This document shows positions 1 through 64,000 of a stretch of DNA of 64,000 nt, piece after piece. The DNA comes from Desulfosudis oleivorans (lineage in GTDB: Bacteria; Desulfobacterota; Desulfobacteria; Desulfobacterales; SURF-7). Location: contig DYJC01000003.1 in assembly GCA_020723305.1 (NCBI GenBank), positions 124,584 to 188,583 of the forward strand, read 5' to 3'. Position numbers and translations under genes: made by a program. Position 1 is the first letter of the stretch; each line of letters begins with the position of its first letter. The notes beneath the pieces are model-generated. The model ran no database searches. It saw only the letters and a list, made by a program, of their open reading frames with translations, and was not told where the DNA came from.

Positions 1-2
1 CC

Positions 3-89
3 TGGGAGTTGATTGAATCCGGATGCCTCATAGCCAACCGGCATCTGGGCTCGTTAAAACAAGGTAAAAACAGCATCATCTTACATTGA
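3..89 (+). pseudogene. 3' fragment of an unidentified gene, open at the window edge
   Basis: An open frame enters from the left edge and ends at TGA 87-89 after about 28 codons (reading WELIESG..NRHLG..QGKN). The next open frame begins inside its stop codon, in the -1 phase relative to it. Neither piece gives a recognisable domain. The tight stop/start overlap is compatible either with one gene broken by a frameshift or with two translationally coupled genes; the left context needed to decide is outside the window. Confidence 0.35.
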
Positions 90-268
90 GAATGTTTGAA
101 GAAAATCCTCATGGATTGAAAGACCGCTTTAAGCCGGTCTATTATGCGTTAATGTTCTTCATGAAAAATGACTTCCCCAATGAATATGTAAAAATGGGCG
201 GGGAACTCAAGGAAACAGTCGAAGAAATTATCGCAACGATTCAACAACTGGAAAAGGAATATCGATGA
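86..268 (+). CDS. short hypothetical protein, possibly the frameshifted C-terminus of the preceding gene
   Basis: The frame opens at TTG 86 with an ATG at 92 and codes for about 58-60 residues, rich in charged residues and ending in a probable helix (KETVEEIIATIQQLEKEY). There is no signal peptide, membrane segment or recognisable motif. The start overlaps the stop of the fragment at 3-89, and no clear ribosome binding site precedes either start. A frameshifted C-terminal tail of the upstream gene is as likely as an independent small protein. Function unknown. Confidence 0.4.
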   Translation: MRMFEENPHGLKDRFKPVYYALMFFMKNDFPNEYVKMGGELKETVEEIIATIQQLEKEYR

Positions 269-278
269 TCTGACAAAG

Positions 279-1424
279 TTATTCAGACACCATAACTCCA
301 CCCATTACGTAGTAGTCATACTTTCCATTTTCATAGTTGTAGTAGTATCGGATTTCATACTTTCCGGGAGCAAGTCCCCCCAGGACAATTTTCCCTTCTG
401 TTAATCCTGAACCTGAATAGGCATAGGTTTGATAATAGTTTTCCGGTTCATCCGGTAATGCAATGGATATCCAGTCATAATTGTTTCCGGGAAAATTGGA
501 AAAGGACAGTTCAATCTCTTCATAAGGGGCGTATACTCGTTTACTAGGAACTACATTCGCACTGGTTTTTGATGATTTTTTAATGGTTGTTCCGGTTGTG
601 CTTGCGGTTATGGGTGTACTGGTTTGGCTTACTGCTTTTGCGGCTCCGGTTGTGCTTGCAGCGGTTGTTTTATTTGCTGTACTCGCGGTTGTTGTGCTTG
701 CAGCTGGTTTTTTATCTGCGGAAGCAGGTTTACTTACTTTTTTTGCAGCTTTTGTTTTCGGGGTTGTGCTTTCAGTGCCCACTGTGCTGGCAGCTCTTGT
801 TTTCGGGGCTGTGTCTGCTGAGTCCGCTGTGATTTCAGTCTTTGTTTTTTTCGGAGTGCTGACGGCTTTCCTTTCCTGGTCAGCAATTTCTGTTGAATCA
901 TCGGCAGGTTTTGGAACTGCTTTTTTCTTTTTAATCCCGGATATTTCTGCTGTCTGACTGCTTGTTCCGGTCAGTTTTTTGCAGAACATCCGGGTTGCCT
1001 CCAGCAATTGATTTTCATTTGCGGCCGACTGGTTTACGGCAAATTCAGCGACTCCTTTTTCAATATCGACTATCCTGCCGCTGATGATAATGGCATCTCC
1101 TAGTTGCATCACTGTTCCAATAAGGATTTTCTGAGCAGACAGCAGCTCACCCATTTTGATGGCATAGGCATCATTGATAACGCCGGTTTGCTGAATGCCC
1201 TGCTCTTTAAATACCATATCCATCTGATTCCGTTCAATGACCGTATACACATTGGTATTGACGATTTCCGTCCGGATCAGCTCCGAGATTCTAAGGGCTT
1301 TTTCCTTGGAGATTCCGTCTGCCCGGAAGTCCATGACGGCGATTCGGTTTTTGGCTGCCATTGCCGTGGCAGACAACAGATGGAAAAGAATAATGATGAG
1401 GGTGATTTTTTTTAGCGAGGCCAT
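279..1424 (-). CDS. exported CsgG/LpoB-like protein with Ala/Thr/Lys-rich linker
   Basis: The protein begins with a signal peptide (MASLKKITLIIILFHLL then ATAMAA), so it is exported. Residues ~25-165 resemble the CsgG/LpoB-type domain of lipoprotein cofactors (RIAVMDFRADGIS..., VIERNQMDMVFKEQGIQQTG). Next comes a linker of about 110 residues rich in Ala, Thr, Ser and Lys, then a C-terminal beta-rich domain ending in a tyrosine-rich stretch. The start at 1424 was chosen over a longer frame to 1499 because it gives the signal peptide, has AGGAA just upstream, and leaves the neighbouring Sel1 gene intact. No lipobox Cys is visible. It lies just downstream of the Sel1-repeat gene on the same strand, so the two may form an envelope operon. 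The exact partner is unknown. Confidence 0.75.
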   Translation of the reverse strand: MASLKKITLIIILFHLLSATAMAAKNRIAVMDFRADGISKEKALRISELIRTEIVNTNVYTVIERNQMDMVFKEQGIQQTGVINDAYAIKMGELLSAQKILIGTVMQLGDAIIISGRIVDIEKGVAEFAVNQSAANENQLLEATRMFCKKLTGTSSQTAEISGIKKKKAVPKPADDSTEIADQERKAVSTPKKTKTEITADSADTAPKTRAASTVGTESTTPKTKAAKKVSKPASADKKPAASTTTASTANKTTAASTTGAAKAVSQTSTPITASTTGTTIKKSSKTSANVVPSKRVYAPYEEIELSFSNFPGNNYDWISIALPDEPENYYQTYAYSGSGLTEGKIVLGGLAPGKYEIRYYYNYENGKYDYYVMGGVMVSE

Positions 1425-1443
1425 GTGATTTCCTAACAACAGG

Positions 1444-2112
1444 TTAATTATTTGTATATTTTTCCCACAATTCTGCGGCTCTTTTTTGGCTTTCCGCAAT
1501 CTGTTCGCTTGTTAATTTGGGTTCAATGACAAACAGGTTGTGTATTGCATCCTTATGTCCCTGAGCCGATGCCAGGCTGTACCAGACATATGCTTCGGTC
1601 AGATCCTGAAGAACTCCCTTGCCTTTTTCATATACAATGCCAAGATTATATTGTGCATTGTCATGTCCTTTTTCTGCGGCATTTGAAAACCATTTGATGG
1701 CTTCCTGATAATTCTGGGGCACACCATCTCCGTTCAAATACATGACGCCCAGGTTGTTCTGTGCTTTTGCATCATTTTGTTCAGCCGCTTTTTTGAACCA
1801 TTTCATGGCTTCCTGGTAATTCTGGGACACGCCATCTCCGTTCAGATACATGACGCCCAGGTTGTTCTGTGCTTTTGCATCATTTTGTTCAGCGGCTTTT
1901 TTGAACCATTTCATTGCCTTAAAATAGTTTACCGGTATTCCGTCCCCGTTAAAGTATATCAAACCCAGTTCATTCTGGGCACTCGGTTCTCCCTGCATGG
2001 CTAAATCTTTTAATTTTTTAATCTGTTTTTTATCCATCGATAAGGCATTGCCATGAAAAAAGAGCAGAATACCAAGGAATACAAGAGAACATAATCGCAA
2101 TTGCCTGTACAT
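1444..2112 (-). CDS. exported Sel1-repeat (TPR-like) protein
   Basis: A 222-residue protein with an N-terminal signal peptide (LCSLVFLGILLFFHGNALS), followed by at least four Sel1-like repeats of about 36 residues (A-x-N-x-LG-x-MY-x-NGDGV-x-x-x-x-x-x-A-x-KWF). Sel1 repeats form alpha solenoids that mediate protein-protein contacts, here probably in the periplasm. Two central repeats are almost identical in protein and DNA, pointing to recent tandem duplication. It sits 19 bases upstream of the CsgG/LpoB-like gene. The particular partner cannot be read from the sequence. Confidence 0.85.
   Translation of the reverse strand: MYRQLRLCSLVFLGILLFFHGNALSMDKKQIKKLKDLAMQGEPSAQNELGLIYFNGDGIPVNYFKAMKWFKKAAEQNDAKAQNNLGVMYLNGDGVSQNYQEAMKWFKKAAEQNDAKAQNNLGVMYLNGDGVPQNYQEAIKWFSNAAEKGHDNAQYNLGIVYEKGKGVLQDLTEAYVWYSLASAQGHKDAIHNLFVIEPKLTSEQIAESQKRAAELWEKYTNN
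1741..1956 (-). repeat. near-identical 108-bp tandem duplication inside the Sel1 gene
   Basis: The unit starting at 1741 recurs at 1849, exactly 108 bases (36 codons, one Sel1 unit) later, with only a few substitutions. The period preserves the frame. This points to a recent or homogenised duplication and a potential site of copy-number change. Confidence 0.8.
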
Positions 2113-2666
2113 AAGTTGTCTCCAGAATAATACCCATCAAATCATGATGGTTGTTTTTTTAATAGTTTGGTCATCTTTTCCAGGCAATTTTCAGGATCCT
2201 GCACAATCGCTTGGTAAAAAAGAGAAAAATAATGTGTGACATATCAAATTACTCATTCCAAAACAACAGAAACATCAAGGTATCATTAAAATCATTGGAT
2301 AAACTTCAGATTGCCGGATCAGTTCCGGCATAACGCCAGCAGCGCTGCCGGTCATTCCGGAGAAAACCGGACACGCAAACAAGGCGATGCGCTTTTCATC
2401 GTGAGAATGAAATCCAGCGCTTCTTAATCGCACCCCCTCCAGTATTTTGTGTTGACATCATTTATATAAAATGATTCTGATTGTAAATCTTTATCATAAG
2501 AGGATTCGGGTTCCGGTAATCGGGCCGTCTCAAGTGAAACAGCACCTATTTTTCAGACGATTTATTACGAAAGTTTCAGAGGAAAATATTAGGGCAAAAA
2601 TGCCTGAAAAGCCCAGGGCAAATTGACCTATGAATAAATGGTTATGCCTTTCAATAAAGGAATAAT
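2113..2666. other. 554-bp intergenic region between divergent genes
   Basis: No open frame with coding character was found. The region must hold the promoters of the Sel1 gene (leftward) and of the small exported protein (rightward). Around 2313-2375 there are short inverted CCGG-rich stretches (CCGGATCAGTTCCGG) resembling part of the palindromic repeat found in hsdM. A GTTATGC at 2641-2647 could be an integron-type recombination core, but no partner arm was found upstream. Confidence 0.4.
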
Positions 2667-3287
2667 ATGAAATTGCGTTGTCTACAAATTTTAGTATTTA
2701 CATTCTTTTTTTGCGGGAGTTTAAATGCTCAGCAGACTATTAATTTGAATGAGAAAATAGATGAGGTTTTGACAAAAAACGTTGATATCACTGGCGATGG
2801 CGTCAGTGACAAAATAATTCTTTATATCACCGGGAAGAGTTTTAAACAGCCTTTTTCATGGACTCTTGAAATATATTCAAAAAACAAAAAAATATTTACA
2901 CACAAATCGGACGATACTTGGCTTGATGCATTTTTTAATGATGAAGGCTATGTCAACGATGAATGCCGTGGGTATATGGAATGTAAACGGCAATATTACT
3001 ACCATGATATTTTAGACCGATTAGTTATCATAACTGATTTAAGCGCTAACCCTCATTCTTTAAAGGAATCAAATTCTGGTTCTATTCATTATGTAGCTCG
3101 AAAACATCTAAAAGAAAAAACTAATTTAGCAGACGATGAGGAAACTAAAATAATTCAAGCAATGATTAAAAAAATAAAAACAGGGAAAACACCGTTGTTA
3201 TATGTTCCAATTTCAGCGGTTCAAAGCGACTATCCAATGATGTTTGTAGAAGATGTCGGACAATTTATAAGAGTCTATGAATGGTAA
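2667..3287 (+). CDS. small exported protein of unknown function
   Basis: A 206-residue protein with a clear signal peptide (MKLRCLQILVFTFFFCGSLNAQ). The mature part starts with a VDITGDGVSDKIILYITG segment that resembles the calcium-loop style of VCBS/FG-GAP repeats, followed by a mixed, Lys- and Tyr-rich region. The start is supported by AAAGGA about eight bases upstream of ATG 2667. It is AT-rich compared with the flanking genes, and 13 bases after its stop lies a strong attC-like palindrome. It therefore looks like the cargo of an integron cassette. No enzymatic motif was seen. Confidence 0.7.
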   Translation: MKLRCLQILVFTFFFCGSLNAQQTINLNEKIDEVLTKNVDITGDGVSDKIILYITGKSFKQPFSWTLEIYSKNKKIFTHKSDDTWLDAFFNDEGYVNDECRGYMECKRQYYYHDILDRLVIITDLSANPHSLKESNSGSIHYVARKHLKEKTNLADDEETKIIQAMIKKIKTGKTPLLYVPISAVQSDYPMMFVEDVGQFIRVYEW

Positions 3288-3300
3288 AATAAAATTTAAG

Positions 3301-3362
3301 GCATAACAACGGCATTGTGAGCGACGGCAAGAAGCCGCCGCGCCACATGCCGGGTGTTGGGC
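3301..3362 (+). other. integron attC-like recombination site 1
   Basis: A 62-bp imperfect palindrome lies 13 bases after a stop codon. Outer boxes are GCATAAC (3301-3307) and GTTGGGC (3356-3362), the latter fitting the attC core GTTRRRY exactly. The inner arms CGGCATTGTGAGCGACGGC and GCCGCCGCGCCACATGCCGG fold together almost perfectly, leaving one extrahelical T on the left arm. Asymmetric unpaired bases of this type are the hallmark of attC strand recognition by IntI. Size, order and position after a stop codon all fit. Confidence 0.75.
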
Positions 3363-3416
3363 GTGCTCGACTAAAAATTCCGAGCATAAATCCAAGAATA
3401 TGGTATAATTCAAAAC

Positions 3417-3689
3417 ATGAAAATCGAATGGGACCCCAAAAAGGCAAAATCCAATCTTGAGAAACACGGAGTCTCGTTTGAGGAGGCAGCAACCGCATTG
3501 GGCGACCCCATGGCTGCGACCGGTGCCGATCCTGATCACTCATTGACTGAAGAACGGTATGTCACCTTTGGTGTTTCAGAAAAAGGTCGGCTTGTAGTGG
3601 TGTCTCACACTGAGAAAGATCAAACAATTCGAATTATAAGTGCCCGTAAAGCGAGCAAAGGAGAAAAAGAACTCTATGAAGAAGGATAA
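3417..3689 (+). CDS. brnT: BrnT family type II toxin (ribonuclease)
   Basis: A 90-residue protein matching the BrnT family: N-terminal IEWDPKKAKSNLEKHGVSFEEA, central YVTFGVSEKGRLVVVSHTE and C-terminal IRIISARKASKGEKELYEE. Characterised BrnT proteins are RelE-fold ribonucleases that stop translation and are neutralised by BrnA. The antitoxin gene overlaps it by 14 bases at 3676, the usual toxin-first order of brnTA. It starts 54 bases after an attC-like site, consistent with carriage on an integron cassette, where toxin-antitoxin pairs are known to stabilise arrays. Expression is probably autoregulated by BrnA, by family analogy. Confidence 0.88.
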   Translation: MKIEWDPKKAKSNLEKHGVSFEEAATALGDPMAATGADPDHSLTEERYVTFGVSEKGRLVVVSHTEKDQTIRIISARKASKGEKELYEEG

Positions 3690-3942
3690 AAAACCAGACA
3701 AAGACGAATTACGGGCGGAGTATAAACGTTCCGATTTTCCCGGTGGCCTTGTGCGGGGTAAGTACGCAAAGCGCATGAAAGAATCCTCTAATATAATTGT
3801 CCTAAGACCGGAAGTTGCTGAGGCATTCCCTAACGAGGAGGCGGTTAATAATGCTCTTCTCTCTCTTATTGATATTGCTCATAAAACAACACGCCCAACA
3901 AAACGTTCCACCGGATCGCCCAAAAAACGGGCTTCCCGGTGA
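3676..3942 (+). CDS. brnA: BrnA-type antitoxin
   Basis: An 88-residue protein starting at ATG 3676 inside the end of brnT; a GGAG/GAAG-rich stretch in the toxin gene serves as its ribosome binding site. It has a basic, charged N-terminus (KKDKKPDKDELRAEYKRSDFP), then VLRPEVAEAFPNEEAVNNALLSLIDIA, the form of a short ribbon-helix-helix segment, and a basic tail. BrnA-type partners bind the toxin with one end and operator DNA with the other. A longer frame from 3640 exists but would start well inside brnT. Confidence 0.8.
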   Translation: MKKDKKPDKDELRAEYKRSDFPGGLVRGKYAKRMKESSNIIVLRPEVAEAFPNEEAVNNALLSLIDIAHKTTRPTKRSTGSPKKRASR

Positions 3943-4161
3943 ACTTGTCGTTATAACCAAAGAAATAAAAGCATGAAAAAAATGCAATATTCCTTATTGT
4001 AATTTCAACAGGTATCAAGCCGGCTACAGTGAACTTCGCTTGGACACTCACCCCGTATGGCATCGGCTTAGGCTCTCTATCATCGGCTTGGATTCGTCGA
4101 GATTTCGCCTTACAACAACAACCATTTACCATACACCCGTTTTTATGCTCTCAAGCTGGCT

Positions 4162-4244
4162 ACCTAACGCAAGGTGACCTCCGTGCGAACATTGCTTAAA
4201 AGTTTCACATCCAGCGCGTCGGTACCTTATTTTGGTTGTTGGCT
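4162..4244 (+). other. integron attC-like recombination site 2 (weaker)
   Basis: ACCTAAC (4162-4168) fits the RYYYAAC box exactly and GTTGGCT (4238-4244) approximates GTTRRRY. Inside, AAGGTGACC pairs with GGTACCTT, leaving one extrahelical G on the left arm as in genuine attC sites. The spacers between the outer and inner boxes are unequal, so this call is weaker than site 1. About 83 bp long, it falls between the two toxin-antitoxin pairs where a cassette boundary would be expected. The 219 bases between brnA and this site (3943-4161) hold no gene I can recognise. Confidence 0.45.
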
Positions 4245-4307
4245 GCAAAATGTGAAAATATAAATCTGTTGCCAATATGCACACAATGTGATAATTGTTT
4301 AAAACAA

Positions 4308-4592
4308 ATGAAAAGCATAAACTGGAATACAGAAAAAAGCATGGCGCTTAGTGCGTCACGAGGCATCTGTTTTGAAGATGTTGTTTTTTACATTGAAAGG
4401 GGAGAAATATTAGATGATTATCTGCATCCAAACCAACAGGAATACCCCGGACAGCGAATCATGATTATTGCTTTTAACAATTACGCCTACCTTGTACCTT
4501 ATGTTGAAAATGATGAAGAGTTATTTCTGAAAACCATAATCCCAAGCAGGAAGGCGACACGACGGTATTTTGGAGAAAAATATGAAGATTAA
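4308..4592 (+). CDS. BrnT-like toxin of a second toxin/antitoxin-like pair
   Basis: A 94-residue protein from ATG 4308; the open frame extends back to 4236 but the BrnT-like part begins with MKSINWNTEKSM. The layout INWN...GICFEDVVFYIERGEILDDYLHPN...IMIIAFNNYAYLVPYVE...FLKTIIPSRKATRRYF parallels the BrnT/RelE-fold family (strand-helix-strands, basic C-terminal helix), but similarity to the first BrnT here is low. A small ribbon-helix-helix protein overlaps its end by 11 bases. Both lie between two attC-like sites, suggesting a separate cassette. RNase activity is inferred only from family resemblance. Confidence 0.72.
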   Translation: MKSINWNTEKSMALSASRGICFEDVVFYIERGEILDDYLHPNQQEYPGQRIMIIAFNNYAYLVPYVENDEELFLKTIIPSRKATRRYFGEKYED

Positions 4593-4860
4593 ACTGGCAA
4601 AAGAAGAAAAGGAAATACTTGATAGCTTTGAGAAAGGTGAATGGATCCCCGTTACAAACCTTTCGAAAAGAAAAAAGGAGTTGGTTGCCTATGCCCGTAA
4701 TACTTTACGAAAGGATAAAAGGCTGAATATACGAATTTCTGAAAGAGATCTCATTGAGCTTCAGAGAAAAGCTGTTAAGGAAGGTTTGCCCTATCAGACT
4801 TATGTATCAAGTATTATTCACAAGTTCCTCAATGGAACTTTGGTCGAAGCTGGAAAATGA
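4582..4860 (+). CDS. ribbon-helix-helix (CopG/MetJ-like) antitoxin
   Basis: A 92-residue protein starting at ATG 4582, with GGAG eight bases upstream inside the toxin gene, so the two are probably translationally coupled. The C-terminal half (RLNIRISERDLIELQRKAV then GLPYQTYVSSIIHKF) is a textbook ribbon-helix-helix motif: a beta strand contacting DNA, followed by two helices. The N-terminal half (KEEKEILDSFEKGEW) probably binds the partner toxin. The gene ends four bases before the next attC-like site, the compact arrangement typical of cassettes. Confidence 0.8.
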   Translation: MKIKLAKEEKEILDSFEKGEWIPVTNLSKRKKELVAYARNTLRKDKRLNIRISERDLIELQRKAVKEGLPYQTYVSSIIHKFLNGTLVEAGK

Positions 4861-4863
4861 AAC

Positions 4864-4920
4864 AGTCAACCAGACAATTCAGCGGATTCGCTACGCTCAC
4901 CGATGATTTTTTCGTTATGT
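4864..4920 (+). other. integron attC-like recombination site 3
   Basis: A 57-bp imperfect palindrome immediately after a stop codon. Outer boxes are AGTCAAC (4864-4870) and GTTATGT (4914-4920). The arms AATTCAGCGG and CCGATGATTT pair with one extrahelical base, closed by a CGCTACGCTC-like apex. Length and layout fit the short attC class; box matches to RYYYAAC/GTTRRRY are imperfect. Confidence 0.6.
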
Positions 4921-4945
4921 TTGTTACAATTAGGAAATTAAGCAA

Positions 4946-5290
4946 ATGGCATCTGATATAAATTTTGTCCAGTTCATTGTCGATCAGATTGGGAATGCAG
5001 GATCAATCAGATATAAAAAAATGTTTGGCGAATACGCAATATACTCTAATGATAAAGTCGTTGCTTTGGTCTGCGATGACCAGCTATTCGTAAAACAAAC
5101 GGAAGCGGGTAGATCTTTTATTGGTAATGTTGTTGAGGCTCCTGCCTATCCAGGGGCCAAGCTATCTTTTCTCATTGAGGATCAGCTTGAGGATAAAGAA
5201 TGGTTGAGCGAATTGATTGTACTTACAGAACAAGAGTTGCCTGCGCCAAAACCGAAGAACAAGAACAAAAAGATAGTAAAAGGCACATAA
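4946..5290 (+). CDS. TfoX N-terminal domain protein
   Basis: A 114-residue protein consisting of a single TfoX-N domain: RYKKMFGEYAIYSNDKVVALVCDDQLFVK, then TEAGRSF, APAYPGAKLSFLIED and a Lys-rich tail. In gammaproteobacteria the full TfoX/Sxy protein activates competence genes; stand-alone N-domain proteins like this are widespread and their role is not settled. It is followed within a few bases by a palindrome resembling a degenerate attC and preceded by attC-like site 3, so it may be the last cassette of the array. Confidence 0.85.
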   Translation: MASDINFVQFIVDQIGNAGSIRYKKMFGEYAIYSNDKVVALVCDDQLFVKQTEAGRSFIGNVVEAPAYPGAKLSFLIEDQLEDKEWLSELIVLTEQELPAPKPKNKNKKIVKGT

Positions 5291-5347
5291 TGTCGCTTCA
5301 GCCGATGTCAGGCCCGAGACGCGGACTTCCTCGGCTGAGCTTGGCGG
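5284..5347 (+). other. degenerate attC-like palindrome 4, possible end of cassette array
   Basis: Directly over and after the TfoX stop, the arms GCTTCAGCCGA and TCGGCTGAGC pair with one extra base on the left arm, the attC-like asymmetry. The outer boxes (ACATAAT and CTTGGCG) match the consensus poorly. It may be the decayed last site of the array or an unrelated hairpin such as a terminator. Confidence 0.35.
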
Positions 5348-5395
5348 TCACTTATAAATTATGATCTATAAATTTGGTTCGAAAAAATATGAAAT

Positions 5396-5500
5396 AAGAA
5401 ATATGAAGTACAATTTAAACCAAGAGCGGTGAAGGATATTGAAAAGATATCGTCACGGATGCAAACAAAAATCATCAAAGGTATTGAGATAGTAAGAATA
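5396..5500 (+). pseudogene. remnant of a RelE/ParE-type toxin gene
   Basis: A frame with no start codon reads KKYEVQFKPRAVKDIEK then ISSRMQTKIIKGIEI, closely resembling the first 35 residues of RelE-family toxins. It is cut at the N-terminus by an in-frame TGA at 5390 and loses similarity after about 5500, where the usual catalytic Arg/Tyr-rich half should follow. No antitoxin partner is present. Likely debris at the edge of the cassette array. Confidence 0.55.
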
Positions 5501-5554
5501 GTTTCAATTACTTCCCTTTTAGAAAATTGTTTATTTATGGAATGGACAACGGTT

Positions 5555-8500
5555 TTACCTTTCTACTCGATTGATTTGTCTTTTGATTGCTTCAAATATC
5601 TGTTGTGAGCTGATAGGTTTGGTGATGTAGTCGTCCATGCCGTTTTGGAAGCATTTTTCCCGGTCACCTTTCATGGCATGGGCGGTCATCGCAATAATAG
5701 GAATGCTTGTATTGATAACCTTTGAATCTTTCGATCGAATTCTTCTCGTGGCTTCAAACCCATCCATTTCCGGCATTTGAACATCCATCAATACAATATG
5801 ATATTCCGATTTTTCCAACCGTTCAATCGCTTCGATTCCATTTTTAACTGCCGTGACGTGAAATCCCATTTTTTCCAATAATAAAATGGCCAATTTGCTA
5901 TTAATCGGATTATCCTCAGCCAGGAGAATTTTTACGTTGTGCAGTCTGTCTTCATCAAGCGAATGACGAGTAACCAATGCTTTTTTATTACCCTCATGAT
6001 CGGTTTCTTCCTGGTTTCCCAGAAGTTTCAAAAGACATGCAACCAACTGGGAGTGTTTGATGGGTTTTGAAATATAGGCGCTGAAGCCGGCCGATTCCGC
6101 TTTCCGCGCATCCCCGCGCATCCCGCAGTTGGTTATCATTACCAGAAGTAAACCCTTGAAACGTTGATCATCCCGTACTATTTTCCCAAGCCGCATACCA
6201 TCCGTTATCGGCATCATTTGATCAATGAGTGCGATATCGAACGGCCCATTGGTTTCAACCGCCAACCCAAGCAGTCGCATCGCCTCATCCGAACTCTTGG
6301 CAGAGTGCAGATGACAACCTAAGGATTTAAGAATAGAGAAAATCACCTCATGGCTGATCGGATTATCACACACAACCAGTATTCGTTTTCCCTGGAGCGA
6401 TTTTGTTAGGAGATCAATATCCTTTTCTTTTACTTTTTGTTTTTTCAGTTTCATGGAAAACCAGAAGGTTGCACCTTTTCCTTCTTCACTTTCAACACCG
6501 ATCTCACCACCCATCATTTCTACGAGTTGCTTGGAAATAGACAGACCAAGACCGGTCCCTCCATATTTCCGAGTTGTGGAGGCATCAACCTGTGAAAAGG
6601 ATTGAAACAGCCGTTCCTGATTTTGGGGCGATATTCCGATTCCCGTATCCTGAACTGAAACAAAAAGCATTGTATGGCTGTCGGTTTCCTGGGTAACCTT
6701 TACCTGAATTTTGATACTGCCCTGCTTGGTAAATTTTATTGAGTTCCCTGTCAGATTCAGGATGACCTGCCGGATTCTGCCCGGATCTCCGATTAAACAA
6801 GCATATACGTTTTCATCAATGAGAACGGCCAGCTCCAAATTATTCTCCTGTAGTCTGGGTGATAAAATATCAGTGATTTCCTCCAGCAGGGCTCTTAAAT
6901 TAAAAGAAATATCCTCAATTTCCAGTTTTCCTGCTTCAATTTTTGAAACATCCAATATATCGTTGATCACATTCAGAAGCGAATTGGCGCTTGTACGTAC
7001 GATTTCAGCATACTCTTTCTGCTCCGCTTTTAAACCTGTTGTGAGCAGGAGTTCCGTCATCCCGATCACCCCATTCATCGGGGTGCGGATTTCATGGCTC
7101 ATGTTGGCCAGAAATTCACTCTTGGCTTTATTGGCCAACTCCGCAACCTCGATTGCTCTCTTCAGTTCCTTCTCACTGGTTTTTATACTGGAGATATCTC
7201 TCAAGTTGATGACGCTACCCAGTGTCTCCCCTTCTATTCCCTTATAAAGTGCCGCACTGATGCTCACGGGAATTTCATCGCCTGTCTTGGTATATCGGCG
7301 GCTTTCAATGCTGGAAAATGTTTCACCTGACAACAATTTTTGGATCATCATCTTGGTTTCCGGCCAGTTTTTTTCCGGTACAAAACGATCCAGTTTTTTC
7401 CCCCGAAGTTCATCCAGGGGCCATCCAAAAATTCGGGTAAAGGCCGGATTAAAATAAAATACCTTACCATCCATATCATAAAGAACCATGGGATCCGGGT
7501 TTGCTTCCAATACCGCCCGGTTCCTTTTTTCCGATTGTTCTAAATTTTTTTCCGTTTCTCTATTGGCAGTCTCATCCCGAAGAATAACAACATTCCCAGT
7601 GCTTTTTCCATCATCATCCAAAACCTCCGAAACACTCAAAGAGACATCCATAATTTTATCATCTTTGGTAACCCTCCTTGTTTTCATGGCCACTATTTTT
7701 TCACCTTTTTTGATTTTTTCTAGCGCCTTGAAAGTTTCAGATTTTTCTGATTCGGGGATAAAATCAATGTGTTTATTTTCCAACTCTTCAAATGTCCAAC
7801 CAAAAAGATTTGTGAAAGCCGGATTTAGATATTTGACAAACCCATTGTTGTCATACAACACAATTGAATCCGGAGATGAGTTCAACAATTGTTTAAACCG
7901 CGCTTCCGATCCTTTTAACGCTTTTTCCGCCCGCTCCCGTTCGGCGATGTCGATTCGTAACTGATCCGTTATCTGTTCTAGCTTTGCAGTCCGATCCGCA
8001 ATGCGCTGTTCCATCTCTTCGTGGGCTTTTTTCAGAGCCGCCTCAGTTTTTTTGATTTCGGTTATGTCTTTCCAGACTACGTAAAGCAGCTGTTTGCCTT
8101 TAAAGGGTATGGCCGTTAACGTGACTTCAACCGGAAAATCCTGACCATTCATTCGACGATGAATCCACTCAAATCGATTTACACCTTTTTCAAAGGCCAT
8201 TGCGATCATCTCATTTGCCTTTTCAAATGAGGTTTTACCATCGGGTTGAAATTCCGGAGAGAGTTGAGAAGGATGCAGCGAAAGCGCCTCCTCCTTGCTG
8301 GTACTGCCAAGCATTTCAATTGCGGCCTGATTGCAATCCACAAACAGGTCTCCATCCAGAAAAAGGATGGCATCATCCGAGGTGTGAAAGATATCCATGA
8401 AATTTTGTTCGTTGTCTCGTAATGCTTTTTCCGCCTCTTCCCGAATGTGCTTTTCGGATTCAATATTTTCTATAAATATATCAAAATATTGTGAAATTCG

Positions 8501-9628
8501 AGACAACTCATTCGCATCTGCTGAGCCCTGGTGTGCAGGCGAACCCGCCACTGTCTCTAAACGATTCATGAGTTTGTCAATTGGTCTGGTTATTGACGTA
8601 CTAAATCGGATAATAAAAAAAATACCGGCAACCATGCTCACGAAAAGAGTTGCGATAATAATAGCATTAAATGTTTGCAGCGGTTCTAAAAATTCATTTA
8701 CATAACCGGATGAAGCAACGATCCAGTCATACTCCGGGATATACCTAAACACGGCAATCTTCTCCCGATACGTTTTATCAGCGGGATTTTTCCATGTATA
8801 ATACAATTTTCCGGTTTTCCGGGCACACATTTCACGAATAAATAAGTTTCCGTTTTCATCCCTGGTATTATAATAATTCCCTTTTAAAAACGGATGCAAA
8901 AGCACATTTCCTTTTGAATCGATTAAAAAAGGATACCCTGTCTTTGCGAACGTGAAAGATGATAGGGTCTCCCTGATATCATCAACATTGACCAAGTCCG
9001 TAAATTCTTTGCGATAAGAACTGGCAACGATCACCCAATTCCATGGCGCGAACGGAACAAACGACATGGCTTTGTCTTTGGGTTGGTTATCGGAAGGGTT
9101 CTTCCACTTATATTCCAGGAAACCCTGTTTCAATCGTGCGCCGGTTTGGGCAAAATCCACATGGGAAACATCCTGGCCTTCAATTTGAGGATGCACGGCC
9201 AGTATGATCGATTGGGGGGCATTCTTGATATCCCACACAAATATATAACCTGTCTTGCCGACGGTTTGACTTAATAATATTTTTTTAGCCTGTTGTTTTG
9301 CCTCCTGTTCCGTCAATATGCCGGCAGTGTATTGTTGATACAAATAGTTGACGATTTCCAAATTTTTTTCCGCAATCGCCTGCAAACGATTCTTGATGGA
9401 TAAGTTGACGGATAGTTTGATAATACTGCAAATCGTCTCGGTTGATTTGTCCAGATCACTTTCGATTTTTGTCATGATCTGATCTTTGAGAAATAGATAG
9501 ATAACACTCCCGCTCAAAAAAATTGGAACCAGATAAATCAGGGAGAAACCGATCAGCAGCTTTTTTTGTATTGGAAGATTAAGAAATCGTTTCAGGAATC
9601 CAAATATTTGTGTCTGGTTTACATTCAT
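5555..9628 (-). CDS. hybrid sensor histidine kinase with Cache sensor, three PAS domains and two receiver domains
   Basis: A 1357-residue membrane kinase. Order: TM helix (~22-48), periplasmic double Cache sensor (~50-325, with two KTGY(I/P)F motifs), second TM (~330-350), HAMP, three PAS domains (~410-530, 580-700, 705-830), HisKA with phospho-acceptor His845 in [11 protein letters not shown], HATPase_c with DTGIGI and GTGLGL boxes, receiver 1 (Asp1136 in IDQMMP, with the acidic pocket reduced to CDNP) and receiver 2 (Asp1282 in [15 protein letters not shown] pocket). It probably senses a small ligand outside the membrane and redox or metabolite signals through PAS. No HPt or output gene is adjacent, so the downstream partner is elsewhere. 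Confidence 0.95.
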
Positions 9629-9708
9629 TGTTACACCTCAAAAAGGATTCTGTTAGAATAAAACCGTGCAGTAATAACCAATCACCCTTATGGTATTTCC
9701 AGAAAATA

Positions 9709-11055
9709 TTATATATCCAGTAGCAGCCGGCGCAGCATGTTTTGAAGCGGTAATAGCAAAGTTCCGTTTGTGTCAATGGTCTTTTGTTTGTCCGGTTTGA
9801 TTTTACAATTTCTGCCGATAGTGAGCAGCAGTTTGGCAAGAGTCATCAGGTGGGGTCCCACCAAGGGCTTACCGGTAGTCTGCAACGACACGGCAATATC
9901 ACGGTCCGGATCTGCCCAGCAGAGGATATGGATAAACCCCACATGGCCGTAAGCGGATTCGGAGTAAGGCCCCCACATGCCGATGGGAGAAGCTCCCAGC
10001 ATCAATCCCGGGCTGTAGCGCATGGGAACCACCATGGTCCCGTCAAGCTTCATGGCATCCGCGGCCGTGATTGCCCGTTTGATGGTCAGGGGATCGAAAA
10101 TCCGCACACCGTTGAGTTCCCCGCCGTTTAGCATCATTTGAAAAAATTGGGACATCTCGTCAGCTGTCGCCACTAAATTTGCAGCCGGTATGATGACCCG
10201 CATGAACCGCGGGTCGTTGGATATCCGCACCACTTCACCCCAGGGAATGCTCAATGCGCGTTTGGCAATATAGGAGATGGGAAAGAGAAGGGGCCATCCA
10301 GTGTCATAGTTGACAGCGATCTGCGGAATTTGTTTTTCAGGCACGCCGTAATTGAAATATTTTAACTTCAAAGGCTCTTGAACGGTTTTTCGCAGTAATG
10401 TCCGGATATCTTCTCCGGTAACCCTGCGGACGATTTCACCCATGATGGCACCACCTGTGACAGCATGATAGGCCATCTGCTTGCCTCCCTCGGCAGAGGG
10501 TTTCAGGCTGCACAGCAAGGCAATGAATGCGTCATGGTAAAACAGCAATTCCGGGTCCACGTCGGGCGGAGGAGTAGGGATGCCGCCATGATGGGAGATC
10601 AGATGGTAGATGGTGATGTTGTGTTTGCCGTTGGCTGCAAATTCCGGGATGTAATGGGCCACCGGGTCGGAGAGGTGAATCAAACCTTGTTCCACCAGAA
10701 GGTGGATCATCATGGCGGTGATGGCTTTGGATGCTGAGAATTGGCAGAGAGGTGTCTCCGGCGTCATCCGGATTTTTTTTGTGTCTTTCGTATCACCGTA
10801 GCCATTGCCGTGGCTGTGGCCGATGGCCCTGTTAAGGATTAACTTTCCCTGCCGCCTCAAGCAGAAAGATATCCCCGGATATACACCGGTGCGATACAAA
10901 TCCTCAACACCGGTCCAGATGGCGGCCAACTCGTTTGGAGTCATGTCGGCATCGGTCGGATGGGATTCTTCCTTGGGGTTGTATGTGATCAGGCTGGAAA
11001 TGTCCTTTGGAACATGAATGGATCGGTTGATTTTGGATTTTAGATAGTTATACAT
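9709..11055 (-). CDS. serine hydrolase of the beta-lactamase class C/EstB family
   Basis: A 448-residue protein with the class C beta-lactamase fold. The nucleophile motif SxxK is SASK at Ser107-Lys110, after PLCQF; a Tyr motif (Y196-HAVTGG) sits where the YxN/YAN motif falls in this family. ASNLV-like AANLVATADEMSQF and YGHVGF (third-motif region) follow. No signal peptide is visible, favouring a cytosolic esterase/peptidase of the EstB type over an antibiotic-resistance enzyme. It is transcribed leftward, divergent from the ABC1 kinase gene with 193 bases between. Confidence 0.88.
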   Translation of the reverse strand: MYNYLKSKINRSIHVPKDISSLITYNPKEESHPTDADMTPNELAAIWTGVEDLYRTGVYPGISFCLRRQGKLILNRAIGHSHGNGYGDTKDTKKIRMTPETPLCQFSASKAITAMMIHLLVEQGLIHLSDPVAHYIPEFAANGKHNITIYHLISHHGGIPTPPPDVDPELLFYHDAFIALLCSLKPSAEGGKQMAYHAVTGGAIMGEIVRRVTGEDIRTLLRKTVQEPLKLKYFNYGVPEKQIPQIAVNYDTGWPLLFPISYIAKRALSIPWGEVVRISNDPRFMRVIIPAANLVATADEMSQFFQMMLNGGELNGVRIFDPLTIKRAITAADAMKLDGTMVVPMRYSPGLMLGASPIGMWGPYSESAYGHVGFIHILCWADPDRDIAVSLQTTGKPLVGPHLMTLAKLLLTIGRNCKIKPDKQKTIDTNGTLLLPLQNMLRRLLLDI

Positions 11056-11248
11056 ATTACCATTTTATATGTTAGGTTTAGTCCCGTCAAGAGTTATGGT
11101 TGGTCATCCGGTCACAGCCTGCTTTTCAGCGGATTGAAAGTGTTGCTTGATGGTAACATCGGCCTTGACGAATATGACGCAATGCGTTATGTTGTTTAAT
11201 AGGCCGATAACTAGTCAATAGGAATGTTCCGGATTCCGGGAGGATCGA

Positions 11249-12910
11249 ATGGAAAACGTCGCACATCATAAGGACTTCATGAAGATGATCTTCGCGGCGA
11301 CAGCTCCCAGCAATGGACGTCGGCCGACGCGGGCAATGATGCGGCGCAGGGTGACCATCCTGTTGAAAGAAATGAAAAATGCCGGCAGCATCGAGCAGGC
11401 CGTACGCCCGATGGTATTCATGAGCGGTATTTCCGGGTTGCTTCCGGAATGTTACAGTAAATTCAAGGATCTGGTCACAGAAGCATTGATTTTTTTCCTG
11501 AAGGAACTGCCGTCCGCGCGCCTTGCGGAAAAAATCGTCGACCAGATGAGTCTTGCCCCGCATATTGACCAGGGAATCCGCCTGGGTTTGCTGGTGAAAG
11601 ACACGCCCTGCATACAGAAATTGGGCCAGGTAATCAGCCGTACCCCCGGGTTGGACCCGATTTTCAAACAAGCTCTCGTTGATCTGGAAGACAATGTCAA
11701 AACCGTCACGTATCGGCAAATCCACCCGGCGATTGTTGAACAGTTGCGTCAAATACCTCCAGGGAACCGCATTGTTCCAAAGCCGCGGATTCAAGCCGAA
11801 GCCAGCGTATGCGCTGTTGTGCCGGCGAAAGTGATCCTGAAAGATAACCGGTCTCCTGTTCAGGCAGTGCTAAAAATCGTCAAACCCAAGGTTCGAAAAA
11901 ATCTCAAGGGCGATCTGGCATTGCTGGAAAAACTGGCGGTTTTCTTGGATGATCATCGAGCAGAATGGGGGATGCGGGAGTTTAACTTTTCAGAAACGCT
12001 CAACCAGGTGCGTAGCCTGATTGAAAATGAAGTCGATCTGGTCTCTGAACAGGCGCATCTTAAAGAGGCTCGACGATACTATCGCGGCAATCGGCGTGTT
12101 GTTATCCCCAAGCCGCTGCCCGTGTCCACACCCGGGATGACCGTCATGTCCCGTAAGGAAGGAAAGAAAATTACGGATGTCGCCGGGTTGACCACACAAC
12201 AAAAAAGACTGCTGGCCGAAGCCCTGACAACGACCTGTATCCTGAAACCGATCCAGGATCTAAGCGAAATCAGTATCTTTCATGGTGATCCGCACGCCGG
12301 AAATATTGCTTACCACTTTGCCGGCGATCTTCCGAGAATTATTTTCTATGACTGGGCCATGATGGGGCGCCTGACCCGGCGGGAACGATTTTTAATGATA
12401 CTCCTTACTTTCGGCCTGTTGTCTGGGGGACGCCAGACGGTTTTCTATGCCGCCGATCTGATCACCAACGGCCAGATCTCCCAAAATGCGGATCTTGAAT
12501 CAAAGGTACTGCGCTTCATCGACAAAACAGTTGCCGGGAAGGCGGTCAGCCCTCATAATATTTTTAACGCCATCGAATTTTTTTTCGAAGAACTCACCTA
12601 TCTTGGAATCATATTTCCAAAAGATCTTATGATGTATGAAAAAGCAGCGGTGACCCTGAAAGGTGTGCTGACCGATATCGACCCATCCTTTGACCGGAAT
12701 GATTATCTTACCCGGGCTTACATGGTCGCATTTCTGAAAGATTTTATGTATCTGCGAATCCATCAGGTTATCCTGGAGGAGGCCTGGATATTGTATCGGC
12801 GTCGCGTAGAGAGTATCATTGGCCTGCATAAAGAAATCCGGCTGCTGCTGTACAGGGCCGGGTCCCGATGGATCAAGCGTCGGAGAGGAATTCGAGGGAC
12901 ACCGGCCTGA
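11249..12910 (+). CDS. ABC1/UbiB (ADCK-like) atypical kinase
   Basis: A 553-residue member of the ABC1/ADCK/UbiB atypical kinase family. The catalytic loop is HGDPHAGN at His345-Asn352, followed by IIFYDWAMMGRLT, the DFG-equivalent metal-binding stretch; upstream FSETLNQVRSLIENEVDL is the conserved ExD region. The N-terminal ~170 residues are helical and differ from canonical UbiB. Family members support ubiquinone or isoprenoid lipid metabolism; which quinone applies here is not evident, since anaerobes of this type usually use menaquinone. ATG 11249 has GGAGG nine bases upstream. It is not part of an obvious quinone biosynthesis cluster. Confidence 0.88.
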   Translation: MENVAHHKDFMKMIFAATAPSNGRRPTRAMMRRRVTILLKEMKNAGSIEQAVRPMVFMSGISGLLPECYSKFKDLVTEALIFFLKELPSARLAEKIVDQMSLAPHIDQGIRLGLLVKDTPCIQKLGQVISRTPGLDPIFKQALVDLEDNVKTVTYRQIHPAIVEQLRQIPPGNRIVPKPRIQAEASVCAVVPAKVILKDNRSPVQAVLKIVKPKVRKNLKGDLALLEKLAVFLDDHRAEWGMREFNFSETLNQVRSLIENEVDLVSEQAHLKEARRYYRGNRRVVIPKPLPVSTPGMTVMSRKEGKKITDVAGLTTQQKRLLAEALTTTCILKPIQDLSEISIFHGDPHAGNIAYHFAGDLPRIIFYDWAMMGRLTRRERFLMILLTFGLLSGGRQTVFYAADLITNGQISQNADLESKVLRFIDKTVAGKAVSPHNIFNAIEFFFEELTYLGIIFPKDLMMYEKAAVTLKGVLTDIDPSFDRNDYLTRAYMVAFLKDFMYLRIHQVILEEAWILYRRRVESIIGLHKEIRLLLYRAGSRWIKRRRGIRGTPA

Positions 12911-13023
12911 ATTACGGTCAAGGCTTTTTTTGTTTCCGTGAGCAGAGACAGAGTGGTAATGGTATATTCGCACAATCATAACTATTTTTTTAAGCATAAA
13001 ACCTCTGCGTCAAGGAGAGATAA

Positions 13024-13713
13024 ATGATGTATCAGCCAATCACATCGGAAATTTTTAAGGTCGGTGGGGCGGAAAGTACAAGCCCTGAAGATGCCGCCAT
13101 TTATCTGATTCACTTTAACGGCCGTTCTGCGCTGGTTGACGCTGGATGCGGGAACAGCCTCGTTCAGCTCTATAAAAACATCTCTGCGTGCGGGGTTGAA
13201 CTTGCATCCATTGAATATCTTCTGATCACACACTGCCATTATGACCATACCGGCGGGGCAGCGGCGATTCGAAAAGATATCGGGTGCAGAACCATCGCCC
13301 ATGAACTGGAAGCGTACTATCTGGAAAAAGGAGATAATACCGTTACAGCCGCAGACTGGTATGGATCACGTATAGACGCATTTCCCATTGATGTGAAATT
13401 ATCAGAACCGGAGGTTGAAATAGCGCTCGGCGGCAAAATCATCACTGCGATTCATACCCCGGGCCATTCACCGGGATCATTGGTTTACCTGACCGAATCA
13501 GATGGACAAAAAGTTTTGTTTGGACAGGATGTTCACGGACCGCTTGCACCGGAACTCAAATCAAACCGTAAAGACTATATGGAATCTTTAAAAAAATTAA
13601 TTTCGTTGAACGCCGATATCCTCTGCGAGGGGCATTTTGGAGTTTACAAAGGAAAAGAAAATATTACTAAATTTATCCAGTCTTTTTTTCATTCTGAAAA
13701 AAAGACTACTTGA
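13024..13713 (+). CDS. metallo-beta-lactamase fold hydrolase
   Basis: A 229-residue MBL-fold protein. The zinc motif HxHxDH is complete (His70, His72, Asp74, His75 in ITHCHYDHTGG), followed by TPGHSPGS carrying the third zinc His and by FGQDVHGP and CEGHFG for the remaining ligands. The architecture resembles glyoxalase II/persulfide dioxygenase-like and teichoic-acid-independent MBL hydrolases; the substrate is undefined. AAGGAGAG lies just before ATGATG 13024. Its stop overlaps the end of the convergent sulfotransferase gene by eight bases. Confidence 0.9.
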   Translation: MMYQPITSEIFKVGGAESTSPEDAAIYLIHFNGRSALVDAGCGNSLVQLYKNISACGVELASIEYLLITHCHYDHTGGAAAIRKDIGCRTIAHELEAYYLEKGDNTVTAADWYGSRIDAFPIDVKLSEPEVEIALGGKIITAIHTPGHSPGSLVYLTESDGQKVLFGQDVHGPLAPELKSNRKDYMESLKKLISLNADILCEGHFGVYKGKENITKFIQSFFHSEKKTT

Positions 13714-14848
13714 GAAACCCAAACCTGCTAAAAATCGGTTCGAAATCGGCAATAATTTTTTCCGGTGAAAGGCCGTACTGAGCAAGAGAATAACCATGCC
13801 TGCTTTTATATTTTTTCGCTTTTTCAGTTTCGGCAACTAAAAAATTATTCAACGTTATTGAGATATTGAAACCAAACCTGAGATAGAGCTTTTTGATAAA
13901 GTCACCCGGATGTTTCACCAGGTCGTCGTAGATTTCAATGGCCTGTGAATATTCGGGCCTCTTATCGAGCTCTGATAGCGGATAGGTGTACCAGTGGGAC
14001 ATGAGTGAAAGAATCCTTTCTGTCAGCACAAACGGGTCAGCCGTGTTGAATTGATTGAATCCATAAGACACCCAACTGATGGCCGAAGGAATGGCCTCAA
14101 ATGGATGCCGCACCATGCATACGATTTTTGCGTCCGGGAATGTCTCATAAACCGCGTTGATCTTGCAGCTGGAAGCCGGGTTTTTAGAAAGAAAATGCTT
14201 GTGTGGGCCGAACACATAAAGGTGTCGCTGCACACATTTTTTGTAAAACCCCATGATTTTTCGCCTGCGTTTTAGATCCACGTGCGTATCAAACCGGCTG
14301 AATTGATCCATTTCATTAAAGGGAAACATGAAGGTAAGAAACAAAGAAGAAAAAATGTGAATCAGAATGATCTCGTCTTCTTCTGCTTCAAAATGGCTGA
14401 TCTTGTGCATCTTCCTGGAGCCTTCAAACATTTTCTCTTCAATTTTGACGGCAGCCCTGTAGAGCGGCTTTCCAATCATTCGATCAATTTTTCCAAGAAT
14501 CCGGAAAAATTTCTTCTGAAGAATTGAAGGCGCAAAGAGAATTTCCCAGAGTTTAAGCGATGTGAATTGCTCGTAATCATTATCCAGCAAGCGGTGCAGA
14601 TAGGTTGTGCCGCTTCGCGGAAAACCCACAACAAAAACAGGATTTAAAACAGCGACCTGGTGATATCCAGGGAAAAAAATCTCATCCAGAAACAGGCACG
14701 TCCAGTTGACTATCTCTAAAAAGGAATACCACACGGGAAAGGTAAGGATAAAAAAAATTCTTTTAAATGTAAATCGACCGCCGGTTTTGTGATAGACGAA
14801 AATGGATTTGAAATACATCTGAAACAGCAGCCTGAAATTAAACACCAT
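13706..14848 (-). CDS. sulfotransferase family protein
   Basis: A 380-residue protein with the PAPS-binding signatures of sulfotransferases: the 5'-phosphosulfate loop FVVGFPRSGTTYLHRLL (residues 72-88) and the 3'-phosphate motif MVRHPFEAIPSAISW. The family transfers sulfate from PAPS to lipids, glycans or small molecules. A short hydrophobic stretch near residues 30-60 may be a membrane-association helix. The acceptor is unknown. It is convergent with, and overlaps by eight bases, the MBL hydrolase gene. Confidence 0.88.
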   Translation of the reverse strand: MVFNFRLLFQMYFKSIFVYHKTGGRFTFKRIFFILTFPVWYSFLEIVNWTCLFLDEIFFPGYHQVAVLNPVFVVGFPRSGTTYLHRLLDNDYEQFTSLKLWEILFAPSILQKKFFRILGKIDRMIGKPLYRAAVKIEEKMFEGSRKMHKISHFEAEEDEIILIHIFSSLFLTFMFPFNEMDQFSRFDTHVDLKRRRKIMGFYKKCVQRHLYVFGPHKHFLSKNPASSCKINAVYETFPDAKIVCMVRHPFEAIPSAISWVSYGFNQFNTADPFVLTERILSLMSHWYTYPLSELDKRPEYSQAIEIYDDLVKHPGDFIKKLYLRFGFNISITLNNFLVAETEKAKKYKSRHGYSLAQYGLSPEKIIADFEPIFSRFGFLK

Positions 14849-14954
14849 ACAAACCTTATCAACCGTCGTGGCTATTTTTGATTTGGAAACTATATTTAAA
14901 AACCGCTTGCCATTATTGATTTTGCTGTGAACGGCCTTTTCCCGTCTATTTTAA

Positions 14955-15470
14955 TTATTGTGCGGAAAAGACCGCCAGAATGCCTTTCTTATCTTCCTTG
15001 TTAAAGGAAAAGTTCATGCCCAGCTTGCCCTTCTGCGCAATGATCATCCCGCCTTTGCCCATGTCCATGAGCTGGGGCTGCCAGCCTTTTTCATTCAGTG
15101 CGGCAGTGTAGTTCTTCAGGGCATCCCCCTCTATATCGACAAAAAAGATATTGAATGTTTGATTGCCGCCTTCCTGCGTTTTGGTTACATGCTCGATTTT
15201 TCCTGTAGTGAACTTGGGCACGTCGTCGAACATTTCAGGAGGCCAGACACTGGTTTCGGATAGCTGGGCTTTGGAGTCCTGCCCTTCGATCTTGATGCTC
15301 TTTCCCTGGATGTTCACGTCTACATCCTTGCCTGTAGTCACCTTGAGCATATTCTCCATCGTCTCCTCAGCTGTCTTCTCCTCGGATTTCTTGTCGCACC
15401 CGCCGAAAAGCAGGGTGCTCACGATCATCCCACACAACGCTATCCTGATGAAAACCTTTGCAGATATCAT
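14955..15470 (-). CDS. putative lipoprotein of unknown function
   Basis: A 171-residue protein starting at ATG 15470, chosen because AAAGGAGG lies six bases upstream and the following residues make a lipoprotein signal (VFIRIALCGMIVSTLLFGGC, lipobox LFGGC). The mature part begins with a Lys/Glu-rich stretch (DKKSEEKTAEETMENML) and then a mixed domain with a probable beta-rich C-terminus (GKGGMIIAQKGKLGMNFSF). No known domain was recognised. Probably anchored to a membrane and facing the periplasm. Confidence 0.8.
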   Translation of the reverse strand: MISAKVFIRIALCGMIVSTLLFGGCDKKSEEKTAEETMENMLKVTTGKDVDVNIQGKSIKIEGQDSKAQLSETSVWPPEMFDDVPKFTTGKIEHVTKTQEGGNQTFNIFFVDIEGDALKNYTAALNEKGWQPQLMDMGKGGMIIAQKGKLGMNFSFNKEDKKGILAVFSAQ

Positions 15471-15630
15471 GCTTCCTCCTTTGCTTTGCAATATTCACAG
15501 TACTGAAGAAAATTTTGTTTGCAAGTGATCTGAGATCAAACCACGAATCAAAACATACCCATTTAGAACAAGTTGGTCAATTAATATTTTAACAAAATAC
15601 CAATGTATTGTTAACGATTTCAAACAATTC

Positions 15631-15658
15631 TTGACACATTGGGGTGTATTCTTATAAA
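15631..15658 (+). promoter_or_regulatory. candidate sigma70-type promoter upstream of radC/R-M locus
   Basis: TTGACA (15631-15636) and TATAAA (15653-15658) are separated by 16 bases, in the 250-bp gap between the divergent lipoprotein gene and radC, about 85 bases before the radC start. The -35 box is perfect and the -10 has one mismatch. Transcription start not known. Confidence 0.5.
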
Positions 15659-15742
15659 CCGGATCATATGGTACCCGTTCGGAAATGTTTTTGTTGGCTC
15701 ACCAGCCGGTTTTACGCGCAAATTTGGATTTGATCTTTCAGA

Positions 15743-16444
15743 ATGAAGTTCGAGCTGAATACAACTATGCCCAAAATCAAAGATTTACCAAAACATAAAA
15801 GACCGAGAGAAAAGCTGTCTGAAAAGGGAGCGGAGAATGTAAGCGATGCCGACCTTTTGGCAATCCTTATTCGTACCGGGCGGGCCGGTAAGAGCGCTTT
15901 GGATATCGCAAAGGAAACTTTGAAAAAATACCCTCTGCCAAAACTTTTAACCGTTACAAAAAATGAACTGACAGGCATCAAGGGATTGGAAGATACCAAA
16001 GCCATTACGATCAAGGCAGCTTTGGAGCTTGGCAGCCGTGCGGTTGGTTCATTTAATGATTCTCTTGCGATCCTCGATTCTGTAAGAGACACGGTTGCCC
16101 AGCTTGCTGATTTGCGAGGCAAACAAAAAGAATATTTTATGGTGCTGTATCTCAACGCCCGTAAGCAACTCATTCATAAAGAAACGATTTCGATCGGTAC
16201 ATTGACAGAAACCCTGGTGCATCCGCGTGAAGTTTTTGAACCAGCCATACGCCGTTTATCCTCTTCAATCATATTAGCGCACAATCATCCATCAAAAAAC
16301 AGGGAAGTATCGGATGAGGATATCAGGCTCACTGAAAAATTGATCCAATCCGGCACGATTCTCGATATTGAAGTGCTTGATCATATCATCATCACCGATA
16401 ATGGTTATATCAGTTTCAAGGAGAAAGGATTACTTTTTAAGTAA
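15743..16444 (+). CDS. radC: RadC family JAB-domain protein
   Basis: A 233-residue RadC-type protein: N-terminal helix-hairpin-helix-like region (SDADLLAILIRTGRAG..., LTGIKGLEDTKAITIKAALELG) and C-terminal JAB/MPN domain with the metal motif His180-Asn-His182-Pro-Ser and Asp193. The usual HNHPSG is HNHPSK here. Despite the name, a role in DNA repair is not proven; RadC homologues often travel with mobile and defence islands. An alternative start at ATG 15767 fits the usual N-terminus equally well. hsdM begins ten bases downstream, so it probably shares the R-M transcript. Confidence 0.9.
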   Translation: MKFELNTTMPKIKDLPKHKRPREKLSEKGAENVSDADLLAILIRTGRAGKSALDIAKETLKKYPLPKLLTVTKNELTGIKGLEDTKAITIKAALELGSRAVGSFNDSLAILDSVRDTVAQLADLRGKQKEYFMVLYLNARKQLIHKETISIGTLTETLVHPREVFEPAIRRLSSSIILAHNHPSKNREVSDEDIRLTEKLIQSGTILDIEVLDHIIITDNGYISFKEKGLLFK

Positions 16445-16453
16445 AAATCAACG

Positions 16454-18391
16454 ATGTCACAACTTGAAAATATTGAAGCAATCGAAAGAAGACTCTGGAG
16501 CGCGGCAGATACGCTTCGGGCAAATTCCAATCATGCCGGCAATGAATATTTTATGCCGGTAATGGGTCTGGTGTTCTTGCGTCATGCTTTTAGCCGGTAT
16601 TTAGCGGTAAAAGATGAAATCATTGCCGGTCTGCCGACACGCGGAGGCAAAACTCCGGAATTGACAAAAAAGGATTTCAGCAAAAAATCCTCGATTTTCT
16701 TACAACCCAAAGCGCAATTTGATTATCTGGTAGCTCTCAAAGACAGCGACGACCGTGCCAAGGCAGTGATTGATGCCATGGAATCGATCGAAGGAGATTA
16801 TGAAACCCTCCGCGGTGTCCTGCCCAAAAAAGAATATCGCGAGCTTGATAATGAAATATTGGGCCAACTGCTTCGGGCGTTGAACCCTGAAGAACTCAAA
16901 AAGGTTTCCGGTGATGTATTTGGACGGATTTATGAGTATTTTCTCACCCAATTCGCCGGTCAAAAAGCGCATGATGGCGGGGAGTTTTTTACACCCATTT
17001 CGCTGGTGTCGCTCATCGCAAATGTACTTGAACCTAAAAAGGGCACGGTGCTTGATCCTGCCAGCGGCAGCGGCGGGATGTTTGTTCAGAGCGCCCGTTT
17101 TGTCGAGAATCTGCACGAAAACCCAAACGACAAGTTGAGTTTTTATGGGCTGGAGAAAAATGCTACCACGATCAACCTGGCAAAGATGAATCTGGCCGTG
17201 CATGGCCTGGTAGGGGATATCAAAAAAGCGATTACCTACTACGAAGACCCGCATAATCTGTACAAAAAAGCGGACTTTGTGATGGCAAATCCGCCGTTTA
17301 ATGTGGATGAGATTGACGCGGACAAAATCAAAAACGATCCACGCTTGCCGTTTGGCCTGCCCGGAGTGAATAAGAAAGGTAAAGTCAGTAACGGCAATTA
17401 TGTCTGGATCAGTTATTTTTATAGTTACTTAACCGAGCAAGGCAGAGCCGGTTTTGTGATGTCTTCCCAAGCCTCAAGCGCGGGGAACACTGAAGCCAAG
17501 GTGCGTGAAAAGCTGATCGAGACCGGTCATGTGGATATCATGATTTCCATTCGTTCCAACTTTTTCTATACCCGAACCGTTCCTTGCGAACTATGGTTTT
17601 TCAATAAATCAAAACCCGCGGAACACAAAGACAAAGTCCTGATGATTGATGCACGCAATATCTTCCGCAAGGTAACGCGCAAGATTTATGATTTCAGTCC
17701 GGAACAATTGCAGAACATCCTTTCGATTATCTGGCTTTATCGGGGTGAGACCAAGCGTTTTCATGACCTGGTAAAGAATTATATTTCCGCAGCGCTCAAT
17801 GAAGCCGCGCAGAGCATTGTTCCTGCGCAGGACTATGCAACTGTTTTTGCCAAACTGAATAAAGAGCTCCAGCCGTTTCTGGCTACACTCCCGAAAGATG
17901 GAAAACAAGCGGAAACAGTGAAGGAACTATCCGACTGCCTGCAAACATACACCAGCAGCAAGGCATTTGCCAAACTGGTGCAAGAAAAAAGTGCCTGGTG
18001 GAAAAAACAAAACAAAGACACTATTATTACTCCGGCAACTATAAATACCCCTAATGTCATTCCTGCGAAGGCGGGAATCCAGAAAAGGACTGGATGCCGG
18101 ATCGAGTCCGGCATGACAACCTTTGATATGTTTGCTTGCCGGAGCAATATACTTACCGAAGCGCTCAAAGAATTAGAACCGCTTGCCGAGGAAAACAATA
18201 AGCTGATCAAAGAAGCCGAATTGGTGTATCGACTCGCCAATCGTTTGATTGATTTGTGTCTGAATACTCACAGTGCCAAAGAGAGCGACAAATGGAATAC
18301 AAAAGAAATTGCCGGTCTCAAAAAGCGAGTTGAAACGGCACGGAATATTACAGTTGATCAATTAAAACTTGTCCGCTATTTTTATCACTAA
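16454..18391 (+). CDS. hsdM: type I restriction-modification methyltransferase subunit, truncated by an in-frame stop
   Basis: The N6-adenine methylase subunit of a type I R-M system. HsdM N-terminal helical domain, then SAM motif I LDPASGSGGMF (Asp201 onward) and catalytic motif IV NPPF at Asn279-Phe282, with GEFFTP before motif I. Two defects are visible. Residues ~535-556 (VIPAKAGIQ...) are encoded by a palindromic repeat inserted in frame. TAA 18389-18391 occurs where homologues have Gln, and the same frame resumes as the conserved HsdM C-terminus. Catalytic motifs are intact but the C-terminal helix used to bind HsdS is cut off, so complex assembly is doubtful unless the stop is read through. 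Confidence 0.9.
   Translation: MSQLENIEAIERRLWSAADTLRANSNHAGNEYFMPVMGLVFLRHAFSRYLAVKDEIIAGLPTRGGKTPELTKKDFSKKSSIFLQPKAQFDYLVALKDSDDRAKAVIDAMESIEGDYETLRGVLPKKEYRELDNEILGQLLRALNPEELKKVSGDVFGRIYEYFLTQFAGQKAHDGGEFFTPISLVSLIANVLEPKKGTVLDPASGSGGMFVQSARFVENLHENPNDKLSFYGLEKNATTINLAKMNLAVHGLVGDIKKAITYYEDPHNLYKKADFVMANPPFNVDEIDADKIKNDPRLPFGLPGVNKKGKVSNGNYVWISYFYSYLTEQGRAGFVMSSQASSAGNTEAKVREKLIETGHVDIMISIRSNFFYTRTVPCELWFFNKSKPAEHKDKVLMIDARNIFRKVTRKIYDFSPEQLQNILSIIWLYRGETKRFHDLVKNYISAALNEAAQSIVPAQDYATVFAKLNKELQPFLATLPKDGKQAETVKELSDCLQTYTSSKAFAKLVQEKSAWWKKQNKDTIITPATINTPNVIPAKAGIQKRTGCRIESGMTTFDMFACRSNILTEALKELEPLAEENNKLIKEAELVYRLANRLIDLCLNTHSAKESDKWNTKEIAGLKKRVETARNITVDQLKLVRYFYH
18056..18121 (+). repeat. 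palindromic dispersed repeat inserted in frame in hsdM
   Basis: The DNA reading GTCATTCCTGCGAAGGCGGG and ending CCGGATCGAGTCCGGCATGAC is the widespread proteobacterial intergenic palindrome (encoded peptide VIPAKAGIQ). Nested inverted parts are visible (GTCATTCC...CATGAC; CCGGATCGAGTCCGG). It adds about 22 codons without breaking the frame, in a region of HsdM that is otherwise low in conservation. Confidence 0.75.
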
Positions 18392-18658
18392 ACTGAATGG
18401 CTCATGGAACGCTTCCCGGAAGGGAAACTGCGTGATGTAGAGGGATTGGTGAAACTGGTAGATAAAGTCGAACTCAAAGAAAATGATTGGAGTTTGACGG
18501 CGGGCAGATATGTAGGTATGGCGTCTGAGGAGGAAGATCCGGACTTTGACTTTAGTGAAACTATGCGTGCTATTCATGCCGAATTGGAAGGATTGAATGC
18601 CCAGGCCGGAGCTTTGGAGAAAAAAATTAGTATTAATTTTAAAAAGTTGCGGATATGA
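18392..18658 (+). pseudogene. hsdM: C-terminal piece of HsdM, separated by a nonsense codon
   Basis: This stretch is in the same frame as hsdM directly after its TAA. It reads TEWLMERFPEGKLRDVEGLV, then KLVDKVELKENDWSLTAGRYVG and EEEDPDFDFSETM, which is the standard C-terminus of HsdM subunits. An ATG at 18404 could restart translation but no good ribosome binding site precedes it. The uninterrupted frame 16454-18658 would encode 734 residues, a normal length once the repeat insertion is subtracted. One C-to-T change (CAA to TAA) explains the break; a sequencing error is the alternative. Its end overlaps hsdS by four bases (ATGA), the normal hsdM-hsdS junction. Confidence 0.85.
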
Positions 18659-19791
18659 ATAATTCAAAATCATTTTCAATAAAGGATTTAGCAATTGGCA
18701 TATATGATGGTCCGCATGCAACACCTCCAGATTCGATAGATGGGCCGATATTTTTGAGTATTGATAATGTAACGGATGAAGGCCGTCTTGATATGTCCGA
18801 AGTTAAGCATATTTCCGAACGTGATTTTCCAAAGTGGACAAAGAGAGTAATCCCCCAAAAAGATGATATTGTTTTTTCATATGAAGCAACTTTGCATAGA
18901 TATGCAATACTACAAGACGGATTTCGTGGTTGTCTGGGTCGAAGAATGGCTTTAGTGAGACCTAACCAAGAGAAGATATTTCCTAGATTCCTTCATTATT
19001 ATTTTTTATCTCGCAAGTGGCGTTCAGTAATTGAGGCCAATATTATTAGTGGTGCGACTGTTAATAGGATACCCATAAAAAAATTTCCTTACTTTAAAGT
19101 TAGTATTCCTGCATTACAATCACAAAAAAATATTGCAGATCTAATTACACCATACGATGATCTCATCGACACCAACCGCCGACGGATAAAGCTTTTGGAA
19201 GAATCGGCGCGGCTCTTATTCCGCGAGTGGTTTGTGTATTTCCGCTTTCCCGGTCATGAAAAGGTGAAGATAGTTGATGGCATGCCGGAGGGGTGGAAGA
19301 AAGAGAATCTCATAAAAATTGGATATTTAAACTATGGAAAGGCTTTAGTTGAAGAAACAAGGGAAGAAGGAGATGTTAAAGTATATGGATCAAGCGGTGC
19401 TGTTGGCGTTCATAGTAAACCTTTAGTAGAAGGTCCAGGTATTATTGTGGGCAGAAAAGGTAATGTGGGCGCAATACATTGGGTCAATGACAGTTACTGG
19501 CCTATTGATACTGTTTATTATATTAAGAAGGAACAATCGAATTTATTTTTGTATTTGTCTTTAAAAGTAATTGGTTTTAGTAACACCGATGCTTCCGTAC
19601 CTGGCTTAAACCGAGATTATGCACATAACAAAACAATACTTGTTCCCACAAAAGACCTGTTAGATAAATTCCTGCATCAAGCTAATGAAATTTACAGCAT
19701 GATTAAAGTGTTATCGATCCAAAACCAAAAGCTCGCCCAAGCCCGTGATTTACTTTTGCCGCGTCTGATGAGCGGCGCGATTGAGGTATAA
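18655..19791 (+). CDS. hsdS: type I restriction-modification specificity subunit
   Basis: A 378-residue HsdS. Two target-recognition domains (~1-150 and ~205-335) alternate with two conserved helical regions (LITPYDDLIDTNRRRIKLLEESARLLFREWF at ~165-195, and FLHQANEIYSMIKVLSIQNQ near the end with ARDLLLPRLMSG). In family knowledge these domains read the two halves of a split DNA site and hold two HsdM copies. Start ATG overlaps the stop of the HsdM C-terminal piece. The first recognition domain is AT-rich relative to the conserved parts, usual for domain-swapped hsdS genes. Intact as read. Confidence 0.9.
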   Translation: MNNSKSFSIKDLAIGIYDGPHATPPDSIDGPIFLSIDNVTDEGRLDMSEVKHISERDFPKWTKRVIPQKDDIVFSYEATLHRYAILQDGFRGCLGRRMALVRPNQEKIFPRFLHYYFLSRKWRSVIEANIISGATVNRIPIKKFPYFKVSIPALQSQKNIADLITPYDDLIDTNRRRIKLLEESARLLFREWFVYFRFPGHEKVKIVDGMPEGWKKENLIKIGYLNYGKALVEETREEGDVKVYGSSGAVGVHSKPLVEGPGIIVGRKGNVGAIHWVNDSYWPIDTVYYIKKEQSNLFLYLSLKVIGFSNTDASVPGLNRDYAHNKTILVPTKDLLDKFLHQANEIYSMIKVLSIQNQKLAQARDLLLPRLMSGAIEV

Positions 19792-19843
19792 AACGATATG
19801 AGCCATGAGCACTTGATAGTATCGCTTCATTTTGGGGGAAGGT

Positions 19844-20560
19844 ATGCCGGATAAACATTTGGTATCAATGGGAAGCAACTCTTTTGAAGATTTGAAGAAA
19901 ATAAATGAACATGGAGCGGAATATTGGAGCGCACGGGAGATTCAGCCTCTTTTGGGATATGTACAATGGAGGAGATTTGAAGATGCGGTAAAAAGGGCGA
20001 TAACCTCTTGCAAGCAATCAGGAAATGAGCCTTTGCATCATTTTGCCGACGTTGGCAAAATGATCGATATCGGCAAAGGTGGAAGCAGAGAGGTTCCCGA
20101 CTACCATCTGTCCCGATTTGCCTGTTATTTGATTGCTCAGAATGGAGATCCTCGCAAACCTGAAATCGCAAATGCTCAAAAATATTTTGCAATTCAGGCG
20201 CGCAGACAGGAAATTTCTGATGCCGTTGCCGCCGATTTAGAACGGTTGGAGCTTCGCAAACAGACTGCTGAGGAGTTTAAAGCCCTGTCGGGCGCAGCGC
20301 GGGAAGCCGGGGTTCATGACAAGATGTTCGGTATTTTTCATGATGCAGGTTATAAAGGGATGTACGGTGGTATGGGACGTGACGCCATTAAGCGATTTAA
20401 AAAGATACCTGAGAAAGATCGGTGGGGAACACCGCCTGAGCATTTGCCTCCTGCCGAACATATCAAGCTTGTCGAGAAAAGGTTAAAAAATGTAGCTCCA
20501 AAGCTGGAACTGGAAGAAAAAGATGCCAAGGGGCTGATCGGGCATTCAGAAGAGGAATGA
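19844..20560 (+). CDS. dinD: DinD-type DNA damage-inducible protein
   Basis: About 238 residues matching DinD: EYWSAREIQPLLGYVQWRRFEDAVKRA..., GSREVPDYHLSRFACYLIAQN, FAIQARRQE and GMYGGMGRDAIKRFK. ATG 19844 is preceded by GGGGGAAGG; a TTG at 19832 would add four residues. E. coli DinD is LexA-controlled and inhibits RecA strand exchange; a LexA box was not recognised here. The N-terminal part is related to Bro/KilA-type DNA-binding domains. Position inside a type I R-M operon, overlapping rhuM by four bases, suggests an accessory or defence role. Confidence 0.85.
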   Translation: MPDKHLVSMGSNSFEDLKKINEHGAEYWSAREIQPLLGYVQWRRFEDAVKRAITSCKQSGNEPLHHFADVGKMIDIGKGGSREVPDYHLSRFACYLIAQNGDPRKPEIANAQKYFAIQARRQEISDAVAADLERLELRKQTAEEFKALSGAAREAGVHDKMFGIFHDAGYKGMYGGMGRDAIKRFKKIPEKDRWGTPPEHLPPAEHIKLVEKRLKNVAPKLELEEKDAKGLIGHSEEE

Positions 20561-21609
20561 GTTATCCTGTTATGAAAAAGAACAAACAGATTGCCGGACA
20601 GAACACAGTTACAGAATTTCTGCTCTACACCACGCCAGGCGGCAAGGTGAATGTGGAGATATTTCTGCGTGATGAAAGTATTTGGCTTACCCAAGATCGA
20701 ATAGCTCTTTTGTTCGGCGTGCAAAGACCCGCGATTACGAAACATCTCAAAAATATTTTTGAAAGCGGCGAGTTACAAGAAAATTCAGTTAGTTCCATTT
20801 TGGAACGAACTGCCGATGACGGGAAAAATTATTCCACTAAATTCTACAATCTCGACGCGATTATTTCCGTGGGCTATCGTGTCAATTCTGCACAAGCCAC
20901 CCATTTTCGGATTTGGGCGACCCAAGTACTCAAAGAGTACATCATCAAGGGCTTTGCCATGAATGATGAACGGCTCAAAAACCCCAACACCATTTTTGGT
21001 AAGGATTATTTTGAGGAGCAACTGGCGCGTATCCGTGATATCCGAAGCAGCGAACGCAGATTCTACCAGAAAATCACCGATATTTATGCCCAGTGCAGCG
21101 CTGACTATAATCCTAATGAAGAAATCACCAGACAATTTTTTGCTACCGTGCAAAACAAACTCCACTGGGCGATAACCGGCCAAACTGCGGCAGAAATTAT
21201 TTACAACAGAGTAAATGGCGAAAAAGCAAATATGGGACTAATGAGCTGGAAAAATGCGCCCAAAGGAGCCGTTCGGAAGACCGATGTCGGTATTGCCAAG
21301 AATTATCTCAATGAAAAAGAACTTGATGGACTTAACAGAATTGTCACCATGTATCTTGACTATGCCGAAATGCAGGCGCAAAAAGGTGTTGTGATGCATA
21401 TGAAAGATTGGGTAGAAAGATTAGACGCTTTTTTGCAATTCAACGAAAGAGATATTTTACAAGATAGCGGCAAGATCAGTCACGAAGTTGCGTTGGCGTT
21501 AGCCGAAAGCGAATATGAAAAGTACAGCGGTATTCAAGACCGCTTTCTGGAATCAGACTTTGACCGCGAAGTGAAGAAATTACTTTCATCTACCAAGAAA
21601 AAGCTATGA
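20557..21609 (+). CDS. rhuM: RhuM family protein
   Basis: A 350-residue member of the RhuM family (Salmonella pathogenicity island 3 virulence protein). Key stretches: NVEIFLRDESIWLTQDRIALLF (winged-helix-like DNA-binding segment), AITKHLKNIFESGEL, FYNLDAIISVGYRVNS and FRIWATQVLKEYIIKGFAMN. The biochemical role is unknown; family members are frequent inside type I R-M operons. It overlaps dinD upstream and hsdR downstream by ATGA junctions, so all three are co-translated in order. A second ATG at 20572 is possible. Confidence 0.88.
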   Translation: MSYPVMKKNKQIAGQNTVTEFLLYTTPGGKVNVEIFLRDESIWLTQDRIALLFGVQRPAITKHLKNIFESGELQENSVSSILERTADDGKNYSTKFYNLDAIISVGYRVNSAQATHFRIWATQVLKEYIIKGFAMNDERLKNPNTIFGKDYFEEQLARIRDIRSSERRFYQKITDIYAQCSADYNPNEEITRQFFATVQNKLHWAITGQTAAEIIYNRVNGEKANMGLMSWKNAPKGAVRKTDVGIAKNYLNEKELDGLNRIVTMYLDYAEMQAQKGVVMHMKDWVERLDAFLQFNERDILQDSGKISHEVALALAESEYEKYSGIQDRFLESDFDREVKKLLSSTKKKL

Positions 21610-23261
21610 CCTACTTAAACGAAGACACCTTGGTTCAGCAAACAACCACCGATTATCTGCAAGATAAACTCGGCTGGGATTCGGTTTATGCCTACAACAA
21701 GGAAACCTTTGGACCCGATGGCCTGTTGGGAAGAAACTCCGATCGCGAGGTGGTTCTGCCCCGCTATTTACGTGCAGCCCTCAAAAAGCTCAATCCCGAA
21801 TTACCGGAAACCGCATATGATGAAGCCGTGCGCCAAGTGGTGGATTACGCTCACAGTCAGACCATGCTCTCTTCCAACTTTGATAAATACAGACTGTTTA
21901 AAGACGGAGTGCTGGTTTCTTTTCAGGGAGATCATGGGGAAATCAAAAAAGAGCGGCTCAAGATATTTGATTTTCAGGAAGATGGAGTGGATAACAATCA
22001 CTTTTTGGCAGTGAGGGAGTTGTGGGTTCAGGGTGATCTGTACCGCCGCCGGATTGATATTGCGGGGTTTGTCAACGGCATTCCGCTTTTGTTCGTGGAG
22101 TGCAAGAATATTCATAAAGATCTCAAAAACGCGTATGGAAAAAATTTTGCTGATTACAAAGACACGATCCCGCACTTCTTTCATCACAACGCAATCGTCA
22201 TGCTCGCCTTTGGCTCAGAAGCCAAAATCGGGACCCTCACCAGCGGCTACGAGCATTTCCATGAGTGGAAACGGTTGTCGGAAGCTGATCCGGGTGTGGT
22301 GGATATGGAAACGCTTTTGAAAGGTGTTTGCGACAAGACAAATTTCATGGATATTTTTGAAAATTTTATAACCTATGACGATTCCAGCGGCAAAAAAATA
22401 AAAGTGCTGGCGAAAAATCACCAGTATATCGGCGTGAATCAGGTAATCAAAGCCCTTAAAGATCCAAAAAGGGTCAAAGGAAAACTTGGCGTTTTCTGGC
22501 ATACGCAAGGCGCGGGCAAAAGTTATTCCATGGTGTTTTTTACCAACAAGGTGCATCGTAAAATAGGCGGTAATTATACATTTTTGATCTGCACCGATCG
22601 TGATGACCTGGATACCCAGATTTACAGAACTTTTGCCGGATGCGGCGTGGCCGATAACGACAAAACACCCTGCAGGCCCAGCAGCGGAAGGCATCTGGCA
22701 GAACTCATGAGCCAACAGAAGGCCTATGTTTTTACCACGATTCAAAAATTCAATCAGGAAGTCGATCCCAATGAAGGCTATACCAGACGCGATGATATCA
22801 TAATCATTACCGATGAAGCGCACCGCACCCAATATGGCATTCTTGCCTTGAATATGCGCAATGCCTTGCCCAATGCCAACTTTATCGGGTTTACCGGCAC
22901 CCCGCTGTTTAAAAGTGATCAAATTACCATGCAGGTTTTTGGGGATTATGTTTCTACCTATGATTTCCAACGGGCTGTAGAAGATAAGGCGACCGTGCCG
23001 CTCTATTATGATTCACGGGGCGATACGCTGGGTGTAGCCACCCATGATATCAATGAGCGGATTGCCGAAAAACTGGAAGAGATTGAAAACAGCGATATTG
23101 ATGTAAGTCAGCGGCTGCAAAAAGAACTGAAGCGGGATTATCACATCATCACCGCCAAAAAACGGCTGAATCAAATTGCCTGGGATTTTGTCGATCACTA
23201 CACAACTTCCTGGGAAATTGGTAAAGCGATGTTTGTTTGCATTGATAAAGTCAGTGGATAA
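21606..23261 (+). pseudogene. hsdR: type I restriction endonuclease subunit, N-terminal part, broken by deletion/frameshift
   Basis: The N-terminal 551 residues of HsdR: nuclease core with Asp151 and Glu165-Cys-Lys167 (PLLFVECKN) of the PD-(D/E)xK motif, Walker A TQGAGKS (300-306) and helicase box II DEAH (403-406). The frame runs to KAMFVCIDKV and hits TAA 23259-23261. In homologues this Val is followed by roughly 60 or more residues before VDKFRKW-like sequence; here the two are joined almost directly and out of frame. Endonuclease and motor half-domains are thus present, but the second RecA lobe is cut. Confidence 0.88.
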
Positions 23262-24651
23262 GTTCGGAAAATGGGGGTTTGATATCAGGCCGCACCGGCG
23301 GCTTATCAAAAATGGTTTTGAACTCTCCGATGGGACGCGAATTAATGTAGAATCTGCTTTTAAGAAAGAAGAACATCCCTTTCGAATTGCTATTGTCTGC
23401 GCGATGTGGCTTACAGGGTTTGATGTGCCGAGTCTGGCGAATCTCTATTTGGACAAACCGCTCAAAGCGCATACGCTGATGCAGGCGATTGCCCGCGCCA
23501 ACCGGGTTAACGGCTATAAGAACAACGGTCTGATTATTGATTATTGCGGTATCCTCAAGAATTTACGCAAAGCACTCGCTACCTTTACTAGCACAGGTGA
23601 TACCGGCAGACCCGGCGGACCAGGGCCCGATGGATTAAATCCAACCAGAACCAAAGAAGAATTACTTGAGGAATTACAACAAGCAATTGGCCTGGTAAGT
23701 GATTTTCTTACTGAACGAAAGGCGTCGCTTGATGCAATCATCAACACAAGCGGATTTGAGAGAAACAAAGCGATTGTTGCGGCCAAAGAAGCGGTGAATG
23801 AAAATGATGAAACCAGAAAGAAGTTTGAAGTCATGTGCCGTGAAGTATTTATTAAATGGAAAGTTTGTCTGACCATTCCCGGTGTAAATGCTTATCGCAA
23901 CCAATATGGTGCGATAAATATCATCTATAAAAGTCTGCAAAAAGACCGTGATCAGGCAGACCTAAGTGATATTATGAAACAATTGCATGAGGTTATTGAT
24001 GAGTCAATAACCGTTGCATCCGGCAGAGGCAAAGAATCCAACAAACCATACGATATCAGCAAAATTGATTTTAACCGGTTACGGGCAGAATTTGAACACG
24101 CTAAAAATAGAAATACCACCGTGCAAAGCCTTAAAAGCGTGATCGAGAAAAAGCTGAAACGGCTTATTAAGAAAAATCCGATCCGGACAGACTTCCAGGA
24201 ACATTTTGAAAAAATAGTTGATGAATACAATAAAGAAAAAGACCGCCAAAATATTGAGGCCATCTTTGAGGCATTATTGAAATTTGTGCAAGAGCTGGAC
24301 GAGGAAGAAAGCCGAGCCGTGCGGGAAGGACTGGATGAGGAGACGCTGGCTATTTATGATCTTCTGGTAAAACCGGATTTGAAACCTCAGGAAATCCAAA
24401 AGATAAAAAAGGTAGCCAAAGCGCTGCTGGAAACACTGAAAGAAAAATTAAAGCATCTGTATAAGTGGCAAGATAAAGAGCCTACAAGAGATGATGTAAA
24501 AGTATTCATACAAAATTTCTTGTGGGATGAAAAAACCGGATTACCTGTCAATCGTTACACCCAAAACGATGTATATAAAAAAACCGAGGATGTTTTTTAT
24601 CATGTCTATCGGGCATATCCGACAGTGCCATCGCCGATATATGGGATGTGA
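23254..24651 (+). pseudogene. hsdR: type I restriction endonuclease subunit, C-terminal part, out of frame
   Basis: From GTG 23254 the shifted frame resumes HsdR: VDKFGKWGFDIRPHRRLI, FRIAIVCAMWLTGFDVPSL (helicase motif V region), HTLMQAIARANRV (motif VI) and the long helical C-terminal domain to 24651. It has no ribosome binding site or start of its own; it overlaps the first piece by eight bases. Short similar stretches (GATAAAGT / GGATAAGT) at the junction suggest a deletion between direct repeats. Together with the hsdM stop this makes restriction activity unlikely. Confidence 0.85.
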
Positions 24652-24845
24652 TAACTGATTTTCATGCCAAGAAAAGCACGAATTGAAAGCAACATAGCGT
24701 GTGTTGCCTCATGCGCGTATAGACAAAGATAATTGTAATTGGCAATTCCTACGTGCTGGCTGAAAGCAAAAAGAAGAATGAACCCCAGGCACGCAATGAA
24801 CGAAGCGAATGACGAACTCACATGACGCAATACTCGATACATCAA
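24606..24845 (-). CDS. small putative membrane protein fragment with an HExxH sequence
   Basis: A 79-residue frame starting right after the stop of the glycosyltransferase gene on the same strand. One hydrophobic segment (FASFIACLGFILLFAFS) is followed by LYAHEATHAMLL, which contains HExxH (HEATH) as in zinc metalloproteases. The last ~17 residues run antisense into hsdR, so the 3' end is probably truncated by the boundary of the R-M island. Could be the relic of a membrane protease or a chance frame. No function is assigned. Confidence 0.3.
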   Translation of the reverse strand: MMYRVLRHVSSSFASFIACLGFILLFAFSQHVGIANYNYLCLYAHEATHAMLLSIRAFLGMKISYHIPYIGDGTVGYAR

Positions 24846-26087
24846 TTACTGGTTAAGCACGCTACAGTAAACATTCTGAACGCGATCGAACACGCGTTTC
24901 CAGGTAAAGGCGGCCAGCTCATCCGCTATCAGGGAAAGATCGATATGGGGATGCTTGATGGCTCCTGCTATCTGCATTGTAAGGGCCTGGGCGATATTCT
25001 GTTCAAAAGCAGCCAAATCCTCGGGGTAAGGTTGGTCCATTTTTTTCAAACGCGGTGTCCGGACCAGGGTGATGTAATCGGCTTTTAGATGGCCGACAAC
25101 TTCCATAACTCCAGGCAGGTCTGTAGCTACTACTCGGCAACCGCTTGCCAGAGCCTCCATCACGACCAGCGGCAGGCCCTCGAACAAGGATGGCAGGACA
25201 AAAATATGTGCATGATGAAATAGTGTGGCCAGACGAGCCTGCGGTATCTGACCGTGCACCACAACCCGTTTTCCAAGGTCTTGGGCCAGGCGCATGCATT
25301 CCTCCTTTTCTTTACCGCTTCCGCCTCCCACGATATGAATCCGCCATTCAGGGGCCGTAATTGTTTTCAGGGCTTTGAGCAACCAAGGCAAACCCTTGGC
25401 GTTCAATAGTTTGCCCGCGTAAACAAGCTGAACAGGCCGGGGTGAGGGCTTGGAGCCGGTAGTAAAGAGTAAATCATCGTAACCAGCCCCGATAACGAAC
25501 AGTTTTTCCGGGGGCAGCCGGTAGTTGCTCACGATGTACTCCTTCTGATCCTTTGTCAGCACCATGGCCGCATCCAGGTGGCGGCACCCGCTCAACACTT
25601 TTTCGCGAAGGTGAGGGCAGTTCTGGAATTGACGAAGATCTGTTCCGTGACAGGTGGTCACTACCGGAATATTCGGAAAAAGACGCCGCGTCAGGGAACT
25701 GAGCAACCAGTTGTGGTGGCTGTGGATGATATCCGGTCTGAAACAGGCCACTGTTTCCGTCAGCACACGTGCAAAAACCGTTTCATATTTTTCGATATCC
25801 TGTGCGGACAGATCGATAAACCGCGTACTTGGGTAGGGCATGATATCCGTCATGCCGGGGATCAGGAATGGAATGTCGCCCCCATTGAAGCGGACAAAGC
25901 GGCACTGTTTCAAGGAAACACAGTGGAGTTCGACATCTCTGTCGGGCTGAATGCCGGCGATCATAAAATTATCATGACCGCATTTGGCTGCCTCACGCAT
26001 GATTGATTGCAGATAAATACCGCTGCCGGTCGAGTCCGGACGCTGGCCAAGAACATGAAGAATTTTCAATTTCTGCTGTGTAACCAT
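24846..26087 (-). CDS. glycosyltransferase family 4 protein
   Basis: A 413-residue GT-B fold enzyme. N-terminal acceptor domain with STGSGIYLQSIMREAAKCGH and a DIIHSHHNWL stretch; C-terminal donor domain with VYAGKLLNAKGLPWLLKAL, then the GT4 motif FVLPSLFEGLPLVVMEALA where the two Glu (E-x7-E) contact the nucleotide sugar. ATG 26087 has GGAG nine bases upstream and fits the N-terminal strand KILHVLGQ; the open frame extends to 26138 but would overlap the next gene. Sugar donor and acceptor unknown; no polysaccharide cluster surrounds it. Confidence 0.88.
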   Translation of the reverse strand: MVTQQKLKILHVLGQRPDSTGSGIYLQSIMREAAKCGHDNFMIAGIQPDRDVELHCVSLKQCRFVRFNGGDIPFLIPGMTDIMPYPSTRFIDLSAQDIEKYETVFARVLTETVACFRPDIIHSHHNWLLSSLTRRLFPNIPVVTTCHGTDLRQFQNCPHLREKVLSGCRHLDAAMVLTKDQKEYIVSNYRLPPEKLFVIGAGYDDLLFTTGSKPSPRPVQLVYAGKLLNAKGLPWLLKALKTITAPEWRIHIVGGGSGKEKEECMRLAQDLGKRVVVHGQIPQARLATLFHHAHIFVLPSLFEGLPLVVMEALASGCRVVATDLPGVMEVVGHLKADYITLVRTPRLKKMDQPYPEDLAAFEQNIAQALTMQIAGAIKHPHIDLSLIADELAAFTWKRVFDRVQNVYCSVLNQ

Positions 26088-26130
26088 TGTAAAAACTCCG
26101 AGGCTCCAAATACGGATCCTATTCGCCGCT

Positions 26131-26466
26131 TCATGCACAATTAAGAATCATGCTGTCGTTGGGTATGTATGGTTTATATGGCTGAAAAGCCTCATCCGCC
26201 ATATAACCAGGCACAACAATCCCGGAATCATACTGCGCATAGTTCGCGAATATCCTTCCATCAATTCTGACTTTCATTCCATTTACCGGATGTTTTAAAG
26301 GCACGATTGCGTAAACCCGGCCGTACTTTTCCTGTAACTTTGGATAGCCCAGCACTTCAGCGCGTTTTCCGATATCCACTTCAACATAATGTCTGGAGCC
26401 GTCAAGAATATTACCACCATATTCCTCGGCGATGTTTTCAAGCACTTCATTGAGATATTGTTTCAT
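26131..26466 (-). CDS. hypothetical protein
   Basis: A 111-residue soluble protein (EVLENIAEEYGGNI, DGRIFANYAQYDSGIVVPGY) with no signal peptide or membrane segment and no recognised domain. A GGAG-containing ribosome binding site lies before ATG 26466. It is upstream of the glycosyltransferase on the same strand, with 43 bases between them, so it may be co-transcribed. Function not known. Confidence 0.55.
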   Translation of the reverse strand: MKQYLNEVLENIAEEYGGNILDGSRHYVEVDIGKRAEVLGYPKLQEKYGRVYAIVPLKHPVNGMKVRIDGRIFANYAQYDSGIVVPGYMADEAFQPYKPYIPNDSMILNCA

Positions 26467-26541
26467 ATCCGATCTCCTTTCTCAACTGATTTGATGCAAC
26501 CTTTTTTTTATTTTTCCGATCGGGTGCACTTGATTCCTTCT

Positions 26542-26855
26542 TTATCCGTTCTTGGTTGCCCACACCATGTATACAGGGTCGGACAGCATCATGTTCAGCC
26601 CGAAATACTTGTCATCATAAGGACGCGGCTTTCCCCTCATTGACCAGGTATGAATGTCGCTGAACATTTTAGACTGAAGGAAGTATTCGGTTACCAGGCC
26701 CATGCGTTCGAACTCATGCAACTCTTTCCAGATTCTGATCGCCTTGGGCGGGAACCACCGGTTCGAAAAAGAGACAATAAACAATCCGCCCGGTTTCAAT
26801 ACCCTGGCTACATCGGCAAACACATCTGGGGATTGAATTACCTCAAGGTTTGTGA
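26542..26855 (-). pseudogene. C-terminal fragment of a class I SAM-dependent methyltransferase
   Basis: The frame reads NLEVIQSPDVFADVARVLKP then GGLFIVSFSNRWFPPKAI and FERMGLVTEYFLQ, the second half of a class I methyltransferase (post-motif III region). The part carrying the SAM-binding GxGxG motif is absent: beyond about 26855 the frame is antisense to a PAS domain. It is therefore 5'-truncated, with no start or promoter of its own. It abuts head-to-head another truncated gene. Confidence 0.75.
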
Positions 26856-27537
26856 TCAGGCCAGTGGAAAGGGTGCCGCGGTTGCGAATCGGGCGGCCCA
26901 GGGTATTCGGTCCGTGATGACGGGCAAGTCCGGGGAGTTCACCATGGAATATCTTTGTGATACCCCGGTACAGGATTTGTGGTTTTACATGCGCGTTACG
27001 CGCATGGACGGCCCGGAGCCTCATTTCGTAGTGATTTGTCATGAGAACATTACGCCCCTCAAGCTTGCCGAGGAAAAAATCCGGAAACGGGAGCAGGAGT
27101 TGGCCTTACAGACCCGCAACCTGGAAGAAGTCAACACAGCCCTCAGGGTGCTTGCGGAGCAACGGGAAAAGGACAAGCGGGAGCTGGAGGAACGGGTGGT
27201 ATCGAACGTGCGCCGGCTTGTCACCCGGTATATCGACAAAATGAAGGAGACCCACTTGAATGAACATCAGCGGACGCTCCTCGGTATTATTGAATCTCAT
27301 CTGAAAGATGTGATATCCCCTTTTCTGCAAAAGGCGTCCGCCCTGAACATTCAACTGACGCCCGGGGAGATCCAGGTGGCGGCCCTCGTAAGGGAAGGTC
27401 TTTCAACCAAGGAGATCGCCGGTACCCTGAACATTTCCGCTCATGCGGTTGATTTCCATCGGAAAAATATCCGAAGCAAACTGGGGTTGAACCGGAAAAA
27501 ATCAAATCTTCGCTCATACCTGATATCATTGGGTTGA
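26835..27537 (+). pseudogene. 5'-truncated PAS-LuxR transcriptional regulator
   Basis: From about 26835 the frame reads NYLKVCDQASG, then SGEFTMEYLCDTPVQDLWFY and HENITPLKLAEEKI, which is the last two-thirds of a PAS domain. A coiled coil follows (EKIRKREQELALQTRNLEEV), then a LuxR-type helix-turn-helix (LTPGEIQVAALVREGLSTKE, HAVDFHRKNIRSKLGL). The N-terminal sensory part is missing where the sequence turns into the antisense of the methyltransferase. The C-terminal architecture is the same as in the 852-residue PAS-LuxR protein at 32098-34656. Possible in-frame starts exist but none with a convincing ribosome binding site. Confidence 0.75.
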
Positions 27538-27788
27538 TGGAGAGCACGCTCAATGTCGATGGCCTTCAGGGATAAGACCTTGCTTTTTTTGGGGAAGACT
27601 ATATGTGAAATTGATTGTGCGTCAACAGCCTTTATACGCGATTTGCAGTGTGTTGTCTGAGAAGCTTGGAAAAGCACACTTGGATTTCAGGTGAAAAAGT
27701 TTACATCGCCACCACTGTGGGCAACGAATGTATCCTCGGTGCATCCATAGCAATGTTGGAACGTCTCAACTTTAATCACTTTTTTTAT

Positions 27789-29807
27789 TTACTTTCTTTC
27801 GACAATGTCCTTCAGCTTGCAAAGTGAATGGTTCCACAGCACATCGTGCAAAAAGGCCGGAAACAAGAGTTTGAAGAGCACCCAGAATCCCAGGGAGAAC
27901 CCATGCCGGCCCCTTGGTAGATTAAAGGCCACATAAATCGTCAAAAGGCTGGTTTGTTCATTCTTTTTTTCGATTTCAAACAGCAGAACCCCGCCTTTGG
28001 GAAAACCGCTGTCCACCCGGTACAGAATGAGCTTATGCGGTTCGATACGTTCCAGCACAGCAGTGAAATTCAAAAAGGGAAAAACCACTTCATAGCACAG
28101 AATACTGCCCTTAGTCAGGGGCTCGCCCTTGATCCTTTTCACCCGGATCATGTGGGGTTTGAAAAATTGCTGGTCCGGATCACCAAAGCGACCCAGTTCG
28201 CGGAAGATTTTGGTGCAATCGGCTTTGACGGCAATGGAATACATTTTCTCGAATTCAGGGCCCGGGTCAAAGACGATGTCCGCTTCTGATAGAATATCCT
28301 TGTATTTTCTACTTTTGACTTCGAATTCTTCCCGGTAGATACCGGTGGTGAAACGGCTGATGTCGCGCCAATCAAGGCCGAACAACAATTCGGCAAGATA
28401 ATTGCGCAGGGTGATCAGTCCGCCGCCGGTGAAAATCAGCCAAAGGGCTTTGGGACTGATCATGCTGAAAAAGATCTCCTGGTAGCGATCATCGCCGCTG
28501 GCGATTTTCCATAGAATATTTTCCAGTTTGCGCCGGCTGTACCTCCTCATTTTCCGTTCGGTCAAAAGGGCCTGATAGAGAATTCGGCTCAGAACCGGGC
28601 TGCTGAACATGATCCTGTGCAGCAGAAAAACCAGTCTGCCGAAATGGTTGTCCTGAATGAAGCGATTAATGGCCGGTTCGTACGCCTTTTTTAAACTGGC
28701 ACGGTCGATTCCGACTTCGGTTACCGCCTGGGCCAAGGCCGAGGCGGTATGGTAGGCTGACAGGATTCCGTCCTTATATAAACGTGAGGTTACCAGATCC
28801 CCGATGACCGCCACCTGCTCGCCATAGGGTTGCCGGGCCGCACCAATGGCCATATTCGGCCGACACATACAGGCCAGCTCGACTTTTTTGGGTAGAATTT
28901 TCTGGATATGGGCTAGTGCTAAAAATTGTTCGATTATTCTTGTGATATCAGCAGGGCCGGCGGCCGCGTCAATGCTTTTGCCGATGAGAACAACAGTGAT
29001 AAACTGTTCTTTGGGAATGATGGAACACATTTCAAGATTCAATTCCCGTGAGCCGGATTCAATAAAATACATTTCACCGCTTTGATTGCGCAGATTGACA
29101 GGGTCTGCCTCTAATTCAAAAATCAAGGTTCTTCGCACCGGCGGGGGACGGAAGCCGGTTATCAGGTGCTGCAAGGAGCGGATCAGTTTATTTTGATCCA
29201 ATTTCATTCCAGGCACTTGATTGATGCCACAGGCAAATACCACCATATCCGCTTCCAGAGAATAGAGGCCGGACTGGTTTTGGTAATCAATCCGGAGCCG
29301 GCCGGATCCTGTGTACTGGACGTTTTTCGCATCGCCGCTGATGAGCTCGCCGCCGCCCGCCAGGGCTTGTTCCAGCAGATAGGCGTCAAATCCATAAAAA
29401 CGATCGATGCGGCTTACGGGGCGCGCGCCCCTGTAGACACTCAGCATGCGGCGTTTCGGGGGGATTTTCAATTCAATGTTTTTCCAGTGCCCATGAACCG
29501 TGAGAGAATGGATTTTGCTTTGAATGAGGTTTGGGGGCAATTCCAATTCCAGATCGGTCAAAACATCGCTCATGCGCGGTGAAATGCCCCCGGCGCAATA
29601 GTTGCATCCTTCACGATGGGCCATGGCATAGGAGTTTTGATAAAATCCGAGCTGGTTCTTTTTTTCCAGAATGACCACGCGGAAGCGCATTCCCAAGCGC
29701 CGCATTTGCCGCTGCAGGGAAATGGCAAAAAAAGATCCGGCCGGCCCCCCGCCGATGACGGCGACGGTGGCTCCTTTGGGCAGTGTCCTTTTTTCCATGG
29801 GAGTCAT
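27789..29807 (-). CDS. FAD-dependent oxidoreductase with C-terminal SRPBCC-like domain
   Basis: About 672 residues. The N-terminal ~400 form a geranylgeranyl-reductase/lycopene-cyclase-type flavoprotein: dinucleotide motif VAVIGGGPAGSFFAIS, a GCNYCAGGISPRM segment with CxxC, and GEQVAVIGDLVTSRLYKDGI near the second FAD contact. After a helical linker, the last ~170 residues (DPGPEFEKMYSIAVKADCTKIF..., GFPKGGVLLFEIEKKN) resemble an SRPBCC (START-like) lipid or ligand pocket. Such a fusion suggests reduction of a hydrophobic substrate delivered by the second domain; the substrate is unknown. Start 29807 or 29798 (ATG-ACT-CCC-ATG) is uncertain as no strong ribosome binding site is visible. Confidence 0.8.
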   Translation of the reverse strand: MTPMEKRTLPKGATVAVIGGGPAGSFFAISLQRQMRRLGMRFRVVILEKKNQLGFYQNSYAMAHREGCNYCAGGISPRMSDVLTDLELELPPNLIQSKIHSLTVHGHWKNIELKIPPKRRMLSVYRGARPVSRIDRFYGFDAYLLEQALAGGGELISGDAKNVQYTGSGRLRIDYQNQSGLYSLEADMVVFACGINQVPGMKLDQNKLIRSLQHLITGFRPPPVRRTLIFELEADPVNLRNQSGEMYFIESGSRELNLEMCSIIPKEQFITVVLIGKSIDAAAGPADITRIIEQFLALAHIQKILPKKVELACMCRPNMAIGAARQPYGEQVAVIGDLVTSRLYKDGILSAYHTASALAQAVTEVGIDRASLKKAYEPAINRFIQDNHFGRLVFLLHRIMFSSPVLSRILYQALLTERKMRRYSRRKLENILWKIASGDDRYQEIFFSMISPKALWLIFTGGGLITLRNYLAELLFGLDWRDISRFTTGIYREEFEVKSRKYKDILSEADIVFDPGPEFEKMYSIAVKADCTKIFRELGRFGDPDQQFFKPHMIRVKRIKGEPLTKGSILCYEVVFPFLNFTAVLERIEPHKLILYRVDSGFPKGGVLLFEIEKKNEQTSLLTIYVAFNLPRGRHGFSLGFWVLFKLLFPAFLHDVLWNHSLCKLKDIVERK

Positions 29808-29940
29808 GATACAGCCACAATGTGATATTGTCAAGTTTGGGTGTGACAGATTGGGTATGACAGGGATAGCAGTCATTTCAGACTCTTTTTTATATTTTGC
29901 GTGACGAAAACATAGCTCTTATCCTACTAAAGTAAGCCAT

Positions 29941-30254
29941 ATGAACTATCTGACTTTCGTAAAACTCTATCTTGTCGCGGTGCCTGTTTTTTTCTTATAG
30001 ACATGCTTTGGCTTGGCGTTATCGGCAAAGGTATCTATCAAAATTATATGGGGCACCTGATGCGACCCACGCCGAATTGGCCGGTGGCAATCATCTTTTA
30101 TCTTTTGTATATAATCGGTCTTGTAATATTCGCGATCTATCCGGCGATAGCGAACAAGTCCTGGACGTATGCGCTTTGGTACGGGGCAATGTTCGAAGAT
30201 CACCCCATTGATAACGGATTCAGTGGCCATATTTTGGGAAAAGACCGAACATGA
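29941..30254 (+). pseudogene. frameshifted and truncated DUF2177 membrane protein
   Basis: ATG 29941 opens MNYLTFVKLYLVAVPVFFL then TAG; a shift into the next frame continues IDMLWLGVIGKGIYQNYMGH, PVAIIFYLLYIIGLVIFAIYP and SWTYALWYGAMF, which together give the first two-thirds of a DUF2177 membrane protein. After GAMF the sequence (EDHPIDNGFSG) no longer resembles the family and the last membrane helices are absent. Two lesions are therefore visible: a frameshift near 29997 and a 3' truncation near 30195. Confidence 0.7.
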
Positions 30255-31182
30255 AAAAACTCACATGGATCGAAAAACTGGCTTACGCTGCACCTGCGTT
30301 TGCGCTGGCGGTGGTGGGCATACCGGTTTATGTCTATATCCCGAAATTCTATACGGATGTCATCGGCGTCCACGTATCTGCAATGGGTGTCATCCTTTTG
30401 GTCGTCCGCCTGTTTGACGCAGTGACGGACCCGGCCATCGGCCTGATTTCAGACCGGCTCAGAACCCCCTTTGGCCGGAGGCGCCCCCTGATCATTCTGG
30501 GGGCAATGCTGACAGGACTTGCGATCATCCTGCTGTTCAATCCGCCTGATACCGATGCCGATACAGCCACTGCATGGTTCATGGTTCTGATTTTTTTCTG
30601 GTGATCTATTTTGTGACCGGGATCTTGTTTCTCCCTTTATGGGTGGCGGGGGCCAGGCGATTTGAAAAAAAATCCATGTGGCTGATATCCATGGCGGTCA
30701 ATACCGGCGCATTTTCAGGGGTTTTTTTTCTCGGGCCTGGAGATGAACTTGCCTATGGTGCGCTGGTGTTTCTCTCCGGTATCGGATTTGGGGCTACCCT
30801 TGCGATACCCTCTGCCATTCAGGCCGATGTGATCGACTATGACGAACTCATCAGTGGTGAAAGAAGGGAAGGACTCTATATCGGACTCTGGTCTGTTGCC
30901 AAAAAAATGGCAGCCGCTGTTGGTGTCGGAGCCGGGCTTGCCTTGCTGGGGACTTCCGGCTATGTGCCCAATGTCCGGCAGTCTGAAACGGTTGTCCTTT
31001 ATTTGCGGATTCTTTACGCGCTGGTGCCGTGTTTGTGCAATGCCGCTGCCATTGTCATCGCGTTTGCCTATCCCATCACCGGTGCTGTCCATCGCAATAT
31101 CAGAGATGCCATAGATAAAAGGTCCGCCGGAGAGCCGGTTTCCGATCCGATTGAACCCTCCCGGATGCCAGGATCAGGATAA
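30251..31182 (+). pseudogene. GPH-family (MFS) sugar/cation symporter with internal deletion and frameshift
   Basis: Two overlapping frames, 30251-30604 and 30574-31182, make up the two ends of a glycoside-pentoside-hexuronide permease. The N-terminal part has APAFALAVVGIPVYVYIPKF and the family signature RLFDAVTDPAIGLISDRLRT with FGRRRP. The C-terminal part has LPLWVAGARRFEKKS, AIQADVIDYDELISGERREG and LYIGLWSVAKKMAAAVG. Combined length is ~310 residues, whereas the family runs near 450-500; the middle helices are missing at the junction around 30600. Transport is unlikely. Confidence 0.75.
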
Positions 31183-31320
31183 CCCTGGTTATCGACCCGT
31201 CCCATCCGGAACATAATTTGTCGCTATGTTTGAATACAGCAGCGGCAACAAGCTGGTGAAACAGACACTCCCAATTAATTTCGGCTGTCTTACTTCAGTT
31301 TAATATACGGATTCAGCCTG

Positions 31321-31689
31321 TCAGCAGTGGATTTTGATAGTCTCAAGCACATTTTTAAAGCCGTCAGATTTTGAGCAGCAGTCGCAAAAGCCCATTGAAA
31401 GAATTTCCTTCTTTGTAAAATATTCTATCTTCCCACTACATAAGATTATTGGAATATTAGGGCGTATTTTTTGAATTTCTTCAGCAAGTTCATTACCCAT
31501 CATAATCGGCATTTCTAAATCAGTAATAATTAAGTCAAATTTATCCGGTTCCTCTATAAATTTTTTAAGAGCAGCGACACTACTCAATACCCCTTCAACA
31601 AAATAACCAGCCTGTGTCAACCCATTGTGAAACATCTTAACAATAACCTCGTCATCATCAACAACGAGAATATATTTTTTGTTATCCAT
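31321..31689 (-). CDS. single-domain response regulator
   Basis: A 122-residue receiver domain with no output domain: acidic pocket VVDDDE (Asp11-13), phospho-acceptor Asp57 in ITDLEMP, conserved Ser/Thr in CSGKIEYF and Lys in CCSKSDG where KP is usual. Stand-alone receivers pass phosphate in multistep relays or regulate partners by contact. Candidate kinases in the window are the hybrid kinase at 5555-9628 and the PAS-LuxR protein upstream is a possible output partner, but neither link can be shown. Confidence 0.9.
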   Translation of the reverse strand: MDNKKYILVVDDDEVIVKMFHNGLTQAGYFVEGVLSSVAALKKFIEEPDKFDLIITDLEMPIMMGNELAEEIQKIRPNIPIILCSGKIEYFTKKEILSMGFCDCCSKSDGFKNVLETIKIHC

Positions 31690-32097
31690 TCCCTCTTTTC
31701 ACATCTTCATCAGGTTTAGTTGCATAATCGGTATCGTATTATTATGGTTTAGAAGTTTAATGATCTGGTTTACTATATTTAATTTGCATCTTCTTTTGAT
31801 ATTGGTTTGACAAAATAATTATAATAGCCGAGATACCTGTATGTGGCATTCGGCTATATCTTTTTCGCCAGAAAAATTACCGACTATACCATTATCACCC
31901 CCCTTTGTTATATAATGCCTGAACAGTTATATAGTGCCTGAACGAAAAATCATGCTTTTTGTTCAGACACTATATAGTGGAGATTGGCAATTCTCGTGGC
32001 AATTATTACAAAGCCCACTCGTAAACCACAAAATCATGAATGATTGAAAACAACAATGCTGAAATTTTACAGATTAAATGCTTAGCCAAACTAGGTA
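31690..32097. other. 408-bp intergenic region between two minus-strand genes
   Basis: AT-rich, with no open frame of coding character. It holds the 49-bp palindrome described separately and a partial direct copy of its left arm (TTATATAATGCCTGAACAG at ~31908). The promoter of the receiver gene is presumably within 31690-31800. Confidence 0.4.
31928..31976. repeat. 49-bp imperfect palindrome
   Basis: Left arm TATATAGTGCCTGAACG + AAAAA and right arm TTTTT + GTTCAGACACTATATA are inverted copies with about three mismatches around a 6-base centre (TCATGC). A third partial copy lies in direct orientation 20 bases to the left. It is ~120 bases beyond the stop of the PAS-LuxR gene and could act as a transcript end or be a small mobile remnant. 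Confidence 0.55.
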
Positions 32098-34656
32098 TTA
32101 TGAGAGAAAGGACAGGTGAGTTCCGAGGTTTATTTTTTTCCCAATGATTTTTAGCTTTTGCCTTATTTTATACCGATGCGTATCGACTGTTCGTTGTGAT
32201 AGCCCTATTGATTCGGCGATCTCCTTTGAGGTAGCGCCTTGCTTTATAAAATTGGCCACTTGGATTTCTGTTGGTGTCAGTTTCATATAGCTTGAGTCAA
32301 AGTTATTCAGTAAAGGTGTAGTAATTTCATTTAAGTTTGATTCTAAAACATTCAAAATGGTTCGCTGGCTATTACTTAATGCACTTTTTTTTAACCGGGT
32401 TAAATTTGGCTTGATCAATTTCTCCACATTGGAGATTACTGACTCATCAAGTATTTTCTTATCATACCCACGTTGATCCAATAAAACTTTTAAAGCAATA
32501 TTCTTTTCTAGTATCTCGGCGGTTCGTTCTTTTATTATTTTTTCCAAGTTTTCATTTGTTTTGTTCAGAGCCTCTTCAGCTTTAACGCGTGAGATTGATA
32601 TGCCTATCTCTATTTCAGCAATCGATTTTAGAATGTTCATGCTATAATCTGAAATAGCGTCATGAGTCCGGGAAGCCAAGTTAATTGAACCGATTACTTT
32701 TTCTCGAAACTTGATTGGGAATACAGCTAAAGCAATTAGTCCATACTTTTCAAGCTTTTTTCTAATGGGTATAGGACATTCACAGGCCGGCAGGAAAAAA
32801 GGGTCGCCCTTCATAATCATTTGAACGCGGATATCATCCGGACCGAAACACTTTGCCTCATCCACAAATGTTTGTGGTAATCCTTTGGATAAAATTAAGA
32901 TTAGCTCACCGGTTTTTTCATCAAAAAGATATATGCCACCAGAATCAAATTCATCTAACTGAAATAGATTTAAAAGGATTTCCGTTAAGGTTTCCTCTAA
33001 GGTTGATTTTTTGTTAAGTGTGATCACAAGGTTTTTCTGGAACAACTGTCGCTTCTCCATAATCTTGCGCGCTGTTATATCACGAACGATACCAATGAAA
33101 CCTTCCGGCTGACCACTTGAATCATAAAGAAAATTTCCTTCAACTTCAGTCGTTTTTTTAGAACCGTCTTTACAGTTAAATTCAATTTCCACTGTTCTGG
33201 ACCTGTCTTTTCTTTTTTGTCCTTTTTTGTGCATCTCCAGGTCTTTATCAATGGCTTTCATGGCATCATGAAAAGAAGAAGGGGTCATAGATTCCTTAAA
33301 AGACAAAGCCAATGCTTCTTCAACTGTGAAACCTGTCAATTTACTAACAGATGGGCTAAAGTAAGTGTAGTTCAAATCCATATCCATGGTCAAGATAACA
33401 TCTGTGGCATTTTCTGCGAGAAGACGATATTTTTTCTCACTTTTCCCCAGCATATCTGTCGCCTGTTTGCGCTCGGTGATATCGATTGATGTAGAAGTTA
33501 GGGCAACAGGATTACCTTTACTGTCAAAAACTGTGGCAGCCGAAACCTCGACATCGAAAAATGTTCCATCTTTCCGTATGGCCTGGAGCTCACCGAACCA
33601 AACCCCTTTGTTTTTGAGTGCCTGCAGGACTTCATCTAATTTGGGCTTAACTTCCCAGAAATGCCAAAAATCCCTCCCTAAAATTTCTGATGGATCGACA
33701 AAACCCCATTTCTTGAGAAAGGTGGGATTGACATAGGACATTTTATTGTCGAGGTCACAGGCCGCTATTGAACTTGAAGAGGACTTGATGATATGTTCTC
33801 TGAATAGCAGTTGTTTTTCAGCTTTCTTTCGTCCATCTATGTCGTGGACTACTGCTACTCTAAATTTTTGACCTTTGATTTCAATCATTTTACCGCATAT
33901 TTCTGAGTAGAAAGTCGATCCATCTTTTCTTTGCACGATCGCTTCATAAGGTTCTTCATATCCAGATAGCATATTATGTTTAACTAATTCTTTACATTCC
34001 GGTGCAATGAAATCAGTACCGCATGTTCCAATTATTTCTTCAAGTTCATATCCAAGCATTTCAGTAGCTTTTTGATTTGCATCGATACAAATACCATTTT
34101 CGGTAATGAATATTGCTTCAAACGAAGCATTAGACAATGCTTGATATCGCTCCTTGTTCTCCCGCAGCTCATCTTCTGCCTGCTTGCGCCTGGTGTTGTC
34201 TTGAACTTTGACCAAATAACCGACTGAAGATTTATTATTATGAAGTTGTAAGGCTATAATCATCACATCAAGATGAAGAATTCCTGACTTATTGGTCTTG
34301 TAGAGCTGAAGTTCATTTGTTTTATCAAAATCAAATGCCGTTTCAAATCTTACCGATTCACCATTTTGTAACTTTTTTTTCATTTCTTCGGTAACATTAG
34401 GGTCATTAAAAAGGTCAAAACCTTTAATTTCTTTTTCGTCAATTACACCAAATATTTCTAAACACGATTTATTTACCTTGAGCAATTTTCCATCAGGATC
34501 ATGTAATACGATACCCATTGGCGACTGCTCAAACATCTCTCTGAACAATTCTTTATTCTCAGCCAATGACAGCTTTGTTTTTTTATTCTTTATAGCTTCA
34601 TGTTCCAGGTCTTTAATTTTTTGTTCCAATTCTTCATAGGTTGGTTTTGTGACCAT
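32098..34656 (-). CDS. multi-PAS/GAF LuxR-type transcriptional regulator
   Basis: An 852-residue soluble protein: short coiled coil, four PAS domains (~40-160, 165-285, 290-405, 410-535; each ends with a PAC-type segment such as VKVQDNTRRKQAEDEL), a GAF domain (~545-700, with GGIYLFDEKTGEL and CFGPDDIRVQ), a coiled coil, and a C-terminal LuxR helix-turn-helix (LTPTEIQVANFIKQGATSKE, GLSQRTVDTHRYKIRQKL). There is no kinase or receiver domain. It is probably a one-component sensor that binds DNA in response to redox or small-molecule signals. GGAGG is seven bases before ATG 34656. Confidence 0.92.
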   Translation of the reverse strand: MVTKPTYEELEQKIKDLEHEAIKNKKTKLSLAENKELFREMFEQSPMGIVLHDPDGKLLKVNKSCLEIFGVIDEKEIKGFDLFNDPNVTEEMKKKLQNGESVRFETAFDFDKTNELQLYKTNKSGILHLDVMIIALQLHNNKSSVGYLVKVQDNTRRKQAEDELRENKERYQALSNASFEAIFITENGICIDANQKATEMLGYELEEIIGTCGTDFIAPECKELVKHNMLSGYEEPYEAIVQRKDGSTFYSEICGKMIEIKGQKFRVAVVHDIDGRKKAEKQLLFREHIIKSSSSSIAACDLDNKMSYVNPTFLKKWGFVDPSEILGRDFWHFWEVKPKLDEVLQALKNKGVWFGELQAIRKDGTFFDVEVSAATVFDSKGNPVALTSTSIDITERKQATDMLGKSEKKYRLLAENATDVILTMDMDLNYTYFSPSVSKLTGFTVEEALALSFKESMTPSSFHDAMKAIDKDLEMHKKGQKRKDRSRTVEIEFNCKDGSKKTTEVEGNFLYDSSGQPEGFIGIVRDITARKIMEKRQLFQKNLVITLNKKSTLEETLTEILLNLFQLDEFDSGGIYLFDEKTGELILILSKGLPQTFVDEAKCFGPDDIRVQMIMKGDPFFLPACECPIPIRKKLEKYGLIALAVFPIKFREKVIGSINLASRTHDAISDYSMNILKSIAEIEIGISISRVKAEEALNKTNENLEKIIKERTAEILEKNIALKVLLDQRGYDKKILDESVISNVEKLIKPNLTRLKKSALSNSQRTILNVLESNLNEITTPLLNNFDSSYMKLTPTEIQVANFIKQGATSKEIAESIGLSQRTVDTHRYKIRQKLKIIGKKINLGTHLSFLS

Positions 34657-34860
34657 TTAAAGACCTCCAAGTCCGCTTGTATGATACTTGATGAAAAATG
34701 GTGCCCTCAAAATAAGCTGATCGTAATATCGTTAAGATTATAACTTATTCATTATTTTAGAAAGAATGCAACATATTTTATCACCTCTTTCAATGCGATA
34801 ATTACGTCCGGTGATCCCGGTCCTGTATCCAAACTACATGTGCCAACTACGACTCTCAAC

Positions 34861-34983
34861 TCATTTTATTTCCAGGAATGGATGATTCAGTCATTAGATA
34901 AAGAAGCCAAACGTCTTGGGGTTCCCCGTCAATCAATTAGTAAAATTTGAATTGCAGAAAGATTACAAAATCCTCCCGGATAG
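34861..34983 (+). pseudogene. remnant of a CopG/BrnA-type antitoxin with a nonsense codon
   Basis: The frame reads FQEWMIQSLDKEAKRLGVPR then QSISKI, TGA (34948-34950), and IAERLQNPPG. This is the conserved C-terminal end of a common antitoxin family in which the stop position is normally Trp (..IKVWIAERL), so TGG has become TGA. Upstream of about 34861 similarity is lost and no toxin gene is present. The remainder of the 385-base gap between the flanking minus-strand genes contains nothing else recognised. Confidence 0.6.
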
Positions 34984-35041
34984 AAAATCCGAACAATCGC
35001 TGTCCGGGGACTGCGAGGAGCATACGGCCTTACAGCATCAA

Positions 35042-35695
35042 CTATATCTCGACAGATGTGATCCCTTCCCGGATCGCAAACTTGGTCAGACCGGCAACAC
35101 TGTCGATGTTCAGCTTTTCCATGATCTGCCGACGCCGGGCCTCCACGGTTTTTACGCTGACATGAATCCGGTCTGCGATCTCTTTTGTTTTGTAACCCTC
35201 GGCGATCATCTGCAGAACTTCCCGTTCCCGGTCCGTGAGAAGCTCTGTTGCAGAAGCGTCATCTGATTTCATCAGCTTCACGAACTCTTTCCGGACAATT
35301 TCGGATATTTTAGGGCTTAAGTAGGTCTGGTTGTTGTATACGGTCTCGATGGCTTTTGCCAGTTCATCAAAGGCGCAGTTTTTCAGGAGATATCCGGATG
35401 CGCCGGCCTGGAGCATTCCTTTTACATAGCTTCTGTCCGAGTACATGGACAAGGCAATGATCTTCACATCCGGAAGTTCCGCCAGAATCTGGCGGGTCGC
35501 GTCAATGCCGTTCAGATCCGGCATATTGATATCCATCACAATGACATCCGGTTTGTGCTCTCTGGCCAGTTTGAGGGCTGCGCGGCCGTTTTCCGCCAGC
35601 TTGATCACGGAAAAGTTCGGCTTTTTTTCCAGGAGAGCGTACAGCCCTTCGCGGGTTATGCTGTGGTCATCCACCAGGAGAATCTGAATGCTCAT
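35042..35695 (-). CDS. NarL/FixJ-type response regulator
   Basis: A 217-residue two-domain regulator: receiver with VDDH pocket and phospho-acceptor Asp55 in VMDINMPDLNG, then a LuxR-type DNA-binding domain (LTDREREVLQMIAEGYKTKE, HVSVKTVEARRRQIMEKL). Its start overlaps the end of the 1737-residue hybrid kinase gene by four bases (ATGA), so it is co-translated with that kinase and is almost certainly its cognate output, acting as a transcription factor after phosphotransfer from the HisKA_3-type kinase. Confidence 0.95.
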   Translation of the reverse strand: MSIQILLVDDHSITREGLYALLEKKPNFSVIKLAENGRAALKLAREHKPDVIVMDINMPDLNGIDATRQILAELPDVKIIALSMYSDRSYVKGMLQAGASGYLLKNCAFDELAKAIETVYNNQTYLSPKISEIVRKEFVKLMKSDDASATELLTDREREVLQMIAEGYKTKEIADRIHVSVKTVEARRRQIMEKLNIDSVAGLTKFAIREGITSVEI

Positions 35696-38600
35696 GATGC
35701 TGTCCTTTCATTTTCCATGTCTTTGGATTTTATGGGAAGCGTCATTGTTATTTTTGTTCCATGACCGGGTTTGGAAGAAATGTCAAGAGCGCCTCCCTGA
35801 TATTTCAACCGTTCCTGAATGGAAAACAAACCGAATCCGCCTCCTTTCCGTGTCATATATCCAGCCTTTGAGATTTCAAATCCAATACCGTCATCCTCGA
35901 TGACAACACGGACACTTTCCGGCCCGGCCTGGATGGAAACCCAGCTATGATGCGCCTGGGCATGCTTGACAATATTAAACAGCAGTTCACGGGCCGCCTG
36001 GAAAATCAGGATACGGACATCCTCTCCAAGTGGTTTGGGTTTGTGGTCATCTGAAAAGCGGATCTGGATGCCATGCTGTTCATTCATCTGGTAGACCAGC
36101 CACTCCATCGCTGCTTCCAGACCCAGGTCATACAGAACCGGCGGGCTTAATTCAAATGTCAATGACTGCGTATCGGTAATGGATTGATCGATCTGATCAT
36201 GGATTGTCTGAAGGATTTTTGCTGCGCTTTTATCTCCTCCGGCTTCCTGAAGAAGGCCCAGTTGAATCCGGACGTTTGCAAGGGCATGGCCGATACGATC
36301 ATGAAGATCAACGGCAATGCGTCTTCTTTCCCGCTCTTCCGTCAAGAGCAGTTCAGAGGAGAGGGATCGGAGTTTTTCCGATACAATTCTTAAATCTCTT
36401 TCCTTCTGGATCACATGGTCGTAAAGTTTTGCATTTTCAAAGGAGATGGCAGCCTGGGAAGCGATGAGTTGAAGAACTTCAATCCGGTCCGGTGTGAAGG
36501 CGCCTACAGCAATATCGTTTTCCAGATACAGAATCGCGATCAGCTCGGACTGCCGGAGAATGGGAAGACATAAAACCGATTTCGGCCTGGCTTGAATCAT
36601 GTAAGGATCTGTCGGAAAATCACCTTGCCGGGCTGCATCATCCATAACCAGGGTTTTTCCGGTACGCTTGACATAGTTGATCGCCGACAGCAGCATGTCC
36701 GTCCTGTTTTCAACAGGGCTGCTTTGAAGCGTCACCCGGATGGGGTTGCCGATTTGACCGACCGCTTTGATCTCCAACTGGTTATCGGTTTTCAGAAGAA
36801 AAAACCCCTTTCTGGCTCCGGCGTTGCGAATGACGATCTGCATCAGCTTTTGCAGTAGGTTGTCCAGAACGATTTCCGTTGAAATGGCCTGAAGCGAATG
36901 AACCACGTCCGTATAATCCATGCGGTTTGGAATAGGAGGATGGACAGATGGTCCGGCTGTCTGGGCCATCAGGGCCGGATACTGTCTGGAAAGCATCTTT
37001 ATTTTCGCATCTGCTCCCCATCTTTGATAGGCATCGATGGCTTCTGCTAAAAAAGTTTTGCCGACCTTTTCAAATCCCTGGGATAGATAAGATTTTGCGG
37101 CCAGCTCATTTGCAATGGCTTCCATATGGATAAAGCCATTCTGCCGGGCGGACTGGATCGCTTTTTGAAAAAATGCAGCTGCGGCTGAATTTTTTCCCTG
37201 GACCCTGGCTGTTTCCGCTTTTATCAGAAACAATTTATGTTCAAAATTATCCGGGCATGCCCTGTCCATTCCGGCAATGGCCTTTTCATTGCGTTTCAGC
37301 AGCCGCCATGTTTTGAGTTTTTGCAGGAAACCTTCATGATGGCTTTTCGCCAGCAATATCAGGCTATGAAAAAAATAATACTCTGTAATGATAATGGTTC
37401 CAAGGTGATACTGGAGAAGGCCTTCACACAGCATTGCCAGCCGGAGCGCTTCATCCAGATCTCCCATGATATAGAGCAGTCTCATTTTCAGAAGATAGTG
37501 GCGGAGAAGGATGATATGTATGTTTTCCCCGATGATCTGCCGGACATGGTTTTCTTCGCTGAAATCTTGATCGTCAAGGCTGAACTCATTTTGCGTATTC
37601 CCTTTCAGACATTGGATCACTTGTTTCAGGGAAATCAGATAGTTCAATGCTGCAGAATCTTTTGTGCTGGAAACGTAATCATAATAGGATTCACATTCTG
37701 AATAAATTTCCGATAAGGGCGTACCCTGGGCAAAAAGAAATATAAGAATCGATTGAATATGATAAACAGCCCAGTTGCAATCTCCTGTTTCCAGCGCATT
37801 GGCAAGACCGCTTCGGTTGCTTTTGACGGCAGTGTGAATCGGATGCTTCCAGGGACAGATTCCCATTCCATAGTAGAGAAAAATTTTGGAATTGGTTTCA
37901 GCACGGCCATGCTTTTTCTGGATCTGCAAGCTGAGATTGCCGAACCAATTCCCTCTTTCATATTGTTTAAAAATCGCGCAGAGGATGGCCCCATAGATCA
38001 TATAACCGATGGATGAGGCGTGGGTATTGCCGTATTTTATGCTCCGCTCGATAATCTGCAAGGCAACAATCACAATCAGATATGGATTACACAGGTATGC
38101 GGAAAAGGAGATGTTCATCAGCAGTGTCATAATCAGTTTCTGTCTAGGATCGGTTGCCTCCGGCAGATTCACGAGTTTTGAAACTCTGCGTAGTTGCATT
38201 TTTATCCTGGCCATGAACAGCGGCAGCAGGACAGAGGCCATGCCTCCTGGTTCGGAAATGTTCACCCCGATGGAGCGAAGACCATCCAGACCGATTTGGA
38301 CAGCTTCCTGATGGCGTGCCTGGCCGGCAAACATGATCATTTTGATGTTAAAGGCATATGCCTTATCCAGGCTGGAACGGGCGTTCCCGGTGATTGTCAT
38401 GAAACTGTTGTTTGCCGCTTCAAACTCCTGGTTCAGATATTCGCATTCCATTTTTTCAAAAAAAAGATCCAGTGAAAGCGGATAATGGTCAATCCAGCTT
38501 GTTTTCGGCAATAGAGATACACCGGTAATCAGGTAGCTCAAGGCAAGGGGGTAGGCAGTTGATTCTTTGGCCTTCCTGCCGGCTGTCAGGTTCAGTTCCG

Positions 38601-40905
38601 CCAGTTCAATCTGATGGTGTGTTGTTGGGATCATATCCACGCCATAATTCAACTGATTGACAAGATTAAAAATGTTGTATTGAAAGTTTTCTTTTTTCAT
38701 ATGGTTCAGCATCAGTCTGCCGATATGAAAATGCACTGTCTTTCTCAGTTCTATCGGAACCAGTGAATAAACTGCCTGGCGTACGCGGTCGTGGAGAAAT
38801 TCGAAAAAGAAAGAGTTTTCCGGATGGCTGCCTGACGGGTCTGGTTGAACGGCAACCGGTTTTCTGGAAGTCATGATTTCATTCAGGAATCGGTTGGATT
38901 CTCCTTTTGCCAGGATGAATCCTGCTTTGACCGATTCCGACAGCAAAGATGCGGTTTCAACAATATGGATTTCACTTACGGCAGCCAGTATCTGAAAATC
39001 AAAGCGGTTGCCGATGCAGGCGGCAAGCTTCATCATTTCCTGGGTGCCAAGGGGCAGTTTCTGGATTTCATCCAGCATGATATCGATCACGTTATCGGTG
39101 ATGTTTTGGGATTGGATTGCGTTCTCATCCCATCGCCACATGCCGGAATCATAATCAAGGCAGAGCAGTTTTTTGGAAGACAAAGCCTGGATGAACTGCC
39201 CGATAAAAAAGGGATTCCCGCCTGTCTTCTGCTTGATGATTGCTGCCAGTGAATTGATTTTTTCAACATTTTTGGAAAGGGATGCAATGATGATCTGCCG
39301 GATGTGCTCTTCTTCAATCCCTTCCAGGTTCATCATGGTGACGGGGAAGTTGTTTTTCAGAATGGAAAGAAATGCCAGGGAGAGGTTTTTATTTTTGGCG
39401 AGTTCATTGTTGCGGAATGCGCCGATAAAAAAACAATGGTGGATCGCGGAAGTGGACAGAAAACGTTCGATCAGTTTCAAACTGGCTGAATCGATCCAAT
39501 GGATATCATCCAGAAAAATGACCAGGGGATGTTCTTTCCGGGCAAAAGCCTGGATAAATCTTTCAAACATCTGGTGAAATCGGGTTTGTGCATCCGGCGG
39601 CGACATTTCCGGTGCAGGGGGTTGGGGGCCGATGATCAGTTCGACTTCCGGGATGACGTTGATCATGATCTGACCTTGACTGCCGAGTGCTTCACGCAAT
39701 TTGATCTCCCAGGATTGAACGCGGTTTGCGCTTTCGGTCAGAATCTGCCGGATGATTTCCTGAAAAGCCTGAATGATAGCGCTGTATGGAAAATTTTTTT
39801 GAAATGGATCGTATTTCCCGATTCCGAAATACCCGGCTGCTTCCGCAATCTGTTTGTCCATTTCATGAACGAGCCTTGATTTCCCGATCCCCGGGGACCC
39901 GCTTATCAGAAGCAGTTCTGCGCTGCCGTTTCGAATCCGTTCAAAGATTTCAACCATCTGTGAAAATTCATTTTCCCTGCCGAACAGCTTTTGTGAAATA
40001 TGAATCTGTTCCGGCAGATCCTCACTTCCCAGCGCAAATGAAGATATGCTTCCGGAGTTCTGATATTGCAGACGGCATTGATGAATATCCGAAAGAATAC
40101 CGTAGGTGCTCTGATACCGGTCATTCGGAATTTTTTCCATCAATTTCATAGTGATATTGGACAAGGTGCCGGGGATATCGACCCAAATCCTGGAAGGGGG
40201 AACAGGATGCCGTGCCAGATGGGAGTGAATGATTTCAGAGGGGTTTTCAGAATCAAATGGAAGCTTTCCGGTGAGAAGTTCATAGAAAATGATGCCCAGC
40301 GAATAAAAATCAGTACGATAATCAACCGGACAATTCAACCTGCCGGTCTGTTCCGGAGAAATATAGGACAATCCAAAACATGTTGCCGCTGTTTCAAAAT
40401 GCTTATCCAGGTGAATATCGCTGTCAGGATAAAGATTGTTGAATAAAATGCTTGATGCATCCAGCCTCAGGCTGTGGCCGGCCGGATGATAAAAGATCAT
40501 GGAAGGGGACAGGGCTTTGATCGGAATCGCAAGCTGATGAATGCTTTTGACGGCGGTTGCCAGCTGGTTGGCGATGTGAAGGAAATCTGAAATGGGTAAT
40601 CGCTGTCCGTTTTGACAGGCCTGAAGCGTTTTTTCCTCTGCTTTTTCGTAAATGACAATCAAATTTTTTGGAGAGGATGTTTCATATCTCAGATCCAGAA
40701 GTTTTGTAACATATTCCGGAGAGACGGTTTTCAGGTGTCTGTAGTTTTGGATGATCTGTTCATGGCTGGAAGGGGATACTTTAGTTGCATAGATATACCG
40801 AATGTAAACAGGGCGGGAATTTTGAATACGGATTCCAGTGAATAAGGCACTGACGGAGTCCTCGCAGCATTTCTTTAAACCTGAATATCCATCCGGTTCC
40901 AGCAT
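35692..40905 (-). CDS. pseudokinase-ATPase-GAF-histidine kinase hybrid
   Basis: A 1737-residue protein of the trifunctional Ser/Thr kinase-like/ATPase/histidine kinase type. Residues 1-275 have the protein kinase fold (SYISPEQTGRLNCPVDYRTD, FYSLGIIFYELLTGKLPF), but catalytic residues are gone: the HRD-type loop is I129-K-A131 with Met136 instead of Asn, and DFG is D149-A-S. Residues ~305-600 form a STAND-like ATPase with Walker A GSPGIGKS (336-343) and LVIFLDDIHWID as Walker B. A helical repeat region (~700-1280), a GAF domain (~1310-1480), HisKA_3 with His1535 in AVDLHDRIGHAL, and HATPase_c (EDDGIGF, GGGFGLFSI) follow. It pairs with the overlapping NarL-type regulator. Confidence 0.92.
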   Translation of the reverse strand: MLEPDGYSGLKKCCEDSVSALFTGIRIQNSRPVYIRYIYATKVSPSSHEQIIQNYRHLKTVSPEYVTKLLDLRYETSSPKNLIVIYEKAEEKTLQACQNGQRLPISDFLHIANQLATAVKSIHQLAIPIKALSPSMIFYHPAGHSLRLDASSILFNNLYPDSDIHLDKHFETAATCFGLSYISPEQTGRLNCPVDYRTDFYSLGIIFYELLTGKLPFDSENPSEIIHSHLARHPVPPSRIWVDIPGTLSNITMKLMEKIPNDRYQSTYGILSDIHQCRLQYQNSGSISSFALGSEDLPEQIHISQKLFGRENEFSQMVEIFERIRNGSAELLLISGSPGIGKSRLVHEMDKQIAEAAGYFGIGKYDPFQKNFPYSAIIQAFQEIIRQILTESANRVQSWEIKLREALGSQGQIMINVIPEVELIIGPQPPAPEMSPPDAQTRFHQMFERFIQAFARKEHPLVIFLDDIHWIDSASLKLIERFLSTSAIHHCFFIGAFRNNELAKNKNLSLAFLSILKNNFPVTMMNLEGIEEEHIRQIIIASLSKNVEKINSLAAIIKQKTGGNPFFIGQFIQALSSKKLLCLDYDSGMWRWDENAIQSQNITDNVIDIMLDEIQKLPLGTQEMMKLAACIGNRFDFQILAAVSEIHIVETASLLSESVKAGFILAKGESNRFLNEIMTSRKPVAVQPDPSGSHPENSFFFEFLHDRVRQAVYSLVPIELRKTVHFHIGRLMLNHMKKENFQYNIFNLVNQLNYGVDMIPTTHHQIELAELNLTAGRKAKESTAYPLALSYLITGVSLLPKTSWIDHYPLSLDLFFEKMECEYLNQEFEAANNSFMTITGNARSSLDKAYAFNIKMIMFAGQARHQEAVQIGLDGLRSIGVNISEPGGMASVLLPLFMARIKMQLRRVSKLVNLPEATDPRQKLIMTLLMNISFSAYLCNPYLIVIVALQIIERSIKYGNTHASSIGYMIYGAILCAIFKQYERGNWFGNLSLQIQKKHGRAETNSKIFLYYGMGICPWKHPIHTAVKSNRSGLANALETGDCNWAVYHIQSILIFLFAQGTPLSEIYSECESYYDYVSSTKDSAALNYLISLKQVIQCLKGNTQNEFSLDDQDFSEENHVRQIIGENIHIILLRHYLLKMRLLYIMGDLDEALRLAMLCEGLLQYHLGTIIITEYYFFHSLILLAKSHHEGFLQKLKTWRLLKRNEKAIAGMDRACPDNFEHKLFLIKAETARVQGKNSAAAAFFQKAIQSARQNGFIHMEAIANELAAKSYLSQGFEKVGKTFLAEAIDAYQRWGADAKIKMLSRQYPALMAQTAGPSVHPPIPNRMDYTDVVHSLQAISTEIVLDNLLQKLMQIVIRNAGARKGFFLLKTDNQLEIKAVGQIGNPIRVTLQSSPVENRTDMLLSAINYVKRTGKTLVMDDAARQGDFPTDPYMIQARPKSVLCLPILRQSELIAILYLENDIAVGAFTPDRIEVLQLIASQAAISFENAKLYDHVIQKERDLRIVSEKLRSLSSELLLTEERERRRIAVDLHDRIGHALANVRIQLGLLQEAGGDKSAAKILQTIHDQIDQSITDTQSLTFELSPPVLYDLGLEAAMEWLVYQMNEQHGIQIRFSDDHKPKPLGEDVRILIFQAARELLFNIVKHAQAHHSWVSIQAGPESVRVVIEDDGIGFEISKAGYMTRKGGGFGLFSIQERLKYQGGALDISSKPGHGTKITMTLPIKSKDMENERTAS

Positions 40906-41142
40906 ATTCCCGCCCGAATAAAGGTGTTTTCATATCAGAAAGGTGGTTGGCGTTTTTCCCATTGTATGCTGAAAATCTTAGAAAATCCGATTGAATTTGG
41001 CAATGGTTATTTGTTGCAAATTTTCCGGATACATATAAGGTATTGTATCGATAACTGGTTTTCCTTGCCTATACCAGGATTATGTATTATATGCAGATCA
41101 TGTCTCAGATCTGATTACCTACTACTGAAAAGGGATATAATT

Positions 41143-41403
41143 ATGGACAGTGAAGTCAAAGTTTACTCACTCAGCACATGCAGCCACTGCAAATCTACCA
41201 AAAAATTGCTGAGCGAATGCAAGATCGCTTACGATTATGTCGATGTGGATACCCTTGTGGGGGATGAACGGAAGGCCATCCTTGAAGATGTGAAAAAAGT
41301 GAATTCAAGATGCTCTTTCCCCACGATTGTGATTGGAGATAAGGTGATTGTCGGATATAAGGAAAAAGAGATCAAGGAGGCTTTGGGTATTCATGGAAGC
41401 TGA
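41143..41403 (+). CDS. glutaredoxin-like redoxin
   Basis: An 86-residue glutaredoxin-fold protein with the redox motif C13-SHC16 near the N-terminus (VYSLSTCSHCKSTKKLL), a cis-Pro segment (SFPTIVIGDKVIVGY) and a C-terminal helix. ATG 41143 follows AAAAGGGA; an open frame to 40924 lacks similarity. The stop overlaps the ferredoxin-thioredoxin reductase subunit by ten bases, so the two are translationally coupled. This supports the redoxin being the direct electron acceptor of that reductase rather than a glutathione-dependent enzyme. Confidence 0.9.
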   Translation: MDSEVKVYSLSTCSHCKSTKKLLSECKIAYDYVDVDTLVGDERKAILEDVKKVNSRCSFPTIVIGDKVIVGYKEKEIKEALGIHGS

Positions 41404-41725
41404 AAAACTGTTTGAAATGCTGAAAAAAAGTCAGGAGGCAAAAGGCTACTATTTCAGCAATGACCGGGAAAGGGTTATGGAACTGATCGAAGCCCTTATT
41501 CAGAACAAGGAACGCTATGGATATATGGCCTGTCCCTGCCGGCTGGCATCCGGGAATCGTGATCAGGACAAGGATATCCTCTGCCCGTGTGTTTACCGGG
41601 AGCCGGACGTAAAGGAATATGGCAGTTGCTATTGCAATCTCTATGTTTCCATAGAGTGGAATGACAACAAGATCCGTCATGAGTATGTGCCTGAAAGAAG
41701 GCCTGCTGAAAAGATGATAATTTAA
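41394..41725 (+). CDS. ferredoxin-thioredoxin reductase catalytic subunit
   Basis: A 110-residue protein with the FTR catalytic pattern: CPC-x14-CPC-x12-CYC (ACPCRLASGNRDQDKDILCPC and YGSCYCNLYVS). These Cys hold a [4Fe-4S] cluster beside the active disulfide, letting ferredoxin electrons reduce a redoxin disulfide. ATG 41394 lies in the end of the glutaredoxin gene, with AAGGAGG 16 bases upstream. No variable (FtrA-type) subunit is nearby, as usual for non-photosynthetic bacteria. Predicted role: ferredoxin-dependent thiol reduction in an anaerobe. Confidence 0.92.
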
Positions 41726-41739
41726 AGGCCCGACTTATT

Positions 41740-42318
41740 TTGACAATTCTCAATATTTTTGCGCTGGCCGTTGCGCTGGCCATGGATGCCTTTGCAGTCT
41801 CTATTGCCTCAGGGGTTGCCTTAAAAAATGTCAGCGTCCGTCAGTTTTTCCGGCTTTCCTGGCATTTTGGTCTTTTTCAGGCCATGATGCCGGTGATCGG
41901 ATGGAGTGCAGGGCTTTCCATCCGAACCTTGATCGAGGATTATGACCACTGGGTTGCATTTGCGCTTTTGTTATTTGTCGGCGGTAACATGCTCCGTTCT
42001 GCATGTGGGAAACCGGATGAGGAAAATACCTGTAAAGACCCTACCCGAGGATCAAGCCTGGTGATGTTGTCGGTTGCCACAAGCATTGATGCTCTGGCTG
42101 TTGGTCTGAGCATGGCTGTACTCGATGTATCCATATGGTTCCCGGCTTTCATCATCGGAGTGGTGGCAGCTTTTTTCACGGCTTTTGGATTGTTTCTTGG
42201 AAGCAAAGCCTGCAAATTTATGATACTCCAGAGATATGCCGAAGGGGTTGGGGCTTTGGTTCTGATTGGCATTGGAGTGAATATCCTGTATGAACACAAA
42301 GCATTATCTTTTTTATAA
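41740..42318 (+). CDS. mntP: manganese efflux pump MntP
   Basis: A 192-residue membrane protein with the two MntP/YebN repeats, each with the conserved acidic signature: ALAMDAFAVSIASGVAL near the N-terminus and VATSIDALAVGLSMAVL in the middle. Six membrane helices are expected. The family exports Mn2+. Start is TTG 41740, giving the standard N-terminus; no in-frame ATG precedes it. It follows the FTR subunit by 14 bases. No yybP-ykoY manganese riboswitch fits in that gap. Confidence 0.9.
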   Translation: MTILNIFALAVALAMDAFAVSIASGVALKNVSVRQFFRLSWHFGLFQAMMPVIGWSAGLSIRTLIEDYDHWVAFALLLFVGGNMLRSACGKPDEENTCKDPTRGSSLVMLSVATSIDALAVGLSMAVLDVSIWFPAFIIGVVAAFFTAFGLFLGSKACKFMILQRYAEGVGALVLIGIGVNILYEHKALSFL

Positions 42319-42485
42319 CCATCCTGTTGAACCATCCGGAATTTCGCAGATCATTTTCAGGCAGGATGGCCTTCATTATCGCTTGAATTAAAACGATAAT
42401 CAATGCATAATTCCGATATACTTTGTTTCTTAAAAAAACTGTTTACCTATAATCCCAAAAGGGAAAATTAAAAACCGGAGGAAAT

Positions 42486-42719
42486 ATGACCAAAAAATTC
42501 AGACAGGTATGTAAATGTGAGACATGTGGAAATGAGGCGGAAATGGACCTGACCTGTTCACTGGAGGAGTATGAGGCTGCCAGTGAGGAGGCTGCCGGTG
42601 ATGATGATCCAAAGAAAAAAAAAGGTGACAAAGCGCATAAAGGCCACAAACATCAGGTAAAGGCAACCGGGACATGCACCAGTTGCGGTAATGAGGCCGA
42701 TATGTGGATTGATATATGA
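42486..42719 (+). CDS. small zinc-ribbon-like protein
   Basis: A 77-residue protein with two matching knuckles, CKCETCGNEAEMDL at the N-terminus and TCTSCGNEADMWIDI at the C-terminus, separated by an acidic/Lys/His-rich linker. The paired CxxC motifs suggest one zinc (or iron) site built from both ends; the His/Lys linker may bind metal. CCGGAGGAAAT precedes ATG 42486, a strong ribosome binding site. Located between mntP and citrate synthase. Function unknown. Confidence 0.75.
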   Translation: MTKKFRQVCKCETCGNEAEMDLTCSLEEYEAASEEAAGDDDPKKKKGDKAHKGHKHQVKATGTCTSCGNEADMWIDI

Positions 42720-42803
42720 TTTTAGGGGCAGGCCGCTGTGCCCGCCCTTTGTCTGCCAATACATCGGGCCAAAATGAAACCAAACCGGAATAAGGAGCTA
42801 TCT

Positions 42804-43982
42804 ATGGATGAATGCAGGCCGATTTTGAACACTGGATTACGGGGGCTAACGGTTGCAACCACCAGAATCAGTGATGTGGATGGTGCCATCGGGAAACTGG
42901 TATACAGGGGGTATCTGGCAAAGGATCTCGCAAGAACGGCAACCTTTGAGGAAGTTGCATATCTTCTTCTGTATGAGCGGTTGCCGCAAAAAAAGGAGCT
43001 GGAAGAATTTAAATCATTGCTGGCCAGGGAGTCAGCGGTTCCGGAACCGGTGTTGAAATCTCTGGCACTGAGTCCGCCGGGCGCTCTTCCCATGGATGTG
43101 CTTCAGGCGGGAGTTACCATGCTTGCTCAACATGATCCGGATATAAGGGAATATTCCAAGGAGGCGGCGACGCGAATGGGAGTTCATCTTATCGCCAGGA
43201 TGCCCGTTATAGTCGCTGCATGGGACAGAATCCGGAAAGGAAAGCCGCCTATCCCTCCTTCTCCTTCAATGGGTCTTGCCGGGAATTTTTTGTATATGCT
43301 GACCGGAGAAAAGCCGGATGAGGAGATCACGTCTTTTTTCAATACCTGCCTGGTTCTGCATGCGGAACATTCATTCAATGCATCCACTTTTTCCGCACGG
43401 CAGGTAGCTTCTACAAAGGCTCATATCTATGCAGCCGTTGCCGCTGCCATTGGCTCGCTTTCCGGCCCACTTCATGGAGGAGCCAATACACGGGTCATGC
43501 AGATGCTTCAGGAGATCGGCTCCGTGGAAAGGGTTGAAGATTATGTGATCAGAACCCTGGAGTCCGGCGAATTGATTATGGGGCTGGGTCATGCTGTCTA
43601 CCAAACCGATGATCCCAGAGCCCATATCCTTGCCCCCATGTCCAGAAAAATGGGAGAACGGAAAGGAGATACCAGGTGGTATGACTTGTCGAAACATCTG
43701 GAAAAGACGGGAAAAGAGATTTTTAAAAACAGAAAGGGCAGGGAGATTTATGTGAATGTTGATTTTTACAGCGCCTCTCTCTATTACTACATGGGGATAC
43801 CCATAGACCTTTTTACGCCGGTATTTGCAATCGCGAGAATTGCCGGATGGGCTGCCCATGTGATTGAAGAGCAGTTTGCAGGTGCTTCACCCAAACCAGT
43901 TCTTTACCGGCCGGAAGCGGAATACATTGGAGATTACTGCGGCCCGGACGAATGCGCTTTTACCCCGATCGATCAACGATAA
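42804..43982 (+). CDS. gltA: citrate synthase
   Basis: A 392-residue citrate synthase. Catalytic residues are in place: His224 in GPLHGGANT, His263 in [14 protein letters not shown] and Asp320 in [11 protein letters not shown]. The length and short N-terminus fit the type II/2-methylcitrate synthase-like group, so citrate versus methylcitrate synthesis cannot be separated by eye; aconitase A two genes on favours citrate. ATG 42804 follows TAAGGAG; the open frame begins earlier at 42738 without similarity. Part of the same-strand redox/TCA block. Confidence 0.93.
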
Positions 43983-44002
43983 CATCTCAACAGGAGGAGA
44001 TC

Positions 44003-44635
44003 ATGAAAAAATGGAAGTGTACGGTCTGCGGATATATCCACACAGGAGAAGAACCGCCGGAAACATGTCCTGTATGCGGCGCAGACAAAAGCAAGTTCGT
44101 GGAGCTGATGGAAGAGTCTGCTGAAGCTGTGAAAGCAGATGAAAAAGTGATACCCATACGACCTGGTGCGGCTCCTGAACCTGAGGCCGCATCCGGCATT
44201 TATGAAACAATTGCCCGTCTGATGGTTCAGCACCATGCGCATCCTGTTTCAACGCATATACCCAATGGTGTGCTGCCGGTATCATTTTTGTTCATTCTGA
44301 TGGCGGCGATGTTTAATGTGGCAGGGCTTGCCCAGGCAGCGTTTTATAACCTGATATTTGTTCTGCTGTCTATGCCGATGGTTCTGTTTTCCGGGTACAA
44401 TGAATGGAAACGGAAATATAATGGAATCATGACCGGTTCTTTTAAGATCAAAATGATCTGCGGCGCAGTTGTTACTTCACTGGCTTTTCTGGTGGTGATC
44501 TGGCAGATGCTCAACCCCGGGGTTGCCCTTCATGGATCACCCCACCGTGGATTGTTTGTTCTGTTGAACCTGGTGATGCTCGGCGCAGCAGGAGTTGCCG
44601 GTTTTCTCGGAGGCAAGCTTGTTTTTAAGGATTAG
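44003..44635 (+). CDS. rubredoxin-like domain fused to a DUF2231-like membrane domain
   Basis: A 210-residue protein. The first 35 residues are a rubredoxin/rubrerythrin-type Fe(Cys)4 knuckle (Cys6, Cys9, Cys22, Cys25 in [13 protein letters not shown]...[12 protein letters not shown]). A charged linker leads to four membrane helices (~75-205) preceded by [13 protein letters not shown], whose His residues resemble those of DUF2231-type heme-binding or electron-transfer membrane proteins. AGGAGG is right before ATG 44003. It probably shuttles electrons between a cytoplasmic partner and the membrane; partner and direction are not known. Confidence 0.85.
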
Positions 44636-44679
44636 GAAACAGATTACAGCCAGATGAAAATGGGGAAGGAAGGCCGAAA

Positions 44680-46290
44680 ATGAATTCTGCATCGGATCGA
44701 AATATTCAGGAGGCACAGCGTGAAATCACGAAGATATTTCAGGGATTGTCCAGGGAGATTCCCATTGTCCTGTTTTCAAAACCAGGTCTCAACGATATGT
44801 TTTGTGAGTATGCCAAACAATCGATCCGCTTTTTTCGTCAGACAACGGATAAGATTGTTTTACGGGAATTTGGTCTGGATCATGAAAAAGCCAAAGAACA
44901 TAAGGTTACGCAATCCCCCACCATCCTTTTTGATCCGGACAACTATGCGATCCGCTGGCTAGGTGCTCCGCTGGGTGAGGAAGCCAGACTTTTTCTGGAA
45001 GCCATTCTTCTCCTGGGTGAACGTAAAAGCGGCTTGAGTGATGATTCAAAAAAAATCCTGAAACGGATTGATTCCCCCCGGCATATCAAGGTTTTCATCA
45101 GCAGCTCATGCCCCTATTGTCCGCAGCAGGCAATGAACGCCCTGAAAGCAGCCATTGAAAAACCAAAGTTGATATCGGTTGAACTGGTGGATATTCAGGC
45201 CAATCCGGAGCTTGCTGAAAAATATGCTGCGCAATCCGTACCCCAGACCTATGCCAACGAGATCCTGATTGCCAAAGGCGCTCAGCCCGAAGAGCTGTTC
45301 ATGCTTTCTCTGGAAAAAATGGAGCAGCAGACTATTTTCATTCCGGAAAGTGATGCAAAAGAGGTTACAACGGATCTCCTGATCGTGGGCGGCGGGCCTG
45401 CGGGTCTGACAGCCGGAATTTACGCAGCCCGAAGCGGACTCAACACCGTGGTCGTCGAGAGGGGTGTACTTGGCGGGCAGGTGGCAACAACTCCTGTAGT
45501 GGAGAATTATCCGGGTTTGAAACAGGTCGGCGGAAAAACCCTGGTGGATATCATGGTGACCCACGCCATGGAGTATGTACAGATTTTTCCAGGCGAAGAA
45601 GTTCTTGAAATCAGTCCTGGAGAACCACTGATCGTCAAGACCAACAGGCGGAAGTTCATCACCCGCTCCCTGCTGCTGGCAACCGGCGCCACTCACCGGA
45701 AATTGGGAATCCGGGGAGAAGAAAGATTGTCCGGCCATGGAGTAAGTTATTGCAGCACCTGCGATGGGCCGCTTTTTAAGGACAAAAAAGTGATTCTTGT
45801 AGGTGGCGGGAACAGCGCGGTCACAGAAGCCCTTCATCTTCACAATATTGGTGTGGAGGTGACGCTGGTTCACCGGAGTAATGAATTTCGGGCTCAGCGT
45901 GTTCTGATCGAAAGGCTTTCCGAATATGGAATACCGGTGCGATTGAATACGGAAGTCAAAGATATTATCGGTGATCACCAGGTAGAGGAGGTTGTTCTGT
46001 ATAATAACCAGACCAATGAAACCTCTGCTGTTCCTGCGGAAGGAGTGTTTATCGCCATTGGATATGATCCTGAGGTCGGGCTTGCCGGTAAGGCCGGACT
46101 GGTATTAACCCCGGACGGTTTTATCAGGAATGACAACTACCGTACTAACGTGCCCGGCATTTATGTGGCGGGAGATGTTGTGGGAGGATTCAAACAGATC
46201 GTGACCGCTGCAGGGCAGGGGGCGGGGGCTGCCATGGTGATTTTTGAAGATTTGATGAATCCTTTCTGGAAGCAGCAGAAAAAAGAGTAG
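44680..46290 (+). CDS. AhpF/thioredoxin reductase-like flavoprotein with N-terminal redoxin domain
   Basis: A 536-residue flavoprotein of AhpF layout. Residues 1-220 are a double thioredoxin fold with the active pair C144-PYC147 (SSCPYCPQQ). The C-terminal ~310 are thioredoxin reductase: FAD motif IVGGGPAGLTAGIYAARSG, redox-active C358-STC361 (YCSTCDGPLF), NAD(P) motif VILVGGGNSAVTEAL and GIYVAGDVVGGFKQI. Lacking a separate ahpC here, it may reduce the glutaredoxin-like or other redoxins as well as a peroxiredoxin encoded elsewhere. Same strand and spacing as its neighbours in the redox/TCA block. Confidence 0.9.
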   Translation: MNSASDRNIQEAQREITKIFQGLSREIPIVLFSKPGLNDMFCEYAKQSIRFFRQTTDKIVLREFGLDHEKAKEHKVTQSPTILFDPDNYAIRWLGAPLGEEARLFLEAILLLGERKSGLSDDSKKILKRIDSPRHIKVFISSSCPYCPQQAMNALKAAIEKPKLISVELVDIQANPELAEKYAAQSVPQTYANEILIAKGAQPEELFMLSLEKMEQQTIFIPESDAKEVTTDLLIVGGGPAGLTAGIYAARSGLNTVVVERGVLGGQVATTPVVENYPGLKQVGGKTLVDIMVTHAMEYVQIFPGEEVLEISPGEPLIVKTNRRKFITRSLLLATGATHRKLGIRGEERLSGHGVSYCSTCDGPLFKDKKVILVGGGNSAVTEALHLHNIGVEVTLVHRSNEFRAQRVLIERLSEYGIPVRLNTEVKDIIGDHQVEEVVLYNNQTNETSAVPAEGVFIAIGYDPEVGLAGKAGLVLTPDGFIRNDNYRTNVPGIYVAGDVVGGFKQIVTAAGQGAGAAMVIFEDLMNPFWKQQKKE

Positions 46291-46368
46291 CGATTTGCAG
46301 AGATAGACATGCAGGAAAAAACAGGAAAGTTCCTGTATGACTCCATCTTATGTTCGGAGTGAATTTCC

Positions 46369-49017
46369 ATGAAACCTTCCTGTTATGAGAAGTCGATTTC
46401 CATAAACGGAAAGAATTATCAGATTATTGATATGAAAGCCTTCGGGACCGAGAAAGGTGTGGATCTTCATCGCCTCCCTTTTTCAATCCGGATTCTGCTT
46501 GAGAATCTGTTGCGAAAATTCGACGGACAGATTGTCCGTGCGGAAGATGTGATGAATATTGCATGCTGGCAAAAAGACAATAAAAATCCTGTTGAAATTC
46601 CTTATCATCCAACCCGTGTGCTGATGCAGGATTTCACTGGAGTTCCGGCTGTTGTTGATCTTGTCGCAATGAGGGACGCAATGAAGGAGTATGGCGGAGA
46701 TCCTGAACGAATCAACCCAAGTGTCCCGGTTGATCTTATCGTGGATCATTCTATTCAGGTTGATTATTACGGAACCCGGGATTCCCTGACAAAAAATGTG
46801 CAGATGGAGTATCAACGGAACGGAGAACGGTATTCCCTGCTGAAATGGGCACAGAACAGTCTTTATAATTTCCGGGTAGTGCCACCCAATTCCGGAATAT
46901 GCCACCAGGTCAATCTGGAGTACCTTGCAACGATCATCACGGTTCAGGATCGTAATGGAAAAAAAATCGCTTTTCCGGATACCCTGGTTGGAACAGACTC
47001 TCATACCACCATGATTAATGGTATCGGCGTGATGGGATGGGGGGTCGGCGGCATTGAGGCCGAGGCGGTCATGTTGGGCCAGCCTTATTATATGGCGATT
47101 CCGGAGGTGATTGGTGTGAAGCTGACTGGGCAATTGCAGCCGGATATTACAGCAACGGATCTGGTTCTGACTGTGACGGAGCTTCTTCGAAGCCATCGTG
47201 TGGTTGAAAAATTTGTGGAGTTTTTCGGTAATGGACTACAGAATTTGACGGTTCCGGATCGTGCAACCATTGCCAATATGTCTCCTGAATATGGGGCAAC
47301 CATGGGATTTTTCCCCGTGGATCATAAAACAATTGAATACTTTGTTCAGACCAATCGAAAAGATCAGGCAGCTATCGTTGAAGCCTGTACCCGGGAACTG
47401 GGGTTGTTTTATACAGCTGATGATCATCCGGAGTACACCAAGGTGATTGAACTGGATCTATCTTCTGTTGAAAGGTCGGTTGCCGGACCGTCCCGTCCCC
47501 AGGAGCGGATCAGTATTCCGGATCTGAAGGAGCGTTTTTTGAACCGTGCCGGGGCATCAAGGAGAGAGAAAGGTTCAGGGAGCAGCGGATTTCAGATTCA
47601 GGATGGGAGTGTCGTGATTGCAGCGATCACATCCTGTACCAACACTTCCAATCCAGCCGTGATGATCGGAGCTGGATTGCTGGCCAGAAAAGCGGTTCAG
47701 GCAGGACTCCGTGTCCCATCTTATGTAAAGACCTCCCTTGCGCCCGGATCACGGGTTGTGATGGGATATCTGGAACGATCCGGGCTGATAGGTGATCTGG
47801 AAGATCTCGGGTTTCATCTTGCTGCATTTGGTTGTACTACCTGCATCGGCAACAGCGGCCCCCTTTATCCGGATATTGAAAAACAAATTATGGAGAAGAA
47901 GCTGACGGTTGCTTCGGTGTTGTCGGGCAATCGGAATTTTGAAGCCCGGATTCATCAAAGGGTAAAAGCCAATTATCTGATGTCTCCCATCCTGGTGGTT
48001 GCTTTTGCTCTGGCCGGCAGGATCGATATTGATTTTTCCACAGAACCGGTTGCTGAAAATTTAAATGGTGTTCCAATCTATCTGAAAGATATCTGGCCGG
48101 ATCAGGCTGAGATGATCAAACTGGTTCAAGAACATGTTCAAACCGATCTATATGAAACAGAATACAAACGGATCTTTGATGGGGATTCCTTCTGGAATGA
48201 TCTGGCTGTCCCAAAAGGAAAAACATTTGGATGGGAGGAGAATTCCACCTATATCCGGAAACCGCCATATTTTATGGATTTTAATCGTAACCCCAAGGCC
48301 CGGGCTGATATCAGAAAGGCAAGAGTCCTTCTGATGCTGGGGGATACGGTGACAACAGACCATATTTCTCCGGCAGGGTACATTCCGGATCACTATCCTG
48401 CCGGAAGATATCTCTTGGAGAAAGGCGTTCAGCCTCTGGATTTTAATTCCTATGGTTCACGTCGCGGGAATCATGAGGTGATGATGCGGGGGACGTTTGG
48501 GAATATCCGGATCAGGAACAATCTGGTCAGTCCAAAGGAAGGAGGCTTTACCCGAAAATTTCCGGAAGCAAAAGAGATGTCTGTATATGAAGCCGCAACT
48601 GCATACAATGAGGAAAATACGCCGGTGTTGATTCTTGCGGGCAAAGAATATGGAACAGGATCTTCCCGGGATTGGGCAGCCAAAGGTTCACTGCTTCTCG
48701 GTGTGCGTGCGGTTCTGGCTGAATCCTATGAACGGATTCACAGAAGTAATCTGATCGGGATGGGGATTCTGCCGCTTACCTTTCAGGAAGGTGATAATGC
48801 GGTCAGGCTCGGCCTGGATGGCAGGGAAAGTTATTTTATAGTCGGAATTGAAGGGATGTCTCCCCGGAAACAGCTGAGAGTGGAAGCCGTAAAAGAGGAT
48901 GGCCAAAAGATCTCCTTCCATGTGATTGCCCGCCTGGACACAGGAATTGAGGTTGCTTATTTTGAACACGGAGGAATTCTCCCATATGTTCTGCGGAAGT
49001 TTTTGAATGAAGCCTGA
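46369..49017 (+). CDS. acnA: aconitate hydratase A
   Basis: An 882-residue aconitase of the AcnA/IRP1 type. The [4Fe-4S] ligands are Cys423 (TSCTNTSNPAV), Cys489 and Cys492 (FGCTTCIGNSGPL). The swivel domain has YGTGSSRDWAAKG and NLIGMGILPL. It interconverts citrate and isocitrate; with the citrate synthase gene upstream it supplies the oxidative or reductive TCA branch. It is the last gene of the plus-strand block and 190 bases from the end of the convergent transporter gene, with no clear intrinsic terminator between. Confidence 0.95.
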   Translation: MKPSCYEKSISINGKNYQIIDMKAFGTEKGVDLHRLPFSIRILLENLLRKFDGQIVRAEDVMNIACWQKDNKNPVEIPYHPTRVLMQDFTGVPAVVDLVAMRDAMKEYGGDPERINPSVPVDLIVDHSIQVDYYGTRDSLTKNVQMEYQRNGERYSLLKWAQNSLYNFRVVPPNSGICHQVNLEYLATIITVQDRNGKKIAFPDTLVGTDSHTTMINGIGVMGWGVGGIEAEAVMLGQPYYMAIPEVIGVKLTGQLQPDITATDLVLTVTELLRSHRVVEKFVEFFGNGLQNLTVPDRATIANMSPEYGATMGFFPVDHKTIEYFVQTNRKDQAAIVEACTRELGLFYTADDHPEYTKVIELDLSSVERSVAGPSRPQERISIPDLKERFLNRAGASRREKGSGSSGFQIQDGSVVIAAITSCTNTSNPAVMIGAGLLARKAVQAGLRVPSYVKTSLAPGSRVVMGYLERSGLIGDLEDLGFHLAAFGCTTCIGNSGPLYPDIEKQIMEKKLTVASVLSGNRNFEARIHQRVKANYLMSPILVVAFALAGRIDIDFSTEPVAENLNGVPIYLKDIWPDQAEMIKLVQEHVQTDLYETEYKRIFDGDSFWNDLAVPKGKTFGWEENSTYIRKPPYFMDFNRNPKARADIRKARVLLMLGDTVTTDHISPAGYIPDHYPAGRYLLEKGVQPLDFNSYGSRRGNHEVMMRGTFGNIRIRNNLVSPKEGGFTRKFPEAKEMSVYEAATAYNEENTPVLILAGKEYGTGSSRDWAAKGSLLLGVRAVLAESYERIHRSNLIGMGILPLTFQEGDNAVRLGLDGRESYFIVGIEGMSPRKQLRVEAVKEDGQKISFHVIARLDTGIEVAYFEHGGILPYVLRKFLNEA

Positions 49018-49207
49018 TCTGTCAGTTGTGATGGGAATCTCAACATATCCATTCGATTTTATCAAGATAAAAAACAGCCTGAAATTCAGTCTGAATACCT
49101 TTTTCAAGAAGCTGTGGATAGCTTATCTTCTCTGCCCGATCAGATATGATAAATGAAAAACACGAAATCGGAAAAATCATTTCTGGTCCAACCGAAACCT
49201 CTACAAT

Positions 49208-51190
49208 TTAAATGTTTATTCTGATGGGCAGAATGACAGACGTCATGCCATGCCATTGAAGTCGCCGCTGAATCGCAAAAGCGGTCTCGTTGTGCAAAAA
49301 TCTGTGGTAGAATTTTTCAAGCCGGAAGGTGATTTGACCGGAAAAAACAACGGATCTGGGAAAATCCCTCTCAATATCCCTGCACAAAATTGTTGCGCTC
49401 TCCACCACTTCTGTTCCCACCGTCATTCGGTAATCTGCGGCAAATCCCAGCCGCCTGGCCAGGTCTACATATTTTTGCAGATCATTTTGAATGGATTGGG
49501 TCAGAGCGTCCACTGCATCAGCGCCTTTGAATGAACCGGAGTCGATCACTGCCACGGAAACAAAAAGAATGTTTTTGTAGGTTTTTGGAAATGTTTTAAT
49601 GATGGAAAGCAGTGTATGGATTCCGAAGCCGCTGAAGCTTGAAACAAGCAGAATCGCAGTCTGCTCCCTGGTGTCCACCGGAAACGGATTGGAAGCGGCG
49701 GTAACCGGTATTTTGAGGAGAATCTCATCAAGCTGTCCGATTCCTTTAAGTACTTTTTTATAATGACTGTGAATGAGATAACAACCTCCGATGACGCCGG
49801 ATGTAATGAGAAAAGTAATCCAGCCGCCCTCGGCGAATTTTTCAAACGTTGTCACGGCCAGAATGGTAACGCAAAGGAGAAGTCCGGTCAGGTGCACGCT
49901 TAAATGCTGTTTCCACTCCTGGTGATCCTTGCGGTGCCGGATGTAAAAATAAGACATGCCCAGTTGCGACAGGGAAAAGGTAATGAAAACGTTGATGGAA
50001 TACATGACCACAAGGGATGATACCGATCCATGGGTGTAGACAAGAAGCGCAATGGCGCCAATACCCATGATCATGATGCCGTTTTGCATGGTCAACCGAT
50101 CTGAAAGCGCGGCGAACCGGCGGGGGAACCAGGAGTCGACTGCCATGTTCGCCATGACGCGCGGTCCATCCACAAAACCAGCCTGGGCCGCCAGCAGAAG
50201 CAGTGTGCCTTCTGAAAAAATCGTGATAAAGGCGATCCAGTGTCCCATAGGCCATCCGGTAAAAAGGCTGTCTGCCAGAACCGCATTAAGGGTTTTTCCT
50301 GCAACGGGTTTGACATCCAGCAGCGAGTAGCAGAGAAAGAGAATCCCGGCGGTAAAAGCTAATGAAACAGCCATATACAGCATGGTCCGTTTGCCGGTCT
50401 GCACTTTTGGGTCACGCATAATCTGAAGGCCGTTGGAAACCGCCTCAATCCCGGTGTATGTGCCGCCGCCTAAAGAATAAGCCCGCAGGAACAGCATTAA
50501 TATGCCCATGATACCGATGGTAGAAATATCCTGCCGGATACCTGTGTTAAAATTATTGATCAGGGGAACAAATCGGTCGGTATGCGTCAACACTCCATCT
50601 ATAAGCATGAGAAGATGGGTGGCGACAAAAACAATAAAAACCGGTGTCAGTATCGTAATGGACTCCTTTACCCCGCGGATATTCAGGAGGATAAGGAGCA
50701 CGCAGAGAAAGCATGCAAAGAAAATTTTATATGGCTGAAAACCAAAGGGCAGGTAACTGAAGATGGCGTCTGCGCAGGCCGCAGTGGATATGGTGATGGT
50801 CAGCGTATAATCCACCATCAGGGCGCTGCCGGAAACAACCCCGGCCTTTTTCCCGAGCATGTGGGTGGCGACGACATATCCGCCTCCTCCGTGGGGAAAG
50901 TGTTCGATAATTCGGGAGTAGGCATAAGAAATGATCAATACAGTCAGCGCAGTGGCTATTCCGAGCAGAACAGCCAGATAGGTATGACTTCCCAGGGCTC
51001 TATATGCTTCCTCCGGGCCGTAGGACGAAGATGAAAGTCCGTCCGCTCCAAGGCCGATCCAGGCCAGCAGCGGTATCAGTGAAATTTTATGAAAGATATT
51101 CGGGTCGTTAATCTGTTTGGGCGCGCCGATGATGGCCCGCCGGATATTGCCAAACACAGTGCCTTTTTGCTCTTCCGTTGCGAAAGTCAT
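49208..51190 (-). CDS. kimA: KimA-like APC-family potassium transporter
   Basis: A 660-residue APC-superfamily permease: about 12 membrane helices (residues ~35-470), starting with the KimA-type signature LAWIGLGADGLSSSSYGPEEAYRALG and PHGGGGYVVATHMLG, then a cytosolic domain (~500-660, ILLVSSFSGFGIHTLLSII). Bacillus KimA (formerly YdaO) is a high-affinity K+ importer controlled by c-di-AMP. The leader upstream of this gene carries the matching c-di-AMP riboswitch and a terminator, which strongly supports the assignment. GGAGGG precedes ATG 51190. Confidence 0.85.
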   Translation of the reverse strand: MTFATEEQKGTVFGNIRRAIIGAPKQINDPNIFHKISLIPLLAWIGLGADGLSSSSYGPEEAYRALGSHTYLAVLLGIATALTVLIISYAYSRIIEHFPHGGGGYVVATHMLGKKAGVVSGSALMVDYTLTITISTAACADAIFSYLPFGFQPYKIFFACFLCVLLILLNIRGVKESITILTPVFIVFVATHLLMLIDGVLTHTDRFVPLINNFNTGIRQDISTIGIMGILMLFLRAYSLGGGTYTGIEAVSNGLQIMRDPKVQTGKRTMLYMAVSLAFTAGILFLCYSLLDVKPVAGKTLNAVLADSLFTGWPMGHWIAFITIFSEGTLLLLAAQAGFVDGPRVMANMAVDSWFPRRFAALSDRLTMQNGIMIMGIGAIALLVYTHGSVSSLVVMYSINVFITFSLSQLGMSYFYIRHRKDHQEWKQHLSVHLTGLLLCVTILAVTTFEKFAEGGWITFLITSGVIGGCYLIHSHYKKVLKGIGQLDEILLKIPVTAASNPFPVDTREQTAILLVSSFSGFGIHTLLSIIKTFPKTYKNILFVSVAVIDSGSFKGADAVDALTQSIQNDLQKYVDLARRLGFAADYRMTVGTEVVESATILCRDIERDFPRSVVFSGQITFRLEKFYHRFLHNETAFAIQRRLQWHGMTSVILPIRINI

Positions 51191-51354
51191 ACTCCCTCCA
51201 ATAACTTTGTATTAACTTAACCCATTTGTGTGTATTCGCGGTTGCCGGGTAGTTAATGAAAACCGTCCCAATATACCAGAATACAATGCAAACCGTTATT
51301 TTCCAAAGCATTGGCGAGTGCACTAAAAACAGATTTTAACACAGCCGTTTAAAA

Positions 51355-51387
51355 TAAAAAAACCGTCGGCACAGGACCGGCGGTTTT
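51355..51387 (-). terminator. intrinsic terminator in the kimA leader (riboswitch expression platform)
   Basis: Read on the minus strand, AACCGCCGG pairs with CCGACGGTT around CCTGTG, followed by TTTTTTATTTT: a stable hairpin with a U-tract. It lies between the riboswitch aptamer and the kimA start, about 165 bases before the ATG. In the known ydaO mechanism, ligand binding favours termination before the transporter gene. Confidence 0.8.
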
Positions 51388-51404
51388 CAAAGCGCTGACC
51401 AATG

Positions 51405-51535
51405 CACTCCCACTTGTCTACGAGGTTAGCTGACGGGCTCGGGCTTGGAAGTGCCCTATCCATGAAAAGAATACGCCCCAAAAACTTGGGTCCCCCGCAT
51501 CCGGTTTATTCACAAACCGGATTTCGACTGCAATA
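51405..51535 (-). ncRNA. c-di-AMP (ydaO/yuaA) riboswitch aptamer
   Basis: On the minus strand, in order: GGGGGACCCAAGTTTTTGGGG, then AGGGCACTTCCAAGCCCGAGC, then CCGTCAGCTAACCTCGTAGAC. These are the conserved blocks of the ydaO-yuaA aptamer, including the near-invariant GTCAGCTAACCTCGTAG segment, in correct order and spacing. A closing helix (AATCCGG...CCGGAT) lies just upstream at about 51498-51523. It is followed by the terminator and by a KimA-type K+ transporter, the classic target. Confidence 0.88.
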
Positions 51536-51712
51536 TGTTTAATTCCGGCCAAGTATAGAATATTGTGTGGAGGTGTCAAGAGAAATCTGGGAATACGTAT
51601 CATCAGACACGACTTCACCAGTGTTTCAGAATGATCCACTGCATATCGATGATAAAAGATTTTCTTTGGGTTCATTGGTTTATCAATACCAGTGTTGAAA
51701 ATTCCTCAGGTA

Positions 51713-52933
51713 TTATACCCAGTTGTTTTCTTCAGCCGACAGGTTGCGTTGCGGCCGGGTGGATTCGATAAGCCGGCGCTTTTGCCGCAAATGGAGCAGC
51801 CAAAGGGGTGGAATCAGCAGGATGGTGGTCACTCCGCTGATCCAGAGGGGATGGCCGTATCCGAAGGCCTCTCCGAAATTTCCGTATAGCATGGCTCCGG
51901 CAACGTATCCGATCATGGTGGCCAGATTGACGATTCCGGTGTTGCCGCCGAGGTGTTCTGTAGGAAACAGCTTGGCAATACCAAAATAAAAGATCAGCAG
52001 CATGCAACCGTCACCAATGCCGTGTAGCATCCGGAAAAGAACCGATAGCCAAACAAAGGGGACGACCATTCCGATATGTCCGATGCCGGAGGTTAAAAGA
52101 CCCAAAAGGGCGATTTTCAGCAGGCCGCTTTCCTGATTCATGTGCTTGGGTGCTTTTAGCATGGTAAAAAGAATGACTACGAATTCGGAGCCGATATACC
52201 AGGCCATACCGATTGAGGATAGATTCAGGTTGTATTTAAGAAAAAGACCATAACAGGTCTGCTCGGCGCCCCAATGGGTAGCAAACAAAAGCATCCAGAG
52301 CGAAAAAAGCTGTGCAGTCCGGTTGCTGAAGTCCTTTTTATAGTCGGATAACCATATGCGTTTTACGCTGGTCGGCGGCAGGAAAAATGCCGGAAGCATC
52401 AGGAGAAAACAAAATCCGCCGGCCGCCATCAGGCTGATGGAAAAATCCAGGTAACGGATGGCATATCCGGCGATGAGTATGCCGATGGTCAAACCCATAA
52501 ATCGCCAGGCCTGGAATATACCGATCTGATGGGCAGGAATCTCTTTGTCGATGGTTTTCAGAACGTGAACATCAATGCTCATCCGGAAAACCCAGCTGGA
52601 CAAGGACCAGACCAGAAATACTCCGGCATATACGAAAAAGGATTGAACCAGGCCCATGAATACAAAACAGATACCCTGGATCAGAAGGCCGGCAACGGCA
52701 ATGGTTCGACTGGAAATCCGGTCCAGTCCTATGCCTGCCGGAAGGGCTGCCAGCATTCCCGTGACAGCCTGGATGGAAAACAACATCCCGATCTGGTTTC
52801 CGGAAAATGCAAGGGTGTCTTTAAAATAAAGGGTCAGGAAGAAGCAGGTGATGGATATGACGATCATATAAAATCCAAGGATCATCATGGGTAATTGATT
52901 GATGACGGGTCCATCCCCAAATCGATATTTCAA
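51713..52933 (-). CDS. MFS transporter
   Basis: A 406-residue major facilitator with twelve predicted helices. The family loop signature between helices 2 and 3 appears as LPAGIGLDRISSRTIAVAG (G-x-x-x-D-R), and the N-terminal half has FFLTLYFKDTLAFSGNQIGML. Helix 12 is followed by a short charged tail. Substrate not identifiable from the sequence. It lies downstream of the aldehyde dehydrogenase on the same strand with 48 bases between, so they may share a transcript. Confidence 0.85.
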   Translation of the reverse strand: MKYRFGDGPVINQLPMMILGFYMIVISITCFFLTLYFKDTLAFSGNQIGMLFSIQAVTGMLAALPAGIGLDRISSRTIAVAGLLIQGICFVFMGLVQSFFVYAGVFLVWSLSSWVFRMSIDVHVLKTIDKEIPAHQIGIFQAWRFMGLTIGILIAGYAIRYLDFSISLMAAGGFCFLLMLPAFFLPPTSVKRIWLSDYKKDFSNRTAQLFSLWMLLFATHWGAEQTCYGLFLKYNLNLSSIGMAWYIGSEFVVILFTMLKAPKHMNQESGLLKIALLGLLTSGIGHIGMVVPFVWLSVLFRMLHGIGDGCMLLIFYFGIAKLFPTEHLGGNTGIVNLATMIGYVAGAMLYGNFGEAFGYGHPLWISGVTTILLIPPLWLLHLRQKRRLIESTRPQRNLSAEENNWV

Positions 52934-52981
52934 TTCAATTCATTCCTTTTGTCAATTGGTTCATCGAACCAAACAGTTGTT

Positions 52982-54604
52982 CTACAAAATATAATCCGTG
53001 TTCAGAAAATTTGATTTCCTTCCACGGGTTATATTCGTAAGGATTTCCTTGTTTACCTCTTCCGCTTTTGCTGCAACAATCGTCCGGATTGAAAAAACCC
53101 TCAGCGCATCGCTTATCGAGAGTGTTCCTTCGGCAGAATCTTTTTTCCCGGTAAATGGGAATGAATCCGGCCCGCGTTGACACTGACTGTTGATGTTCAA
53201 TCTGCAAACCTGATTCACCAGCGGATCGATCAGTTTTCCGATCATATCCGGATTTTTTCCAAATATGCCGGCCTGCTGGCCGACATTGGAATGGATGATG
53301 TATTGAATGGGCGTTTCAATGCTTTCAAAAGGAACAATCGGAACGACCGGACCAAACTGTTCAACTGTATAGAGTTTCATTTTTTCCGTAACCGGGTATA
53401 CAACAGCCGGAAACATGATGGTCTTGTTTGATCTGCTGCCGTTCGGGTTGATGATTTCCGCACCTTTTTGGATTGCATCCTGAATCAGTTCCTGCATGTG
53501 GTCGGTTTTATGGCTTTCCGGAAGAGGAGTAATGTCCACTCCGGATTCCCATGGCATCCCCATTTTCAGCTTTGATACAGCGGCACAATATTTTTCTAAA
53601 AATTGATCAGCGATCGTTTTTTGAACAAAAAGAATTTTCAACGCCGTACAGCGTTGGCCATTATAGGATAATGTGCCCAGAAGGCATTCTTTTACGGTAA
53701 GGTCAATATCCGCATCATCGAGTATGATACCGGGATTTTTGGCTCCCAGCCCCAGAACCCTTCGTAACCGGTTGGGTTTCGGGTGCTGCTTTTCAAGCGT
53801 ATTGGCTACGGAAGCGGAGCCGATAAAAGCAAATACATCGATATGCCCGGATGACATGATAGGCGGTATCACCACCTTGCCTTCACCATAGAGTGTATTG
53901 ACAACTCCTTTGGGAAAAGACTCCTGGAATGCCTGAAGCAGTGGCTGAAACAGGAGGGTTCCGAATTTTGCCGGCTTGAATATGGTTGTGTTTCCCATGA
54001 TCAATGCCGGTATCAGTGTCGTGAATGTCTCATTCAACGGATAATTAAAAGGCCCCATGCATAAAACAACCCCCAGCGGAGCTCTGCGTATCTGTCCGAT
54101 GATTCCCTGCTCAATAATAAAACGGGAAGAAGCACGGTCAAGTTCTTTGAGCGCGTTTACCGTGTCCAGGATATACTCCACTGTTCTGTCGAATTCCTTG
54201 CATGCGTCGGTATAATTTTTACAGATTTCCCACATCAGGAGGTTTACTACCTCATTGCGTTTTTCTTTTATTTTATGTGCGAAGGATTCAATACACTTTA
54301 TACGTTTTTCTACCGACATGGTCGGCCATTCTCCGCACCCGTTGTTATATGCCTTGCGTGCTGAATCCAATGCTTCCATTGCTTCTCTCCCGGTAAGGAG
54401 CGGATAGCTTCCCAGGTTTTTGGGATATAAGCCTTTATCTCCCTGAAGGTATATGGGTGATAATACTTCCTGTTGAGGGCCGTTCCATATTCGGATCTCT
54501 CCATCCATCAGATATTCTTTCTGGAAAATCTCCTTTATCTTGTATTCCGCTGGTATGCTGTTTTCTTTCGGGTAAATTTGATTCATCTGTTCTTCAAATG
54601 ACAT
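52982..54604 (-). CDS. GAPN-like aldehyde dehydrogenase lacking the catalytic Glu
   Basis: A 540-residue aldehyde dehydrogenase related to non-phosphorylating (NADP) glyceraldehyde-3-phosphate dehydrogenases. The nucleophile is Cys319 in YNGQRCTALK and the oxyanion Asn lies in GPFNYPLNE. In the ELGGK box the general-base Glu is replaced: LGLGAKNPG gives Gly285, exactly 34 residues before Cys319 as Glu268/Cys302 in the reference numbering. ATG 54604 follows AAGGAGGAG. It overlaps the end of the DUF1232 gene by 22 bases. It may release product by a route other than hydrolysis, or be inactive. Confidence 0.85.
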   Translation of the reverse strand: MSFEEQMNQIYPKENSIPAEYKIKEIFQKEYLMDGEIRIWNGPQQEVLSPIYLQGDKGLYPKNLGSYPLLTGREAMEALDSARKAYNNGCGEWPTMSVEKRIKCIESFAHKIKEKRNEVVNLLMWEICKNYTDACKEFDRTVEYILDTVNALKELDRASSRFIIEQGIIGQIRRAPLGVVLCMGPFNYPLNETFTTLIPALIMGNTTIFKPAKFGTLLFQPLLQAFQESFPKGVVNTLYGEGKVVIPPIMSSGHIDVFAFIGSASVANTLEKQHPKPNRLRRVLGLGAKNPGIILDDADIDLTVKECLLGTLSYNGQRCTALKILFVQKTIADQFLEKYCAAVSKLKMGMPWESGVDITPLPESHKTDHMQELIQDAIQKGAEIINPNGSRSNKTIMFPAVVYPVTEKMKLYTVEQFGPVVPIVPFESIETPIQYIIHSNVGQQAGIFGKNPDMIGKLIDPLVNQVCRLNINSQCQRGPDSFPFTGKKDSAEGTLSISDALRVFSIRTIVAAKAEEVNKEILTNITRGRKSNFLNTDYIL

Positions 54605-54921
54605 ATCTCCTCCTTGTTTACCGGTTGCTCTTTCTTTGTGGTTTCCTGTGCGCGGGACCGGCACTCTTCCAGAACTTGAGAGGGAATCAGTTTTTTTGCC
54701 AGGACGATACCCATAGGTATCAGGACGAGATCATCCAGATAGCCCAGTACAGGCACAAAATCCGGGATCAGATCAATCGGGCTGAGCGCATACGCAACGA
54801 TGCCGGCAACGAGAATTTTCGCATACCACGGCGTTCGAGGATCACGGGCAGCATAGTAAAGGCAGTAAGCCTCTGACTTAAGCGTACGAGCGCGTTTTTT
54901 CAAGCAATTGAGTACTGTCAT
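54583..54921 (-). CDS. DUF1232 (YkvA-type) membrane protein
   Basis: A 112-residue protein with the YkvA/DUF1232 core: ARDPRTPWYAKILVAGIVAY, then ALSPIDLIPDFVPVLGYLDD LVLIPMGI, comprising one or two membrane segments with the SPIDLIPD signature. Role not settled. Its 3' end overlaps the aldehyde dehydrogenase start by 22 bases, so the two are coupled. Confidence 0.9.
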   Translation of the reverse strand: MTVLNCLKKRARTLKSEAYCLYYAARDPRTPWYAKILVAGIVAYALSPIDLIPDFVPVLGYLDDLVLIPMGIVLAKKLIPSQVLEECRSRAQETTKKEQPVNKEEICHLKNR

Positions 54922-55017
54922 ATTGTATTACCTGCTCGCAGAACTTCCCAACCCCAAATCCAATATATCCAAATGGGCCGGGAATCTCTTTTTTTCTAAC
55001 CGCTTCCCTTCATAGAA

Positions 55018-56049
55018 TCAATATAAATCTTTTTGATATCGATCCGATGCAGTCTGAATGAGTTTTTGAAGAAGCTGGTCATAGCTTATTCCCGCGGCCC
55101 TTGCAGCCATGGGAAAATAGGAGGTCATGGATATTTCAGGCGGAATGATTCCCGGAGGGGAATTGACATCCAGCACATACGGGTTTCCATTTTTGTCACA
55201 TCGCATGTCCATCCTGCACCAGTCTCGGATCTGAAGGGCTTTCCAGGTCTTCAGCGCAATGGATTCGATTGTTTTCTTGGTTGAGTTATCCAGGATCGCC
55301 GGGCAGACCAGGTGATGGGTGTCCGACTGCTCTTCAAAAATCCATTTGATCTCAAGAGAGTCCAGACGGGCATATCCTTCCGGGATTTTTGAAAAGTCCG
55401 GCTCGATCACCGGCAGAATTACGGGCGGGTTTCCGATCATGGGGATTGAAAATTCACGGCCGTCCAGAAAGGGCTGTACCAGTGCGGGTTCATGGAAAAC
55501 AGAGATAACGCTTTCAACCCGTTCCGATAATTCAAGTCTGTTTGTGACAATACTTTTGGAGGTGATACCGGCAGAAGATCCCTGACCCAGTGGTTTTACG
55601 ATAAGGGGGAAATCCAGTTCCGCCGGCAGCGAATCGTCAGGGGAATGGAAAACCTGAGAGGGAAGAACCGGAACCCCGTTGGCGGATAATATCTCCTGCA
55701 TTTTTGCCTTGTTCATAACCAGCGCCTGGGTTAATGGATTGGAGCCTGTGTACGGCAGCCGGAGCATTTCAAGCATGGCCGGGATCTGTGCGTATCTGGA
55801 TTCTCCATAGATCCCCATGGAGTAGTTGAGAACCATGTCAATTTTTGATCGCTGTTCATGGAGTGCCGGGTATGCATCCTGGTTGGCTTCGATGGGGATC
55901 ACATGGAAGCCGCACTGCTTTAGATGAGATATAATGTGCTCTATGGTTTCAGGATCATCAAAATCCGTTTCAATCTGCGATTGAGGGTCATCCGGATCCG
56001 GGTAGCGGTGGCGTACATTGTACAGAAAGGATAGATTTTTTACGGTCAT
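55018..56049 (-). CDS. D-alanine-D-alanine ligase-like ATP-grasp enzyme
   Basis: A 343-residue ATP-grasp ligase. N-terminal substrate domain (LYNVRHRYPDPDDPQSQIET, MGIYGESRYAQIPAMLEML), the Ddl-type PYTGSNPLTQALVMNKAKMQ, the grasp loop IVKPLGQGSSAGI and the metal-binding end YVLDVNSPPGIIP. The family joins carboxylates to amines at the expense of ATP. The Ddl N-terminal signature (VxxGGxSxEHxxS) is absent, so a dedicated dipeptide ligase role is not certain. The gene stands alone on the minus strand. Confidence 0.85.
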   Translation of the reverse strand: MTVKNLSFLYNVRHRYPDPDDPQSQIETDFDDPETIEHIISHLKQCGFHVIPIEANQDAYPALHEQRSKIDMVLNYSMGIYGESRYAQIPAMLEMLRLPYTGSNPLTQALVMNKAKMQEILSANGVPVLPSQVFHSPDDSLPAELDFPLIVKPLGQGSSAGITSKSIVTNRLELSERVESVISVFHEPALVQPFLDGREFSIPMIGNPPVILPVIEPDFSKIPEGYARLDSLEIKWIFEEQSDTHHLVCPAILDNSTKKTIESIALKTWKALQIRDWCRMDMRCDKNGNPYVLDVNSPPGIIPPEISMTSYFPMAARAAGISYDQLLQKLIQTASDRYQKDLY

Positions 56050-56192
56050 TTTTTATGATTCCGGTAGTCGATTTTTTTTGTATTCACTTCCGTTTTTCAG
56101 GGGCCGACTATAGGTAAAAGAAACCAGTGTGTCAAGAATTTTGTGAATACAGTATGTTGAATTGATTTGACTGCGCTGAATCCGGTAAAAAA

Positions 56193-57203
56193 TCATAATC
56201 CTCTATCAACCATATAGGCCGCCAAATCAGCTATGCGGCAGGAGTAACCCCACTCGTTATCATACCAGGTAACCACTTTGGCCATATTCCCCTGCAATAC
56301 CTGAGTAAATTCGATATCGACAATCGATGAATTGGGATTGCCTTTAAAATCCATAGACACCAGTTGTTCCTGTTCACAGGCCATAATCCCTTTCAGCTGA
56401 TTTTCTGAGGCCTTAATCAGCTCATTGCGCAGGGAATCGGTGTCGGAATTTTTTTCCAAAAGAGCGACAAAGTCGACCACCGACACGGTCGGGGTCGGCA
56501 CCCGGAGCGAATAACCATCGAATTTACCTTTCAGATCCGGAATGACCAATGCCACGGCCTTGGCTGCTCCGGTCGATGTGGGAATAATATTCATGGCCGC
56601 CGCCCTGGCCCGGCGGGGATCTTTATGGGCCAGATCCATAAGGCGCTGATCTGCTGTATAGGAATGAACGGTCGTCATCAATCCCTTGGCAATGCCGAAT
56701 TTCCGGTGGACTATCATGGCCGGCGGGGCCAGGCAATTGGTGGTGCACGAGGCATTGGACAGGATATGATGCTTGTCCGGTTCATACTTGTCGTGATTGA
56801 CGCCCATCACAATGGTAATATCCTCTTCCTTGGCAGGGGCGGAAATAATCACTTTTTTGGCACCGGCTTCCAGGTGGGCGCCTGCTGTGGGCCCGGTTTT
56901 AAACAGACCGGTGCTTTCGATCACGATATCCACACCTTTGTCATCCCAGGGAATTTCACGCGGGTTACGGCAGGCAAAACTGGTGATCGGGTTGCCGTTG
57001 ACGATCAGGCAGTCGTTTTCAACGCGAACGTCGCCGGGAAAGCGGCCATAATTGGAATCATATTTAAAAAGATTGGCATTGGTTTTCACGTCGAACAGAT
57101 CGTTGATGGCAACGACATGCAGATTGTCCGGGTGCCTTTCCAGGATCGCTTTTAAAACCTGTCTCCCGATTCGTCCAAAACCATTGATGCCGATTCGAGC
57201 CAT
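56193..57203 (-). CDS. gap: glyceraldehyde-3-phosphate dehydrogenase, type I
   Basis: A 336-residue GAPDH. NAD-binding [12 protein letters not shown] at the N-terminus with INDLFD, catalytic Cys153 in [22 protein letters not shown] and [14 protein letters not shown] at the C-terminus. It acts in glycolysis/gluconeogenesis in the cytosol. AGGAGG is just before ATG 57203. A GAF protein gene lies 15 bases upstream on the same strand. The GAPN-like enzyme nearby could form a bypass of the same step. Confidence 0.95.
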
Positions 57204-57218
57204 AGACCACCTCCTGTT

Positions 57219-57776
57219 TTAATTGTCATCGATGCGATATTTGTGTTCGACCAGAAGTTCGTAATCCCGTTTGAGCGCCTGATGCAACCTTGCATTTTCA
57301 AGCGATATCGCACTGAGATTGCCGACCGCTTCCATAAATTTAATTTCATCGGAATCAAATTCATGCTCTTCGGCTGTATAAACCCGAAGTACCCCGATGG
57401 CATTGTTTTCCACCATAAGCGGTATGACCAGCACGGATTTGATCCCTTCGGATTTGGCTCTGTCGTGATATTGCCAGTTCGGATCTGTCTGGACATTCTT
57501 TATCAGAGTGGTCACCCCGCTCAACGCTTTCTTGTCCAGCCCGCTTTCCTCCACCAGAACCGGGCCTTTATGAATGTATCCCTCTGACAATCCATGTTGT
57601 GCGCCCATTAACAACTTTTGATTTTTAGCGTCCAACAGTCTCAACGAGCAGGCTTTGACACCCATGGTATGAACCACAAGTTTTGCAATCTTATCCAGCA
57701 CCTCGGTGTGTGAGAGCGAAGCGTTGATAACTTTGGCTACCTGGTAAAGCGCGGTAAAATAATCTTTTTCTGCCAT
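57219..57776 (-). CDS. GAF domain protein
   Basis: A 185-residue protein made of one GAF domain (~15-160: HTEVLDKIAKLVVHTMGVKA, SLRLLDAKNQKLLM, GVLRVYTAEEHEFDSDEIKF) with a short C-terminal helix. No output domain. It likely binds a small ligand or senses redox (two Cys). It directly precedes gap (15 bases), with a good GAGGAGG ribosome binding site before ATG 57776, suggesting a two-gene operon in which it may modulate metabolism. The link is only contextual. Confidence 0.88.
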   Translation of the reverse strand: MAEKDYFTALYQVAKVINASLSHTEVLDKIAKLVVHTMGVKACSLRLLDAKNQKLLMGAQHGLSEGYIHKGPVLVEESGLDKKALSGVTTLIKNVQTDPNWQYHDRAKSEGIKSVLVIPLMVENNAIGVLRVYTAEEHEFDSDEIKFMEAVGNLSAISLENARLHQALKRDYELLVEHKYRIDDN

Positions 57777-58097
57777 ACAGCAACCTCCTCTCTTTATAAG
57801 TTAGTGAAAAACAATGGATTTTATGAAAATTGTTTTACAAATCCTGTTTGGAAAGATAGCACAAAGAGGCCAGCAGCAACTGATCAAACTTCGGCAGTGG
57901 AATCGAATGAATGATATATCTATAAATCAAACCTTTGGATTGGTCAAATAAAAACCGATCGTTATTAATGGGATGTGATGTTTTTACGGTTGAATTATCT
58001 TAGATTTGGAGCTAACCTGAAAACCTGCTATCGGTAAACGGATTACCCGATATCTCCGGTAACGATTTGTAAATGATATCACTCTATGGAATAATGA
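57777..58097. other. 321-bp gap between divergent genes
   Basis: AT-rich region between the GAF/gap operon (leftward) and the GNAT gene (rightward). No open frame or RNA gene was recognised; it presumably holds the two promoters. Confidence 0.4.
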
Positions 58098-58595
58098 ATG
58101 AATCTCGGAATTCAACAGATGGAGACGACACTGATTATCATCACGGCTTCGACAACTGAGGATTTTTATGAAGCGCGAAAGCTTTTTGAGCAGTATCAGG
58201 TCTTCCTCGGGATAGACCTCTGCTTTCAAGGGTTTGAAGCGGAGTTGAATGCTCTGTCTGTTATGTATGGCCCACCCCGGGGAGCGCTGTTGCTTGCAAG
58301 ATTTGAAGAAGTCTACGTTGGGTGTGTCGGATTACGTGACCTTGGTAACGGTATTGCCGAAATGAAACGCATGTATGTGCTTCCTTCATTTCAAGGCAAA
58401 GGAATCGGGAAAGCGCTTACTGTGCATCTCATTGAAAACGCCAAGAGCCTGGGCTACGCAGCAATACGGCTCGACACAATCCCCAGGCTTGAGAAGGCAG
58501 CAGTACTGTACAGGAACATGGGGTTCAGGGAGATAGAGGCGTACCGGTACAACCCTGATCCAGCAGCGCTATTTATGGAGAAAAGGCTGAAATGA
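58098..58595 (+). CDS. GNAT family N-acetyltransferase
   Basis: A 165-residue GNAT protein: the acetyl-CoA binding motif A is RMYVLPSFQGKGIGKALTVH (Q/RxxGxG/A), followed by GYAAIRLDTIPRLEKAAVLY and NMGFREIEAY (motif B). It transfers acetyl groups to amines, substrate unknown. Starts at ATG 58098 or 58119 are both possible; ribosome binding sites are weak. Two bases after the stop begins a palindrome of attC-like form, so the gene may be a stranded integron cassette. Confidence 0.88.
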   Translation: MNLGIQQMETTLIIITASTTEDFYEARKLFEQYQVFLGIDLCFQGFEAELNALSVMYGPPRGALLLARFEEVYVGCVGLRDLGNGIAEMKRMYVLPSFQGKGIGKALTVHLIENAKSLGYAAIRLDTIPRLEKAAVLYRNMGFREIEAYRYNPDPAALFMEKRLK

Positions 58596-58597
58596 CA

Positions 58598-58656
58598 GGC
58601 GAACAAACCCATTCAACCCGGCACGGCGGTGTCGCGCGGCTGATGCTTGGTTTGAC
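58598..58656 (+). other. attC-like palindrome behind the GNAT gene
   Basis: Imperfect 59-bp palindrome two bases after the stop. Outer boxes GGCGAAC (58598-58604) and GTTTGAC (58650-58656) pair at 5 of 7 positions. The arms CCCATTCAACCCGGC and GCGGCTGATGCTTGG pair with extra bases on the left arm. The length fits the short attC class; consensus fit is partial. Confidence 0.4.
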
Positions 58657-58700
58657 ATAGAAGCACAATTTACTGAAAGAGTTCATGTTTTCCGGCGATC

Positions 58701-59444
58701 TTATTTGCTATGCCTCCGGAGATTCGCGATATTGGTGAAAACCCAATTACGAAATCCGATTAACATTCCGGTGCTTCGACGTTTTTTAAGGGGAAGTGCG
58801 GAATCCATTTCCGCCAATTGGTTGAACTCTTTGATCAGGTTGTCGATTTTTCTGCTGATAATTTTCAAAGATGTTTCTGAAAACTGGCCGGGACTGAAAA
58901 TAAGACGTTCATTGGGACTGCCGAATTGGCTGGCCATGAAATCTTCTACAAATATATCACGGTAAGCCTGCCACAGGGGTCCATTGGTTTGCCAGAATAC
59001 ATTTTTTGAGATCAATAGACGAACATTATTGTTGAGGTGTCGTTCTATGACACCAAGTTTTTCCAAATTGCGCAATAACCGGCCGGCCTCGGTTTCTGAA
59101 AAATCATACTGCGCGATGATCTGTGGGACGTCCCATCCATTGATCAGGAAATATAAAAAAATTAACATTTTTTCATCATGTAATAAAACTTGTTCCTGCT
59201 CAATGCTTAATGTCTCAACAGAGTCCCGGCTCCTCTCTCTATCCATGACGGCCAGGGCATAGAAATCGATATCCAGAATCCGGCATACTTCTTCAAGACG
59301 GGCCAAAGAAAAAATCTTTTTTGAAAACATTCGTTTCAGGCTCGCTTCGCTGAGTTCCATTTTTTCAGCCAGCTGTTTGTATGTAATACCTTTGGCCTTG
59401 AGATACTTTTTGAGCGTTTCCAGCAGCGCGGTGGTTTGGTTCAT
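58701..59444 (-). CDS. XRE-family transcriptional regulator
   Basis: A 247-residue regulator. The N-terminal ~65 residues form a Cro/CI-type helix-turn-helix (YKQLAEKMELSEASLKRMFS with FSLARLEEVCRIL). Residues ~100-150 look like a second winged-helix segment (DVPQIIAQYDFSETEAGRLL), followed by a helical C-terminus. AAGGAAAT precedes ATG 59444. Divergent from the Fe-S protein gene; a perfect palindrome sits 30 bases upstream of its start and is its likely operator. Confidence 0.85.
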   Translation of the reverse strand: MNQTTALLETLKKYLKAKGITYKQLAEKMELSEASLKRMFSKKIFSLARLEEVCRILDIDFYALAVMDRERSRDSVETLSIEQEQVLLHDEKMLIFLYFLINGWDVPQIIAQYDFSETEAGRLLRNLEKLGVIERHLNNNVRLLISKNVFWQTNGPLWQAYRDIFVEDFMASQFGSPNERLIFSPGQFSETSLKIISRKIDNLIKEFNQLAEMDSALPLKKRRSTGMLIGFRNWVFTNIANLRRHSK

Positions 59445-59473
59445 TGGTTTATTTCCTTGATGGCTTAAAATAG

Positions 59474-59490
59474 TTATACCGTTGGTATAA
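59474..59490. promoter_or_regulatory. 17-bp perfect palindrome, probable operator
   Basis: TTATACC GTT GGTATAA, a perfect inverted repeat with a 3-base centre, in the 157-bp gap between the divergent XRE regulator and the Fe-S protein genes. Size and position fit a dimeric HTH operator. A TATAAT-like -10 box (59571-59576) lies to its right, upstream of the Fe-S protein gene. Confidence 0.65.
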
Positions 59491-59601
59491 AAAAATTATA
59501 CTTTATAGTAAGGTCTTTATTTGTATGTTTAAATATATTATTTTTCAATCAATTTTTTTTATCTATACAAGTATAATATTTCGTCAATTACGGAGGAATT
59601 T

Positions 59602-60561
59602 ATGAAACCCAATACCGTTCATTGGACAAAAGATGACAAAGAAAAAATCACACAAATGGCCCTTGGTTTAGGTGCTGATCAGGTATCGTTTTTGGCATTG
59701 AAAGATTATGTCAGTCCGGCTTCTCCGGACCCAAGGCGTTATCTGCCCCGGCTTCAATCTTTTGTGATCATGCTTTTTCGAGAACTCAGAGGCGCGTATA
59801 TGGATCAGAGCTATATGCGAATGCAGGGATTGAAATTGCCGGATACCGCCTGGGAAAACACCAGCTACCGGGTTGGGAAATTTATTGAAGATACCTATCA
59901 TGTTGAAGCCCATGCCATGCCCCAGCATCGGCCGTTTGAGGTCACTCCCGAAACCTGGAAAAGGATCATCGGGCCGGTATCTATCCGGCATTTGGCGGTT
60001 CAATCCGGCCTTGCAATTATGGGAAGAAACACACTGGCAGTGCATCCAAAATACGGTTCATTTGGGCGATACGGCGTTTTACTCACCACAGCCATGGTGG
60101 ATTCCGACCCGCCATTGACAGATTTTGATCCGTGCAGCAATTGCAAGTACCCCTGTGTCGAGAACTGCCCTGTCAATGCCATTACCGAAGATGGCAAGGT
60201 GTTACAGAATCGTTGTACAGCGTACAGTCAGCCCTACGATGTGGGGAATTTCTACCGTTTTGCGATGAAAATGAATAAGATGAACGCTGATGAGCGAGAG
60301 GAACTGATTAAGACTCCCCACTTTTTCAATTTGTATATGGCAGGAATGGGAATCATGTTTTATCGCTGCATCGAGTGTACTCGCGGATGTGTTGCCAGTG
60401 AAATGCTTCCGGAATACTCCGATGACATACCCATAATGAAAAATGCAACAAATCTTTCCGAGCCATTTGGGTGGGACCTGTCCATCTATGATCAGGGCAA
60501 ATGGGACCCAGCCAAACTTGAGGAGGGATATGCTGAAAAAAAGGAAGAGGAAGCATCATGA
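59602..60561 (+). CDS. epoxyqueuosine reductase (QueG)-like 4Fe-4S protein
   Basis: A 319-residue protein resembling QueG and reductive dehalogenase-related ferredoxin domains. The N-terminal half has LGADQVSFLALKDYVSP and GLAIMGRNTLAVHPKYGSF; the C-terminal half has Cys clusters CSNCKYPCVENCPVNAI and RCTAYSQ, with CIECTRGC later, enough for two [4Fe-4S] clusters. QueG needs cobalamin; this is a divergent relative, so tRNA modification is not assured. CGGAGG is just before ATG 59602. It is divergent from the XRE regulator, which probably controls it. Confidence 0.82.
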   Translation: MKPNTVHWTKDDKEKITQMALGLGADQVSFLALKDYVSPASPDPRRYLPRLQSFVIMLFRELRGAYMDQSYMRMQGLKLPDTAWENTSYRVGKFIEDTYHVEAHAMPQHRPFEVTPETWKRIIGPVSIRHLAVQSGLAIMGRNTLAVHPKYGSFGRYGVLLTTAMVDSDPPLTDFDPCSNCKYPCVENCPVNAITEDGKVLQNRCTAYSQPYDVGNFYRFAMKMNKMNADEREELIKTPHFFNLYMAGMGIMFYRCIECTRGCVASEMLPEYSDDIPIMKNATNLSEPFGWDLSIYDQGKWDPAKLEEGYAEKKEEEAS

Positions 60562-60590
60562 AATTGATATAACCGGAGCAGGTTGATAAA

Positions 60591-60893
60591 ATGGGAGAAC
60601 CTTCTTATAAATTACACGAATGTGAGCGGCTGCCTGACAACGGCATACAAATACTTTTTTCCCGGAAAAAGACTGAATGCTTTCAGAACTCTTGGAATTT
60701 GATTATCAGGAAAAAAGCAACAGAAGAAGATCTTGAGGAAAACCACCATTTAGAGGAAATAGGAGTAACAATATGGCAAACGATAATTGAAATCACCCAT
60801 TGTCCCTATTGTGGTGTAGAATTGCCAATCGAACAATCAGATAAAACAAAGAGTGAAGGCAAATTTGTACACCATGATTTTTCAAGCTGGTAA
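60591..60893 (+). CDS. hypothetical protein with C-terminal CPYC ribbon
   Basis: A 100-residue protein whose C-terminal third has EITHCPYCGVELP, a zinc-ribbon half-site that may bind metal as a dimer, and an HHDFSSW end. The N-terminal part is charged with no recognised fold. It begins 29 bases after the Fe-S protein gene on the same strand and may belong to that operon. Function unknown. Confidence 0.6.
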   Translation: MGEPSYKLHECERLPDNGIQILFSRKKTECFQNSWNLIIRKKATEEDLEENHHLEEIGVTIWQTIIEITHCPYCGVELPIEQSDKTKSEGKFVHHDFSSW

Positions 60894-61512
60894 CAAAATA
60901 ATATACACACGTTAACTATCCAAATAATTATCGTGTATAAACGTAATGCTTGAAAAAATCCCCAATCCGGGGCCAATTTTTAAAAAGCTTCTTTCCCCGG
61001 TAACAAAAGCTAATCTTCACCTTTTCCGGAATCGATATGTTGTGGTATGGATTGAAAAAGATTTTCTATAGTGAGAGTTGAATACCAACGATAGATCTCA
61101 AATTTCCAGAATATTAATTTTTAGGGATATTCGATTTGCCGATCTCAGGGATTATACTTCAGGAAATTCCAAATTGATTATTTCTATTGCTGAATCCCAG
61201 CATCGCCTGAGCTGATTTTTTCTTTTCAGGATCGGGAAAGGTTTTATGAACCAGTATTCTTTGCTTAAAGTGCTTTTTTTGATGCCAAAAACATCGCTTT
61301 AAGACAAAATATCTCCTACTTTTTAATCCTAAACCCTTGTCACTTGTCAGATGAATATTCGGCTTGGTCCGACAAGAAGTCGACAGAAGTCGACAAGAAG
61401 TCGAGCAAAATAAATTTAAAAGGGGAATCGATGAGGAAAATACGTTCTTCCTTGACGAAAAAAACGAAATCTGGGAATTAGAAAAAAACCAGCGTCGCTT
61501 CGCTCCGATGAA
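60894..61512. other. mostly empty region with short tandem repeats
   Basis: No credible gene. It holds GGGGCCAATTTTTAAAA at 60969-60985, like the arm of the palindromic element at 61641, an inverted pair TATACAC/GTGTATA (60902-60939), and three near-copies of GACAAGAAGTC at 61371-61403. The region appears to be a scar of past insertions. Confidence 0.4.
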
Positions 61513-61588
61513 GTGTCCGGATTCACTGGAACAGGTGTCCGGAATGGAGCGGAATGAGTGTCCGGAATCCTCCGGATTGACTGTCCGG
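61513..61588. repeat. four evenly spaced TGTCCGG repeats, IS21-end-like
   Basis: GTGTCCGG occurs at 61513, 61535 and 61558, and CTGTCCGG at 61581, spaced 22-23 bases, with GAGCGGAAT between some copies (61547, 61592). Regular repeats of this kind are the transposase-binding sites found at the ends of IS21-family elements. No transposase gene remains, so this would be a leftover end. Confidence 0.55.
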
Positions 61589-61640
61589 ATTGAGCGGAAT
61601 ATGCACTTTTGGAGAATAAAAAATAAACAAAATCCCCCCT

Positions 61641-61785
61641 GGAGCCAATTTCAAAAGTCAGTTGTTGTATTTCCGGCGAAAAATAGACACGCAGTGAAGC
61701 GTAGCGCTATCCAGTATTTTCGACTCTTTTCTGGGCACCGACTTTCGCCGGTGTGACGCTTTTTAATTGTTTTGAAATTGGCTCC
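61641..61785. mobile_element. 145-bp MITE-like nested palindromic element
   Basis: Perfect 16-base terminal inverted repeats GGAGCCAATTTCAAAA (61641-61656) and TTTTGAAATTGGCTCC (61770-61785) enclose a second inverted pair, CCGGCGAAA (61673-61681) and TTTCGCCGG (61743-61751). No coding capacity. Size and structure match a miniature inverted-repeat element; no clear target duplication was seen. The open frame across 61364-61756 is made of repeat sequence and is not called as a gene. Confidence 0.65.
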
Positions 61786-62046
61786 CTGAATTTTTAGAAA
61801 TTTTCAAACCATGGAACAAAAAGAAGTCGCTTATTCTTTTGATCTGGATATCAGATATGTAACGGACGTTTTGGTTATTTCATATTCCGATGGCAGGAGT
61901 TTGGAAAAGTTGGAATATTGAGATTCTTCCAGACTCTATCTTCCTGAAAATTGAATCAAAAAGTTACCACACAATATATTGTGCATGGAAAATGAATCAA
62001 AAGTAAAGAATAGACGATTTAATCTTTCCTCAGTTTCATCCACAAT

Positions 62047-62247
62047 TCACCCATCCGGAAATATCTTGTCACGATCCGTCAGATTCTTCCCAAGACCATG
62101 GAGTATCTTTCGCATGGTTTCCAGTCTGCAGGGCATCCCATCTTCGATACGACCAATTGTAATCGACGAAACTTTGGCCTTACGTGCAAGCTCAGCCTTA
62201 CTCAGCATGATTTCTTCCCTGAATTTTTTCAAATTATTTTTACCCAT
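62047..62247 (-). CDS. small XRE-family DNA-binding protein
   Basis: A 66-residue protein that is essentially a single Cro/CI helix-turn-helix: KFREEIMLSKAELARKAKVS then TIGRIEDGMPCRLETMRKIL. ATG 62247 has GGAGATAA just upstream; a longer frame from 62304 lacks similarity. Proteins of this type are often antitoxins or phage-like repressors, but no partner gene adjoins it. Confidence 0.8.
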   Translation of the reverse strand: MGKNNLKKFREEIMLSKAELARKAKVSSITIGRIEDGMPCRLETMRKILHGLGKNLTDRDKIFPDG

Positions 62248-62481
62248 TTTATCTCCGGAAAAAGATTTGAAGATAACTATCCAATATTTCTTGACAAAAT
62301 TCAAGCAATAAAATAACCTCGGTCAAAAATTATTTCGAATAAACAACTCTTTATAAAACAGTATGGTTCATATACTGGACGGAATTCGAAAACCGGAGAG
62401 AAGGTTATAATTGCTCCGAAAAAATTGTCGTTTTTCAAATGTGGGAAAGAGTTGAAAGTGCGGGCGGATAAGGGGTAATAA

Positions 62482-62760
62482 GAATTCCCTGTTGAACAAA
62501 TCACTTCCCTCCGTCCCATTTTGTTTATCCTGACGCTGCCCATAACGATTGTAACCTTGGGCCTTTTCACATTCATTCTGAATGCCATAATGCTGTTGAT
62601 GGTTTCCGGTATGGTATCAGGTTTTCAAGTTGATGGTTTATGGTCTGCTGTCTGGGGTTCTCTTTTTATCAGCATCGTGAGCTGGTTGCTGACTTCCTTC
62701 ATCAGCGAAAAAGGACGGGTTGAATATATTCATTTGAAACAAGTTGACTTCTTGAAATAA
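62482..62760 (+). pseudogene. truncated phage holin superfamily IV (DUF360-like) membrane protein
   Basis: The frame reads SLRPILFILTLPITIVTLGL, FTFILNAIMLLMVSGMVSGF and VDGLWSAVWGSLFISIVSWL, i.e. the C-terminal two-thirds of the small four-helix holin-IV-type proteins. Similarity begins before the first possible start (TTG 62521), and TAA at 62479 closes the frame upstream, so the first ~45 residues, including helix 1, are gone. Likely inactive; it could be read from TTG 62521 as a 79-residue protein. Confidence 0.65.
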
Positions 62761-62800
62761 AATTGTTTATTCTGAACACAACGGCAAAGGAGGGCCGGAT

Positions 62801-63142
62801 ATGGAAATTACAGTTAATTTTAAAAATATTAAATCATCCGATAGCTTAAAAGATTATGTTGAAAAGAAACTAAGCAAGATCGACAAGTTGTTCGATAAAC
62901 CCACAGAAGCACGCGTGGTTTTTTCCAAAGAAAAAGAGATCCGCATTGTTGAAATGAATCTGATTGGCAGCAAACTGAATATTCATGTAAAAGAGACCGG
63001 GGATAATATGCAGCCGGCAATTGATCTGGCCGTGGATAAATTAAAAAATCAGTTAAAAAAATCCAGGGAAAAGATAACCAGCCATCGGACACAGCGGAAA
63101 CCACGGGGAGAAGCGGTTGAGAATGGAATTATCGAGGAGTAG
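62801..63142 (+). CDS. hpf: ribosome hibernation promoting factor (short HPF/YfiA)
   Basis: A 113-residue HPF/RaiA-type protein: ITVNFKNIKSSDSLKDYVEK, KLSKIDKLFDKPTEARVVFS, then AIDLAVDKLKNQLKKSREKI and a basic tail with RTQRKPRG. Short type without the dimerisation domain of long HPF. It binds the decoding centre of the 30S subunit and inactivates ribosomes in stationary phase. AAAGGAGGG precedes ATG 62801. Its end overlaps the next gene by about 20 bases. Confidence 0.92.
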   Translation: MEITVNFKNIKSSDSLKDYVEKKLSKIDKLFDKPTEARVVFSKEKEIRIVEMNLIGSKLNIHVKETGDNMQPAIDLAVDKLKNQLKKSREKITSHRTQRKPRGEAVENGIIEE

Positions 63143-63779
63143 ACAACAGCTTGCCCATCAGGAAATAGTTGCGGCATTTGAAGCCGATACATTGGAGTAT
63201 AAGTCAGGTGTTGCATGCAAAAAAGGATGCGTGTTTTGCTGCACGGATGCAGGGGCCATTGATATCACAACCCTGGAAGGAGTGATCATCAGGAGCAGAA
63301 TCGAGAGCCTGCCGCGTCCCCGGAAGGTGGCATTGATTAAAGCCCTGGCAAAAGATAGGAGCAGAAGGGAGAAGGGGCAGGTTATGACCTGCCCCTTTTT
63401 ACTGAAAAATAAATCCTGCATGATCTATGATATCCGTCCATTCTCCTGCCGGCGGATATATTCTCTCAACACCTGCGACCGGAATAGCCCGCCGACTTTG
63501 AACCGGAATTACATGGCAAAAGCAGGGCAGACCATAGCTGACTTTCAGAAATTGGATGATAACGGATACTCCGGCCACATCTCCTATATCCTGCACATGC
63601 TGGAGGCGCCAAAATTTCTATCAATTTATCTTGCCGGAGAATTCAAGCCGGAAGAGATCGCCGCCTTTGGGAAAAGTCATAAGATCGCCATTCATCGTTT
63701 TATCCACACTTCTAAAAAACAGAATTCAGGGTCATCAGACAATTCGAATATTTTCGAAAGTGAAAATCAATGTAAATGA
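63123..63779 (+). CDS. YkgJ-type Cys-cluster (Zn/Fe-chelating) protein
   Basis: About 218 residues with the CxxxCxxCC cluster (ACKKGCVFCCTDAGA) near the N-terminus and CPFLLKNKSCMIYDIRPFSC RRI in the middle, the pattern of the YkgJ/FliB-like UPF0153 family that chelates zinc or iron-sulfur. ATG 63123 or TTG 63117 may start it, both inside the end of hpf, so translation is coupled. Specific role unknown. Confidence 0.85.
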   Translation: MELSRSRQQLAHQEIVAAFEADTLEYKSGVACKKGCVFCCTDAGAIDITTLEGVIIRSRIESLPRPRKVALIKALAKDRSRREKGQVMTCPFLLKNKSCMIYDIRPFSCRRIYSLNTCDRNSPPTLNRNYMAKAGQTIADFQKLDDNGYSGHISYILHMLEAPKFLSIYLAGEFKPEEIAAFGKSHKIAIHRFIHTSKKQNSGSSDNSNIFESENQCK

Positions 63780-63833
63780 TGTTGATTCATGAAAGCCATT
63801 CTGCAAGCCGGAAGGAAGGCTGAATGCAGATGG

Positions 63834-64000
63834 TTATTCCAAATCCGCTTTGTCATCTGCCACATACAGTTCTGTATTGGCCAGGGAAAGCAGTTCGGTC
63901 ATGGCGGCGGAAGGCTGCTGATCGGTAAAAAGAGCATCAATGTCATGGATACTGCCCAGACGGACCATGGCGTTACGGCCGAATTTGGTATGATCGGCTG
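63834..64000 (-). CDS. C-terminus of a DeoR-family transcriptional regulator (partial)
   Basis: A frame entering from the right edge on the minus strand reads ADHTKFGRNAMVRLGSIHDI, DALFTDQQPSAAMTELLSLA, NTELYVADDKADLE and stops at 63834. This is the end of the DeoR C-terminal effector domain (DHSKFG...LGxxxDIDxLxTD), which senses a phosphosugar. The helix-turn-helix half lies outside the window. Confidence 0.85.
   Translation of the reverse strand, partial: ADHTKFGRNAMVRLGSIHDIDALFTDQQPSAAMTELLSLANTELYVADDKADLE

Follow-up and report, generated by a model that had tools for sequence, protein, structure and literature searches.

The best described counterparts of the locus reported here are the ydaO (kimA) and ktrAB riboswitches of Bacillus subtilis. 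They share the RNA class and the predicted OFF control with our locus, and a K+ importer of the same KimA family lies downstream of the ydaO (kimA) leader; in the available sections of the source, this riboswitch-KimA pairing of Bacillus is an OFF switch (PMC5573677). In the known class, two c-di-AMP molecules are bound per aptamer, as stated in the accessible part of PMC9481103. According to excerpts of PMC6488665, the Bacillus thuringiensis kdpFABC leader has an intrinsic terminator after its aptamer, 143 bp upstream of the start codon, and c-di-AMP promotes termination there, but this riboswitch controls kdp, not kimA. The closest relative in sequence (L153) is a locus of a Desulfobacteraceae MAG (DAIEHU010000059.1), which has the same promoter, aptamer and terminator and a KimA protein with 91% identity. 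However, its P1 strands are GCC/GGC, it is without the 146-nt stretch before the ribosome-binding site, and it has different neighbouring genes. Among titles and the beginnings of abstracts, with most subscription papers beyond reach, we saw no experimental study of the riboswitch-kimA pairing in the Desulfobacterota. The part of PMC3766115 that was available names ydaO-yuaA in a table and a list and holds nothing on its targets in this phylum.

We analysed a stretch of 64,000 nucleotides from Desulfosudis oleivorans, which is called the window below. The riboswitch-kimA pair on its minus strand is genuine and of a known kind, already known from Bacillus. It differs from that of B. subtilis in the Gram-negative host and in two KimA substitutions (Q581 to E and R587 to Q), and the cyclase of the genome differs from the Firmicutes arrangement by having YbbR repeats fused in one chain. 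Reading along the minus strand, the promoter is followed directly by the aptamer, the hairpin with its U-tract, about 155 nt of leader, GGAGGG and ATG (Table 1). Our main reading, to which we give a probability of about 0.86, is that a c-di-AMP riboswitch of the ydaO/yuaA class represses kimA transcription by termination and that low c-di-AMP permits K+ uptake.

Table 1. Positions of the features of the riboswitch-kimA locus in the window, and of the cyclase gene elsewhere in the genome
Feature	Position	Strand	Basis
Sigma70-type promoter: TTGACA (51579-51574), 16-nt spacer, TATACT (51557-51552)	51552..51579	-	11/12 consensus
c-di-AMP riboswitch aptamer (RF00379)	51400..51539	-	Rfam match and covariation
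P1 5' strand GUC	51526..51528	-	pairs with 51418-51416 GAC
P1 3' strand GAC	51416..51418	-	covariation in A2 and A3
Pseudoknot loop strand CUUCCA	51446..51451	-	pairs with 51412-51407
Pseudoknot tail strand UGGGAG	51407..51412	-	pairs with 51451-51446
Intrinsic terminator: hairpin 51388-51358 and U-tract 51362-51356 (seven U)	51356..51388	-	fold and leaders of relatives
146-nt stretch, terminator to ribosome-binding site	51205..51350	-	blastn break against L153
Shine-Dalgarno GGAGGG	51194..51199	-	read from sequence
kimA-like K+ transporter, 660 aa	49208..51190	-	match to PDB 6s3k/8b70/8b71 KimA
CdaA_N, DAC and YbbR fusion, 475 aa	L001 769-2196 (own genome, contig C19)		domain search

The Rfam model RF00379 matched the leader over its full length (model positions 1-134) with 83.6 bits, against a curated gathering score of 38 bits. 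The E-value of 5.4e-18 rules out a chance match as the source of the hit. The preliminary description had read conserved ydaO/yuaA blocks on this minus-strand leader; they are present, with GTCAGCTAACCTCGTAG at 51434-51418, and the conserved core of the class (CAGCTAAC and others) was found together with the consensus helices, including P1. The extent proposed there, 51355-51535, holds at its start, which includes the terminator, and ends 4 nt short of the Rfam match. A second copy of RF00379 was not found in the 5.4-Mb draft genome to which the window belongs (47 contigs, 97.87% complete).

In an alignment of 38 aptamers of the phylum (A2), 97.0% of the cells were paired in the consensus structure, while slid controls of the same structure gave 32-50%. 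Changes on both sides occurred at 18 of the 28 consensus pairs, and none of 500 shuffles showed covariation as high. The leader itself (51545-51340) folded better than its shuffles, with a z value of -2.34 and 2 of 200 shuffles as good. The middle pair of P1 is C-G in 37 of the 38 sequences of A2 and U-A in the window alone, and judged from the alignment this is a compensated change. A second alignment (A3; 29 mostly kimA-type leaders, 28 distinct) contains a U-G intermediate at this pair in L135, and one exception, row L120, breaks the first pair. The RF00379 class has a pseudoknot of a loop with the 3' tail. Here it is a helix of six pairs; 96.4% of the cells were paired in the 28 distinct sequences, three pairs changed on both sides, and pairs were broken in six cells. 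On the whole, the covariation, P1 and the pseudoknot indicate that selection acts on the fold.

The promoter region holds two promoter-like sites against a mean of 1.0 in shuffles, so that the evidence for this promoter is weak when taken alone. A -35 box of the TTGAC type was seen by eye at most 60 nt upstream in 18 of 26 riboswitch-kimA leaders, two of which (L061 and L180) look identical. The terminator hairpin folds at -13.9 kcal/mol. On the single sequence it is not stronger than chance, as 55 of 200 composition shuffles reached the best-hairpin value of -11.5 kcal/mol, and a pattern scanner did not report it. The support for the terminator of the window is therefore comparative. A hairpin with a U-run stands at the same place in all 17 kimA leaders chosen, including that of L153, and these 17 were picked by eye from the 26 because a U-run hairpin was visible. 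The hairpin of the window is the weakest of them, with -13.4 kcal/mol in this comparison and the others ranging from -15.2 to -29.5 kcal/mol. The hairpin and U-tract that had been read as an intrinsic terminator after the aptamer are present, with support from relatives.

The nine leaders left out differ among themselves, which indicates that the expression platform varies within the family. By eye, two (L149 and L177) have a U-run after a possible hairpin, no U-run hairpin was seen in L126, L128, L135, L140 and the look-alikes L061/L180, and in L067 a hairpin would cover the Shine-Dalgarno sequence GGAGG. A family-wide antiterminator was not identified when seven leaders were folded without the 3' arm of the terminator and 17 leaders were subjected to a shuffled-arm test; some leaders yielded candidates and others none. 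The terminator 5' arm paired better with the P1 3' strand than a shuffled arm did in only five of the 17, with 2/60 shuffles as high in the window, 0/60 in L040, 1/60 in L041, and 3/60 each in L043 and L044. The other 12 were negative, among them L153, where the predicted pairing was 0.00. The 146-nt stretch is absent from L153. It was rejected as a repeat element because it is present in a single copy in the genome, and its pairing with the pseudoknot tail was also rejected, since 123 of 500 shuffles were as strong. A fluoride riboswitch was observed at 4480-4544 of L061, about 1 kb beyond another kimA gene.

The transporter had been described as KimA-like, and this agrees with the structural matches: among solved structures it matched B. 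subtilis KimA (E 1.1e-55, residues 14-494) and no other protein at E up to 0.001, and a profile comparison with KimA gave E 3.1e-69. As a member of the KimA family (KUP/APC superfamily), it may be a high-affinity K+/H+ symporter. The KimA residues named in the accessible part of PMC10284832 were read off from sequence and profile alignments to the solved KimA. The K+ site is completely kept, D36, Y43, T230 and Y377 corresponding to D50, Y57, T246 and Y397 of the window protein. Y118 and N237, which transmit inhibition according to the same part of that source, are kept as Y128 and N253. In the c-di-AMP pocket, R337, V457, H579 and N580 are kept (R357, V480, H633 and N634), L461 and S582 are replaced by the similar I484 and T636, Q581 is changed to E635, and P479 and V506 fall in an unaligned stretch. 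Most close relatives have His at the position of R357, with an invariant Arg one residue later. R587 of the cooperativity path corresponds to Q641. Since most of the comparable pocket residues are kept, the protein is probably inhibited by c-di-AMP too. Dual control, on the RNA and on the protein, would accordingly be likely, if not certain.

Discussions of c-di-AMP mostly treat it as a messenger of Gram-positive bacteria. Firmicutes have cdaA and cdaR as adjacent genes. A single protein with a DAC domain, a diadenylate cyclase of the CdaA type, was found in the genome of the window (E 4.2e-37, above the Pfam cut-off). The two findings that the preliminary description had named as refuting, no Rfam hit above threshold and no diadenylate cyclase gene, were thus both checked for and did not occur. 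The CdaA_N domain passes its cut-off only just (24.2 against 23.8 bits), while DAC (125.3 against 27) and YbbR (54.7 against 22.3) score well above theirs. Among solved structures, the nearest relatives of the protein are diadenylate cyclases: the 17 PDB chains matched are such enzymes or contain a DAC domain, and one bears no other name than hypothetical membrane spanning protein. Many of the DAC open frames listed for the order are similar in length (about 480 aa). PgpH and DHH-DHHA1 proteins can cleave c-di-AMP, and candidate phosphodiesterases of both kinds are encoded: an 806-aa PgpH-like protein (7TMR-HDED/7TM/HD) and a 324-aa DHH-DHHA1 protein, which comes closest to the NrnA model without reaching its cut-off. 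In the available part of PMC7288161, DAC genes are described as frequent in Deltaproteobacteria. The genome is predicted to encode the synthesis of c-di-AMP, candidates for its breakdown, and two receptors for it, an RNA and, probably, a protein.

We computed the aptamer and its structure, the terminator hairpin in related leaders, the identity of the transporter, and the cyclase and candidate phosphodiesterase genes; that the RNA binds c-di-AMP and works as an OFF switch, that the system responds to K+ and that the protein is inhibited are what we infer. In the proposed mechanism, a membrane CdaA-type cyclase with YbbR repeats in the same polypeptide would make c-di-AMP. High K+ would lead to high c-di-AMP, and the aptamer would then be closed, with P1 and the pseudoknot formed. 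The closed aptamer would allow the GC hairpin with the U-tract to form, and RNA polymerase would stop about 165 nt before the start codon. At low c-di-AMP, the leader would be read through and KimA would be made. The KimA protein would be inhibited by the same messenger, giving control at two levels. An OFF switch, in which high c-di-AMP terminates transcription, is most likely by analogy. This direction rests on the Bacillus precedents and not on folding, because an antiterminator was predicted only in the window and four relatives.

A genuine aptamer could instead act mainly on translation or RNA stability, the weak hairpin being a remnant. The terminator of the window, weakest of 17 and not better than shuffles, would fit this, as would the five leaders or look-alike pairs without a U-run hairpin (L126, L128, L135, L140 and L061/L180) and the hairpin over GGAGG in L067. 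However, all 17 chosen leaders, that of the closest relative included, have a hairpin and U-run in the same position, and the ribosome-binding site of the window is separated from the terminator by about 155 nt, with the 146-nt stretch in between, and is far from the aptamer. We consider control of this kind unlikely.

Alternatively, the riboswitch may have arrived with kimA by horizontal transfer and no longer respond, so that the leader would be degenerate. The finding of riboswitch and KimA in none of the six sampled members of the genus and family, and the 146-nt stretch, missing in L153, that stands between terminator and start, are compatible with such a history. However, the P1 change to U-A from C-G is compensated, and the outer pair of the terminator stem is G-C in L153 and A-U in the window, both sides having changed. 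Compensated changes of P1 and of the terminator stem are what selection on the fold leaves, and they argue against degeneration. In addition, the Rfam match of the aptamer covers the complete model, with a score twice that of the cut-off. A degenerate leader is very improbable, and repression of kimA by termination remains the preferred reading.

A quick tree of 90 KimA proteins (LG+G4, SH-aLRT support only) groups the window KimA with that of L153 (support 100), followed by that of a Desulfonema limicola MAG (support 99). In the next larger clade (support 93) all nine rows have the riboswitch, and over the whole tree its presence requires at least 12 changes. The assignment of the DNA to the Desulfobacterota in the preliminary description is supported by named KimA relatives in Desulfobacteraceae and Geobacteraceae, and by a KimA in a genome of the same order (G410) that is identical to one of a Desulfonema limicola MAG. 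Six further genomes of the genus (G474 and G553) and family (G424, G507, G532 and G569) were sampled, and KimA and the riboswitch were found in none of them, though five, all except G424, have a DAC domain. This suggests that riboswitch and kimA move together as a single cassette. In the window, the end of the aconitase gene (49014) and a D-Ala ligase-like gene (55030) are 6 kb apart and flank the riboswitch, kimA, an MFS gene and an aldehyde dehydrogenase gene. A clean empty site was looked for in the congeners and rejected. In the congener G553 the corresponding interval is 1.6 kb, and blastn (E up to 1e-10) matched none of these four there. The G474 contig ends 20 nt past the end of the MFS gene (51701 of the window), so that the exact site is not visible. 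L153 carries the riboswitch-kimA pair beside other genes than the window. Elsewhere in the window, a 536-aa protein (44680-46290, plus strand) joins a protein-disulfide-oxidoreductase-like part to a thioredoxin-reductase-like part.

The neighbourhood and the patchy spread fit a joint gain of riboswitch and kimA. The alternative may be that the six genomes lost the pair, or that there are gaps in the drafts (G474 is 89% complete). We tentatively suggest, at somewhat less than even odds, that the riboswitch-kimA pair is a portable, self-contained module passed on horizontally between anaerobes that already make c-di-AMP. Such a module would be connected to the signalling of a new host immediately, since the messenger that its RNA reads is already present there.

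The riboswitch is fairly common in the phylum and is no oddity there. Of 395 genomes sampled from the phylum, 52 have an RF00379 hit (51 above the cut-off), as do 10 of 194 from the order, and these counts are lower bounds because the stricter filters of Infernal were used in both runs. The preliminary description therefore overrated how unusual the system is; in addition, c-di-AMP riboswitches upstream of K+ transporter genes have been predicted in Proteobacteria among other phyla, as printed in the available excerpts of PMC6488665. With a limit of E 1e-20, 63 of the 395 phylum genomes and 8 of the 194 order genomes have a KimA relative, and a DAC domain is present in 144 of the 194. The riboswitch lies upstream at 7 of 29 KimA loci of other phylum genomes (L042 has it downstream only) and at 18 of 80 named-record loci, kept from 558 (L108 downstream only). 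All 18 of these named records are MAGs, mostly deltaproteobacterial, with one from Spirochaetes and one from Phycisphaerales. No riboswitch was seen upstream at 62 of the 80 and 22 of the 29 loci, the flanking DNA being short for some, and KimA without the riboswitch is thus the commoner state. A copy directly downstream of kimA was observed in L043 (3598-3721) and L141 (7125-7263), where it is the second, and in L108 (7118-7263) and L042 (3618-3763), where only one was found; that of L141 precedes a second kimA-like stretch.

An open frame downstream was obtained for 51 of 52 riboswitch loci taken from the genome of the window and from the phylum and order surveys; L079 was left out because none was found, and L014, L025 and L028 were probably assigned the wrong one. 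The largest group is a Kup-like cluster (n=18), of which one member, L010, was tested as PF02705, followed by KimA (n=9, own included), a cluster of five from four genomes of one genus, whose tested member L069 has PKD and fn3 domains, and KdpA (n=3, two tested). The riboswitch lies upstream of kdpA in L016 (G374), L017 (G192) and L076 (G560); KdpA was confirmed for L017 and L076 and assigned by similarity for L016. Riboswitch-controlled kdp is described as seemingly restricted to Bacillales in the accessible part of PMC6488665. In L004 (G227), a riboswitch at 545-680 precedes a glutamate 2,3-aminomutase gene at 764-2050 (TIGR04368, 716.5 bits, cut-off 650), possibly for a beta-amino-acid osmolyte.

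Two genomes of one genus, in the same order as the window genome, hold several riboswitch hits before varied genes: eight in G531 (L069, L077, L081, L082, L084, L086, L088 and L089, the last below the cut-off) and six in G506 (L073, L078, L080, L083, L085 and L087). In G531, they precede a cytochrome c-type protein with a MopE-like motif (L084), PKD and FG-GAP repeat proteins (L069 and L082), a glucosyl-3-phosphoglycerate synthase-like protein below the cut-off of that model (L081), and TrkH (L089). At L088 1-113, a c-di-AMP riboswitch of 71.8 bits, its 5' end cut by the contig start, is followed after about 300 nt by a NiFe hydrogenase small subunit gene (408-1307; TIGR00391, E 1.7e-93). This arrangement could tie c-di-AMP to hydrogen metabolism.

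The interpretation that c-di-AMP signalling would control K+ uptake in a Gram-negative anaerobe is supported by this locus, and it would extend a well-tested Bacillus control circuit to the Desulfobacterota. With a predicted synthase, breakdown candidates, an RNA receptor and a probable protein receptor, a single genome would serve as a compact test case. Since the pair is spread patchily over genomes that mostly keep the cyclase, it would allow one to ask how a regulatory RNA moves with its gene.
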